DNA of 40,817 bases from a virus. The stretch spans positions 1 to 40,817 of the IMG/VR virus record IMGVR_UViG_3300048592_000709. The stretch is one strand, 5' to 3'. Under the pieces are notes generated by a model. It saw only the letters and a program-made list of their open reading frames with translations. It was not told where the DNA came from and did not search any database. Positions 1 through 40,817 of this stretch are shown here, piece by piece; position 1 is the first letter of the stretch; the number at the start of each line of letters is the position of its first letter. A program made the translations under genes and the position numbers.

Positions 1-131
1 GGCCGCCAGCCCGACAAGAGCGGCGGAGGCCACCACGGCACCTGCAAGACGTGCGGAGGCCTCGGCATGGCGCTGCCGGCCGGGGACGAGGCGTGACCCA
101 CCAACTGGAGATGAGCGGCGCGGGGCTTCGG
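1..131. repeat. Terminal direct repeat, left copy
   Basis: Bases 1-131 recur at 40687-40817 with a single mismatch (T127 versus G40813), the first 126 bases being identical. The repeat carries the 3' end of the gene that finishes at 40782 and the start of the RuvC-like gene, so the two window ends join into a continuous gene order. This is what a circular assembly of a circular or circularly permuted genome looks like. A true short terminal redundancy is the alternative. Confidence 0.93.
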
Positions 132-650
132 CCCCGCGTCTCCATCCTCTCCCTCGACCTGTCGCTCACTGCGACCGGCTTCTGCCTCGACGGCCACGTG
201 GGCTGCATCCGCTCCAAGCTCGGAGGCTACGAGCGCAACGCGGAGATCCGCGACGCGATCGCGCGGATGTGCTTCGGCGTCGACCTGGTGGTGCTCGAGG
301 ACTACGCCTACAGCGTGAACATGCGCGGCGTGGCACCGCGCCACGAGCTCGGCGGCATCGTGAAGATGTGGTGCTACGACCACGGGATCATCGTGGTGTC
401 GCTCTCGCCGACCACCCTGAAGAAGTTCGCCACCGGCTCGGGCAAGGCGCAGAAGATCAACATGGCGCAGGCGGCCTGGCGCCGCTTCCACCTGGGCGAG
501 AGCGTGACCGACGACAACATGGTGGACGCCTACCTGCTGTGGGCCGCCGCACGGGAGGCCTACGGTGGTCCCGTCGCCAAGGTTCCGGCGGACCAGGCCG
601 CCTGCATCCACCGGCTCGAGTGGCCGCGGGTGGGGAGGGATGCGGCGTGA
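93..650 (+). CDS. RuvC-like Holliday junction resolvase / RNase H-fold nuclease
   Basis: A 185-residue protein with an RNase H-like fold of the RuvC type. The first strand reads ILSLDLSLTATGF, like the ILGIDPSLTATG signature that carries the first catalytic Asp. A central VVLEDYAY supplies a Glu, and the C-terminal DDNMVDAYLLWAAA supplies the closing acidic residues. Such phage enzymes resolve branched DNA before packaging. GTG at 93 is chosen because it overlaps the preceding TGA (GTGA); that upstream gene is seen whole at the other end of the window (39865-40782). ATG at 111 is an alternative. A UUCG hairpin lies within codons 9-16. It is the last gene of the early operon across the join. 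Confidence 0.85.
   Translation: MTHQLEMSGAGLRPRVSILSLDLSLTATGFCLDGHVGCIRSKLGGYERNAEIRDAIARMCFGVDLVVLEDYAYSVNMRGVAPRHELGGIVKMWCYDHGIIVVSLSPTTLKKFATGSGKAQKINMAQAAWRRFHLGESVTDDNMVDAYLLWAAAREAYGGPVAKVPADQAACIHRLEWPRVGRDAA
119..138 (+). promoter_or_regulatory. UUCG-tetraloop hairpin inside the start of the RuvC-like gene
   Basis: CGCGGGGC, loop TTCG, GCCCCGCG: a perfect 8-bp stem with a very stable tetraloop, inside the first 16 codons of the resolvase. It is followed by pyrimidine-rich sequence but no T run, so it could attenuate translation or transcription rather than act as a plain terminator. The single base difference between the terminal repeats lies in this loop. Confidence 0.55.
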
Positions 651-808
651 GCACCACCCGACTCACAGTCGTATCCACCGCCTGCGCCGCTCATGGTATG
701 GCGGTAGCCCTCATGTCGCAGCGGCTGGAAGGCTCGGCCCCATCGCTATTCCTCAGCCTGCTTCGCATGCACATCGAGTGCGTGAGCTGGTGGCGGGTGG
801 ACAACTGA
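647..808 (+). CDS. Small hypothetical protein (53 aa)
   Basis: A 53-residue frame from GTG at 647, overlapping the resolvase stop (GTGA) and ending one base into the next ATG (TGATG at 806-810). No domain is recognised. It holds a moderately hydrophobic stretch (PSLFLSLLRMHIECVSWW) that is too short and mixed to call a membrane segment. The support is the tight start/stop coupling on both sides and the fact that no other frame fills this 160-base interval. Base use is less GC-rich at third positions than in its neighbours, so confidence is moderate. Confidence 0.5.
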   Translation: MSTTRLTVVSTACAAHGMAVALMSQRLEGSAPSLFLSLLRMHIECVSWWRVDN

Positions 809-1182
809 TGCCCCAGCTCGCCGCTCCCATCCCCTTCGCCGGCGTCTTCACGACGGACACCGAGCTGCCCCGCGAGGACCGCACCTTCGCTGACCTGTGG
901 CTCGTCGACCTCGTGCGTCACTGGGGCGAGTGGCGGCATCCCCGCGAGGTCGCCCCCAACGCCCTCTACTTCGAGCTCTGCACGGCGGCGCGCGACGCGA
1001 GGGCCCGGGCCGAGCACGACGGCTGGCTCGTCGAGTCGGGCGAGCACGGCTATCGCGTCGTCGGCTACCGGCGCCCCGAGGGCATGCGCATGTACCGCTA
1101 CCGGCCCGGGCCCCGGCGGGCCAACCAGGACGAGGAAGACGCCGAGATCCCGGGACAGCTCTGCATCGGGGAGGTAGGATGA
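808..1182 (+). CDS. Hypothetical protein (124 aa)
   Basis: A 124-residue soluble protein starting at ATG 808, which overlaps the previous TGA by one base; a longer in-frame extension to 565 would run through the upstream gene and is rejected. The sequence is rich in charged and aromatic residues (DLWLVDLVRHWGEW, ALYFELCTAARDARARAEHDGW, YRVVGYRRPEGMRMYRYRPG), suggesting a compact alpha/beta domain with a basic tail. I recognise no family. It belongs to the run of small genes between the resolvase and the integrase. Confidence 0.7.
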   Translation: MPQLAAPIPFAGVFTTDTELPREDRTFADLWLVDLVRHWGEWRHPREVAPNALYFELCTAARDARARAEHDGWLVESGEHGYRVVGYRRPEGMRMYRYRPGPRRANQDEEDAEIPGQLCIGEVG

Positions 1183-1484
1183 GGACCATGGACCAAGCCC
1201 ACGCCAGGCGCATGATGGACTGCCTTACGGTCGCGACGCCGGAGGCAGCGCAGGCGCTCGAAGCCGGGCGGCTCGTGTACGCGGTCGAGACGCCGGACGG
1301 GAGCTGGGGGCAGGTGCAGAGGATCGAGGCGTTCACTGCCAAGGGCCGCCGCGCGCAGGTCTGGAGCGTCGTCTTCGCCAGCGGCAAGAGCCGCGTCTTC
1401 CAGCGCGGCGGGACGTTCTGGGTGGAGCGGGAGAGGTCGGCGGTTGAGTACGGGTACACGGGGGATGAGGTGCCGGGGACGTGA
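1179..1484 (+). CDS. Hypothetical protein (101 aa)
   Basis: A 101-residue protein from ATG 1179, overlapping the upstream TGA (ATGA); ATG 1188 is an in-frame alternative. The middle has alternating hydrophobic strands (GRLVYAVETPDGSWGQVQRIEAF, then RAQVWSVVFASGKSRVFQRGG), fitting a small beta-barrel or Tudor/SH3-like domain. No family is recognised. It ends in GTGA shared with the integrase start, so the two are probably translated together. Confidence 0.7.
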   Translation: MRTMDQAHARRMMDCLTVATPEAAQALEAGRLVYAVETPDGSWGQVQRIEAFTAKGRRAQVWSVVFASGKSRVFQRGGTFWVERERSAVEYGYTGDEVPGT

Positions 1485-2758
1485 GAGGCCACGTAGAGCG
1501 CCGCACCAGCGACCTCACCGGCAAGGTCACCTACCGGCCCCGGGTCTACGTCGGCAAGCGCGAAGCGGCAGGGACGTCCGTGCGCAGCGGCTGGCACAGC
1601 GGGCGTCCCTGCCCGCGCCTGCGGGCCGGTGAGCCGAACGCAGAGGCCGAGCTGGAGCGGCTGCGGGGGCGGCTGGAGCGCGAGCTGGCGGGCCTGCCGG
1701 AGCCGGCGCCGGCGCTCACCGTCGCCGCCATGGCCGAGGCATACAAGGCCGAGCACCTGCCGCAGCTGCGCCCCCTCTCGCGCGCCAACTACGCCCGCAT
1801 CATCGACCGCTTCATCCTGCCCGCCTTCGGCGCCCGCATCGCCGCCGAGGTCACGCCTGGCGACGTCTCCGAGTGGCTGGCCCGCCTGCTGCGTGAGGGG
1901 CGCCTGGACGGCCGCGGCGGCATGGCGCCCAAGTACGTGCGCCAGTGCCGTTTCGTCTTCGGCGCCGTCTACCAGCATGCCGTCGATCTCGAGCGCCTCA
2001 TCCGCAACCCGGTGAGCGCCGTGCGCGGGCCGGCCGTCCCCCGCCGCGAGTTCGAACCGCCCGGCGTGGCCGAGATCCGCGCCGCGCTCGCGGCGCTCAA
2101 GGGCACGCGCTACCACGTGCCCGCCGCGGTCGCTGCCGGCACCGGCATGCGCCGCGGCGAGGTGCTCGGCCTGGCCTGGTCGCACGTCGACCTGCCGGGG
2201 CGCACCGTCAGCGTGCGCCGCCAGCTCACCGAGGTGGACGGCGTGCCCACTTTCGCTCGCCTCAAGACCGACGCCGCGCGCCGCGACCTCGAGCTGCCCG
2301 AGTTCGTCTGCGAGGCGCTGCAGGCGGAGTGGGTCCGCCAGCACGAACGCGCCGCCATGATGGGCCACGAGTGGACCGCTGAGGCGCTGGTCTGCCCGAA
2401 CCACGACGGCCTGCCGATCCAGCCCGACAAGTTCAGCCGCGGCTTCACCGCCGCTCTCGCGCGCCGCGGCCTGCCCCGGTTCCGCTTCCACGACCTGCGC
2501 CACGCCGTCGCCACCGACCTCCTCTTCAGCGGCGTGCGCGCCGACGCCGTGCAGCGGCAGCTCGGACACACGAGCGTCTCGATCACGCTCGGCGTCTACG
2601 CCCATGCGCGCCCTTCCGACCGGCGCGTCATCGCCTCGGCCATCGACGGATTCTGGTCGCCGCCCGAGCCGGAGGAGGCGAACCGCGCCCAAACCGCGCC
2701 CGAATCGGCTGACGTCCTTGACCTCGGCGCCGCGCGCTCCCGGAAAAAGCCTGCGTAG
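1481..2758 (+). CDS. int: Tyrosine-family site-specific integrase
   Basis: A 425-residue tyrosine recombinase that would catalyse attP x attB recombination. Order: a short basic N-terminal arm-binding region, a SAM-like core-binding domain (about residues 75-175, LTVAAMAEAYKAEH onward), then the catalytic domain. Catalytic residues are visible: Arg in TGMRRGEVLGLAW (about 223), Lys in LKTDAARR (about 262), HDLRH (His337, Arg340), LGHTS (His363) and the nucleophile Tyr373 in GVYAH. GTG 1481 overlaps the upstream stop. The gene points the same way as all other genes, unlike many phages where int faces the other way. Its last codons overlap one of the 18-bp repeats of the probable attP region. 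Confidence 0.95.
   Translation: MRGHVERRTSDLTGKVTYRPRVYVGKREAAGTSVRSGWHSGRPCPRLRAGEPNAEAELERLRGRLERELAGLPEPAPALTVAAMAEAYKAEHLPQLRPLSRANYARIIDRFILPAFGARIAAEVTPGDVSEWLARLLREGRLDGRGGMAPKYVRQCRFVFGAVYQHAVDLERLIRNPVSAVRGPAVPRREFEPPGVAEIRAALAALKGTRYHVPAAVAAGTGMRRGEVLGLAWSHVDLPGRTVSVRRQLTEVDGVPTFARLKTDAARRDLELPEFVCEALQAEWVRQHERAAMMGHEWTAEALVCPNHDGLPIQPDKFSRGFTAALARRGLPRFRFHDLRHAVATDLLFSGVRADAVQRQLGHTSVSITLGVYAHARPSDRRVIASAIDGFWSPPEPEEANRAQTAPESADVLDLGAARSRKKPA
2684..2701. repeat. 18-bp repeat, copy 1 (candidate integrase arm site)
   Basis: cgcgcccaaaccgcgccc inside the 3' end of the integrase gene. It is itself two copies of CGCGCCC spaced 11 bp apart, about one helical turn, as for a protein binding two adjacent sites on one face. 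An identical copy lies 264 bp downstream. Location and form suggest arm-type integrase binding sites; the role is inferred. Confidence 0.6.
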
Positions 2759-2781
2759 CGCCGCCTTCTGAGAGGCGGCGC
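2758..2781 (+). terminator. Hairpin directly after the integrase stop
   Basis: GCGCCGCCT, 6-base loop, AGGCGGCGC: a perfect 9-bp stem beginning on the last base of the int stop codon. There is no following T tract, so termination is likely but not certain; it could also be part of the attachment region. Confidence 0.55.
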
Positions 2782-2987
2782 CGCGAAGCGCCAGTGAGCT
2801 TCCAGCTCTCTTGGCCGCCTCCAGAGCGTGACCGCGGTTGCCACGGCTTGGGGGACTGGTTGAGCCTCTGAGCAGGCGCTTTCCGGTCGTCAGGTCCCAT
2901 GCAGCGCGCGCGGACGCTCCATCCCCACCGCCGTTGCCACGCCCATTCGCGCCCAAACCGCGCCCACGTGACGCCTCATAGGGGGAG
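2759..2987. other. Non-coding stretch after int: probable attP region
   Basis: About 230 bases with no convincing gene. It holds the post-int hairpin, the second 18-bp repeat and the start of a promoter. Lying directly beside the integrase gene and bracketed by paired repeats, this is the expected place for attP. I could not identify the core crossover sequence, and no tRNA 3' end is recognisable. Confidence 0.5.
2948..2965. repeat. 18-bp repeat, copy 2 (candidate integrase arm site)
   Basis: Second exact copy of cgcgcccaaaccgcgccc, just upstream of the promoter element at 2968-3007. With copy 1 it brackets the non-coding stretch after int. Confidence 0.6.
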
Positions 2988-3007
2988 GTGCCGAGGGCCG
3001 GTAGCGT
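2968..3007 (+). promoter_or_regulatory. Promoter, phage-repeated type, copy A
   Basis: GTGACGCCTCATAGG at 2968-2982, 19 bases, then TAGCGT at 3002-3007, a TANNNT -10. The same arrangement, GTCACCCCTCATAGG followed by 19 bases and TAGGCT, occurs at 25408-25447. Transcription would begin near 3014, almost exactly on the GTG at 3015, implying leaderless translation. It would drive the late (packaging/head) genes. Confidence 0.6.
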
Positions 3008-3014
3008 GGGCGCT

Positions 3015-3413
3015 GTGCCGGTCGCGACGACACAGCTGGGCGCCATGACGGCGCCGCCGACGGGAAGCGGGCACCGCTGCCTCTTCTGCCGCTGCATCAT
3101 CGGCTCCGACCAGGAGCCGGGCGTCTGCGTGTGCACCCCCTGCCAAGGCGCCCGCCGCGACTACGATCCGGCGCATGACCACGTGTTCGACCGCATCCTC
3201 GAGGAGCTGTTCCTGACCCACCCCGGGGTGACCATCGACCCGCTGCGCCTGCTCGCCGTGCCGCGGCGCTTCAAGTGGTCCGTGAACACGTCGGTCCGGC
3301 GCCTGCGCCGGCGCGGCATGCACATCACCGGCGTGCCCTACACCGGCGGCTACGTGTACGACCCGAATGTGACCACACCCAGGGGGCGGCTTCGTGGTAG
3401 GAGAGGGGCATGA
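3015..3413 (+). CDS. Zinc-ribbon plus winged-helix DNA-binding protein (putative)
   Basis: A protein of about 132 residues. The N-terminal third has a CLFCRC ... CVCTPCQ cysteine cluster, likely a zinc ribbon. The C-terminal part (SVNTSVRRLRRRGMHITG, then GGYVYDP) looks like the recognition helix and wing of a winged-helix domain. It sits alone between attP and the small terminase, just behind a phage promoter, so a late-gene regulator or terminase partner is possible; the function is inferred. GTG 3015 is chosen because the promoter places the transcript start there; GTG 2988 is in frame but lies upstream of the predicted start of transcription. Confidence 0.65.
   Translation: MPVATTQLGAMTAPPTGSGHRCLFCRCIIGSDQEPGVCVCTPCQGARRDYDPAHDHVFDRILEELFLTHPGVTIDPLRLLAVPRRFKWSVNTSVRRLRRRGMHITGVPYTGGYVYDPNVTTPRGRLRGRRGA
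3369..3380 (+). promoter_or_regulatory. GTSACCACACCC element before terS
   Basis: GTGACCACACCC, 41 bases before the small-terminase ATG. Closely related elements lie at 5385 (before the portal gene), 8781 (before the internal scaffold start) and 12352 (before the gp10-like gene). The role, promoter or start-associated site, is inferred from this placement. Confidence 0.45.
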
Positions 3414-3880
3414 GCGATACCTCTCACACCACGCCGCGCTGCACCAAGGCCGCCCGCATCCGCCGCGTGGACGTCGTGTACAGGTACCTGCTCGACGGAC
3501 TCGACACCTCGGACATCATCGAGAGAGTCGGAAAGGAACACGCCGCCTGGGGGGTCAAGGAGCGGGCCATCAAGCAGTACATCCACGACGCTCGCCAGTT
3601 GATCTCAGAGGCCGGAGCGTTTGAGCGGGCGGAGGAGTTCGCGCGGGCAGTCGCCGAGCTGCGCCACCTCTTTCGCAAGGCGCTCGAGAAGGGCGACATC
3701 AACGCCGCCCGACTCGCGCGCAAGGACCTCACCGAGCTCTATGGACTGAACGCCCCGAAGCGCATCGAGATCACCGAGATCCTCGCCCTCGTCGACTCGG
3801 AGATCGCCGAGCGGGAGCAGGAGCTGGCCGACCTGGAGCGTCAGTATGCCCTCCCGCCAGCAGATCGCCCAGGAGATTGA
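3410..3880 (+). CDS. terS: Terminase small subunit
   Basis: A 156-residue protein immediately upstream of and overlapping the large terminase by 35 bases, the usual position for the DNA-recognition subunit of the packaging motor. The N-terminal half (RRVDVVYRYLLDGLDTSDI, then WGVKERAIKQYIHDAR) looks like a helix-turn-helix. The C-terminal half is strongly helical and acidic (DSEIAEREQELADLERQ), fitting oligomerisation and contact with the large subunit. ATG 3410 overlaps the upstream stop and has a GGAGAGG ribosome site. Confidence 0.8.
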   Translation: MSDTSHTTPRCTKAARIRRVDVVYRYLLDGLDTSDIIERVGKEHAAWGVKERAIKQYIHDARQLISEAGAFERAEEFARAVAELRHLFRKALEKGDINAARLARKDLTELYGLNAPKRIEITEILALVDSEIAEREQELADLERQYALPPADRPGD

Positions 3881-5378
3881 GCGCCGGCGCGCTGAGCTTG
3901 ACCAGCTGAGGCGGCGCCGCCGGGACTACATCGACCTCGAGCTGCGCCACGCCGAGGTCTCGCCGCTTCGCCGCTACTTCGACGACCCGTGCGGCTTCGT
4001 CCGCAACGCCTTCTCATGGCGGGACGGGGAGGGACCCTCGCCGTACCAGGCCGAGATCCTGTCGAGCATCCCCGAGCTGCACCGCGTCGCCGCACGTGGC
4101 CCTCACGGCCTCGGCAAGACGGCGATGAACGCCTGGGTCATCCTGTGGTTCGCGCTCACCCGTGACGGCCTCGACTGGAAGGTCATCACCACGGCCAGCG
4201 TCTGGCGCCAGCTCACGGTCTACCTCTGGCCCGAGGTGCACAAGTGGGCACGCAGGCTGCGCCCGAGCGTCATCGGCAGGTCGCCGCTCAGAGACGACGT
4301 CGAGCTGCTCGACCTGGCCATCAAGCTGCGCACCGGGCAGGCCACCGCGGTTGCCTCGAACGACCCGGAGAAGATCGAGGGCGCGCACGCCGACCACATC
4401 CTCTACGTCTTCGACGAGGCGAAGATCATCCCGGCGGCGAGCTTTGATGCGGCAGAGGGCGCGCTGTCGACCGGCGATGCCTACGCGATCGCCTGCTCGA
4501 CGCCGGGCGAGCCCTCGGGCCGCTTCTACGACATCTGCCGGCGCGCCTCCGGGTATGAGGACTGGCATCCCCGCCACGTGACCAAGGCCGAGGCCGTCGA
4601 CGCCGGCCGCGTGAGCGCCGACTGGTGCGAGAAGCGCAAGGCGCAGTGGGGCGAGCAGTCGGCGATCTACCAGAACCGCGTCGAGGGCAACTTCGCCTCA
4701 GCCGACGAGGACTCGGTCATCCCCCTCGCCTGGATAGAGGCGGCGAACGCGCGCTGGGCCCAGTGGAAGGAGTGCCGGGCCGATGCGCCGCTCACCTGCG
4801 TCGGCGTCGACGTCGCCCGCGGCGGCGCCGACAAGACGTACCTTGCGTTGCGCAGCGGGCCGGTCATCACGGAGCTGCGGCCCTATGACTACGCCGACAC
4901 GATGGCAACCACCGGGTCCGTCGTCGGCGTGATGCGCGCCGGTGCCGCGTATGCGGTCGTCGACGTCATCGGCGTCGGCGCCGGCGTCGTCGACCGGCTC
5001 CGCGAACAGGGTTACAACGCCGTCGCTTTCAATGCCGGCGAGCGCAGCGAGGCACTCGACATCTCGGGTGAGCTTGGCTTCCTCAACAAGCGCAGCGCAG
5101 CGTGGTGGGCGATGCGCGAGTTCCTGGACCCGGCCAACGACCCGAAGATCGCGCTGCCAGCCGACGACCTCCTCACCGGCGACCTCACCGCGCCCAAGTG
5201 GCGCGTCACGAGCTCGGGCAAGATCGTCGTCGAGAGCAAGGATGAGATACGCAAGCGCATCGGGCGCTCGACCGACGCCGGCGACGCCGTGATTCAGGCG
5301 TTCTACCTGCCACCGCCGGCGCCGAAGCTGTACCGCGTCGTCGTCGAGGACCCCGGCGGCGACATCAGCCCCATCTGA
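3846..5378 (+). CDS. terL: Terminase large subunit
   Basis: The 510-residue ATPase/nuclease that drives DNA into the prohead. A helical, charged N-terminus (residues 1-35) precedes the ATPase. The Walker A is GPHGLGKT (residues 85-92, Lys91), and the Walker B plus catalytic acid is YVFDEA (Asp190, Glu191). The RNase H-like nuclease begins at VGVDVARGGADKT (Asp322), followed by YAVVDVIGVGAGVVDRL and a C-terminal DAGDAVIQAFY acidic site. The length is typical of the family. The start overlaps terS; ATG 3846 has no strong ribosome site, so translational coupling is likely. Confidence 0.93.
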   Translation: MPSRQQIAQEIERRRAELDQLRRRRRDYIDLELRHAEVSPLRRYFDDPCGFVRNAFSWRDGEGPSPYQAEILSSIPELHRVAARGPHGLGKTAMNAWVILWFALTRDGLDWKVITTASVWRQLTVYLWPEVHKWARRLRPSVIGRSPLRDDVELLDLAIKLRTGQATAVASNDPEKIEGAHADHILYVFDEAKIIPAASFDAAEGALSTGDAYAIACSTPGEPSGRFYDICRRASGYEDWHPRHVTKAEAVDAGRVSADWCEKRKAQWGEQSAIYQNRVEGNFASADEDSVIPLAWIEAANARWAQWKECRADAPLTCVGVDVARGGADKTYLALRSGPVITELRPYDYADTMATTGSVVGVMRAGAAYAVVDVIGVGAGVVDRLREQGYNAVAFNAGERSEALDISGELGFLNKRSAAWWAMREFLDPANDPKIALPADDLLTGDLTAPKWRVTSSGKIVVESKDEIRKRIGRSTDAGDAVIQAFYLPPPAPKLYRVVVEDPGGDISPI

Positions 5379-5384
5379 CGAAAA

Positions 5385-5396
5385 GTCACCACACCC
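5385..5396 (+). promoter_or_regulatory. GTSACCACACCC element before the portal gene
   Basis: GTCACCACACCC in the 48-base gap between terL and the portal gene, 42 bases before the portal GTG. It shares 15 consecutive bases (AAAGTCACCACACCC) with the site at 8778-8792. The portal start has no evident ribosome site, so a transcript starting close to it would be leaderless. Confidence 0.5.
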
Positions 5397-5426
5397 CCGG
5401 CCGCGCGGCCTGCCACGCTCACCGGC

Positions 5427-7058
5427 GTGGACCTCTTCGCACCCTTCAGAAGCCGCGCCGCCGATCACGTCACCGAGGCGGAGCTGCTGAGACAGCTCGA
5501 ATCGTCCGGCGTCACCGTCGAGCGCCTCAGCGAGGCCATCAGCGAGCTTGAGATGCGCCTCATGGACCGCGAAGACGTGGGCTGGGACGTGCTCGGCAGC
5601 ATCTCCGGTGAGTTCGACTTCTCCCGCGACTTCCTGGACAGGATCATCCGCCAGGCCCGCGTCTACGCCATCAAGAACCCGCTCATCAAGCGCGCCGTGC
5701 AGGTCTACACCGTCTACGTCTGGGGCCAGGGCGTCACCATCACCGGCAAGGGTGAGGTCAACGACGTCGTGCAGGCCTTCCTCTCCGACAAGGCCAACCG
5801 CCGCAGCTTCACGGGGCACAAGGCGCGCACCAAGCTGAACCGCGCTCTCATGACCGACGGCACGGTCTTCCTGCGCTTCTTCCCGAACAAGTCAACCGGC
5901 CGGGTCATCGCCCGCAGCGTCGACGTCGACCAGATCCGCGGCGTCGTCAAGAACCCCGATGACGCCGACGAGGTCTGGTTCTACAGGCGCGTCTGGAGCG
6001 ACGCCAAGGGCGCCACGCAGACCCGCCTCTACCCGGATATCGCCTATCGACCGTCCACGCGGCCGGCAAAGCACGACGGGATCAAGGTCGAATGGGACAC
6101 CCCGATGTACATGCACGCCATCGGCCAGGTGGCCGGCATGGACTTCGGCATCCCCGAGGTCTACGCCTCCGTCGACTGGTCGCGGGCCGTCAAGGAGTAC
6201 CTCTCCGACTGGAAGAAGTTCGTCCGCAGCCTGAACCGCTGGGCTTGGCAGATGAAGACGACGGCAGACCAGGCGGGCGTCGACGCCGCTCAGGCAAAGC
6301 TGAACACGCAGTTCTCCGAGGCGACCGGCACCGACGCCAACCCGGCACCAGTGGGCGGCTCGGTCGCCGTCTCCGGCAAGGATGTGGACCTCCAGCCGCT
6401 CAAGGTCGGGGGAGCCGCCGTCAAGGCCGACGACGTGCGGCAGATCAAGCTCGAGACGTTCGCCGGCGTCGGCCTTCCTGAGACGTTCTTCGGCGATGCC
6501 ACGGCAGGCTCGCTCGCCACCGCCAAGAGCCTCGACCGCCCCACCGAGCTTATCTTCTCCGACTACCAGAGTGGCTGGGGCGAGCTGCTCGAGGACGTCT
6601 GCGAGTTCGTCGTCGACTGGGCGGCCCGCGCTCCGAACGGACCTCTGCGCCACCTCTTCGCCTCTGAAGACCCGGAGACCGGCTGCGTCGTCCTCAAGGA
6701 CGCGGACGCCGAGGGCAAGGCGGTCGACCGCGCCCTGGACGTCGACTGGCCGCCCATCGTGCACGACGACGTCAAGGACATGGTCACGGCGATCGTCCTT
6801 GCGGTGAAGACCGGCGCCATCGACGATGCCCCGCTCGTCGCCCGCATGCTGCTCACCGCCCTCGGCGAGGAAGACATCGACGCCGCCCTGCAGCGTCTCT
6901 ACCCGCCCGAGGACGAAGAGCCTGAGGCGATCCCGATCAAGCGGCCAGCAGCGCCGCCCACTCCGCCCTCCGCAGGCGAGCCGCCGTCCGACGCCCCAGC
7001 TACTGAGCGCCTCGCGCAGGCCCTCGAGCAGCTCCGTCTCGTGCTGCCCGGCACATGA
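5427..7058 (+). CDS. Portal protein
   Basis: A 543-residue protein following terL, in the place and size range of siphovirus portals, the dodecameric ring through which DNA enters. Supporting features: a helical N-terminus, IKNPLIKRAVQVYTVYVWGQG (portals often have such a conserved block), NRALMTDGTVFLRFFPN, a DWKKFVRSLNRWAWQMK clip/stem region, and GLPETFFGD-AGSLATAKSLDRPTE, a typical portal loop. The C-terminus is acidic then Pro-rich (PAAPPTPPSAGEPPSD). GTG 5427 lacks a Shine-Dalgarno. The stop overlaps the next ATG. Confidence 0.88.
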   Translation: MDLFAPFRSRAADHVTEAELLRQLESSGVTVERLSEAISELEMRLMDREDVGWDVLGSISGEFDFSRDFLDRIIRQARVYAIKNPLIKRAVQVYTVYVWGQGVTITGKGEVNDVVQAFLSDKANRRSFTGHKARTKLNRALMTDGTVFLRFFPNKSTGRVIARSVDVDQIRGVVKNPDDADEVWFYRRVWSDAKGATQTRLYPDIAYRPSTRPAKHDGIKVEWDTPMYMHAIGQVAGMDFGIPEVYASVDWSRAVKEYLSDWKKFVRSLNRWAWQMKTTADQAGVDAAQAKLNTQFSEATGTDANPAPVGGSVAVSGKDVDLQPLKVGGAAVKADDVRQIKLETFAGVGLPETFFGDATAGSLATAKSLDRPTELIFSDYQSGWGELLEDVCEFVVDWAARAPNGPLRHLFASEDPETGCVVLKDADAEGKAVDRALDVDWPPIVHDDVKDMVTAIVLAVKTGAIDDAPLVARMLLTALGEEDIDAALQRLYPPEDEEPEAIPIKRPAAPPTPPSAGEPPSDAPATERLAQALEQLRLVLPGT

Positions 7059-7939
7059 ACGCCGCACTTGCCGCAGCGGTGCGCGAGGTCGTCGACGCCG
7101 CCAGTGAGAAAGTGAAGTGGGACGCGCTCGCCCCGTCCGTGAACGCCATGGAGGACCGCGCCGGCGCCCTCTTCCGCAGTCAGGCCCGGGACGTGAAGGC
7201 GGCGCTCGCCGCGCAGCGCAAGGCCTGGCCGCGGGCCACCGAGTCCCTGACCCCCGCCCAGGAGGCCACCGTCCCCGAGCGCATCGGCGAGTTCTTCGAG
7301 CGCGTCCTGACCCGGCGCCGGGGCCGCGACGCCGAGCGCCTGCGCCCGCCCATGGGCACCGCCGCCGGCGCCGCACTCAAGACCATCGGCAAGGCGAAGT
7401 GGGGCATCAGCTTCACGCTCGAGGACGTTGGCGCCACCGCCTACATGAAGGAGCGCGGCGCCTGGCTCGTGCGCGAGCTGAACGCGACCACCGTCGCCGA
7501 CCTGCGCGCCATCCTCACCCGCGGCATCAGCGAGGGCTGGAGCTACGACCGCGTGGCGAAGGAGATCATCGCCAAGTACGGAAGCTACGCCGCCCCCCGT
7601 GGCCAGCGCGGCATCCCGACCCGCGCCCACCTCATCGCCGTCACCGAGAGTGCCTACGCCTACGAGCACTCGCACATGGCCCAGGCGCGCATGCTCGAGG
7701 CCGCCGGCCTCGCCATGCTCAAGGAGTGGGGCGTCTCCGGCGACGAGCGCACCTGCCCGGTCTGCGAGGGCAACGGGGGGGACGGCGAGATAGCCCTGGG
7801 AGAGCTGTTCTCAAGCGGCGACGAGATGCCGCCGGCGCACCCAGCTTGCCGCTGCTGGAGCACAACGTACCTCGACCCAGCGGCCGAACCTCCGGCGAAC
7901 GTGACCGTCGCCGGCCAGTCCGTGTCTCTCACCCTCTGA
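7055..7939 (+). CDS. Phage head morphogenesis protein, MuF / SPP1 gp7-like
   Basis: A 294-residue minor head protein placed directly after portal, as in SPP1 and Mu. The C-terminal half carries the family pattern: THR-like PTRAHLIAVTESAYAYEHSHM, then WGVSGDERTCPVCEGN and PPAHPACRCW, whose cysteines and histidine probably bind zinc. Family members are packaged in small copy number and help head assembly. The N-terminus is helical and basic. ATG 7055 overlaps the portal TGA. No extra toxin-like domain follows the MuF motif. Confidence 0.85.
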   Translation: MNAALAAAVREVVDAASEKVKWDALAPSVNAMEDRAGALFRSQARDVKAALAAQRKAWPRATESLTPAQEATVPERIGEFFERVLTRRRGRDAERLRPPMGTAAGAALKTIGKAKWGISFTLEDVGATAYMKERGAWLVRELNATTVADLRAILTRGISEGWSYDRVAKEIIAKYGSYAAPRGQRGIPTRAHLIAVTESAYAYEHSHMAQARMLEAAGLAMLKEWGVSGDERTCPVCEGNGGDGEIALGELFSSGDEMPPAHPACRCWSTTYLDPAAEPPANVTVAGQSVSLTL

Positions 7940-7949
7940 GGAGGCCACG

Positions 7950-9320
7950 ATGACCGTCCAAGAAGCCCGGCGCCTGCTCGAGGCTGAGCTGTCGCACAAC
8001 GAGATCCACGACGCTCTCCGCAGCGCGCTCAAAGAGCGCCACCCGAACGCCCGGCTGTGGCTCGCCGACGTCTACGACGACCACGTGATCTACAAGGTGG
8101 AGCCCAAGGGCGGCGAGGACGACCCGCCGGAGCCGACGCGCTTCTATCAGGCGACCTACGCGGTGGACGACGGCGGCGCCGTCACGCTCGGCGATTCGGT
8201 CGAGGTCGAGCGCGTCATCACCTACGAGCCCGTCGCCTCTGCGACCGCCGAGGGGCGCGGAGCTCCACTCCTCGGCACCATCGTGCCGCTCAGGGAGGCC
8301 AAGGGGACCAGCTTCAAGCTCAAGCTGATCGAGCCCGGCTGGGGCAGCTCAGGCTACTGGCCGGCGGAGGTGCTGGAGCGCGACGGCCCCGCCGCGTTCC
8401 CGGCCGGGACGCATCAGTACCTCGACCACCCGACGGCGAGCGAGGAAGCTGAGCGCCCCGAGCGCAGCGTCAAGGACCTGGCCGCCGTGCTCGCGACCGA
8501 CGCCGCCTGGGACGCCGACGGCTGGGACGGGCCCGGCCTCTACGCAGAGACCGTGGTCGTGGACCAGTTCGTCGATGTCATCGGCGCGATCGCGGACGAC
8601 ATCGGCGCCTCGGTCAACACCTGGGCCGTCACCGAGGTCGGCGAGGCCGAGGGCAAGCGCGGACCCATCGTCAAGCGCCTCGCCAGCGCCGACGAGGCGC
8701 CGTTCAACAGCGTCGACTTCGTGACCAAGGCCGGCGCCGGCGGCGAGATCAAGGCGCTCATGGAAAGCGCCCGCACGAAAGTCACCACACCCACCCCCGG
8801 CGATGCCCCTCAGCATGAGGGCGCAAGTACCGCCGCAACCGCGTCCGCGCCCAAGGAGGCCGACGAGATGGATGAGAAGCTGAAGGAGCAGCTCGAGGCC
8901 GCTGTGCGCGAAGCCAACGAGCTGCGCACCGAGAACGAGGGCCTGAAGGCCGAGCGGGCGCAGCTGCGCGAGCGTCTCGCCATCGGTCAGGCCACCGCCG
9001 TCGTGGCCGGGAGGCTCGCCGAGACGGAGCTGCCCACGGTCACGCAGTCCCGCCTCACCGAGACCCTGAGCACGGCGGTGAAGCTCACCGAGGCGGGCGA
9101 GCTCGACCAGACCGCCCTCTCGGCCGCCGTCGAGGCTGCCGTCGCCGACGAGACCGCCTACCTCGCCGAGCTCACCGAGTCCGGCAAGGTGCGCGACCAG
9201 GGCGGCAGCACGGCGTCTGACGGCGCGCTCGAGAAGTCCTTCGAGGCCCGCTACCTGTCCGAGGGCATGAGCCCCGAGCAGGCCAAGCAGATGGCCGCCC
9301 GTGCGGCCTCCGGGAGGTAA
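7950..9320 (+). CDS. Capsid maturation protease fused to scaffolding domain
   Basis: A 456-residue protein with three parts. Residues 1-95 are a small accessory domain (VIYKVEPKGGEDD, FYQATYAVDDGG). Residues about 105-285 look like a prohead protease: YWPAEVLERDG, GTHQYLDHP with candidate catalytic His160, and DDIGASVNTWAV with candidate Ser221. Residues 307-456 are a coiled-coil scaffold (EQLEAAVREANELRTENEGLKAERAQLRERL). The strong ribosome site GAGGAGG precedes ATG 7950. It stands between MuF and the decoration and capsid genes, as expected. The protease assignment is from pattern and context. Confidence 0.75.
   Translation: MTVQEARRLLEAELSHNEIHDALRSALKERHPNARLWLADVYDDHVIYKVEPKGGEDDPPEPTRFYQATYAVDDGGAVTLGDSVEVERVITYEPVASATAEGRGAPLLGTIVPLREAKGTSFKLKLIEPGWGSSGYWPAEVLERDGPAAFPAGTHQYLDHPTASEEAERPERSVKDLAAVLATDAAWDADGWDGPGLYAETVVVDQFVDVIGAIADDIGASVNTWAVTEVGEAEGKRGPIVKRLASADEAPFNSVDFVTKAGAGGEIKALMESARTKVTTPTPGDAPQHEGASTAATASAPKEADEMDEKLKEQLEAAVREANELRTENEGLKAERAQLRERLAIGQATAVVAGRLAETELPTVTQSRLTETLSTAVKLTEAGELDQTALSAAVEAAVADETAYLAELTESGKVRDQGGSTASDGALEKSFEARYLSEGMSPEQAKQMAARAASGR
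8781..8792 (+). promoter_or_regulatory. GTSACCACACCC element inside the protease gene
   Basis: GTCACCACACCC within the linker between the protease and scaffold domains, 87 bases before the internal scaffold ATG. It has 15 bases identical to the site before the portal gene, which is unlikely to be due to coding constraint alone. Confidence 0.45.
8868..9320 (+). CDS. Internally initiated scaffolding protein (nested, in frame)
   Basis: ATG 8868 is codon 307 of the protease fusion and is preceded by AAGGAGG (8853-8859) with an 8-base spacer, one of the best ribosome sites in the window. The 150-residue product is nearly all helical: a heptad-like coiled coil at residues 2-45, and a C-terminal basic/helical tip (SEGMSPEQAKQMAARAASGR) of the kind that contacts capsid protein. 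It mirrors lambda C/Nu3, where the scaffold is a nested in-frame gene. Seen: start and ribosome site. Inferred: separate synthesis. Confidence 0.6.
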   Translation: MDEKLKEQLEAAVREANELRTENEGLKAERAQLRERLAIGQATAVVAGRLAETELPTVTQSRLTETLSTAVKLTEAGELDQTALSAAVEAAVADETAYLAELTESGKVRDQGGSTASDGALEKSFEARYLSEGMSPEQAKQMAARAASGR

Positions 9321-9325
9321 GCGAG

Positions 9326-10066
9326 ATGAACAACCTCGTCTCTCAGATCAACCCCATGCCGTGGCCGGTGGTCGTGAGCGACCCGGCCGCGCCCGACGCC
9401 GGTGACCCGGTGCGCTTCGGCAGCCTCACCGGCATCGCCATCGACGACGAGAACACTGCCGGCATCACCGTGGTGGACTTCGGCTGGTACGTGGCCGACC
9501 ACCCCGTCACCGACATCGTCGGCGGCGGCATCGCGGTGGGCGACACCGTGTACTACGTCGATGCTGGCGACCGGCTCGAGAACCTGACGAGCGGCACGCC
9601 CTACGGCATCGCCCTCGAAGTCGTCGGCGCCGGCGCGACCACGACCATCAACGTGCTGCACTGCCCGGCTCCCGCGGTCGGAGCGGGCCTCGTCAACACC
9701 GCCGCGCTCGCCGCGGGCGTGCTCTCCGCCGACGTCGCCGGCCGCGCGAAGATGGCCGCCGGCTTCTTCAGCGCCGCCGCGGTCACCGACAAGTTCGCGG
9801 TCAACTCGGTCACCGGACGCGAGTTCGCCACCGGCGTCGTCAAGGTCAGCCTCGCCGCCGGCACGGCGGCCGGAGCGGACGTCGCGATCGCCGCGATCGC
9901 CGCCGGCGACGAGATCGTGTCCGTGCTGTCGTTCACGACCGCAGCCGCCATCGCCAGCGTCGCCGACCGCACGAGCGAGTACGCGGCCAAGGCCGGCGGC
10001 CTCACCAAGGCGGCAGGGACCGACGAGACCAACAACCAGCTCGTCGTCATCTGGGTCAACAAGTGA
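9326..10066 (+). CDS. Capsid decoration / head fibre-like protein (DUF2190-like N-terminus)
   Basis: A 246-residue Ala/Gly/Val-rich beta protein between scaffold and major capsid. The first 110 residues (PGDPVRFGSLTGIAI, FGWYVADHPV, GGGIAVGDTVYYVDAG, GIALEVVGAGATTTINVL) fit the DUF2190 type, small decoration proteins that stabilise heads. The second half (ADVAGRAKMAAGFFSAAAVTDKF, VVKVSLAAGTAAGADVAIAAIAAGDEIVSVLSF) looks like an added beta domain exposed on the particle. Ribosome site GGGAGG before ATG 9326. Confidence 0.7.
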   Translation: MNNLVSQINPMPWPVVVSDPAAPDAGDPVRFGSLTGIAIDDENTAGITVVDFGWYVADHPVTDIVGGGIAVGDTVYYVDAGDRLENLTSGTPYGIALEVVGAGATTTINVLHCPAPAVGAGLVNTAALAAGVLSADVAGRAKMAAGFFSAAAVTDKFAVNSVTGREFATGVVKVSLAAGTAAGADVAIAAIAAGDEIVSVLSFTTAAAIASVADRTSEYAAKAGGLTKAAGTDETNNQLVVIWVNK

Positions 10067-10092
10067 CGAGCGGCCGAGAAAGGTGACCTGTC

Positions 10093-11244
10093 ATGATTGA
10101 CATCCTCCACGAAGTCGACGACCGGACCGACGCGGCTTTCCGTCCGGTCAAGGCCCGCGAGGCCGCCGTCGTCAAGCTCAACCAGATCCTCGCCGAGGAC
10201 CCGCGCTACGTGAGCCACTGGCTCGAGGGTCTGAAGCTGGGCTACACCGACAACCTGGCCGAGGCCATCGCCCCCGGCGACTTCCCCGACCTGCTCGGCG
10301 TGATCATCCAGCGCGACCTCCAGGCCCGCTACCAGATCTACGCCGGCGAGTGGCGGCCGTTCACCAAGACCGGCACGCTGCCCAACTTCAACGTCGCCGA
10401 GAAGCACAAGGTCTACGGCCAGGACAACCGCATGGAAGAGGTCCTGCCGGGAGCCCCGTACAAGACCACGCCCTCCGGCGACGGGCACTACGACCGCCGG
10501 GTGCGCAAGTGGGGTCGGCGCTTCGACATCCTCTGGGAGTCGATGATCAACGACTTCATGGGGGCGTTCGCGGACGTGCCCAACGACTTCGCCAACGCCG
10601 TGATCCGCACGCAGGCCTACAACGCCGCCAGCATCTACTGCTCGGCCGCCGGCCCCAACCCCGCCCTCTTCGGCGCCCCGATCGCCGACGTCGACGGGCA
10701 GAACGTGACCAACCAGGGCGTCCTGCCGCTCACCATCGGCAACCTGCAGGCGACGATCACCCTGATGCGCCAGCAGACCGACCCGAACGGCGAGCGCATC
10801 ATGGTGCGGCCCAAGCACCTGGTGGTGCCGGACTCGCTCGAGTTCACGGCGCGTCAGATCCTCACGAGCGCCATGGTGCAGCAGGTCGACACGGTGGGCG
10901 GCGCCAACGCCAACCCGCCGGCCTACGTGCCGCTCCCCACGGTCAACGTGATCCCGCAGATGGGCCTCCAGCTGCACGTCATCCCGGAGCTCGAGGAGAT
11001 CGACGTCTCGGGCACCGGCGACACCACGTGGTACCTGTTCGCCGAGACCGGCAGCGTGGTCCCCATGCAGATGGACTTCCTCGCCGGCCACATCGGCCCG
11101 GACATCCGCATCAAGTCGAGCGGCTCCGCGGCCAACCCGCTCGACGGCGACTTCGACAACGACGCGATCGCCTACCGCGTGCGCGACGTGCACGGTGGCG
11201 CCGCGCTCGACCCGCGCTACTGCTACGCCCAGGTCGGTCCGTGA
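10093..11244 (+). CDS. Major capsid protein
   Basis: A 383-residue protein in the canonical position after scaffold and decoration genes. It has an N-terminal helix (residues 10-35), central WRPFTKTGTLPNFNVAEKH and RKWGRRFDILWESMINDFMGAF, a P-loop-like segment (HLVVPDSLEFTARQIL), LPTVNVIPQMGLQLHVIPEL, and the C-terminal YRVRDVHGGAALDPRYCYAQVG. The order suggests an HK97-fold shell protein related to those assembled with MuF-type proteins. Ribosome site GAAAGGTG before ATG 10093. The 26-base gap upstream is one of the few in this block and may separate translation rates. Confidence 0.85.
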   Translation: MIDILHEVDDRTDAAFRPVKAREAAVVKLNQILAEDPRYVSHWLEGLKLGYTDNLAEAIAPGDFPDLLGVIIQRDLQARYQIYAGEWRPFTKTGTLPNFNVAEKHKVYGQDNRMEEVLPGAPYKTTPSGDGHYDRRVRKWGRRFDILWESMINDFMGAFADVPNDFANAVIRTQAYNAASIYCSAAGPNPALFGAPIADVDGQNVTNQGVLPLTIGNLQATITLMRQQTDPNGERIMVRPKHLVVPDSLEFTARQILTSAMVQQVDTVGGANANPPAYVPLPTVNVIPQMGLQLHVIPELEEIDVSGTGDTTWYLFAETGSVVPMQMDFLAGHIGPDIRIKSSGSAANPLDGDFDNDAIAYRVRDVHGGAALDPRYCYAQVGP

Positions 11245-11645
11245 TGAGCGGCCGCCGAAGCGACGGCCTGCCGCACGCGATAGACGGCACGCAGGAGTTT
11301 CTGGCGGCCATCCTGGACGAGCTCCGGGGGCTGAGGGTCATCCTCAGCCCCCGCGAGCCCTCCGTCGCGGAGGAGCCGCCCGAGCAGCTCAAGCGCGTCA
11401 CGGAGCCGCAGGTGGCGCATGCGCCGGATGCCGTCAAGGCGCCGGCCGCAGAACCTGCGGCGAACGCGGGGGAGGGGGAGGCCCGCTCACCGCTGCCTCC
11501 TCCTGACCCCGACATCGACCGGCTCGCAGAGAAGAAGCCGGCGCCCGCAAAGCCCAAGGGCCCGCCGAACCAGACCTTCAAGGGCGGACGCACGCGGCCC
11601 GAGAAGGCGCCCGCCAAGCGGACGCGCACCAGGAAGGCCAAGTGA
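11244..11645 (+). CDS. Hypothetical protein with Pro/Ala/Lys-rich tail (133 aa)
   Basis: A 133-residue protein starting at ATG 11244 on the last base of the capsid stop. A short N-terminal helix (GTQEFLAAILDELRGLRVIL) is followed by a disordered Pro/Glu/Ala-rich region and a very basic end (PAKRTRTRKAK). Genes of this kind between capsid and connector are frequent in actinobacterial siphoviruses and are unassigned. The basic tail could bind nucleic acid or the capsid surface; this is inference. Confidence 0.7.
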   Translation: MSGRRSDGLPHAIDGTQEFLAAILDELRGLRVILSPREPSVAEEPPEQLKRVTEPQVAHAPDAVKAPAAEPAANAGEGEARSPLPPPDPDIDRLAEKKPAPAKPKGPPNQTFKGGRTRPEKAPAKRTRTRKAK

Positions 11646-12010
11646 CGTTCAGCTACGACATCACGACCGACCGCGGCAAGGTGCGCCTGCTCTGCACGGA
11701 CACCACTGCCGCCCGCGAGATCTTCGACGACGACGAGATCGACGCTTTCCTCGCCATCGAGGGGAGCGTCTTTCCCGCCGCCGCGCTGGCGCTCGAGACG
11801 ATCGCCGCAAACGAGGCGCTGGTCCAGAAGCGCATCAAGCTCCTGGACCTCACCACCGATGGGCCCGCCGTGGCCGACGCGCTGGCAAGGCGCGCCGCGT
11901 CCCTGCGCGAGCGCGCGGCGGCCTCTTCTGTCCCCTTCGCGACCGCCGAGTTCGCGGACGACTTCTGGCAGCGTGAGGAGAAGCTGCTGAAGGACTGGGG
12001 GCTCGCGTGA
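11642..12010 (+). CDS. Head-tail adaptor (connector) protein
   Basis: A 122-residue, largely helical protein (RGKVRLLCTDTTAAREIFDDDEIDAFLAIEG, ALETIAANEALVQKRIK) first in the series of connector genes. The pattern of a TDRGKVRLL start followed by helices is typical of gp6/gp15-type adaptors that extend the portal. It starts GTG 11642 and overlaps both neighbours by four bases. Confidence 0.75.
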   Translation: MTFSYDITTDRGKVRLLCTDTTAAREIFDDDEIDAFLAIEGSVFPAAALALETIAANEALVQKRIKLLDLTTDGPAVADALARRAASLRERAAASSVPFATAEFADDFWQREEKLLKDWGLA

Positions 12011-12396
12011 ACCCGACCCCCATCGGCGGCGCCCTTCTCGCCGGCGCCCTCACCGGCACCTACTTCACCGAGACGGTCGACGTTCTGGAGAATGCCGGCG
12101 ACGAGCGTGACGAGTTCGGCCACCTGACCGCCGACTGGCAGGAGGTCGACGGGCTCACGGACCTGCCCGCCGCCGTCGGCTCCGAGGGCCGCCTCACGGT
12201 CGACCAGCGGCGGCAGGGCACCGCCATGGTGCGCACCGTGACGGCGCTGCGCTTCTCGATCGCGGGCACGCACCCGGTGACGACCGCGCATCGCCTGCGC
12301 TGGAACGGGGCCGACTACCGCGTGACCGCCGTCTTCCCGGACCCGACCGGAACGACCACACCCGTCTCGGCCGAGCTGGTGGTGCCCGGTGTATAA
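12007..12396 (+). CDS. Head-tail stopper (head closure) protein
   Basis: A 129-residue beta-rich protein second in the connector series. Its pattern (LTGTYFTETVDVLENAGDERDEFGH, ADWQEVDGLTDLPAAV, VTTAHRLRWNGADYRVTAVFPDPT) resembles SPP1 gp16-like stoppers that close the head after packaging. Starts GTG 12007 in GTGA. The last codons include the GACCACACCC element. Confidence 0.72.
   Translation: MNPTPIGGALLAGALTGTYFTETVDVLENAGDERDEFGHLTADWQEVDGLTDLPAAVGSEGRLTVDQRRQGTAMVRTVTALRFSIAGTHPVTTAHRLRWNGADYRVTAVFPDPTGTTTPVSAELVVPGV
12352..12363 (+). promoter_or_regulatory. Partial GTSACCACACCC element before the gp10-like gene
   Basis: ACGACCACACCC; the last nine bases match the element at 3369, 5385 and 8781. 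It begins 37 bases before the GTG at 12389. Weakest of the four copies because the first three bases differ. Confidence 0.3.
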
Positions 12397-12835
12397 CGTC
12401 ACGGTCACAGGCGACGCCGCCGTGCGCGGCAACCTGCGCCGGGTGCGCGCCCTCGTGCCGCGCGCTACCGCGGTCGCGCTGGTCGCCGCCGCGCAGCTGG
12501 TCAAGAATCTCGCTCAGGGATTCGCCCCGTACAAGACCGGCACGCTGCGGCGCTCGATCCACGTCGGCGAGGCCGTCATGGCGGCGCTCACCGCGTCCGT
12601 CGAGGTCGGGACGAACCTCGTCTACGCCCCGGCCCAGGAGTACGGCGCCCATATCGAGCCGGTGAACGGCCGCTTCCTGCACTGGGTGAGCGACTCCGGC
12701 GAGGACGTCTTCGCCCGCGCCGTCGACATCCCGCCGCGTCCGTACATGCGCCCCGCCGCCGACCAGGGCGCTGCGCCCGCGGTCGAGACGTTCGGCCGCG
12801 CCTTTGCGCTGCAGCTCGGGGGCATGGCCGCATGA
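12389..12835 (+). CDS. Tail completion protein, HK97 gp10-like
   Basis: A 148-residue protein with the clear HK97 gp10 signature: N-terminal RNLRRVRA-type helix, AAAQLVKNLAQGFAPYKTGTLRRSIHVG, TNLVYAPAQEYGAHI and PPRPYMRPAADQ. Family members sit at the head-tail junction. GTG 12389 overlaps the stopper gene by eight bases. Ends ATGA with the tail terminator. Confidence 0.85.
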   Translation: MYNVTVTGDAAVRGNLRRVRALVPRATAVALVAAAQLVKNLAQGFAPYKTGTLRRSIHVGEAVMAALTASVEVGTNLVYAPAQEYGAHIEPVNGRFLHWVSDSGEDVFARAVDIPPRPYMRPAADQGAAPAVETFGRAFALQLGGMAA

Positions 12836-13197
12836 GCGCGCCGGAGACGGAGCTGGTGACCGCCCTCACCGAGCACGCTGGCCTGGCCGCGCTGATCGAC
12901 GGCCGCGTCTCCGACTGGCCCGTGCCCCAGGACACCGCGAGGCCGTGCTGCGGCTACTACCTCGTGACGACGCCTCGCACGCAGGGCATCGACGGCGCGG
13001 CCCACGAGCGCCTGCCGCGCTTCACGGTGCGCGTCTCGGCCGAGAGCCCGGAGAGCCGGGCAGAGGTCGCAGAGCAGGTCGCAGCCGCGCTCGAGGCCAT
13101 CCCCGGCGCCGTCGAGGTGGTCGACGAGGGCCGCGACGTGCCCGACCCGACGGGCGGCCTCTACGAGCGCGACATCGACGTGAGGTTCCTCAGGTGA
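12832..13197 (+). CDS. Tail terminator protein
   Basis: A 121-residue protein with the tail-terminator pattern: ETELVTALTEHAGLAALIDGRV, then strands ARPCCGYYLVTTP and LPRFTVRVSAESPESRAEVAEQVAAALE, and a closing YERDIDVRFL. Such proteins cap the tail tube and dock the tail to the head. ATG 12832 lies in ATGA with the upstream stop. The order adaptor, stopper, gp10-like, terminator is classical. Confidence 0.8.
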   Translation: MSAPETELVTALTEHAGLAALIDGRVSDWPVPQDTARPCCGYYLVTTPRTQGIDGAAHERLPRFTVRVSAESPESRAEVAEQVAAALEAIPGAVEVVDEGRDVPDPTGGLYERDIDVRFLR

Positions 13198-13472
13198 CAG
13201 ACGGCGAACGCACCCAGCAACCCACGGGCGAGGAACTCGTCCATCCGGCCGTCGGCCACCTCATCGTGCTGCGATCGACGCTCGCCGCCTGTCTTACGAA
13301 CGTCGACGCCGTGCTCGCCATGCTGGCCGGCGCCCCGCCGGCAGAGGAAGCTGCGCCGGCGCCCTGCGAGCACCCCGATGACCAACTCGAGGTCATCTCC
13401 GGGTTCGGTGAGCCGGGCCGCGTGCGCTGCAGGCTCTGCGGCGAGGAATTCGACAAGGAGGCCACCTGGTGA
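13194..13472 (+). CDS. Small zinc-ribbon-like protein in tail operon (92 aa)
   Basis: A 92-residue protein from GTG 13194 (GTGA overlap). It has a helical N-terminal half (VGHLIVLRSTLAACLTNVDAVLAML) and a C-terminal CEHP ... VRCRLCGEEF arrangement, Cys-x-His plus Cys-x2-Cys, that probably binds zinc. The family is not known to me. The position between terminator and tail-tube genes suggests an accessory tail or capsid factor. Confidence 0.65.
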   Translation: MTDGERTQQPTGEELVHPAVGHLIVLRSTLAACLTNVDAVLAMLAGAPPAEEAAPAPCEHPDDQLEVISGFGEPGRVRCRLCGEEFDKEATW

Positions 13473-13690
13473 GCGAGACCAGCTACCGCGTCGGAGCGCG
13501 CGGCATCAGCATCCCGGCAACTGGCGATGCCCTCGAGCGCATCACGGCGGGCGAGGCCAAGGACGGGGACTGGAAGGACCTTCCGCCCGGCGCCCCGTGC
13601 GACCCCCCGGACGAGGTACGCAAGGAGCTCATCGCACGCAAGCTCATCGTGCGTGAGCGCAAGGCCAAGGAGGTGAGGAACGGTGACTGA
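13469..13690 (+). CDS. Small hypothetical protein (73 aa)
   Basis: A 73-residue protein from GTG 13469 overlapping the upstream stop. It has a mixed N-terminus (SYRVGARGISIPATGDALERI) and a basic helix at the C-terminus (EVRKELIARKLIVRERKAKEV). It resembles short phage proteins between connector and tube genes, but I cannot name a family. It overlaps the next gene by eight bases; its own codons encode AAGGAGGTGAGG, the ribosome site for that gene. Confidence 0.65.
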   Translation: MSETSYRVGARGISIPATGDALERITAGEAKDGDWKDLPPGAPCDPPDEVRKELIARKLIVRERKAKEVRNGD

Positions 13691-14417
13691 GTTCGACGCC
13701 TCCGACGTCAAGATCATCTGCGTCGACGGCTACAACCTGCAGTCCTACTCGGCGAAGATCGGTGACCCCGGCGCCAGGCTGAAGAGCGAGGACCGCACGG
13801 CGCTCGGCGACGACGCCGCGCGCTCGGTGCTCATCGGTCAGATCGAGGCCATGACGTTCACCTACGAGGGCTGGTTCGACGACGTCGGCGGCATCGGCCT
13901 CGCGCTGGACGGAAAGCGCGGCGTGAGTCAGCTGCTCTGCTACGGCATCGAGGGCAACGCCATCGGAGCCGACTTCATCGGCGCGCGTGGCACGCAGACC
14001 ATGGACCACCCGGTCGTGCAGCAGGGCGCGCTGACGCGCGTGAACGCCGAGTGGGAGCTGGACGCCTACGACGACGAGGGGCTCATCATCGCCCATCACG
14101 TCGCCCGCGGCGCCGCCGGGAACACGCAGGCCACGCCTGTGGACAACGCGGCCAGCACGACCGGCGGCGCCGCCCTCTACCTGTTCCTCACGGCGCTCGA
14201 CCTCGACGGCCACGACGGCCTCGTAGTCACCGTGCGCGACGCCGACGCCGGGCTCGTGTACGCGGACCTGCAGGCGTTCGCGGAAATGGACGACGTGGGC
14301 GCCCAGCGCCTCGTCGCCTCTGGCACCGTCGAGCGTAACCTCGCCGTCTCCTGGGCCTGGACCGGCGCAGGGACCGACCCCTCGGCCACGTTCCTCGTGG
14401 GCGCGAAGCGACTCTAG
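13683..14417 (+). CDS. Major tail tube protein (putative)
   Basis: A 244-residue beta-rich protein placed where the tail tube subunit is expected. It begins EFDASDVKIICVDGYNL, has RSVLIGQIEAMTFTYEGWFDD in the tube-like core, and a C-terminal half (NAASTTGGAALYLFLTALDLDGHDGLVVTVRDAD) that looks like a surface-exposed add-on domain. The very strong ribosome site AAGGAGGTGAGG before GTG 13683 suits an abundant structural protein. The next gene begins similarly (EYDSSDVIYEL), so one of the two is the tube and the other a paralogue or cap. Confidence 0.7.
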   Translation: MTEFDASDVKIICVDGYNLQSYSAKIGDPGARLKSEDRTALGDDAARSVLIGQIEAMTFTYEGWFDDVGGIGLALDGKRGVSQLLCYGIEGNAIGADFIGARGTQTMDHPVVQQGALTRVNAEWELDAYDDEGLIIAHHVARGAAGNTQATPVDNAASTTGGAALYLFLTALDLDGHDGLVVTVRDADAGLVYADLQAFAEMDDVGAQRLVASGTVERNLAVSWAWTGAGTDPSATFLVGAKRL

Positions 14418-14432
14418 AAAGGGAGCCACACC

Positions 14433-14828
14433 ATGGCTGAGTACGATTCCTCAGACGTCATCTATGAGCTGGACAACTCGGGCGGCAGCCTCACCGACAT
14501 CACCGAGCATGTGCTCGTGCCGCCGGAGATCCGCGTGAAGCGCGCGACCGACGACGACTGGACGCCGCTCGGCGCCGACGTGGAGATCAAGGGCGTGGTC
14601 GGCATCGACGTGGTCGACAACCCGACGATGACGCTCAAGTACAACGACACCACCAAGGCGTTCGCGGCCCGCGGCGACGTGCGCTCGCTCGAGGTGACGC
14701 TCTACTCCGGCGGCCCCTCGATCAGCATTGAGTACGGCATCACGCAGTGGCATCCCAAGGTCGACCAGATGAAGAAGACCCGCATCGAGGTCGAGGGCGT
14801 CAACACCGGCGCGATCACGGAGGCCTGA
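14433..14828 (+). CDS. Second tail-tube-like protein
   Basis: A 131-residue beta-rich protein (ITEHVLVPPEIRVKRATDDDWTPLGAD, GIDVVDNPTMTLKYNDT, SLEVTLYSGGPSISIEYGITQ). Its first ten residues parallel those of the preceding gene (EYDSSDV versus EFDASDV). The ribosome site GAAAGGGAG precedes ATG 14433. It could be an alternative tube subunit or tube initiator. It directly precedes the tail chaperone genes. Confidence 0.6.
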   Translation: MAEYDSSDVIYELDNSGGSLTDITEHVLVPPEIRVKRATDDDWTPLGADVEIKGVVGIDVVDNPTMTLKYNDTTKAFAARGDVRSLEVTLYSGGPSISIEYGITQWHPKVDQMKKTRIEVEGVNTGAITEA

Positions 14829-15313
14829 TGCTGGTCGACCGTCACACGAAGCGGCTTGACGTCCCCGGTGAGCCCGGCGAGTGGGTGACCATTCGCCGGC
14901 TCACCTTCGGGGAGCTGGCCGACCTGCGCCGCCTCTCCGGTGAGCTGTTCCTCGAGGGCCTCGCCGGCCTGCCTGAGGACGTGCTCGAGGCGCAGCTGCG
15001 CGTGCAGACGCAGCTCTCCGAGGCGCGCAAGGCCGCGCGCGCGGCTGCCGAGGAGGCGGGCGAGGAGCCCGAGGAAGACCTGCCCGACCCCGACGTGCTC
15101 GACGGCATGGACCTGCTCACGATCCTGCGCAGCGGGGTCGTCGCCTGGTCCTACCACGAGGAGTCGGGCGAGCCGGTGCCGGTCGAGCCCGCCACGGTCG
15201 CCATGCTGGACGAGCGCACGGCGCGCTGGCTGGCGCGCGAGATCATGCTGCTCGGCAAGGCCGCCGACCCTTTAGGAGACTCGTCGCCCTCGACTGCTAC
15301 CTCGACGGAGTGA
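14828..15313 (+). CDS. Tail assembly chaperone G-like (unshifted product)
   Basis: A 161-residue protein upstream of the tape measure, matching the lambda gpG position. It starts at ATG 14828, overlapping the previous TGA by one base. Features: EWVTIRRLTFGELADLRRLSG, a helical Ala/Glu-rich middle, an acidic linker (EEPEEDLPDPD) and LDERTARWLAREIMLLGKAADPL just before the slippery site. These chaperones bind the tape measure during tail assembly and are absent from virions. Most ribosomes would end at 15313. Confidence 0.85.
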   Translation: MLVDRHTKRLDVPGEPGEWVTIRRLTFGELADLRRLSGELFLEGLAGLPEDVLEAQLRVQTQLSEARKAARAAAEEAGEEPEEDLPDPDVLDGMDLLTILRSGVVAWSYHEESGEPVPVEPATVAMLDERTARWLAREIMLLGKAADPLGDSSPSTATSTE

Positions 15314-15549
15314 GGGGGGCGCGCGCGCCGTGGGAATGGCACATAGCCCAGATGTGCCAGGAGTTCGCCTGCCTGCCCGAGCCGGGCGGCCTGCAGCAGC
15401 AGGACGCCGAGCTCATGAACACGATGGCCGCCCTGCGCGGCTACTCGCGCGTGCACAAGGACCGGCCCAAGGACGGCCCCGGGGCGCAGCTGCTCGCCGA
15501 CGTGAAGGCGGAGCGCATCGCCATGAAGCGGGCCGGCGAGCTGGGGTGA
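14828..15549 (+). CDS. Tail assembly chaperone GT-like fusion by -1 frameshift
   Basis: The heptamer C-CCT-TTA at 15268-15274 is in the proper X-XXY-YYZ register. Slipping back one base continues AGG AGA CTC with no stop to TGA 15547-15549, giving a 240-residue fusion: 149 residues from the first frame plus 91. The T-like part reads RRLVALDCYLDGVRG then PWEWHIAQMCQEFACL and ends KAERIAMKRAGELG. A stem (ACTCGTCG with CGAC-G-GAGT, 15279-15286 and 15303-15311) starts four bases after the heptamer, at a stimulatory distance. An independent start for the second frame at GTG 15310 is less likely. Confidence 0.82.
15268..15311 (+). promoter_or_regulatory. Programmed -1 frameshift site and downstream stem
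   Basis: Slippery CCCTTTA at 15268-15274, read as CCT TTA in the zero frame, followed by an 8-bp stem with one bulged G (15279-15286 / 15303-15311). It lies at the end of the G-like gene, the conserved place for this signal in siphoviruses. Confidence 0.82.
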
Positions 15550-15553
15550 GCTG

Positions 15554-18217
15554 ATGGACGCCGGGCAGATCGTCGTCAGGCTGCTCGCCGACGCGCGCGC
15601 GCTCGACCGCGGCCTGCTCGCCTCCGAGCGGCGCATCGGCAGCTTCTCGCGCCAGGTGACGCGCACCGGCGACTCCATGACCCGCACGCTCACGGCGGGC
15701 ATCCTCGGGGCCGCCGGCGCGACCTCGTACCTCTCGCTGCAGTTCGACAAGCAGTTCAACCTGATCGGCGGCCTCGTCGGCGTCTCTGCGAAGCAGCTCG
15801 AGCGGTACAAGCAGCAGGTGCTCGACATGGCGCCCGCGCTCGGCAAGGCACCTCAGGAGCTGGCCGAAGCCCTCTACTTCATCACCTCGTCCGGCTTCGA
15901 GGGCGCCGCCGCGATGCGCGTCCTGGAGGCCTCCGCGAAGGCCTCGGCCGCCGGACTCGGCGACACGGCCGTGGTCGCCGACGCCGTGACCTCCGCCGTC
16001 AACGCCTACGGCGAGAAGGTCCTGTCGGCCAGCCGCGCCACCGACATCCTGCTCGCCGCCGTGCGCGAGGGCAAGGCCGAGCCCGAGGAGCTGGCCGCCT
16101 CCATCGGCCAGGTCATCCCGGCCGCCTCGCAGATGGGCGTCGGCTTCGACCAGGTGGCGGCCGCGCTCGCGTCAATGACGCTCACCGGGCAGAGCGCCTC
16201 TGAGGCCGCCGTCGCTTTGAACCAGGTGTTCACCAACGCGCTGAAGCCGACCAAGCAGGGCGCGGACACGCTGGCCGAGGTGGGGCTCAGCTACAAGGCG
16301 CTGCGCGAGTCGCTCGCCAAGGACGGCCTGCTCGACACGCTGGGCATGCTGAACGAACGCTTCGACGGCAACGTGGAGGCCATGGCACGAGTCTTCGGCA
16401 ACGTGCGCTCGCTGCGCGCCGTCTTCGCCCTCACCGGCGCCGCCGCGGACAAGACCTCCGGCATCTTCGCCGAGCTGGCCGAGAACGGGAACGACACCAA
16501 CAAGGCGTTCGCCGAGATGGCCCAGACCGACGGCTTCAAGCTGCAGCAGGCGTGGGCCGAGCTGCAGGCGACCGCTATCGAGTTCGGCGCCGTGGTCGTG
16601 CCGATGCTGGTCGACGTCGTGGAGGCCGGGACCGACCTCGTACAGTGGCTCGACGACCTCGACGAGGGGACCAAGGAGACGGTCGTCAAGATCGCCCTCT
16701 TCGCCGCAGCGATCGGCCCGGCGCTGTCGATGATTGGGCGCATGGGCACAGGGGTCGCGACGCTCGCCAGCGCCTACGGCAAGCTCGCCGGTTCGGCCGG
16801 GAAGGCTGCTGCCGCCCAGCTGGCCGTGAACGCCTCGCAGGGCGCCACTGTCAAGGGCAAGACCCCCGCCGTCCCCGCCATGGTCGGCGGCGCCGCCGGC
16901 ATGGGCCGCCTCGTCTCGCTCGTCCCTGTGGCCGCCATCATCGCCGCCATCGCCTCCGCCATCATCATCGGCACCAAGGAGGGCGTCGAGAAGGCGCGCG
17001 AGGTCCACGAGCAGGGCGCGAGCGACGCCAAGTCAGCGTGGGAGGGCATCAAGGAGGGCATCCTCGCCCCCGGCAAGGCGCTCGAGGAGTGGATGTCCGA
17101 GAGCACCGACTCCATCGCCAAGGTCGGCGAGGCCTGGCGCACGGCCGACGCGGCCTTCTCCGGCGCCTGGGGCCTGCAGCGCCAGCGCCTGAACGACCTG
17201 CGCGCCGACTACGGCCGCCTGCTCGAGGTGCTGCGCAAGGAGCCCGACTTTCTCGGTGACATCGACGCCAGCCACACCGTCGCGGAGCTGAACAAGATCC
17301 GCGACGCCATCATGAGCAAGCTGAACGTGACGAAGAGGCAGGCCAACAAGATGATGGCCGACCTCTTCGATGACTGGGAGATCGACCCCGGGACGTTCAC
17401 CAAGTCCCTCGACATGCGCATCGGCGACGTGCAGACGCGGCTCGCGCGGCTCAAGGCCATCCTCGCCAAGAAGATCAGGTGGGACCCGCTCGGCGACTAC
17501 AGCGGCCTGCAGCAGAAGATTGCCCGCCTCGAGCGCCAGCTGGAGCGCCTGAACGACAAGAAGGTAGAAATCGAGGTCGACGTCAAGGCCAAGGCGGCAG
17601 AGGCGTACCTGAACAAGTTCAAGGGCGGCCGCGGGCGCGGCAGCGGCATGGGCGCCACCATCGAGTTCGAGGCCGAGACCGGCAAGTTCGACGCTGCCGC
17701 CAAGCGGGTGCAGTCGAAGGCCAAGGCGGTCGGCGGCCTGAAACCCGAGCCGACCGTCGGCGTCAACGACCAGGCCACGCCGGTGATCGACGCCATCGGC
17801 AGGGCTCTCGGCGGCCTGCCGACGAGCAAGACCATCACGATCACCACAAACAAGGTGACCCGCGACATAGAGCGCGCCTACGGCGGCATCGACTACCTGA
17901 CGAGCGCGACCCGCTTCGTCGCCGGGGAGGCGGGGCCCGAGATCTCCGCCGTCTTCCCGCTCGGCAACCGCGCCCGCACGGCCGACCTCTACGGGCAGCT
18001 GACGGCGCAGCTGGCGCCGTACCTGGGCAGCTCGCAGCCGGCCGGTGGCGGTTCGTCCGCCGCCGCCGTAAGCGCCACCGGCGCCGCCCCCCTGGTCGGC
18101 CAGCTCGTGATCAACGTCCCGCCCGGCGCCGACGAGGTGCAGGGCTATGACGCCGGGCAGGCCGCCGCTGAGGCGTTCGCCCAGCAGGCCCGCGTGGACT
18201 TCCGGGGGTACTCGTGA
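15554..18217 (+). CDS. Tail tape measure protein
   Basis: An 887-residue protein, by far the longest of the tail block, which sets tail length. The N-terminal part (LADARALDRGLLASERRIGSFSRQV) leads into a PhageMin-tail type domain: FITSSGFEGAAAMRVLEASAKASAAGLGD, AVNAYGEKVLSASRATDILLAAVREGKAEPEELA and MTLTGQSASEAAVALNQVFTNAL. A hydrophobic segment lies near residues 455-473 (VPVAAIIAAIASAIIIG). Long helical stretches and repeats of basic coiled coil follow. The start at ATG 15554 comes four bases after the chaperone stop. Confidence 0.93.
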   Translation: MDAGQIVVRLLADARALDRGLLASERRIGSFSRQVTRTGDSMTRTLTAGILGAAGATSYLSLQFDKQFNLIGGLVGVSAKQLERYKQQVLDMAPALGKAPQELAEALYFITSSGFEGAAAMRVLEASAKASAAGLGDTAVVADAVTSAVNAYGEKVLSASRATDILLAAVREGKAEPEELAASIGQVIPAASQMGVGFDQVAAALASMTLTGQSASEAAVALNQVFTNALKPTKQGADTLAEVGLSYKALRESLAKDGLLDTLGMLNERFDGNVEAMARVFGNVRSLRAVFALTGAAADKTSGIFAELAENGNDTNKAFAEMAQTDGFKLQQAWAELQATAIEFGAVVVPMLVDVVEAGTDLVQWLDDLDEGTKETVVKIALFAAAIGPALSMIGRMGTGVATLASAYGKLAGSAGKAAAAQLAVNASQGATVKGKTPAVPAMVGGAAGMGRLVSLVPVAAIIAAIASAIIIGTKEGVEKAREVHEQGASDAKSAWEGIKEGILAPGKALEEWMSESTDSIAKVGEAWRTADAAFSGAWGLQRQRLNDLRADYGRLLEVLRKEPDFLGDIDASHTVAELNKIRDAIMSKLNVTKRQANKMMADLFDDWEIDPGTFTKSLDMRIGDVQTRLARLKAILAKKIRWDPLGDYSGLQQKIARLERQLERLNDKKVEIEVDVKAKAAEAYLNKFKGGRGRGSGMGATIEFEAETGKFDAAAKRVQSKAKAVGGLKPEPTVGVNDQATPVIDAIGRALGGLPTSKTITITTNKVTRDIERAYGGIDYLTSATRFVAGEAGPEISAVFPLGNRARTADLYGQLTAQLAPYLGSSQPAGGGSSAAAVSATGAAPLVGQLVINVPPGADEVQGYDAGQAAAEAFAQQARVDFRGYS

Positions 18218-19443
18218 CCGACTTCTCCGCCGTCATCGGAGGCTCCATCGCCGTCGTCCTGCGCGCCAGCGACGCCAAGCTCTCCGACGTCGCCCACAAC
18301 TTGCTGGTCACGCGCGGCCACCGCTCGGGCGTCCCCCGCGTCCTCGCCGTCGACCGCAATGAGCCTCGCGAGCTGGCCGGCAGCCTCTTCATCGACGGGT
18401 CTTCGAAAGACAACGCGATCGCGCAACTGGCGGCCATCAACGCCCTGCTGCGAGACGGCACGACGCTCGCCCTGCAGTCCAGGGACGCGACGTACGCGAT
18501 CACGCTGAACGTGCTGCCCTCGGCGGCCTCCATCCCGCAGCTCGGGAACATCGCCTTCGAGAACGACCATGCGGGCTGGGTGCCCTGCCGCCTCACCTGC
18601 GAGCCCTACGCCTACGGCTCCGAGCAGACCATCGTGAGCGCCTCGTCCATCACCGCCCCCTGCATCGTGGACACGTCCGCCGTCAAAGGCGACTTCCCGA
18701 CGCCGCTGCAGATCAGTCTCTCGACCTCGGGAGCGCACATGCATGCGGTCTACATCGGAACCGTGACGGACGCGAGCGCGGACATCGACGACTACCTGTA
18801 CGAGTGCGAAGACCTGACGTGGAGCGGAGGCACGGCGTCCGACTACTCATCGGCCAACGCGCACGACGGCTACGCGGAGCAGAACACGGCCGTGAGCAGC
18901 GGCGCGTCCGCACCCCTGACGGACACCACGCTCACGGCCGCGACCTACATCCTGCTCGGTCGCACGACCCAGTCCGGGGCCGGAGGCGCGGAGTACTACA
19001 TCCAGACTCCCGGCTCAGACATCATCGGCAGTCTGGTCAGGGCAACCGCCGGCTGGGTGCTGTCCCGCTTCGGCACCGCCCGCCTGCCCGCGCTCGGCTA
19101 CCGCACGGGCGGCTCCTCGTACCACTCCCTGAACTTCTACCCGACCGCCGCCATCACGGCGTATTGGGACTACGTCGCCTACGTGCCCACGAACCGGGGC
19201 TGGGCCTACTACCACCCGGCTGCGGGGGCGACCGTGGAGTCGAAGCTGACCCTCGACTATGACGGCATCTGGTACGACTCCAATGACCGGGCCACGATGG
19301 TGAGCGGCCGCTCGGGCGGGCTCCGGGCCGCGCCCGGTGACCGGCTGCTGATCGTCGCCCACGATGCCGACTCGACCACGACCCCGACACTGACCATCAC
19401 CTGCACCGTCAAGGCCAAGCCGAGGTATGCGCTATGGGCGTGA
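18214..19443 (+). CDS. Distal tail-type minor tail protein
   Basis: A 409-residue protein directly after the tape measure, the position of the distal tail protein. The first 145 residues (HNLLVTRGHRSGVPRVLAVD, ELAGSLFIDGSSKDNAIAQLAAINALLRDGTTLAL, HAGWVPCRLTCEPYAYGSEQ) resemble a Dit-like ring domain. The rest is a Ser/Thr/Gly/Tyr-rich beta region (ECEDLTWSGGTASDYSSANAH, AATYILLGRTTQSGAGGAEYY) of the jelly-roll or carbohydrate-binding kind. GTG 18214 overlaps the upstream stop. Confidence 0.7.
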   Translation: MTDFSAVIGGSIAVVLRASDAKLSDVAHNLLVTRGHRSGVPRVLAVDRNEPRELAGSLFIDGSSKDNAIAQLAAINALLRDGTTLALQSRDATYAITLNVLPSAASIPQLGNIAFENDHAGWVPCRLTCEPYAYGSEQTIVSASSITAPCIVDTSAVKGDFPTPLQISLSTSGAHMHAVYIGTVTDASADIDDYLYECEDLTWSGGTASDYSSANAHDGYAEQNTAVSSGASAPLTDTTLTAATYILLGRTTQSGAGGAEYYIQTPGSDIIGSLVRATAGWVLSRFGTARLPALGYRTGGSSYHSLNFYPTAAITAYWDYVAYVPTNRGWAYYHPAAGATVESKLTLDYDGIWYDSNDRATMVSGRSGGLRAAPGDRLLIVAHDADSTTTPTLTITCTVKAKPRYALWA

Positions 19444-21914
19444 CACCCGGAGCCGTCTTCTGGTTCGACGCCGCCCGCGCCCTCTACGGACGCGAGCCGG
19501 GCAGCAACTCGCCGCTGACCACCCCGGCGCGGGACTGTTCCGGCAGCGGGAACGACGGCACCCTGACCAACTTCGCGGGCACCACGTCCAGTGGCTACGC
19601 CGGGAGCGGGACGCCTGCCGACCCGTACCGGCTGGTGTTCGACGGCACGAACGATGAGGTTGGCGTAGCGGACGACCCGGCGCTCAAGTTTGGCGCCGGC
19701 GGCGCGTTCACGCTAGAGGCCTGGGTAACCCCGCCCGACTCCTCTGCGAACAGCTACGCCGGGGCGTCCTCCCACCACGTGATCGGGAAGCAGACGAGCA
19801 GCAGTCCGTGGAACGGATACGCGCTCGGCTTGGCGGGGAACCGGTTCTACGTCATGGCCCACGGCGGCTACACCGTGGGCGAGCGAGTGGCGTTCAGCTC
19901 CGTCTACACGCCAGGAACGCGCTATCACGTCGTCGGCGTCTACGACGGCAGCGAGTGCTACCTCTATGTGGACGGCGCCCTTGACGTCGCAAGCCGTACA
20001 GGGACTGCGGCGGCCTATGACACGGACACGACCACGCCGCTCGTCCTCGGGCACAAGCATCCATCGGCGGCAAAGTGGGCTGCGATACAGCTGATGTCGG
20101 CGCGCGTATACCCCAGCGCCCTTTCGGTCAACGAGCTGGCCACCAACTACGCTGCTGGCCCGGCCATCCCCGCCGCCGGCCAGCGGACCATGCAGCCGTC
20201 ATTCACAGTTACCGTCGCCGGCCAGGACGTCACCGACCTGGTCGACTACGAGTCCTGCGTTGACATCGACTCCGAGCGCGGCGAGGCGAGTGCGACCGTG
20301 GAGATCCCGGTGGGCGACGAGAACGAGGTGCCCATCAACGGCATCGCGCAGGACGCCGAGGTCATCATCGACCGCGGCGGCCGGACGCCGTGGACGGGGC
20401 ACATCGTCCGCATCCAGAAGCCGACCGAGGACAACCTCCGGTGGGAACTCGGCTGCGCCGGTGGGTGGGCCGAGCTGACGAAGTCCGCGGCGTGGTGCCG
20501 GGCGTTCGTGGCCGTGCCCTATGCCGAAATCACCGAGATGCGGCCGGACCAGTACAGCATCATCGCCGCCATCAAGGTGCAGGATGCCTTCACGCTGAAC
20601 ACAGACGGTCAAGTGCACTTCGTCTTGCCCAAGGGCTCACGCATCAAGGACGGGCAGGGAAAGGTCGCCTACTACTGGCCGTTCAACGGCGCATGCACCC
20701 TGAATCTCTCCGACGTTGGCGAGAACCTCCGTATCGCCCGCGTCACCGGCAAGTGGACCTGCGCCGGGAACGACGCCTTCAGCGTAACCATCGCTGCTCT
20801 CGGCGGCGCAGCGGACCCGTTCAACGCAACGACTGTGACGGCGCTTGAGACCGTCTCGTCATCGTCCGGCTCCAGCGGCACCTTCGACACCAACGCTGAG
20901 GCGACAGACCTGCTGGCCGGCGACTGGGCAAGCTGCCTCGGCTTCTACTGCGAGGTGGGAAGCGACGTCTCAGAGACGACGCAGGAGAACTCGGTGCAGC
21001 TCACCGAACTCGTCGTCTACTTTGACCGCACGACCGCGCCGACCATTGACGAGATCGTGGTCGAGATAGACGCCGAAGCGCGGCCGGACGGCGAGACCGC
21101 CAGTAGCGAGACCATAGGCGACGCTCAGACGCCATTCGTGTGCGAGCCGTTCATGACCCCGGCGGATGGCATCGGGCAGGCGCTCGCCAAGGTCGCGACG
21201 CCGCCCCTCTGCGGCGTCTGGCAGAACCGCATGACCATCAAGAACCGGCCGAGCGCCCCGGACGGCACGAGCAAGCTGTGGATCGTCTCCGAGCAGCTCA
21301 CCCCGGGCCTCGAGTGGGGCGTGGAGATCGACGAAGAGCAGTCCGTGGACTACGTGGCCTGTGTGTGCTCGCTGATGGGCGATGCCACCTACCCGGACGG
21401 CACGCAGTTCGTATACGGGTACCCGTCATTCGCGTTCGACCCCGCTACAGACCGCGTCGGCCTGGTCGACGCCGGAGAACACAGCGACCCGGCCCTGTAC
21501 GCCCAGCAGGCCTACCGCTGGCTCCACCGGCTGCCTCAAGGCCCGGTCGTGGTCCCGTACGTGGTCCACGACGACAAGGGAGTCGAGTGGCCGGCCGAGG
21601 CCATCCGGGCGTGGGATTGGGTCCAGAACGTCGGACTGCTGGATGACGAACTCGCCGGGCCGCACCTCATCAGCGACGTACAGCGCCAGGGCGGCATCGC
21701 GACCCTGACGATCGGCAACACGGCCGCCTACCAGTACACCGGCCCCGAGCGGCTCGACCAGAAGGGCAAGTACACCAGCGCGCACTGGCAGCGGACCAAC
21801 CGCAAGGAGTGGGCGAAGGGCAAGAAGAAGCCCAAGGGCGGGCGCTGGAAGAAGGCCAAGAACGGCAAGTGGTGGCGCTGGAAGCTGCGCTGGGTCGAGG
21901 GGCGGTATTCGTGA
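19434..21914 (+). CDS. Tail hub / tail-tip protein with N-terminal LamG domain
   Basis: An 826-residue protein. Residues about 1-240 form a concanavalin-like LamG domain (DCSGSGNDGTLTNF, FDGTNDEV, FTLEAWVTPPDSS, YHVVGVYDGSECYLYVDG, LSVNELATNYAAGP). Then a tail-hub part begins at TVTVAGQDVTDLVDYESCVDI, with a GEASATVEIPVGDENEVP strand block as in phage baseplate hub proteins. The C-terminus is strikingly basic and Trp-rich (GRWKKAKNGKWWRWKLRW). LamG at the front of a hub protein suggests host-glycan binding at the tail tip. ATG 19434 overlaps the previous gene by ten bases; GTG 19440 is an alternative. Confidence 0.75.
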   Translation: MGVTPGAVFWFDAARALYGREPGSNSPLTTPARDCSGSGNDGTLTNFAGTTSSGYAGSGTPADPYRLVFDGTNDEVGVADDPALKFGAGGAFTLEAWVTPPDSSANSYAGASSHHVIGKQTSSSPWNGYALGLAGNRFYVMAHGGYTVGERVAFSSVYTPGTRYHVVGVYDGSECYLYVDGALDVASRTGTAAAYDTDTTTPLVLGHKHPSAAKWAAIQLMSARVYPSALSVNELATNYAAGPAIPAAGQRTMQPSFTVTVAGQDVTDLVDYESCVDIDSERGEASATVEIPVGDENEVPINGIAQDAEVIIDRGGRTPWTGHIVRIQKPTEDNLRWELGCAGGWAELTKSAAWCRAFVAVPYAEITEMRPDQYSIIAAIKVQDAFTLNTDGQVHFVLPKGSRIKDGQGKVAYYWPFNGACTLNLSDVGENLRIARVTGKWTCAGNDAFSVTIAALGGAADPFNATTVTALETVSSSSGSSGTFDTNAEATDLLAGDWASCLGFYCEVGSDVSETTQENSVQLTELVVYFDRTTAPTIDEIVVEIDAEARPDGETASSETIGDAQTPFVCEPFMTPADGIGQALAKVATPPLCGVWQNRMTIKNRPSAPDGTSKLWIVSEQLTPGLEWGVEIDEEQSVDYVACVCSLMGDATYPDGTQFVYGYPSFAFDPATDRVGLVDAGEHSDPALYAQQAYRWLHRLPQGPVVVPYVVHDDKGVEWPAEAIRAWDWVQNVGLLDDELAGPHLISDVQRQGGIATLTIGNTAAYQYTGPERLDQKGKYTSAHWQRTNRKEWAKGKKKPKGGRWKKAKNGKWWRWKLRWVEGRYS

Positions 21915-21960
21915 GCGACGCATGCATGCCTTGCCCGGAACAACGCATGAGGAGGCGAGG

Positions 21961-22308
21961 ATGATCGAACTGCCCAAGGTACTGCCCGGCTGGTCGGAGG
22001 AGCAGACCGACGGCTTCAGGCTCTTCGCCGAGGTCCTGATCCACAACTCCATCGAGGAGTACGAGAGCAAGGTCCGCGACGGCGGCTGCCGCGTCGAGTG
22101 TGAACGCATGGACCGGGTGGAGACGTGGGCGTTCGGCGACTCGACCCGGGAGATCGACGGCGCCGACACGCGCCTCGACGACGTCGAGAAGTTCATCGCC
22201 GGAGTGAACCGGCTCAAGTGGCTGGTCATCGCCGCCGTCGTCGCCGGCGTCGGCTCCATCATTACCAGCCTCGTGATGCTCGCCGCCAGCCTGGCGGCCA
22301 AGGGATAG
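21961..22308 (+). CDS. Putative holin, XhlA-like (single C-terminal membrane segment)
   Basis: A 115-residue protein preceding the endolysin. A soluble, charged N-terminal part (SIEEYESKVRDGGCRVECERMD, then a helix DTRLDDVEKFIAGVNRLKW) is followed by one strong membrane segment at about residues 84-108 (LVIAAVVAGVGSIITSLVML). This matches the layout of XhlA-type hemolysin/holin accessory proteins. ATG 21961 has GAGGAGG upstream and is preferred to an in-frame ATG at 21922. No second small membrane gene sits next to it; a two-segment protein lies at 29779. Confidence 0.65.
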   Translation: MIELPKVLPGWSEEQTDGFRLFAEVLIHNSIEEYESKVRDGGCRVECERMDRVETWAFGDSTREIDGADTRLDDVEKFIAGVNRLKWLVIAAVVAGVGSIITSLVMLAASLAAKG

Positions 22309-22316
22309 GAGGGATC

Positions 22317-23111
22317 ATGCCACGAAAGTTCCTCACCTACGGCGACAAGGGCGAGCGCGTGAAGCGCCTGCAGCGCGCTTTGAACCGGAGCCCGTACTTC
22401 AAGCCGAAGCCGCAGCTCGTGGTCGACGGCGAGCTCGGGCCGCGCACCTGCGCCGTCATCCAGGACGCCAAGTACCGGATGGGCTACGCCGCCGGCGACA
22501 TCGACCCCGACGTGAAGGATCAGGTCGCCGGCGGCTTCCTGTTCGACCTCCTCGAGGGCAAGCGCGAGCTGCCCGAGAGGTACGTCGCCAGGCGCAAGGC
22601 GCGGCTCAAGAAGATCCGCGCGAAGAACCGCCTGCTCTCGCGGCAGGCCCGCATGCGCCGCGCCGCGCTCAAGGTCATCAAGGGCGAGATCGGCACGCTC
22701 GAGCAGCCCAGCGGGGCCAACACGAACCGCATCCGGTACAACACCTGGTGGGGCTGGGGCGCGGTCGAGTACTGCGTCATCGGCCTCTCGTGGGCCTGGG
22801 TGAAGGTGGGCAGCGTCGCCTTCAAGCGCGGCTCACGCTGGGCCAACACGGACGTCATGCTCACGGACGCCAAGGCCGGGCGGAACGGCCTCCACCTGAC
22901 GAGCGCGCCCAAGGCGGGCTGCCCCGGCGTCATCGACTGGGAAGGCCACTCCGACCCGGACCATGCCATCACGTTCGTGCGCTGGAAGGACGCCGCCAAG
23001 CGCATCGCCGTCACGGCGGAGTTCAACACGCGCGACAACCGCGGTCTCGCCGGCGTATGGATGAAGGAGCGCCCGGCGGCGCAGTGCTGGTGGTTCGAGG
23101 TGGAGAAGTAG
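22317..23111 (+). CDS. Endolysin: peptidoglycan-binding plus CHAP-like amidase
   Basis: A 264-residue lysin. Residues about 5-75 are a PG-binding-1 type domain (DKGERVKRLQRALNRSPYF, LVVDGELGPRTCAVIQDAKY). A basic linker (ARRKARLKKIRAKNRLLSRQ) leads to a CHAP/NlpC-like catalytic domain: EIGTLEQPSGANTNRIRYNTW, WGAVEYCVIGLSWAW with candidate nucleophile Cys153, and DHAITFVRW with candidate His216. It cleaves host peptidoglycan after holin action. ATG 22317 has GGAGG eight bases upstream. No esterase for mycolate layers accompanies it. Confidence 0.85.
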   Translation: MPRKFLTYGDKGERVKRLQRALNRSPYFKPKPQLVVDGELGPRTCAVIQDAKYRMGYAAGDIDPDVKDQVAGGFLFDLLEGKRELPERYVARRKARLKKIRAKNRLLSRQARMRRAALKVIKGEIGTLEQPSGANTNRIRYNTWWGWGAVEYCVIGLSWAWVKVGSVAFKRGSRWANTDVMLTDAKAGRNGLHLTSAPKAGCPGVIDWEGHSDPDHAITFVRWKDAAKRIAVTAEFNTRDNRGLAGVWMKERPAAQCWWFEVEK

Positions 23112-23155
23112 TGCAACCCGGCGCGACTCCCGGCGCGGTCTTGTCCGCGCCGCTC
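23111..23155 (+). pseudogene. Remnant of a LamG-protein start in front of the HNH gene
   Basis: GTG 23111 reads VQPGATPGAVL, matching the first residues of the LamG gene at 23791 (PQPGVTPGMVL) and of the tail hub at 19434 (GVTPGAVFWF). At DNA level, 23120-23142 matches 19437-19459 at 18 of 23 positions. The likeness stops after about eleven codons and the frame runs on into the HNH gene. It looks like the 5' stump of a LamG gene cut by insertion of the endonuclease. Confidence 0.5.
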
Positions 23156-23170
23156 GATACAGTGGTGGCG

Positions 23171-23791
23171 ATGCTGACCAAGACGTGCACAAAGTGCGGC
23201 GTTGAGTACCCGGCAACGGCCGAGCACTTCTACCGCGACAAGACCGGCAAGTATGGACTTCGCGGGCAATGCAAACTGTGCGTCGAAACGCGCCTCAGAA
23301 GCTACCGGCAGCGCCCGGAAGTGCGCGAACGCACCCGAGAGCTACAGCGGGGACGCAAGGAATACAAGCGCGCGTGGCAGCGCGCGAACCCCGATAAGCA
23401 GCGGGAGTATGACGCGCGCTGGTACGAGAAGCACCGGGACGAGGCGCGCTCACGCAACCGCGCTCGGCGGCGCGCCAATCGTGCCTATTACCGCGCGTAC
23501 TACTTCGCCAACAAAGGTCAGTACCGTGCTCACCAGCGCAGGCGTCGAGCCGCTCTTCGCGGAAGCCACGGGCAGCACACCGCTGCCGATGTCGCTCTCC
23601 AGTACGGCCGCCAGCGAGGCCGCTGTTACTGGTGTCGCGCGAAGGTCGGGGACGACTATCACGTTGACCATGTGATCCCCGTCGCTCTCGGCGGGTCGAA
23701 CGGCCCGGAGAACATTGTCATCGCCTGCCCGACCTGCAACACGAGCAAGGGCGCGAAGCACCCGATGGACTTCGCGGGAAGGTTGTTCTGA
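23171..23791 (+). CDS. HNH homing-type endonuclease 1
   Basis: A 206-residue HNH nuclease. The N-terminus has a Cys-x2-Cys ... Cys-x2-Cys zinc ribbon (KTCTKCGVEYPATAEHFYRD, GQCKLCVETR). A long basic Arg/Tyr-rich helix follows. The C-terminal HNH module is RCYWCRAKVGDDYHVDHVIPVALGG with His164, Asp166 and His167, then IACPTCNTSKG. ATG 23171 is preferred; the frame is open back to GTG 23111, which belongs to a LamG-gene remnant. Its GC content is visibly lower than in neighbouring genes. Free-standing HNH genes in tail modules are usually mobile. Confidence 0.85.
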   Translation: MLTKTCTKCGVEYPATAEHFYRDKTGKYGLRGQCKLCVETRLRSYRQRPEVRERTRELQRGRKEYKRAWQRANPDKQREYDARWYEKHRDEARSRNRARRRANRAYYRAYYFANKGQYRAHQRRRRAALRGSHGQHTAADVALQYGRQRGRCYWCRAKVGDDYHVDHVIPVALGGSNGPENIVIACPTCNTSKGAKHPMDFAGRLF

Positions 23792-24555
23792 TGCCCCAGC
23801 CAGGAGTAACACCGGGGATGGTTTTGGAACTCCACGCCGCCAAGGCCAGCGGCGGCACCGCTCCCGGCTCGAATGACCCGCTGACGACGCAGTGGTTCGA
23901 CACGTCATTGAACGGCAACCACGGGACGCTGACGGGCTTCACCGGGATGCCGTGGAGTGCGGACCGGCTGACGTTTGACGGGGTAAACGACATTGTAAAC
24001 TGCGGCTCTTCGGCGGCACTCGACATCACGGGCGATGCGACGCTTGAGGCGTGGGTCGCGTTCCGTTCCGCTGGGGCGTACCCATGCATTATCGGGCGCG
24101 GGTCTAGCGATTCCACAGCGGCATACCTCCAACTGCGCCGCGATGGAGTGAGCGGCGGGCGTCTGTATGCCCCGACCAGCCTCGGACAGTTGTACTTTGG
24201 TGACGGGTCCGAAACGGCTGTCGACGGGCAGCTAAGGCACGTCGTCCTGACTCGCACACGGACAACCGGGCTGATGCGTCTATACGTGGCTGCAAGTCAG
24301 GTCGGGTCGGACCAATACCTCGTGCCGGGCGGCTATCTCACCAGTGGTGGAATCACGACCGTTGGAAACATCGGTCTGCTGTCTCGTCAATTGCCGGGCG
24401 ACATCGGCCTCGCCCGCATCTACCCCTTCGCCCTCATGCCCGAGCAGGTGGCCGCCAACTACGCCGCCGGGCTGGAGTGGGCCGAGCCCATCTCGCGCCG
24501 CCCCAGCGGCCTCCTCGTCTACCAAAGCGGAAGGAGCGTGCTGTCATGGCAGTAG
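23791..24555 (+). CDS. LamG-domain tail protein (host-binding, putative)
   Basis: A 254-residue protein that is almost entirely one LamG/concanavalin-like domain: WFDTSLNGNHGTLTGF, LTFDGVNDIVNCG, DATLEAWVAFRSAGAYPCIIG, HVVLTRTRTTGLMRLYVA, DIGLARIYPFALMPEQVAANYAAG. It is a paralogue of the LamG part of the tail hub at 19434. The ATG overlaps the HNH stop by one base, indicating they travel as a pair. The sequence from 23170 to about 24390 is less GC-rich than its surroundings, a sign of transfer. It probably binds glycans on the host surface. Confidence 0.75.
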   Translation: MPQPGVTPGMVLELHAAKASGGTAPGSNDPLTTQWFDTSLNGNHGTLTGFTGMPWSADRLTFDGVNDIVNCGSSAALDITGDATLEAWVAFRSAGAYPCIIGRGSSDSTAAYLQLRRDGVSGGRLYAPTSLGQLYFGDGSETAVDGQLRHVVLTRTRTTGLMRLYVAASQVGSDQYLVPGGYLTSGGITTVGNIGLLSRQLPGDIGLARIYPFALMPEQVAANYAAGLEWAEPISRRPSGLLVYQSGRSVLSWQ

Positions 24556-25325
24556 CCAAAGCGGCGGCCACGACGGTCGCCATCCCGATATACGACGCAG
24601 AAGACCCGACGGCGCTGAAGAGCGGCCTGACGCCGACCTGCACCGTCTCCGGGGACGGCGGCGCGTTCGCGGCTGCCACCAACTCCGCGAGCGAACTCGG
24701 CGCGACCGGCGTCTACGCGCTCACGCTCACCGCCGCCGAGATGGACGCCGACCTCGTGACGGTCAAGGTCACCGCCGCCGGCGCGTGCGATCAGGTGCTC
24801 GCGCTCGTGACCGACCCGTCTCTCGCCGCGCTGGCGACGGCCGCCGCCGTGGCCGACCTGCCGACGAACGCCGAGCTGGCGACCGCGCTGGCCGGGGCGG
24901 ACGATGCCGTGCTGGCGGCGGTGGCGGAGGTGAAGGTGAAGACGGACCAGATCGGCGCGGCCGCCGTCACCGTCTCCAGTCCCGTCGCCATCTCCGGCAC
25001 GGTCACCCTCCACGCCGGGGACGACTACGATGCGGCGCACGGCCGGGCGGTCGAGTTCGCCGTGGCCGACGAGACGCACGCACTGGGGCTGGACGACGCC
25101 GAGGCCGTGGTCAGCTTCAAGGCGACGCAGGCGACGTGGACGGCGACGAGCGTCACGGAGACGGCCGACGGGTACACGGTCGCGTTCGAGCCCGACGCCG
25201 CCGACACGGCCGCTCTGACGCTGCAGCGGCAGTCGTATGAGCTGGAGGCCGTGCTGGCCGACGGGGACACCGTGACGCTCGCGACGGGGACGCTGGCGGT
25301 GGAGAGGGACATCGCTGCTGTCTGA
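24546..25325 (+). CDS. Minor tail / fibre protein, beta-rich (putative)
   Basis: A 259-residue Ala/Thr/Val/Asp-rich protein. The first 85 residues (TTVAIPIYDAEDPTALKSGLTPTCTVSGDG, SASELGATGVYALTLTAAEMDADLVTVKVTA) resemble an Ig-like or BppU-like fibre domain. A helical middle (LATALAGADDAVLAAVAEVKVKTDQI) is followed by a second beta domain (HALGLDDAEAVVSFKATQATW). This is the last gene of the structural block, ending just before a strong hairpin. ATG 24546 has AAGGAG about ten bases upstream and overlaps the LamG gene. Confidence 0.65.
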   Translation: MAVAKAAATTVAIPIYDAEDPTALKSGLTPTCTVSGDGGAFAAATNSASELGATGVYALTLTAAEMDADLVTVKVTAAGACDQVLALVTDPSLAALATAAAVADLPTNAELATALAGADDAVLAAVAEVKVKTDQIGAAAVTVSSPVAISGTVTLHAGDDYDAAHGRAVEFAVADETHALGLDDAEAVVSFKATQATWTATSVTETADGYTVAFEPDAADTAALTLQRQSYELEAVLADGDTVTLATGTLAVERDIAAV

Positions 25326-25339
25326 CCATACTGACGTGG

Positions 25340-25363
25340 GGGCCGCTCCTTCGGGGGCGGCCC
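25340..25363 (+). terminator. UUCG-loop terminator after the late gene block
   Basis: GGGCCGCTCC, loop TTCG, GGGGCGGCCC: a 10-bp stem with one G-U pair and a UUCG tetraloop, 15 bases after the last tail gene stop and followed by CTTCGCGTCT. Its position at a true gene gap, before a new promoter, makes termination of late transcription likely. Confidence 0.75.
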
Positions 25364-25400
25364 TTCGCGTCTCAGGGGGTCTCCGCTCCCTGACTCGCGC

Positions 25401-25415
25401 GGGGTGAGTCACCCC
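25401..25415. promoter_or_regulatory. Perfect palindrome at promoter B (candidate operator)
   Basis: GGGGTGAGTCACCCC: 7-base arms around a central G, overlapping the upstream edge of promoter B. A dimeric regulator could bind here. Copy A of the promoter lacks the full palindrome. Confidence 0.45.
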
Positions 25416-25447
25416 TCATAGGACCAGTCCCGCCTCCCCCTTAGGCT
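25408..25447 (+). promoter_or_regulatory. Promoter, phage-repeated type, copy B
   Basis: GTCACCCCTCATAGG at 25408-25422, 19 bases, then TAGGCT at 25442-25447. It matches copy A (2968-3007) in 13 of 15 upstream bases and in exact spacing to a TANNNT -10. It would transcribe the accessory genes from 25539, leaving a leader of about 85 bases. Confidence 0.6.
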
Positions 25448-25472
25448 CGCCTCAGAGGTCATCTCGCCTCAC

Positions 25473-25514
25473 GGGACGGGCGGGCGAACCGCCCCCGGCC
25501 AGCTCGCCCGTCCC
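25473..25514 (+). promoter_or_regulatory. Leader hairpin before the transglycosylase-like gene
   Basis: GGGACGGGCG (25473-25482) pairs perfectly with CGCCCGTCCC (25505-25514), with a smaller GGCG/CGCC stem possible within. It lies in the predicted mRNA leader from promoter B and ends 24 bases before GTG 25539. It may attenuate transcription or stabilise the message. Confidence 0.5.
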
Positions 25515-25538
25515 GGCCACACGACAGGGAGGCACATC

Positions 25539-26249
25539 GTGTCCCGACTGATCGGTACCATCGCAATCTTCGTCTTCGTACTCCTCCTCATTCTCACCGC
25601 CGCGGTCTTCGGGCCTGGCGCGGCAGGGGCGGAGTCTGCGAGCCCGTCACCATCGCCGGCTGTGACCGCGTCTGCGACCCCGGCGCCGGCGACCGCCTCT
25701 GCCGCGTTCGTCCGGCGAGCGCTCCGCATGCGTGACCAGGCCAAGGTCCAGCGCCGCAAGCTCGCGCGGGTCCGGGACTGCTTCGATGCGGCCGGCCCGA
25801 TCCGGCTCTACCCGAAGCCGCAGGAGCGCGTGAAGGCCGAGTGGGAGCGCGCGCTGCGGCGGTGGACCCATCAACGCGACGACTGGCGGGCGAAGGTCAA
25901 GGCGGGGCGCGAGAAGATGCGCGACCCCGGCGGCTCCGGCTGGGAACGCTGGCGCCCACTCGTGAAGTGGATCTGGCCGGCTCACTGCGTCGACACCGTC
26001 GTGCAGATCATGCGCTACGAATCCAGCGGCCGGCCGCGGGTCCTGTACGGCAACGTGAAGCTGCCGAAGTCGGCCGGCAAGGGGAAGCGCGACCCTCGCG
26101 CCGGCGGGCTGATGCAGCTCAAGCCCGCTCCCGACGGCTGGGCAGACCCCGAGTCCAACCTGCGGTACGCCTACGAACGCAAGTACCTGCCGGCCCTGCG
26201 CATGTGGGGCAACGGGTGGCTGCCGTGGGCCGGATGTAGGGCGTTCTGA
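25539..26249 (+). CDS. Secreted or anchored lytic-transglycosylase-like protein
   Basis: A 236-residue protein. Residues 4-24 are a strong signal/anchor segment (LIGTIAIFVFVLLLILTAAV), followed by a Ser/Pro/Ala linker, a charged helical region and a C-terminal SLT-like domain: VDTVVQIMRYESSGRP with candidate catalytic Glu161, AGGLMQLKP, and NLRYAYERKYLPALRMWGNGWLPW. Transglycosylases cut the glycan strands of peptidoglycan. It has its own promoter and GGGAGG ribosome site (GTG 25539). Being away from the holin/endolysin pair, it may act in the lysogen, in host release or as a second lysin; this is inference. Confidence 0.72.
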   Translation: MSRLIGTIAIFVFVLLLILTAAVFGPGAAGAESASPSPSPAVTASATPAPATASAAFVRRALRMRDQAKVQRRKLARVRDCFDAAGPIRLYPKPQERVKAEWERALRRWTHQRDDWRAKVKAGREKMRDPGGSGWERWRPLVKWIWPAHCVDTVVQIMRYESSGRPRVLYGNVKLPKSAGKGKRDPRAGGLMQLKPAPDGWADPESNLRYAYERKYLPALRMWGNGWLPWAGCRAF

Positions 26250-26267
26250 TGAGACCGGAGGAGTGAC

Positions 26268-26600
26268 ATGGACCGTTCCGAGACCCTGACAATCGGCGAC
26301 CACGTCTACGTCGACGACGAGCTGCGTGCCGGAATCGAGTGCGTGGTGCGCGGCTTCAACGACATCGGTGAGCCGATCCTGCAGGCAGTGGAGAACCACG
26401 CTCTGCGGTTCAAGGGCGTCGACCGTCGAGTGCTCGACTTTCCGTGGTCGATGGTCTCGCGCAATCCTCGGACCCAGACGCTGCTGGAGGCTGCCGAGGC
26501 TGTGGTGGACTTCGCCCACGAGCACTGGGGTGCGCAGAGCGTGGTCCTCATGGCTGACCTGCGTGCCGCCGTGGAGCGCGAGAAGGAGCTTCCGTTCTGA
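26268..26600 (+). CDS. Hypothetical protein (110 aa)
   Basis: A 110-residue soluble protein with a good ribosome site (GGAGGAG) before ATG 26268. The N-terminal half is beta-rich (LTIGDHVYVDDELRAGIECVVRGF, LRFKGVDRRVLDFPWSMVSR), like a small barrel. The C-terminal half is helical (QTLLEAAEAVVDFAHEHW, VVLMADLRAAVEREKEL). No family is recognised. First of five coupled small genes of the accessory block. Confidence 0.72.
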   Translation: MDRSETLTIGDHVYVDDELRAGIECVVRGFNDIGEPILQAVENHALRFKGVDRRVLDFPWSMVSRNPRTQTLLEAAEAVVDFAHEHWGAQSVVLMADLRAAVEREKELPF

Positions 26601-26902
26601 TGCCCCGCCGCAAGCCCCGCCCCTTCCTCAACTGGCGCATCCTCGCGCACAACCGCGACACCGACCGCTACGAGGGACCGGCCATCGATCTCCGCTTTCA
26701 AGAGCGCGACGCGGTCGAGTTTGACGAGCTGGTCATCTGCGACCCCAAGCACCCCGACGGCGGCTTCATCCACCTCGAAGTCATGGACGAGGGGCACCTG
26801 TGGATGGACGTCTGCGGCGTGAAGGTCGACGTGTACTACCAAGGCCGCACGGTCTCCGTCCAGAACGAGTGCGAAGACGGCTGGACGATGGTGACGCCGT
26901 GA
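26600..26902 (+). CDS. Hypothetical protein (100 aa)
   Basis: A 100-residue protein starting at ATG 26600 on the last base of the upstream stop. It has a basic N-terminus (MPRRKPRPFLNWRI) and then beta strands (VEFDELVICDPKHPDGGFIHLEVMDEGHLWMDVCGVKVDVYYQ). The alternating pattern suggests a compact beta sandwich. No family is recognised. Confidence 0.7.
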   Translation: MPRRKPRPFLNWRILAHNRDTDRYEGPAIDLRFQERDAVEFDELVICDPKHPDGGFIHLEVMDEGHLWMDVCGVKVDVYYQGRTVSVQNECEDGWTMVTP

Positions 26903-27090
26903 GCGACGACGAGACCTACATCGCTCGCGGCGTAGACGACGCCTGCGTGGCCATCGGCATCGGCGTGCTCGACCTCATGGCGCAGGGCGCGGAGCTCGTC
27001 GTCGTGACGAGGCGTGAGGGCGGCGGCTACGTCTGCAGCGACATGGACAGCGGAGATGTGCGCGAGCTGCGGACGCGGAGGGCATCGTGA
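26899..27090 (+). CDS. Small hypothetical protein (63 aa)
   Basis: A 63-residue protein from GTG 26899 (GTGA overlap). It has a hydrophobic central helix (DACVAIGIGVLDLMAQGAELVVV), too interrupted to be a clear membrane span, and a short basic tail. Unassigned; supported by coupling at both ends. Confidence 0.6.
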   Translation: MSDDETYIARGVDDACVAIGIGVLDLMAQGAELVVVTRREGGGYVCSDMDSGDVRELRTRRAS

Positions 27091-27389
27091 CCACAACCTA
27101 CGTAGCCCCTCCCCGCGTGAACCCGCTCGAGGTCATCTCCGTTGAGGCCGACCATCCAGCATCGCCGAAGGGTGACGCGCGCCCGTACGTCAGCTTCACA
27201 ATCACTGTCGCCGTGGGGGATGCGCAGGTGGACGGCAACAGGTGCACCGCCACGCTCAAGCAGCGCGACCTCATCAAGCTGTTCACGCAGTACCTGGAGC
27301 ACGACGGGGTGATGCCGCTGTGGAAGATTGCGCACAAGGCGCTGGTGAGGCGCTTCGGCAACCGTCGTCTGAAGCTGGTGTCCAAGTGA
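27087..27389 (+). CDS. Hypothetical protein (100 aa)
   Basis: A 100-residue protein from GTG 27087 (GTGA overlap). It shows beta strands (YVSFTITVAVGDAQVDGNRCTATL) followed by helices (QRDLIKLFTQYLEHDGVMPLWKIAHKALVRRF) and a basic end. No family is recognised. Confidence 0.68.
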   Translation: MTTTYVAPPRVNPLEVISVEADHPASPKGDARPYVSFTITVAVGDAQVDGNRCTATLKQRDLIKLFTQYLEHDGVMPLWKIAHKALVRRFGNRRLKLVSK

Positions 27390-27643
27390 CCGGCACCGGC
27401 CACATCCCCCGCGAGCACTGGCCCGAGCCCGAATGGCCGCGCGTCACGCTGATGCACAGCGGCCGTAACGTGCGGGTGACGGCAACGCGGGTCAGCGTGC
27501 GCCCCACACTCCGCAACCGCCTCGCCGCCCGCTTCTGGGATGCCATGCAGGGGCTCGCCATGCTCGTGCACTGGGCGGGGGTGCTGGGCCGACGGGCGTG
27601 GGCGCGGTGGCGGGACCCGAGGCCGTTTGGGAGGGGGCGATGA
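27386..27643 (+). CDS. Small hypothetical basic protein (85 aa)
   Basis: An 85-residue, Arg/Trp-rich protein from GTG 27386. It contains a weakly hydrophobic helix (FWDAMQGLAMLVHWAGVLG) flanked by arginines, so a membrane-associated role is possible. It overlaps the HNH gene start (ATGA at 27640). Confidence 0.58.
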   Translation: MTGTGHIPREHWPEPEWPRVTLMHSGRNVRVTATRVSVRPTLRNRLAARFWDAMQGLAMLVHWAGVLGRRAWARWRDPRPFGRGR

Positions 27644-28032
27644 GCCGCGACGGCACCCGCAACTGCGACCGCTTCCCGAGCCGGAAGGATGACGACGGAC
27701 GGTGGCTCTGCCGCTTCTGCAGGAACCCCGTCACTCCGCCTAAGCAATCGTTCTGCGGACCGCGCTGCCTGCGCGACTTCTTCATGGTCACCGACTGGGA
27801 GCGTGTTCGGCGAGTCGTGTATGAGCGCGACGGCGGAATCTGCATGAAGTGCGGCAAGGAGGTCGGCCACAAGGAGTATCACGTTGACCACATCGTGCCT
27901 CTCGCACTCGGTGGGGACGAATGGGACCTCGCGAACCTTGAGCTATCCTGCCCGCGCTGCAACCTCAGCAAGGGCGCGCGGATGGAGGCGGCAGAGCCGG
28001 AGCCGGTCAGGCAGGAGGCGCTGCCGGTATGA
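27640..28032 (+). CDS. HNH endonuclease 2
   Basis: A 130-residue HNH nuclease. The N-terminus has a zinc ribbon (WLCRFCRNPV, SFCGPRCLRDFF). The HNH module is GICMKCGKEVGHKEYHVDHIVPLALGG with His81, Asp83 and His84, then LSCPRCNLSKGAR. It is related to HNH 1, with the same YHVDH core including identical DNA tatcacgttgacca. Unlike HNH 1 it is fully GC-adapted and embedded by ATGA overlaps at both ends, so it may be domesticated. ATG 27640 has GAGGGGG upstream. Confidence 0.85.
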   Translation: MSRDGTRNCDRFPSRKDDDGRWLCRFCRNPVTPPKQSFCGPRCLRDFFMVTDWERVRRVVYERDGGICMKCGKEVGHKEYHVDHIVPLALGGDEWDLANLELSCPRCNLSKGARMEAAEPEPVRQEALPV

Positions 28033-29078
28033 CCCCCATCCTCCACCACGCCCCCGAACCCCGCGCCGTCGGCTCCGACCTCGGCGGCTTCGGCCTCCAC
28101 GACCGCGCCACCAAGGGCGCCCGCCAGTTCGGCAGCGAGGGCGACGTCTGCCAGCGGCCCGGCTGCATCTGCGTCCTGTCCCGGTACAACCCGCTCGACC
28201 GCTGCTCGCGGCACCCCGAGGGCGGCAAGAAGAGACCCCAAAGACGGCGGGGCTCGGCCTCGGCTCTGCGTGAGGCGCAGACGACAGCGGCGCCTGAGCC
28301 CCGCCGCGTGACTCGGGAGGAGATAGAGATGGCTGCTGCACAGCGGCAGGAGATGAGCGAGGCGAAGAAGGCCGTGCTCGCGGCGCTCACGGACACGTAC
28401 GACACGGCGCCGCGGATCGCCGAGCGGGCCGGGGTGAAGGAGGCGCTCTGCTACTACCACCTGAAGCGCCTCGTCGACAACGGCCATGCCGAGCACAAGC
28501 TGGGCAAGGGCGGCGGGTACCGGGCGCGGCATGACGCGGTCGCAGAGGCGGCGGAGGCGGCGCGCGCACTGTCGCCCTCAAGTCTGGAAGCAAAACCGGA
28601 ACCGCCCTCAGAACCGCCGCAGCCCGAGGCCGAACCTGCCCAGGCCGCGGCATCAGAGGACGAGGAACCTGTGACCGCGCCGACGCCCCTCGGCGCAGCT
28701 CCGGACGGACCTCCGGAGCAGCCCGCAGGACCGGCGGCTCCTGTCCCCCCTGGCCCTCCGCAGGAGTCGCCGTGGGCGGGCACCATGCCGCCGCCGTTCG
28801 CGGGTGGTGTGGATCCCCGCTGCTTCGAGACGCCCGCCTGGTCCGCGCCGTTCGGCCAGTTCCTGGAGGCGCAGCCGGTCAGGTACATGCACAGCGACGA
28901 GGTCGAGTGCATGGCGAGGCTGGAGCGGCTCGCAGACGACGCCCGCGAGCGCGTCCTGACGTGGGGCAACTCCCGCTGGCCCATCGCCCGCGAGGTCTTC
29001 GTGCACGTCGACTGTGCGCCGTCGGCGGAGGCCATGGCGGAGGCGGTGCTGGGGCTCGTGAAGGGGGCGGGACAGTGA
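28029..29078 (+). CDS. Zinc-motif plus winged-helix regulator with Pro-rich linker (putative)
   Basis: A 349-residue protein. The N-terminus has CQRPGCICVLSRYNPLDRCSRH, a Cys/His zinc cluster of the 'C-x4-C ... LS-YN ... C-x2-H' sort found in actinobacterial DNA-binding proteins. Residues about 108-150 (KKAVLAALTDTYDTAPRIAE, RAGVKEALCYYHLKRLVDNG) form an ArsR/MarR-like winged helix. A long Pro/Glu/Ala-rich region follows, then a distinct C-terminal domain (DEVECMARLERLADDARERVL, REVFVHVDCAPSAEAMAEAV). The largest regulator-like protein in the window, and a candidate immunity or transcription factor; the role is inferred. Confidence 0.65.
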   Translation: MTPILHHAPEPRAVGSDLGGFGLHDRATKGARQFGSEGDVCQRPGCICVLSRYNPLDRCSRHPEGGKKRPQRRRGSASALREAQTTAAPEPRRVTREEIEMAAAQRQEMSEAKKAVLAALTDTYDTAPRIAERAGVKEALCYYHLKRLVDNGHAEHKLGKGGGYRARHDAVAEAAEAARALSPSSLEAKPEPPSEPPQPEAEPAQAAASEDEEPVTAPTPLGAAPDGPPEQPAGPAAPVPPGPPQESPWAGTMPPPFAGGVDPRCFETPAWSAPFGQFLEAQPVRYMHSDEVECMARLERLADDARERVLTWGNSRWPIAREVFVHVDCAPSAEAMAEAVLGLVKGAGQ

Positions 29079-29488
29079 TGAACGACAACCAAGGAGACCT
29101 GATGCCTGAGACCACCGAAGACCAGGCCGCCCTGCTGGCGGGGGTGGCCGCGCTCACCGAGCGCATCGAACAGCTCGAGCAAGCCCTGCTGGAGGTCATG
29201 GAGCGGAAGCCGGAGGAGGCGGTGCTCGGCGTGGCACAGCCCGCGCTCACCATCGGCCGCATCGTGCGCTACCACACGGCCGTCAAGACCTACCCGGCCA
29301 TCGTCACCGCCGTGCACCCGGTTGAGGAGCAGCTCGTCGACCTCGTGATCTTCGGGAGTCCGCTCGGGTCGGTCGGCACGCGGCTCAACGTGCGGCCGGG
29401 CGGAGCGAAGCAGAACAACACCTGGAGCTGGCCGGAGATCCTGCCGCCGGTCGACGAGGTGGCCGGCGAGGAGGACGCGGAGGGATGA
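29078..29488 (+). CDS. Hypothetical small beta-barrel protein (136 aa)
   Basis: About 136 residues from ATG 29078, which overlaps the upstream stop; ATG 29102, behind AAGGAG, is an equally good start. An N-terminal coiled coil (VAALTERIEQLEQALLEVME) precedes a beta-barrel-like domain (TIGRIVRYHTAVKTYPAIVT, VDLVIFG, TRLNVRPGGAKQNNTWSWPE) seen in many phage accessory proteins. Function unknown. Confidence 0.68.
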   Translation: MNDNQGDLMPETTEDQAALLAGVAALTERIEQLEQALLEVMERKPEEAVLGVAQPALTIGRIVRYHTAVKTYPAIVTAVHPVEEQLVDLVIFGSPLGSVGTRLNVRPGGAKQNNTWSWPEILPPVDEVAGEEDAEG

Positions 29489-29583
29489 CCCCGCTCCCGC
29501 CTTGGGCCCATCTCCTCGCCTTCGCGGGCGCCGCCCTCGTCATCGCCGTACTCGCCTTCGCCATGGCCGCGAGGTGCCCATGA
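29485..29583 (+). CDS. Very small membrane protein (32 aa)
   Basis: ATG 29485 to TGA 29583 encodes 32 residues: a short Pro-rich start, one membrane helix (LLAFAGAALVIAVLAFAMAA) and a basic end (RCP). It shares ATGA with both its upstream and downstream neighbours, which supports a real gene despite its size. Confidence 0.6.
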   Translation: MTPLPPWAHLLAFAGAALVIAVLAFAMAARCP

Positions 29584-29774
29584 CGCCGCGACTCCTGGGC
29601 CGCCGCCGCTACCTCACGACCGGCGAGGCCGCGCGCATGCTCGGCGTGTCCCGGCGCACCGTCACCGAGTGGTGCGAGTCCGGCAGGCTGCGGACGCGGG
29701 AGCGGGCATCAGAACGAGAGCGCTATCAGATCGTGCGCTCCGACGTGGAGCGACTGAAGAGGGAGAGGGGGTGA
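29580..29774 (+). CDS. MerR/excisionase-family helix-turn-helix protein
   Basis: A 64-residue DNA-binding protein from ATG 29580. YLTTGEAARMLGVSRRTVTEW is a clear MerR/Xis-type helix-turn-helix, followed by a wing and closing helix (IVRSDVERLKRERG). Such small proteins act as excisionases (recombination directionality factors) or regulators. It is far from int on the linear map. Alternatives: BldC-like transcription factor. Confidence 0.78.
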   Translation: MTPRLLGRRRYLTTGEAARMLGVSRRTVTEWCESGRLRTRERASERERYQIVRSDVERLKRERG

Positions 29775-29778
29775 ACGC

Positions 29779-29988
29779 ATGACGCAGGCAGTCAGCATCG
29801 GCAAGACCTTGCTGCTCGTCTTCATCTCGACCGTGCTCGGACAGCTCGTGACCTACGGGTCCGGCATCTTCGACATCGGCGCCGGAGAGTGGAAGGGCAT
29901 CGCTGCCGCCGGGATCGCGGCCATCATCGCCTTCGCGTACAACTACCTCATCCCGCAGGACGAGCGGTACGGGGTCGGCGCGAAATAG
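29779..29988 (+). CDS. Two-segment small membrane protein (holin-like)
   Basis: A 69-residue protein with two membrane helices (TLLLVFISTVLGQLVTYGSG and IAAAGIAAIIAFAYNYLI) joined by a short loop with acidic residues, and a charged C-terminus (PQDERYGVGAK). Size and layout are those of class II holins. It lies about 7 kb from the endolysin but close to the transglycosylase-like gene. Whether it is the true holin or a membrane accessory is open. Confidence 0.62.
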   Translation: MTQAVSIGKTLLLVFISTVLGQLVTYGSGIFDIGAGEWKGIAAAGIAAIIAFAYNYLIPQDERYGVGAK

Positions 29989-30229
29989 CCCGCACGCGGC
30001 ACACGGAGGCCGTTTCTGGCGCGTTCGGCGTCGGGGGCGGCCTCCGAGTCCCCGGAAACGGGCGGATTCCCCGCCCACCCTCACGCGGCACCTGAGAGTT
30101 GTCCAACCACCTAGAATCTCAGCGTCCGCAGGTAAAGTAGAAGGTGAGAGTTCTTCGTGGCCGCGATGCGGACGTGGGGTGTATGGTGACGAGGCCCGGC
30201 TGTGGGGCCGAGCAAGGTAGGAGGGGGAG
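29989..30229. promoter_or_regulatory. 241-base gap with alternative hairpins and repeats
   Basis: No gene. GGAGGCCG pairs with CGGCCTCC (about 30006-30046), while the overlapping CCGTTTC pairs with GAAACGG further on, so the two structures exclude each other, as in an attenuator. TGAGAGTT occurs at 30093 and 30145. CTGAGA/TCTCAG form an inverted repeat around TAGAAT (30112-30117), a reasonable -10 without a clear -35. It ends in AGGAGGGGG, the ribosome site of the next gene. A regulated promoter/leader is likely; details are uncertain. Confidence 0.45.
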
Positions 30230-30415
30230 ATGGCCAACTGTCCTGAGTGCGGCGCGGTCGTGGGGATCGGCGTCACCAAGTGCCCGCAGTGCGGCGCCTA
30301 TCAGAGCAAGGCGGCGGCCGTGGCGGACGGCATCCAGGCGCTCGGCTGCCTCATCATGTGCGTGGTCGGGCTCGTGTTCCTGGCGATCGCCGTCTGGGCG
30401 TGTGCGGCATCGTGA
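30230..30415 (+). CDS. Zinc-ribbon membrane protein (61 aa)
   Basis: A 61-residue protein with an N-terminal zinc ribbon (NCPECGAVVGIGVTKCPQCG), a short linker and one membrane helix (CLIMCVVGLVFLAIAVWAC). ATG 30230 follows a strong AGGAGG site. The ribbon would face the cytoplasm. It is coupled by GTGA to a putative lipoprotein, so the two may form one envelope system. It resembles no phage structural protein, suggesting expression in the lysogen. Confidence 0.72.
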   Translation: MANCPECGAVVGIGVTKCPQCGAYQSKAAAVADGIQALGCLIMCVVGLVFLAIAVWACAAS

Positions 30416-30963
30416 GACGCCGCCGCACAGGGCGGTGGGCCGGCTTGGCCGCCGCGCTCATGCTGGTCGCCTTGCTCGCGTCCGGGTCGGCTGCGTGCGG
30501 AGAGCGGGACGAGGCCTCAGGCATCGACGCCAGCGAGGCAGCGCGCGCGGTCGAGTCCCTGCTCGCGTCGCCCGACGCCGACCCTCTGGCCGCGACTCCT
30601 GAGCCGACCAAGACGCCGAAGCCGAAGTCCTCGTGGGCGCGGATCGCGGCCTTCCACGCGAGGAACGATTCGCGCTACAACTCCGAGGACAGGACGCCGC
30701 TGCTCGCCGCCGAGAGCCGGCGCGTGCGGCTCTCCTGGAAGGTGACGCCGCTGGCGGCCGAGTACAACTGGGCCGTCATCGTGTTCGGCAAAGGGCAGAC
30801 GCCGGAGAGCAGCACGGGGATCGGGCCGATGCTCTTCTCTGAGTCAGGCGAGCCCGACGTCGGCAACGTGACGTTCACCGTGAAGCCGCTGAGGCCGTTC
30901 TACGTCTGGACGGAGCTGTGGCATTGCGAGATCGACGTGACCGTGAGCGAGGGGAAGAAGTGA
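30412..30963 (+). CDS. Putative secreted lipoprotein (183 aa)
   Basis: From GTG 30412. The N-terminus is a signal peptide: RRRRTGRW, then GLAAALMLVALLASGSAACG, with a lipobox-like SAAC ending near residue 29 (degenerate at -3). Then comes a Ser/Ala/Pro/Lys linker (ATPEPTKTPKPKSSW) typical of envelope-tethered proteins, and a beta-rich domain (RRVRLSWKVTPLAAEYNWAV, VGNVTFTVKPLRPFYVWTEL) that looks like fibronectin/Ig type. Prophage lipoproteins of this shape often act in superinfection exclusion or host fitness; this is inference. Confidence 0.68.
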   Translation: MRRRRTGRWAGLAAALMLVALLASGSAACGERDEASGIDASEAARAVESLLASPDADPLAATPEPTKTPKPKSSWARIAAFHARNDSRYNSEDRTPLLAAESRRVRLSWKVTPLAAEYNWAVIVFGKGQTPESSTGIGPMLFSESGEPDVGNVTFTVKPLRPFYVWTELWHCEIDVTVSEGKK

Positions 30964-31181
30964 CGACTGACTACGATCCGAGGCGGCGCCGGCCGTACAA
31001 GACGGGGGAGCTGGCCCGCATCTTCGGCGTCGACCGGAACACCATCATCAAGTGGATCGAGCGCGACGAGTTGTTCGGCCGCGAGGGACACGACTGGTGG
31101 TGGACGGCGGCCGGCCGCGGAAAAGGCGACAGAATGGTTGCGGCTCGTGCTGTGAACAGGGTTCTTGAGCGTGGCTCCTGA
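30960..31181 (+). CDS. Excisionase-like helix-turn-helix protein
   Basis: A 73-residue protein from GTG 30960 (GTGA overlap). KTGELARIFGVDRNTIIKWI is a MerR/Xis-type helix-turn-helix, followed by a basic wing (GRGKGDRMVAARAVNRVLER). It ends eight bases before the -35 of the early promoter with its CCATGG operator, so it could be the regulator of that promoter or the excisionase. It is distinct from the HTH protein at 29580. Confidence 0.75.
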   Translation: MTTDYDPRRRRPYKTGELARIFGVDRNTIIKWIERDELFGREGHDWWWTAAGRGKGDRMVAARAVNRVLERGS

Positions 31182-31188
31182 CAACCCC

Positions 31189-31217
31189 TTGACTTCCGTC
31201 TGACCATGGTATAGATT
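31189..31217 (+). promoter_or_regulatory. Early operon promoter, sigma70/SigA type
   Basis: TTGACT at 31189-31194, a 17-base spacer, TAGATT at 31212-31217. This is the best consensus promoter in the window and stands in a true intergenic gap in front of the long operon 31291-40782. Predicted start near 31224. Confidence 0.8.
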
Positions 31218-31223
31218 CCATGG
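31204..31223. promoter_or_regulatory. Operator: CCATGG-N8-CCATGG over the -10
   Basis: CCATGG at 31204-31209 and 31218-31223 flank TATAGATT, overlapping the spacer, the -10 and the start region of the early promoter. Each half is itself palindromic. A protein bound here would block polymerase, so this is the most likely target of a phage repressor. Confidence 0.6.
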
Positions 31224-31225
31224 CA

Positions 31226-31282
31226 ATGCAAGCCAACCGCGAGAGACGAGAGGAGGTGAACCACGGCCCCAGTGACGACTAG
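31226..31282 (+). CDS. 18-residue leader peptide (possibly leaderless)
   Basis: ATG 31226 lies two or three bases after the predicted transcript start and encodes MQANRERREEVNHGPSDD, ending TAG 31282. Leaderless starts are common in actinobacteria. Inside it lies AGGAGGTGA (31251-31259), an ideal ribosome site with no start codon at normal distance. The peptide may regulate the first operon gene at 31291. Confidence 0.35.
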   Translation: MQANRERREEVNHGPSDD

Positions 31283-31290
31283 GAGATGAG

Positions 31291-31593
31291 ATGACCACCA
31301 AGAAGGTGGCCGGGCGACTGCTGGAACAGTCCCCGGCCGTGGAGTTCCCCCAAGACCTAGCAGAATCGGAGTCGCTCGGCGCGTACGATACCACATCGTC
31401 AACGCCTGTCACTTCCTACTCACGCACGTTTCGCGCCCGCCGCGTCCTCTCCCCGGCTCTCACCATCGTGGCCTTCATGCTGCTCATGGTCGCGTTCGTC
31501 GAGCTGACCGAGCCGGTGAACACGACCCGCGCCACGCTGGCCATCATCGCCGCGCTCGTGCTGTGGGTGCTGTCCTGGGCGGTGCGGCCATGA
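31291..31593 (+). CDS. Membrane protein, first gene of early operon (100 aa)
   Basis: A 100-residue protein. A soluble N-terminal half, Ser/Thr-rich with basic ends (VTSYSRTFRARRVLS), is followed by two membrane helices (ALTIVAFMLLMVAFVEL and ATLAIIAALVLWVLSWAV). AGGAG lies five bases before ATG 31291. As the first product made from the early promoter it could act on the host envelope or exclude other phages; no family is recognised. Confidence 0.68.
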   Translation: MTTKKVAGRLLEQSPAVEFPQDLAESESLGAYDTTSSTPVTSYSRTFRARRVLSPALTIVAFMLLMVAFVELTEPVNTTRATLAIIAALVLWVLSWAVRP

Positions 31594-31949
31594 CCGCCTA
31601 CATCAAGACCCTGCCCTGTGACCTGTGCGGTTCCCGCCGCATGGTCCGCGCCGAGCCGCCCTACGATGTGTGCGCCAACAGCCTCTACGGCGACATGGAG
31701 CCGCTCGACGAGATGACCGGCGAGGGCTGCAGCAAGCTCGCTGCCGTGGAGGAGCTGTCCGACATGGCCGTGGACGTGGCCGAGCGTTGGCGGGTCCGCA
31801 TCCGGCACACGACGCCCGAGGTCCGCGACGAGCAGGTGCGCGGGTTCGCGGACATGCTCAGCGAGTGGGCGAGCGACATCGGCGCCGAGTTCGACGCCGA
31901 CGAGTGGATCGCCGACTGCGCGCCGGTGCGGAAGGCGAGGGCGGCATGA
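31590..31949 (+). CDS. Hypothetical protein with N-terminal CxxC (119 aa)
   Basis: A 119-residue protein from ATG 31590 (ATGA overlap). It opens with KTLPCDLCGSRRMVRAEPPY, one Cys-x2-Cys pair with further Cys at CANSLYG and GEGCSKL that could complete a zinc site. The rest is acidic and helical (LAAVEELSDMAVDVAERWRV, VRGFADMLSEWASDIGAEF). No family is recognised. Confidence 0.68.
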   Translation: MTAYIKTLPCDLCGSRRMVRAEPPYDVCANSLYGDMEPLDEMTGEGCSKLAAVEELSDMAVDVAERWRVRIRHTTPEVRDEQVRGFADMLSEWASDIGAEFDADEWIADCAPVRKARAA

Positions 31950-32161
31950 CCCTCATCCGCCTGCACCTCACGGACGGCTCGGAGCTGTACCTGAACCCAG
32001 AGCACGTCGTCTCCCTGGCTGAGTTCCAGGGCGGCACGAAGATCACGACGGTCGAGTGCGCGGACGAGCAGTTCTGGAACGTTAGGGAGAAGCTCCAGGA
32101 CGTCGTGCACGCGGCGATCGTCGCCGACCCAGACGCGAGCAGGGTGGTGGTGCCGGGATGA
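31946..32161 (+). CDS. FlbD-like small beta protein (71 aa)
   Basis: A 71-residue protein from ATG 31946. LIRLHLTDGSELYLNPEHVV followed by TKITTVECADEQFWNVREKLQDVV matches the length and strand-helix pattern of the FlbD family (small proteins with a 'LTDGSE-YLNP' core). Phages carry many such proteins of unknown role. Coupled by ATGA on both sides. Confidence 0.62.
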   Translation: MTLIRLHLTDGSELYLNPEHVVSLAEFQGGTKITTVECADEQFWNVREKLQDVVHAAIVADPDASRVVVPG

Positions 32162-32472
32162 CCGAGCCCAAGTTCGGTGACCGCGTGTACTGCCTCGCCA
32201 AGCTGCGCCGCGTCTACGACCGCGACCCCGCCAGCAACGCCGAGTGGTGGGATCGCGAGGCCCCGCACATGAAGGTGTGGCGAAACGTCGACATGGGGCG
32301 GGCCCGCCAGGGCATCCTCATCGGCTACCGGACCCTGCGGAACGTGCGCGTATGGGGAGCGGACAGTACGGCGCGGTTCGAGGTCTTGACCAGCTTCCGC
32401 GCCGCGCTCGTCGTCTTCGGCGGGAACGAGAATCCAGTCTACGTCCCTGTGGACCGGATGTGGCTGGCATGA
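32158..32472 (+). CDS. Hypothetical protein (104 aa)
   Basis: A 104-residue protein from ATG 32158 (ATGA). Beta strands dominate (KFGDRVYCLAKLRRVYD, QGILIGYRTLRNVRVWG, FRAALVVFGGNENPVYVPVDRM), suggesting a small barrel of SH3/Tudor form. Unassigned; precedes the recombination cassette. Confidence 0.66.
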   Translation: MTEPKFGDRVYCLAKLRRVYDRDPASNAEWWDREAPHMKVWRNVDMGRARQGILIGYRTLRNVRVWGADSTARFEVLTSFRAALVVFGGNENPVYVPVDRMWLA

Positions 32473-33119
32473 ACGCGACCATCACCCGCTCCGACGCTCA
32501 CGAGTACACCGTCGGCGGCGTCCGCTACGCGGGCGTGACCACGGTCATCGGTAGCGTCATCCGCAAGCCGGCGCTCGAGCGGTGGATCGGCGACCTGGGC
32601 AACCGAGAGGCCGAGCGCGTGCGTAACGAGGCGGCCAGCCACGGCACCCTCGTGCACGCCCTCGCCTCGCTGCTGGTGACCGGCGTGCCGTCTATCCCGC
32701 TCGGCGGGGACGACGCGCCGGCGCAGGCGCAGCTCGACGCTTTCGCTGAATGGCGCGAGCAGTACGTCGCCGAGGTCTACGCGACTGAGCTGATGGTCGC
32801 GCACGACGGCTACCGCTACGCCGGGGCGCTTGACTTCGTGCTGCGCATGAAGCGCCACAAGGTGCCGACGCTCATCGACGTCAAGAGCGGCAAGGGCGTG
32901 TACGCAGAGTTCAGGTACCAGACGGCAGCGTACCGGGAGGCCGTGCGCCTACAGGGCATCGATGGCGTCGACCTCCGGGACTGCCGCCGCGGCGTCCTGC
33001 ACGTCCCGCGTGAGGCCACCGGCCCCGCGCGCTTCCACGAACACACACGGCACCAGGCGGACTTCCAAGGCTTCCTGAGCTGCCTCTACCTCTTCAACGA
33101 TCTAAAACGAGGACTCTGA
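32469..33119 (+). CDS. RecB/Cas4-like PD-(D/E)XK exonuclease
   Basis: A 216-residue nuclease, partner of the annealing protein downstream. Visible motifs: ASHGTLVH (His58/His63), YAGALDFVL (Asp122) and LIDVKSGKG (Asp137-Val-Lys139), then a QTAAYREAVR helix, the usual order in RecB-family exonucleases. It would chew one strand of double-stranded ends to expose single strands for RecT. No Cys cluster for an iron-sulfur site is evident, so it is closer to phage exonucleases than to Cas4. ATG 32469 in ATGA. Confidence 0.85.
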   Translation: MNATITRSDAHEYTVGGVRYAGVTTVIGSVIRKPALERWIGDLGNREAERVRNEAASHGTLVHALASLLVTGVPSIPLGGDDAPAQAQLDAFAEWREQYVAEVYATELMVAHDGYRYAGALDFVLRMKRHKVPTLIDVKSGKGVYAEFRYQTAAYREAVRLQGIDGVDLRDCRRGVLHVPREATGPARFHEHTRHQADFQGFLSCLYLFNDLKRGL

Positions 33120-33121
33120 CC

Positions 33122-33769
33122 ATGGCCACCACGGCTGAGAACACCGAGCTGCAAGTCATCGAGAACGACGAGCGCGTGCAGGAGCTCACGGAGGGCTCGC
33201 ACATGCTCGTCGAGCAGGCCAACAGCATCGAGATCACCGACGACGAGAGCGACGTCGTCGCCGCCGAGTTCCTGGCGCAGGTGAAGACGGCGCGCAAGCG
33301 CGTCGACGAGCTGCGCCACTGGTTCACCGACCCGCTGGAGGCGCAGAAGAAGGCGATCATCGCCCGCTTCAAGGCCACCGACGCGCCGCTCGAGCAGGCG
33401 CAGAAGATCGTCGGCGGCAAGCACATCGCCTACACGCGCGCCAAGGAGGAGGCGGCGCGCAAGGAGCAGGAGCGGCTGCGCAAGCTGGCCGAGGCCCGGC
33501 AGGAGCGCGCGGTGAAGCGCGCAGAGGAGAAGGGGCTTGAGGCCCCAGTTCCGGTCATCCCCATGCCGACCATCGAGGCGCCGCCGAAGACCATCCACAC
33601 GGCGGCCGGCGCGGTCACCACGCGCAAGGTGTGGCGGCACGAGGTCGTCGACTTCGCCGCCTTGCCGGAGGAGTACAAGGTCGCCGACGAGGTCAAGCTC
33701 GGCAAGGTCGTCAGGGCCGGCGTGCGCGAGATCCCCGGCGTGCGCATCTTCGAAGAGATGGTGGTCTGA
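33122..33769 (+). CDS. Coiled-coil protein between exonuclease and RecT (215 aa)
   Basis: A 215-residue protein. Residues 20-130 are charged helices (DVVAAEFLAQVKTARKRVDE, LEAQKKAIIARFKATDAPLE, EEAARKEQERLRKLAEARQE). A Pro-rich hinge leads to a C-terminal beta domain (TTRKVWRHEVVDFAALPEEY, GVREIPGVRIFEEMVV). Proteins of this build, with the WRxEVxDxxAxPxxY-like segment, are common beside phage RecT genes and may bind the exonuclease or single-stranded DNA. Precise role unknown. Confidence 0.72.
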   Translation: MATTAENTELQVIENDERVQELTEGSHMLVEQANSIEITDDESDVVAAEFLAQVKTARKRVDELRHWFTDPLEAQKKAIIARFKATDAPLEQAQKIVGGKHIAYTRAKEEAARKEQERLRKLAEARQERAVKRAEEKGLEAPVPVIPMPTIEAPPKTIHTAAGAVTTRKVWRHEVVDFAALPEEYKVADEVKLGKVVRAGVREIPGVRIFEEMVV

Positions 33770-33770
33770 C

Positions 33771-34838
33771 ATGGCCGCCAACGGAAAGCCCGGCCAGGCG
33801 CTCGCGGTCCTCGCGTCGCGCCTGCAGGTGTCGGAGGTCGAGCTGAAGAGCACGCTCGTCGACACCGTCTTCAAGAAGGCCAACGACTCGCAGATGACGG
33901 CGCTCTGCATCGTCGCCAACGAGTACGGCCTCAACCCGTTCGTGCGCGAGCTGTTCGCCTTCCCAAGCCAGAACGGCATCGTCCCCATGGTGTCGATCGA
34001 CGGCTGGCTGAGGATCATCAACGAGCACCCGCAGTTCGCCGGCATGGACATCGTCTACGCCGACGCGACGGCCACGGTCGAAAAGAGCAAGGAGTGCCCT
34101 GAGTACATCGAGGTCACCATCCACCGCTCCGACCGGCCGCACACGTCCTCGCCGATTCGCGAGTACCTCGACGAGTGCTACCGCGACACCATCCCCTGGA
34201 ACACCATGACGCGGCGCATGCTGCGCCACAAAGCCATCAAGGAGGCAGGCCGCGTCGTCATGGGCCTGCACGGCATCTTCGACGAGGACGAGGCCGCCGA
34301 CGTGCTCGCCCGCGAGGGCAAGCGCATCGTGAAGCACGGCGACGAGTACGACGTGATCGACGCCGACCCGGTCGAGAGTGGCGAAGTGATCGGCGCGGAG
34401 GAGCTGGACGCGCTCAAGGCCGAGATGTATCGCGTCGGCGTCACAGAGGCGACGACGCGGAAGAACCTCGAGCTGAAGGCCAAGTACACCGGTGAACTGG
34501 CCGACATGCCGGTCACAGTGTACGAGGCGCTCATGAGCGGCCTGCGCGCCATGAAGACCGTGAACGAGCCCAAGGCGGAGAAGGCCAAGCGCCGCACGAA
34601 GCACGACGCCCAGCGCGAGCAGGCCGCGGCCGCCGAGGTCACCCAGCTCCGTCCCGACCCAGCTACTCCCGAGCAGCTCGCCGAGATCGATGCCAAGGCC
34701 AAGGCGGCCAGCCTGTACGATGCCGAGTTCGCCAGCCTGATCGACCAGTTCGGCGACTACGCGGCTCCGCAGTACGGGCTGAACGCCGAGACGGCCGGCT
34801 ACGTCCTCGAGGCCCTCCACGAAAGGGCGGGGTCCTGA
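33771..34838 (+). CDS. bet: RecT/Bet-family single-strand annealing protein
   Basis: A 355-residue phage recombination protein Bet/RecT. Family blocks: SQMTALCIVANEYGLNPFVRE, FAFPSQNGIVPMVSIDGWLR, IINEHPQFAGMDIVY, then IPWNTMTRRMLRHKAIKEAG and RVVMGLHGIFDEDEA. The C-terminal 130 residues are helical and acidic/basic, longer than in minimal Bet proteins. It anneals complementary single strands produced by the exonuclease, supporting recombination-dependent replication and concatemer formation. ATG 33771 lies one base after the upstream stop. Confidence 0.9.
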   Translation: MAANGKPGQALAVLASRLQVSEVELKSTLVDTVFKKANDSQMTALCIVANEYGLNPFVRELFAFPSQNGIVPMVSIDGWLRIINEHPQFAGMDIVYADATATVEKSKECPEYIEVTIHRSDRPHTSSPIREYLDECYRDTIPWNTMTRRMLRHKAIKEAGRVVMGLHGIFDEDEAADVLAREGKRIVKHGDEYDVIDADPVESGEVIGAEELDALKAEMYRVGVTEATTRKNLELKAKYTGELADMPVTVYEALMSGLRAMKTVNEPKAEKAKRRTKHDAQREQAAAAEVTQLRPDPATPEQLAEIDAKAKAASLYDAEFASLIDQFGDYAAPQYGLNAETAGYVLEALHERAGS

Positions 34839-35215
34839 TGGGCCCCGCCACCATCCCCACCGAGCCGGTCACCTGGACCGAGCGCCCGGTCGACCCGCTG
34901 GACACCATCTCAGCCGAGCACCGCGCCCTCTACCACGAGGGCTGGTGCTCGGCGCTGACCGCCTCTGACCTGCTCGGCTACCGGCGAAAGCGCGTCGGTG
35001 GCCGCGAGGAGGCCAGCGGAGCCGTCACCCGCATGTGTGCCCGGTACCGGGAGCGCATGGACGCGCGGCCGCTGCACACCATGGCCGAAGCCCGGCCGCT
35101 GCCGAGCGAGCTGGTGGCGAAGAAGGGCGCGCTGCCGACCGGCGGGTTCGGCTGGCTCGTGCATACGGGCTGGCTCGTGTCGCGCATCCACTCGCAGGTG
35201 CCGGCGCCATGGTGA
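34838..35215 (+). CDS. Hypothetical protein (125 aa)
   Basis: A 125-residue protein from ATG 34838 overlapping the RecT stop. It has a Pro-rich start, then DTISAEHRALYHEGWCSALTA and a basic helix (LGYRRKRVGGREEASGAVTR), ending GFGWLVHTGWLVSRIHSQVP. No family is recognised. Position suggests an early accessory factor. Confidence 0.66.
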   Translation: MGPATIPTEPVTWTERPVDPLDTISAEHRALYHEGWCSALTASDLLGYRRKRVGGREEASGAVTRMCARYRERMDARPLHTMAEARPLPSELVAKKGALPTGGFGWLVHTGWLVSRIHSQVPAPW

Positions 35216-35427
35216 GGCGCAAGAAGACCCCGCCTCGCCGCGTCTGCGACTGGATGACCGACGACGGCGACCGCGTCGAGATCCAGGAGCTGTGCGGCCG
35301 CTACCTGTCCATCCGCCACTACCAGGACGGCAGTCAGTCGTGTGTCGTCATCGGCCTCGACCGGGCACGGGACAACCTCGAGTACGCCCGCGAGCACGGG
35401 CGGGTGTATGGGGAGCTGGTGGCGTGA
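35209..35427 (+). CDS. Small hypothetical protein (72 aa)
   Basis: A 72-residue basic protein from ATG 35209, overlapping the previous gene by seven bases (GTG 35212 is also possible). RRVCDWMTDDGDRVEIQELC and YLSIRHYQDGSQSCVVIGLD give a short beta domain; a helix (RARDNLEYAREHGRVYGELV) ends it. Unassigned. Confidence 0.62.
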   Translation: MVRRKKTPPRRVCDWMTDDGDRVEIQELCGRYLSIRHYQDGSQSCVVIGLDRARDNLEYAREHGRVYGELVA

Positions 35428-35756
35428 TGACCGACCAGCTAACCCTCACCGTCGATCCGCTCGCCGACGTCATCTCCTGGCGGGAGAAGAACCCTGAGGC
35501 TTGGCGCGCAGTCGTCCGCTGGGCCCATGAGGATCGCGCCGCCGGCTACGCGCCGTCGACACGCATGTACCTGTGCCTGCTCAGACGTCCGCACTTCGCA
35601 GCGGCGCTCGGGCTCTCACCGATGGCCGGCGACAAGGTGCTGGCCAATGACCATCTGAGCTCCGGCCTCGCCCGGCTCCTCAACCGCGAGTACCCCGACC
35701 TGCGCTGCCCGACCCGCGACGCATGGGCCGATCGGGCGGAGAGCAGGAGCGCATGA
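35427..35756 (+). CDS. Hypothetical protein (109 aa)
   Basis: A 109-residue, mostly helical protein from ATG 35427. VISWREKNPEAWRAVVRWAHED, STRMYLCLLRRPHFAAALGL and DHLSSGLARLLNREYPDLRC look like a small helical domain of the kind found in phage DNA-metabolism genes; I cannot name it. TGATG coupling upstream. Confidence 0.66.
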   Translation: MTDQLTLTVDPLADVISWREKNPEAWRAVVRWAHEDRAAGYAPSTRMYLCLLRRPHFAAALGLSPMAGDKVLANDHLSSGLARLLNREYPDLRCPTRDAWADRAESRSA

Positions 35757-36055
35757 AGACCATCGACCTCGACTTCAGCGAAGAAGACGCGAACAAGATC
35801 GAGCTATTGCCTGCTGGATTCGCAGACCTTGCGAGGCGCGCGCAGGCCGGCAACCACGCTACGGCGCTCGGCGGTTTCGGCTGGCCGGTCGGCGAGCCGG
35901 TGGTCTGGTTCGTCGTCTGCGGAGACGCCGGCAACATGGACGAAGCCGTACATCTCGCAGTGTGTGCAGACGAGCAGACGGCACGGGACGTCACCGAGCG
36001 GATCGGAAGGGCGTTCTCTGGGGCCGGTGCCGCGCGAGTCGAGCGGGTGCAGTGA
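35753..36055 (+). CDS. Hypothetical protein (100 aa)
   Basis: A 100-residue protein from ATG 35753, with CAGGAG six bases upstream. It has an acidic N-terminus (TIDLDFSEEDANKIELLP), a hydrophobic core strand (GEPVVWFVVCGDAGNMDEAV) and a closing helix (DEQTARDVTERIGRAF). No family is recognised. Precedes the ASCH-like/DUF5131 cluster. Confidence 0.66.
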   Translation: MKTIDLDFSEEDANKIELLPAGFADLARRAQAGNHATALGGFGWPVGEPVVWFVVCGDAGNMDEAVHLAVCADEQTARDVTERIGRAFSGAGAARVERVQ

Positions 36056-36534
36056 TGAGGCACATGTCCTTCAGCATGACCACCGAGGCGTACCGCGACT
36101 ACTGGAAGGACGTGACCCGCCGGCTCGGCTGGAGCTTCCTCAAGGTCGGCGACGTCTTCATGGGCGTCGAGCAGGCGCAGGGGCTGAAGAAGGGCGAGCA
36201 CGTCGTGCGCCTGCACCCCTCGCGCGTCGTCGCCGAGTTCTGGCAGCCCCTCGAGGCGATCGAGTCCTACCCGAACGAGGGCCGCGACGAGTGCGCCCGC
36301 GAGGCTTTCCCCGGCATGACCGGGCGGGAGTTCGTCGACATGTTCACGGCCGCCAACCGCTGCCGGCGTGACGAGCCGGTCCACCGCATCGAGTTCGAGC
36401 ACGAGTGTCCGGAGTGCGAGGGCAGCGGCATCGGTCGCTTCCCCGAGCGGTACGTCTGCCAGCGCTGCGGCGGCACCGGCTGGGTCAAGGGACGGGCGAT
36501 CACTGAGACATGTGAGGAGGCGATGCAGGAATGA
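36055..36534 (+). CDS. ASCH-like protein with C-terminal zinc finger
   Basis: A 159-residue protein from ATG 36055. Residues about 15-100 (RRLGWSFLKVGDVFMGVEQA, QGLKKGEHVVRLHPSRVV, EAIESYPNEGRDECAREAFP) follow an ASCH/PUA-like order, a fold that binds RNA or modified bases. A DnaJ-type zinc finger follows (HECPECEGSGIGR, YVCQRCGGTGW). It is coupled to the DUF5131 gene, beyond which lies a second ASCH gene. It probably binds nucleic acid; substrate unknown. Confidence 0.68.
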   Translation: MRHMSFSMTTEAYRDYWKDVTRRLGWSFLKVGDVFMGVEQAQGLKKGEHVVRLHPSRVVAEFWQPLEAIESYPNEGRDECAREAFPGMTGREFVDMFTAANRCRRDEPVHRIEFEHECPECEGSGIGRFPERYVCQRCGGTGWVKGRAITETCEEAMQE

Positions 36535-37334
36535 CCCCGACCCTGACCCCAACCGACATCCCCTACCTCACCCACGTCTGGAACGTCGTGACCGGGTGCG
36601 GCGATGAGCAGGCCAGCCCCGGCTGCGCTCACTGCTACGCCCGCGCCATGACCGGGAGGTTCGCCGACGTCTGGGGCTACGACTGGACGCCGACCTTCCA
36701 CGAGGACCGGCTGGAGGCGCCGCTGCACCGCCGCAAGCGGGCCGTCGTGGGCATCACGTTCATGGGCGACCTGTGGCACCGGGCGTTCACGGATGAGCAG
36801 CGCGACGCCGTGTTCGACGTCATCGGCATGACGCCACACATCGTCTACGTCGACCTCACCAAGCGGTCCGCCGAACGGCGGCGGTACATGCGCGAGATGC
36901 GCGTTGACGACCTTGGCCATGAGTATCCGCTGCCCAACCTCGTGACCGGCTCGACCATCTGCAACCAGGCCGAGGCGGACCGCGACATCGGCTACCTGCT
37001 CGACACCCCGTCCGCGTGCCGGATCGTGAGCGTGGAACCGATGCTGGGGCCGGTGGACCTGGACCCGACGTTCCCCGGAAGCATTCACTCGGGCGACTAT
37101 GTCGCTCAACTCGACTGGGTCATCCTCGGCGGCGAGACCGGCCCCGGAGCCCGTCCGATGCAGCCGCAGTGGGCGCTCAGCGTGTATCGGCAGTGTCGCG
37201 AGGCAGGGGTGCCGTTCTTCTTCAAGCAGTGGGGCGGCAAGATCGACGCCGGGGTCAAGGCGGGAACCACGTCTATGCCTGACGAGTGGTCGCGCATGAT
37301 GCGTACCCGCGAGCTGCCGGAGGCGACGCCGTGA
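36531..37334 (+). CDS. DUF5131 (phage Gp37/Gp68, three-Cys) family protein
   Basis: A 267-residue protein of the PF07505-type family. The N-terminus has HVWNVVTGCGDEQASPGCAH then CYARAM, with Cys23, Cys32 and Cys35 forming C-x8-C-x2-C, reminiscent of a radical-SAM cluster motif. Further family blocks: ITFMGDLWHRAFTDEQRDAV, YVDLTKRSAERRRYM, LVTGSTICNQAEADRDIGYL, RIVSVEPMLGPVDL, DWVILGGETGPGARPM and FFFKQWGG. The family's reaction is unknown to me; an iron-sulfur enzyme acting on nucleic acid is an inference. It is enclosed by two ASCH-type genes. Confidence 0.88.
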   Translation: MTPTLTPTDIPYLTHVWNVVTGCGDEQASPGCAHCYARAMTGRFADVWGYDWTPTFHEDRLEAPLHRRKRAVVGITFMGDLWHRAFTDEQRDAVFDVIGMTPHIVYVDLTKRSAERRRYMREMRVDDLGHEYPLPNLVTGSTICNQAEADRDIGYLLDTPSACRIVSVEPMLGPVDLDPTFPGSIHSGDYVAQLDWVILGGETGPGARPMQPQWALSVYRQCREAGVPFFFKQWGGKIDAGVKAGTTSMPDEWSRMMRTRELPEATP

Positions 37335-37663
37335 TCCTCTTCAAGCCCGAGCACGTCCCCATGATCTCCTGCGGCCAGAAGACGCAGACCCGCAGACTCG
37401 GCAAGCGCCGCTGGAACGTCGGAGCCGTCCATGCCTGCTACACGAGGCCGCCGTTCGCGAAGGGCGGTGCCGAGCCGTTCTGCCGGGTGCGCATCACGGG
37501 CGTGTACCAACAGCGCCTCGGAGACATGTCCAGCTGGGAGGCACAGGAGGAGGGCTACGACAACGTCGGTGCGTTCGTCGACGTCTGGGAGCGCATCAAC
37601 GGCAAGAACAGCTGGGCTCCCGGTCTGATGGTGTGGGTCGTACGCTTCGAGCTGGTGCCATGA
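37331..37663 (+). CDS. ASCH-domain protein (110 aa)
   Basis: A 110-residue protein that is a single ASCH domain: FKPEHVPMISCGQKTQTRRL, GKRRWNVGAVHACYTRPPF, EPFCRVRITGVYQQRLGDMS, SWEAQEEGYDNVGAFVDVWE and WVVRFELVP. The GxKTQTRR segment is the typical substrate-binding turn; relatives bind RNA or act as amidohydrolases on modified cytidines. GTG 37331 is in GTGA with the DUF5131 stop, so the two are made together. Confidence 0.85.
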   Translation: MILFKPEHVPMISCGQKTQTRRLGKRRWNVGAVHACYTRPPFAKGGAEPFCRVRITGVYQQRLGDMSSWEAQEEGYDNVGAFVDVWERINGKNSWAPGLMVWVVRFELVP

Positions 37664-37815
37664 AGGCCGCCCCCTGCCCCCACCGCCGCCCCTGGTACCT
37701 GCACCCGACGGACAAGCAGCCCTCCCACTGGTGGTGTGCCCTGCTCGAGACGGTGTGCACGGAGGCGCCGGAGGAGTGCGTGCGGCGGCGGGACGCTAGG
37801 GGTGATGCCTCGTGA
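37660..37815 (+). CDS. Small Cys/His-rich protein (51 aa)
   Basis: 51 residues from ATG 37660 (ATGA). CPHRRPWYLHPTDKQPSHWW then CALLETVCTEAPEECVRR has four Cys and three His that could form a zinc site. Coupled to both neighbours. Function unknown. Confidence 0.6.
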   Translation: MKAAPCPHRRPWYLHPTDKQPSHWWCALLETVCTEAPEECVRRRDARGDAS

Positions 37816-38396
37816 CCCACGGCATCACCGCCTACACTCGCGGCTGCCGCTGCGATGAGTGCGCCGCTGCCTGGCGGATCTACACCCGCGAGTACGACTA
37901 CGAATGTCGCCACGTCGGCAGGCGCACTGTCGCGATCACGCCCGTGCTAGAGCACCTGGACGCCCTGTTCGCTCGCGGCCACACGAGCGGCTCCATCGCC
38001 AGGGCCACCGGCGTCCCGGCCAAGACCGTGCTTTCCATCCGTTCGCGTGGTTCCAGCGGCGAGCGGCAGCGCGTGCGGCGCCGGATCGCCGACGCAATCC
38101 TGGGCATGACGCTCGACGCCGCAGTCATCGGCGACCGCAACCTCGTTCCGGCCGAGCACATCCGGCCGATGGTGCGCGAGATGCTGCGCAGCGGTCTGCG
38201 GCATGAGGACCTGCGCGTCGCCCTCGGCGGCGGCTTCAACGCCTACCACGTTCTCAGACGGCAGCGCAGCGTGTCGAGCGTGACGGCGCGGCGCGTGCAC
38301 ATCCTGTATCAGATCCGGGCGCGACACGGGCTCGTGCCGCCGATTCCAGAGGAGGTGACGCTGATGAACGGGGGGTCCGAGAAGGTGGTGGAGTGA
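37812..38396 (+). CDS. Helix-turn-helix DNA-binding protein (194 aa)
   Basis: A 194-residue protein from GTG 37812. It starts GITAYTRGCRCDECAAAWRI, the Cys-rich opening shared by many actinobacteriophage DNA-binding proteins. Then comes DALFARGHTSGSIARATGVP, AKTVLSIRS, a helix-turn-helix, and a further helical, basic part (IRPMVREMLRSGLRHEDLRV, RVHILYQIRARHGL). Next to the replication initiator, it may regulate replication or serve as an accessory initiator. Confidence 0.7.
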   Translation: MTHGITAYTRGCRCDECAAAWRIYTREYDYECRHVGRRTVAITPVLEHLDALFARGHTSGSIARATGVPAKTVLSIRSRGSSGERQRVRRRIADAILGMTLDAAVIGDRNLVPAEHIRPMVREMLRSGLRHEDLRVALGGGFNAYHVLRRQRSVSSVTARRVHILYQIRARHGLVPPIPEEVTLMNGGSEKVVE

Positions 38397-39193
38397 GCAA
38401 GGACGGACGGCCGCCAGAGGAGAAGGGACCGATCTACTACCGCATCAGCCCGAGCGTGTGGGAGCAGGGATGGGACGAGGCGACCGTGCACCTGGCCCTC
38501 TACATCCTGACGAACCAGCACCGGAACACCGAGGGCCTCTTCAAGCTCCCGAAGCTGTACATCATGGACGACCTCGGATGGTCTGCCGAACAGTTGGCCG
38601 AACCGTTCGAGAGACTGTTGACGGAAGGGTTCATCGACTACGACGACGACGCCAAGGTCTGCCTGATTATGAAGGCACTCTACTGGCAGGCGCCGGCCAA
38701 CAGGAACGTCGGGATTGCCGCGATGCGAAGGCTACAGAACGTCCCGAGGAGCCGTCTGGACGCGGAGTTTTCCACAGCTGCGCAACGGTTTGCCGAACCG
38801 TTCGCCAAACAGTTACGCGAACAGTTGCCGGAACGGTTTGGCAAACCCATACCCCTAACCCACCCCCAAACCTCAGCTCTTCTCAGCTCTACTCAGGAAG
38901 AGCATGCGCGCGGGCGCGAGGCGTCGCCAGGAGCGCCGCCCGCGCGCACCAAGAGCGCCAACCAGCACTGCGCATGCGGCGGAGAGCTGCAGTACGACGG
39001 TGACGGGACGGGGAACAAGCACTGCCCTGTGTGTGAGAAGCGGTATCCGGCGCCTGGCGGGCTCGCTATCCCCGCCTCACATCCCGCACAGACGTGCACT
39101 CCTGACGATGGCCCGAAGCGCGTCGGCGCCGTGATCCCCGAGTTCGGTGGGCGGATGCCACGGGACGAAGCCGCGGAGGGTGAGGCCTCGTGA
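38393..39193 (+). CDS. Replication initiation protein (winged-helix, origin-containing)
   Basis: A 266-residue protein from GTG 38393. Residues 12-115 form a winged-helix domain as in phage replication initiators and replisome organisers (YYRISPSVWEQGWDEATVHL, ALYILTNQHRNTEGLFKLPK, ERLLTEGFIDYDDDAKVCLI, NRNVGIAAMRRLQNVPRSRL). A linker holds four-residue repeats (QRFA-EPFA-KQLR-EQLP-ERFG) that arise from the 12-bp iterons in its DNA. The C-terminus has a zinc ribbon (HCACGGELQYDGDG, KHCPVCEKRY). As with lambda O, the gene appears to contain its own origin. No helicase, primase or polymerase is encoded nearby, so it must recruit host machinery. Confidence 0.8.
   Translation: MSKDGRPPEEKGPIYYRISPSVWEQGWDEATVHLALYILTNQHRNTEGLFKLPKLYIMDDLGWSAEQLAEPFERLLTEGFIDYDDDAKVCLIMKALYWQAPANRNVGIAAMRRLQNVPRSRLDAEFSTAAQRFAEPFAKQLREQLPERFGKPIPLTHPQTSALLSSTQEEHARGREASPGAPPARTKSANQHCACGGELQYDGDGTGNKHCPVCEKRYPAPGGLAIPASHPAQTCTPDDGPKRVGAVIPEFGGRMPRDEAAEGEAS
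38589..38619. repeat. Iteron cluster 1: three AACNGTT-type units, 12-bp period
   Basis: AACAGTT at 38589, AACCGTT at 38601, GACTGTT at 38613, exactly 12 bp apart, in the winged-helix-coding part of the initiator gene. The third unit has one change. Weaker companion of the cluster at 38784. Confidence 0.6.
38768..38776. promoter_or_regulatory. DnaA-box-like site beside the iterons
   Basis: TTTTCCACA fits the relaxed DnaA box TTWTNCACA, eight bases before the main iteron cluster. Together they form a plausible origin of replication. Confidence 0.55.
38784..38838. repeat. Iteron cluster 2: five AACNGTT units, 12-bp period (probable origin)
   Basis: AACGGTT 38784, AACCGTT 38796, AACAGTT 38808, AACAGTT 38820, AACGGTT 38832, every unit exactly 12 bp after the last. 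The first two also form an inverted repeat. It is followed by a C/A-rich stretch (38841-38870), strand-skewed and relatively AT-rich for this genome, and by CTCAGCTCT repeats (about 38872-38897). The layout parallels lambda ori inside gene O. Confidence 0.78.
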
Positions 39194-39360
39194 GCGCCTA
39201 CACCGGCTCCTGCTTCTGCTGCCCGGCAACCTGGTGCGAGCAAGCCGGCTGGGACGGGATGGTGCCGCAGGACTGGGAGGAATGGTGCCTCGCCTATGAC
39301 GAGTGCGCCGGATGCTCAGGCGACCGGTGCTTCGACTGCACGGAAGGTGACGCATGCTGA
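39190..39360 (+). CDS. Cysteine-rich small protein (56 aa)
   Basis: GTG 39190 to TGA 39360 encodes 56 residues with ten cysteines (SCFCCPATWCEQAGW, EWCLAYDECAGCSGDRCFDC, ending in Cys), also Trp- and acid-rich. It probably binds one or two zinc ions. GTGA overlap upstream and a seven-base overlap downstream support it. Function unknown. Confidence 0.65.
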   Translation: MSAYTGSCFCCPATWCEQAGWDGMVPQDWEEWCLAYDECAGCSGDRCFDCTEGDAC

Positions 39361-39509
39361 CCGCCGCCCTCATCATCGCCGGAGCCCTCGTCCTCGCCGC
39401 TGCCGCCGCCTACGGCTTCGTGGCCAGCGCCGCGACTGCGAAGGCGCCGGGCCCGAGCACCGCCCCCGACGACCAGGACGACCCCGACTGGCGGGACGGC
39501 ACCGAGTGA
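39354..39509 (+). CDS. Small membrane protein (51 aa)
   Basis: ATG 39354 to TGA 39509 encodes a membrane helix (LIIAGALVLAAAAAYGFVAS) and an acidic hydrophilic tail (DDQDDPDWRDGTE). Overlaps the Cys-rich gene by seven bases. Function unknown. Confidence 0.62.
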   Translation: MLTAALIIAGALVLAAAAAYGFVASAATAKAPGPSTAPDDQDDPDWRDGTE

Positions 39510-39534
39510 CGCTGCCCGCCTCAACCATGGAAGT

Positions 39535-39563
39535 GCCCCGGCGCCGCTGGAACGGCCCGGGGC
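39535..39563 (+). promoter_or_regulatory. Stable hairpin between small membrane protein and next gene
   Basis: GCCCCGG-c-GCCG, loop CTGGAA, CGGC-CCGGGGC: an 11-bp stem with one bulge. No T run follows. It lies 26 bases before the preferred ATG 39590 and could slow transcription or translation. Confidence 0.5.
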
Positions 39564-39589
39564 GTGGCACCAGGACTATGGAGGTCCGG

Positions 39590-39844
39590 ATGCACGGCGA
39601 GTCTACCAACGAGGACCAGGGGGCGCAGTACGAGGCCCTGGTCAAGTCCGGCGACGCGGTCGCCACGCCCGATGATGCGGTGTGGGTCGTGAACGAGGTC
39701 GCCGGTGAGGTGCTCGAGGTCGTGGCCGCGGAGCGCGCCGACGACGGCCTCGTGTACGTCGACCCCTACGAACAGACCGTGACGAGCGTCCCGACGGCGC
39801 TCGCCCGCAAGGTCGCCGACGCGCGCTCCGTGCGCCGGCCATGA
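39590..39844 (+). CDS. Hypothetical acidic protein (84 aa)
   Basis: 84 residues from ATG 39590, chosen for the GGAGG just upstream; GTG 39506 in frame would overlap the previous stop and add 28 basic residues encoded by the hairpin. Core: AQYEALVKSGDAVATPDDAV, WVVNEVAGEVLEVVAAER, LVYVDPYEQTVTSVPTALAR, a small alpha/beta domain. Unassigned. Confidence 0.63.
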   Translation: MHGESTNEDQGAQYEALVKSGDAVATPDDAVWVVNEVAGEVLEVVAAERADDGLVYVDPYEQTVTSVPTALARKVADARSVRRP

Positions 39845-39864
39845 CGTCCAGGAGGACAACCCAA

Positions 39865-40782
39865 GTGACCACCGACACAGACAGCTTCCCGAGCATCACC
39901 TTCCCGGCCACCTTCGAGGGAGCGGCAGGACTCGGCGCCGACTTCTCCGCCACGCTCAAGTTCAAGACCTCGGACGGTCCCACCGTGCTGCGCGACCTGC
40001 ACGCCCTGCCGCGGGGCACCTACGACCTCACGATCGTGAGCCGCCAGGCTGCCCTCGCCGGCGACTCCACTGACCGCGAGTGGGCGAACATGGAGCTGCA
40101 GCAGGTCGGCAGCGAGGGCGGAGAGATCGCGTACGAGCCGCTCTGCATCGGCTCCCGCTGCCCGGTGTTCGCCTGCCACAGCTCGGGCGAGTTCGAAGGC
40201 AAGTACGTCTGCGAGGACGGCGCCGAGACCGAGGTCTACATGGAGGTCCTGTACGGCGAGACGCGCTGCCCGCGCTACGGGGCGGCGGAGGATGAGGCGG
40301 GCGACGCCGAGGCTGCAGCCGACGCGGCTGTTGGCGAAACGGAACACCCGGCGCTGACCGGCGGGCCCCTGAACGAGATGGTCGCCAAGGGGGAGCCCAC
40401 CGGCAAGGGCGCCGTGGTCCTGGTCGTCTACCCGAGCGACGCCGGTGACGCCGACCCGCACGCCACCCCGGTGGGCGAGTTCACGCGGCCCAGCGAGCTG
40501 GTCGCAGACTACCTGGCGGAGGCGCACGTCGAGGAGCCGGTCGCGTTCTACGAGGTTTCATGGAGTGAGGACGCTGGCAGCGTGCTGCTCCCCATGGATG
40601 AGCCGATCCCAGGCGAGTACTACGGACAGACGCTCTACGTCGACCGCCGCGATGACATCGTGAACTGCCCCACCTGTGACGGTGACGGCCGCCAGCCCGA
40701 CAAGAGCGGCGGAGGCCACCACGGCACCTGCAAGACGTGCGGAGGCCTCGGCATGGCGCTGCCGGCCGGGGACGAGGCGTGA
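39865..40782 (+). CDS. Hypothetical protein with C-terminal DnaJ-type zinc finger
   Basis: About 305 residues from GTG 39865, preceded by AGGAGG nine bases upstream; ATG 39841 (ATGA) is an in-frame alternative. A beta-rich N-terminal domain (ATFEGAAGLGADFSATLKFK, YDLTIVSRQAALAGDSTDRE) contains CIGSRCPVFAC with three Cys. An acidic Ala/Glu linker is followed by a second domain (GAVVLVVYPSDAGDADP, AFYEVSWSEDAGSVLLPMDE) and a closing CPTCDGDGRQP ... CKTCGGLGMALP zinc finger. Its end is the sequence repeated at the window start. Function unknown; last gene before the resolvase across the join. Confidence 0.68.
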   Translation: MTTDTDSFPSITFPATFEGAAGLGADFSATLKFKTSDGPTVLRDLHALPRGTYDLTIVSRQAALAGDSTDREWANMELQQVGSEGGEIAYEPLCIGSRCPVFACHSSGEFEGKYVCEDGAETEVYMEVLYGETRCPRYGAAEDEAGDAEAAADAAVGETEHPALTGGPLNEMVAKGEPTGKGAVVLVVYPSDAGDADPHATPVGEFTRPSELVADYLAEAHVEEPVAFYEVSWSEDAGSVLLPMDEPIPGEYYGQTLYVDRRDDIVNCPTCDGDGRQPDKSGGGHHGTCKTCGGLGMALPAGDEA

Positions 40783-40817
40783 CCCACCAACTGGAGATGA
40801 GCGGCGCGGGGCGTCGG
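40687..40817. repeat. Terminal direct repeat, right copy
   Basis: Right-hand copy of the 131-base overlap with the window start. The only difference falls at the base matching the first loop position of a UUCG hairpin (119-138), where the window breaks off. That is a plausible place for a sequencing or assembly error. Removing one copy leaves a circle of about 40,686 bp. Confidence 0.93.
40779..40817 (+). CDS. RuvC-like resolvase, 5' fragment (repeat of 93-131)
   Basis: The first 13 codons of the resolvase gene again, running off the window end. It is the overlap of a circular sequence, not a second gene. Codon 12 differs from the full copy because of the single mismatch (G40813 versus T127). 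Confidence 0.85.
   Translation, partial: MTHQLEMSGAGRR

Follow-up and report, generated by a model that had tools for sequence, protein, structure and literature searches.

The O protein of phage lambda binds both iterons and single strands, and its own gene carries the origin mid-gene, with the iterons followed by an unwinding region (PMC7466680). The SPP1 initiator gp38 (G38P) likewise binds direct repeats within its own gene (oriL), beside an AT-rich unwinding element and with a second site elsewhere (PMC6316719), and the winged-helix initiators of iteron plasmids (RepE/TrfA type; staphylococcal Rep) bind both iterons and a single-stranded DUE (PMC10797057).

Here we analyse a virus record of 40,817 bp and ~70% GC (the window, by which we mean this whole stretch of DNA), in which two short repeat arrays lie within the gene of a predicted initiator. 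The best explanation, which we give a probability of roughly 85%, is that ~38585-38900 constitutes a phage replication origin embedded in its own initiator's gene, binding and origin activity being inferred. The likeness to lambda O and ori-lambda, shared by the Stx phages, lies in an origin placed within the initiator gene and in the succession of iterons and unwinding region. Lambda, however, has four 18-bp iterons at 20-24 bp in one array at ~residues 117-145, whereas the window has 7-bp dyads at 11-12 bp in two arrays as well as a period-6 repeat, and one of its arrays occupies recognition-helix codons, an arrangement not seen in lambda O. Furthermore, lambda O gives no match to the profile of the initiator family at E<=10; with no sequence homology found, and with iteron size, spacing and array number all different, the gene does not qualify for the lambda O family. 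The label lambda-O-like in the preliminary description can hence be kept in the sense of "works like" and not as a statement of kinship; so understood, an intragenic origin of this type appears well supported by comparison, in the absence of data on binding or replication from any family member.

The remaining described systems resemble the locus in part. As in SPP1, repeats inside the initiator's own gene stand beside an unwinding-type element, but the second SPP1 site (oriR) is ~13 kb away, while the window's second array is ~195 bp upstream in the same gene. The Rep protein of Lactococcus phage TP901-1, an experimentally assigned replication protein, is described as a "DnaD-like helicase loader", as is the window's best PHROG; it gives no match to the initiator family profile, its gene shows repeats at a 15-bp lag and no 11/12-bp arrays, and membership of its family by sequence was not found. 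Compared with the iteron plasmids there are only weak fold matches, and the window's iterons differ in lying inside the gene and in being repeated in recognition-helix codons. Geobacillus virus E2 ORF39, QBQ71951.1 of Klebsiella phage ST13-OXA48phi12.4 and WNT46721.1 of Acinetobacter phage A3926.3 are named winged-helix-domain homologues with intragenic 11-bp repeats, their iterons being of other sequence (ATCNATA, AAGNGTT and TTCNAAG, respectively); their annotations read replisome organizer, hypothetical or O protein and mention no array. A literature search found the lambda, SPP1 and plasmid iteron papers and neither "AACNGTT" nor this initiator family; most subscription journals lay outside the search, so a prior description of the family is not excluded.

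Two repeat arrays in a predicted initiator gene

Although not classed as such, the record probably represents the whole genome, mapping as a circle of ~40,686 bp, since an end-to-end comparison finds positions 1-131 and 40687-40817 in agreement over 131 nt with a single mismatch. Genes for a RuvC-like resolvase, integrase, terminase, portal, head and tape measure lie on the left side; the right side has those for exonuclease and RecT along with replication-type genes, a content that identifies the virus as a temperate tailed phage. The replication-side block also encodes, at 36531-37334, a DUF5131 / PHROG 2045 protein of unknown function (Pfam E 3.3e-61). The window ORFs tested include neither a recognised helicase nor a recognised helicase loader, which counts against the origin reading in that the hand-over step lacks an assigned component.

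The product of the array-bearing gene (Table 1) matches PHROG 1701, "DnaD-like helicase loader", with E 2.6e-18, confined to residues 28-118 of the 266; the match stops at profile position 114 of 323, leaving the C-terminal, helicase-loader-type part of the profile unmatched, and the cysteine-rich C-terminus has no Pfam match. The protein weakly matches replication proteins of named phages. Its AlphaFold2 model reaches pLDDT >90 for most of residues 21-150 and places α2 at 54-61, α3 at 65-77 and strands at 81-84 and 89-92, followed by helices up to 149. Fold matches in the PDB are generic winged helices, none of them significant, and include the Rep/initiator structures 5kbj and 4pt7 at E 0.2-0.3; the top viral fold match is "Replisome organizer". 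The PHROG match and the model together bear out the earlier assignment of a winged-helix initiator in the form of a predicted winged-helix phage replication protein. From its fold class, α3 is inferred to be the helix that reads DNA, and in the model array 1 falls exactly within its codons.

Table 1. Coordinates of the features discussed, in the window unless a contig is named
Feature	Coordinates	Strand	Basis or remarks
Initiator / replisome-organizer gene (predicted), 266 aa	38393..39193	+	PHROG 1701 match; AlphaFold2 model
Predicted initiator domains: winged-helix DNA-binding, residues ~20-150; low-confidence linker; cysteine-rich Zn-ribbon-like C-terminus	ORF 38393-39193		
Codons of α3 (residues 65-77), predicted recognition helix	38585..38623	+	AlphaFold2 secondary structure; coordinates from ORF start
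Array 1: AACAGTT 38589, AACCGTT 38601, GACTGTT 38613 (one mismatch)	38589..38619	.	12-bp steps
DnaA-box-like TTTTCCACA	38768..38776	+	Only TTWTNCACA in the window, either strand; role uncertain
Array 2: five exact AACNGTT at 38784, 38796, 38808, 38820, 38832	38784..38838	.	12-bp steps
Strand-asymmetric G-poor stretch, candidate for unwinding	38842..38896	+	34-nt G-free run 38842-38875, then CAGCTC/CTCAG-type repeats
Perfect 12-nt inverted repeat, GC-rich, TGCGCGCGGGCG / CGCCCGCGCGCA	38905..38948	.	20-nt loop
Intergenic AACSGTT arrays	L011 7709-7811; L032 878-944; L058 3814-3928; L063 4006-4071; L023 380-434; L004 3440-3494		

The positions and exact 12-bp steps first reported for both arrays are correct; of the eight AACNGTT copies counted there, seven are exact, the last member of array 1 being GACTGTT, and a more degenerate AAGGGTT follows that array at 38625. 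The seven exact copies are the only ones in the entire window, where 1.55 (sd 1.10) would be expected, and all of them lie inside the initiator ORF. When the gene was resampled synonymously with the protein fixed and with phage codon usage (n=100,000), between 0 and 3 copies appeared (mean ~0.17) and never seven, and for this peptide the seven codon triplets have a joint probability of ~1e-14. In those phage genes that were counted, GAA makes up 12% for Glu, CAA 10% for Gln, AAA 4% for Lys, TTT 3.5% for Phe and TTG 2% for Leu.

Conservation of the repeats as DNA and co-variation of the arrays

A search of viral contigs with the initiator as single query returned no matches, and alignments and DNA patterns were needed; one homologue alignment (A1) was itself too degenerate for genome contigs. 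Scanning IMG/VR for three AACNGTT at 12-bp steps, on DNA letters only and with no protein information, yielded at least 120 loci; an initiator homologue is present in 42 of the 120 listed, and in every one of these 42 the array lies inside the homologue's gene. Reversing the motif (TTGNCAA at 12 bp) likewise yields at least 120 loci, presumably through coding repeats at multiples of three, and the raw number of pattern matches was accordingly discarded as evidence. The informative control is instead the fraction of loci in initiator homologues, which falls to 1 of the 120 listed for the reversed motif and to none of the only three stretches found when the spacing is set to 13 bp. Array-bearing phages and prophages were found in Actinomycetota, Halanaerobium, Nitrospira, Burkholderiales and enterobacteria, the GC content of the array-bearing homologues ranging from ~0.35 to 0.70.

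Across these relatives the same DNA is read in different ways. The window and most other homologues use the codon phase xAA CNG TTx, read as [EQK][RPQL][FL]; four (L013, L008, L059 and L031) use xxA ACN GTT, read as xTV, and parts of L006, L013 and L065 use AAC NGT Txx, read as N-[RGS]-x, with one run in L006 passing through all three phases by way of 11-bp steps. Among the 21 representatives of a protein-selected set that have at least two AACNGTT copies in array 2, 14 use phase 1 only, one phase 2 only, and six are mixed. Selection on DNA rather than peptide is strongly supported by these comparisons, because relatives hold the DNA pattern while reading frame and residues change. The preliminary description had proposed such selection, naming alignment of related initiators as the check and conserved residues without the 12-bp DNA pattern as the refuting outcome; the pattern in fact persists across codon phases 0, 1 and 2, the opposite of that outcome, and the expectation of DNA repeats inside an initiator gene that are conserved as DNA is met.

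For quantitative comparison we assembled 61 representatives less than 80% identical to one another, drawn from a protein-based search with a peptide pattern situated outside the arrays, together with close relatives, bacterial prophage-like loci and named phages. Array 2 in this set contains 3.44 lag-11/12 repeats versus 0.42 in synonymous shuffles. Fewer than two such repeats were found in 26 of the 61, which counts against the reading insofar as a recognisable array is not kept by every relative.

More distant homologues carry two arrays at 11/12-bp steps with other sequences, which are alike in both arrays of one gene. Measured by local score over the 61 representatives, with array 1 taken as the DNA coding α3, array-1/array-2 similarity is 11.58 within a gene versus 8.41 between genes, a contrast attained in 0 of 10,000 permutations and retained in the 39 representatives without an AACNGTT array 2 (10.14 vs. 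8.00; again 0 of 10,000). It likewise exceeds similarity to the upstream and downstream regions of the same gene (7.2; p 6e-7 and 6e-8) and that in synonymous shuffles (11.18 vs. 7.62, p 2.5e-8), and 10 of 31 good matches between the arrays join different codon phases. Variants alike in both arrays include AAGNCTT in L139, AAGNGGC in L131 and L132, TTCNAAG in the Acinetobacter phage (L128) and AAGNGTT in the Klebsiella phage (L124); L225 has the variant GATACCCTAYCGATT. In L202, which is 51% identical in the N-terminal domain and has a similar cysteine-rich tail, array 2 reads AATNATT and array 1 AACNATT, so that the dyad of array 2 is kept with both half-sites changed; this dyad-preserving change from AAC/GTT to AAT/ATT is partly found in L213 as well, both being close relatives. 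The repeats, their DNA-level conservation, the co-variation of the arrays, the anatomy of the locus and its association with the initiator family are direct observations. The preliminary description had included neither the location of array 1 in recognition-helix codons nor the co-variation of iterons between arrays nor the family-wide period-6 repeat described below.

Sequence adjoining the arrays

The strand-skewed stretch noted earlier after the larger array is real: a run of 34 nt without G begins four bases past the last iteron of array 2 and is the longest in the window, the next longest being 20. Throughout the family, array 2 is followed by a period-6 repeat, with a longest lag-6 run of 12.9 versus 6.8 in synonymous shuffles (p ~6e-10) and of 3.9 upstream. 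Here, too, the reading frame is immaterial: some genes translate (CAGGAA)n as QEQE, others as GTGT or TGTG. In the window the repeat is degenerate (AAACCC, ATACCC, CTAACC and CACCCC, followed by CAGCTC/CTCAG units), with an unexceptional lag-6 run. Nevertheless, 30 nt of it (38867-38896) recur identically in L213 in another codon phase, in a gene otherwise ~64% identical. Unwinding-type sequence adjoining the iterons is expected of an origin, and this expectation is met by the G-free run and the family-wide repeat, with the qualification that 38840-38899 is only mildly AT-rich at 45%, which counts against the origin reading.

A GC-rich inverted repeat (Table 1) directly follows the G-poor tract and also occurs in L202 (13 bp) and, imperfectly, in L213. 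The 15-mer of the hairpin loop was considered as a widespread element and rejected: its matches, at least 120, are mostly chance, and the stem is confined to the gene's close group.

Two further proposals fared less well. The DnaA-box-like sequence reported beside the larger array is present, and relatives do not conserve it (found in 2 of 61, with 0.84 expected); this counts against the origin reading, and as a conserved origin part the box is unsupported by relatives. Cumulative GC skew, suggested as a check, reaches its extreme values at 1.7 kb and 21.5 kb with no switch at the array, so that this check fails and likewise counts against the origin reading; the skew is weak and not very informative in a genome of this size.

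A model for the locus and its competitors

Binding, opening, helicase recruitment, origin activity and the role of array 1 are all inferred. In the model we favour, the winged-helix domain of the 266-aa protein would bind the palindromic AACNGTT sites of array 2, one per 12 bp, and the initiator would assemble on them into an O-some-like complex. The G-poor, strand-biased sequence alongside would then open, with the initiator holding one strand, after which the host replicative helicase would be brought in. Array 1 would be a second binding block, most likely serving looping/handcuffing or autoregulation.

Were this correct, the family would offer a sequence-only means of placing origins in many uncharacterised phages and prophages and, through the many occasions on which initiator and target have changed in step, a natural experiment. 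With two arrays of one motif, one of them in recognition-helix codons, it could show how specificity changes when a protein's binding site forms part of its own gene. The hexamer tract, being independent of reading frame, is a candidate for a strand-specific unwinding element and invites comparison with DnaA-trios and the DUE repeats of plasmids. A bolder version remains tentative, and we would not at present back it against its denial: that in a large phage initiator family the recognition-helix codons themselves are a cognate binding block for the protein they encode, jointly with a co-evolving second array and a dedicated strand-biased hexamer unwinding element. If true, one stretch of DNA would hold the reading head together with one of its targets, and a change of specificity would alter both, amounting to a self-encoded recognition code that the second array follows by co-evolution.

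The arrays might instead be operators: by binding there, the protein would repress its own gene or operon or block its transcription, and replication would start elsewhere. Such autoregulation could fall to array 1, which lies near the gene's 5′ part; experimental origin data are lacking, and no turn in GC skew is seen at the array. We nonetheless consider this unlikely, since array 2 and the directly adjoining period-6, strand-biased repeat form, family-wide, the anatomy of an origin (iterons plus unwinding element), the named relatives directly precede a DnaC-like or DnaB-like gene, and arrays found outside the initiator gene also have an AT-rich stretch on one side.

These intergenic arrays, seen in several contigs (Table 1), consist of 5-10 AACSGTT at 11/12-bp steps and stand upstream of an uncharacterised ~264-aa gene, after which L011 has a gene for a large terminase. 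They give some ground for taking the arrays as a packaging or partition site, bound by a terminase small subunit or a ParB-like protein rather than the initiator. Such an explanation seems very improbable to us: wherever a listed locus has an initiator homologue the array is in its gene, the window's own large terminase gene is at 3846-5378, and the L011 contig (20,944 bp; nine AACSGTT at 12 bp beside the AT-rich stretch) also encodes an initiator homologue (L363 1495-2484), several kb from the array and without an internal one. This single case, with a large terminase among the nearby genes, fits an array tied to the initiator protein rather than to the constraint of coding for it.

That the DNA periodicity is merely the by-product of an amphipathic helix built of the tetrapeptide [EQK][RPQ][FL]x, as the predicted helicity of both arrays (AlphaFold2), the fit of a four-residue step to a helical turn and the 14 of 21 AACNGTT relatives restricted to phase 1 might suggest, is largely refuted and hardly tenable, because the synonymous null reaches at most 3 of the 7 sites, the same DNA encodes xTV (phase 2) and NGx (phase 0) in homologues, and the arrays resemble each other more than synonymous shuffles do.

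Exact 12-bp repeats (e.g. CCAACAGTTACT) are also present at L017 8-122, L097 6494-6620 and L050 3568-3694, loci with no initiator homologue; they are probably coding repeats that match the pattern and are not shown to be iterons. A further iteron sequence, TTGNCAA repeated every 12 bp, occurs in the gene of an initiator homologue at L470 512-542.
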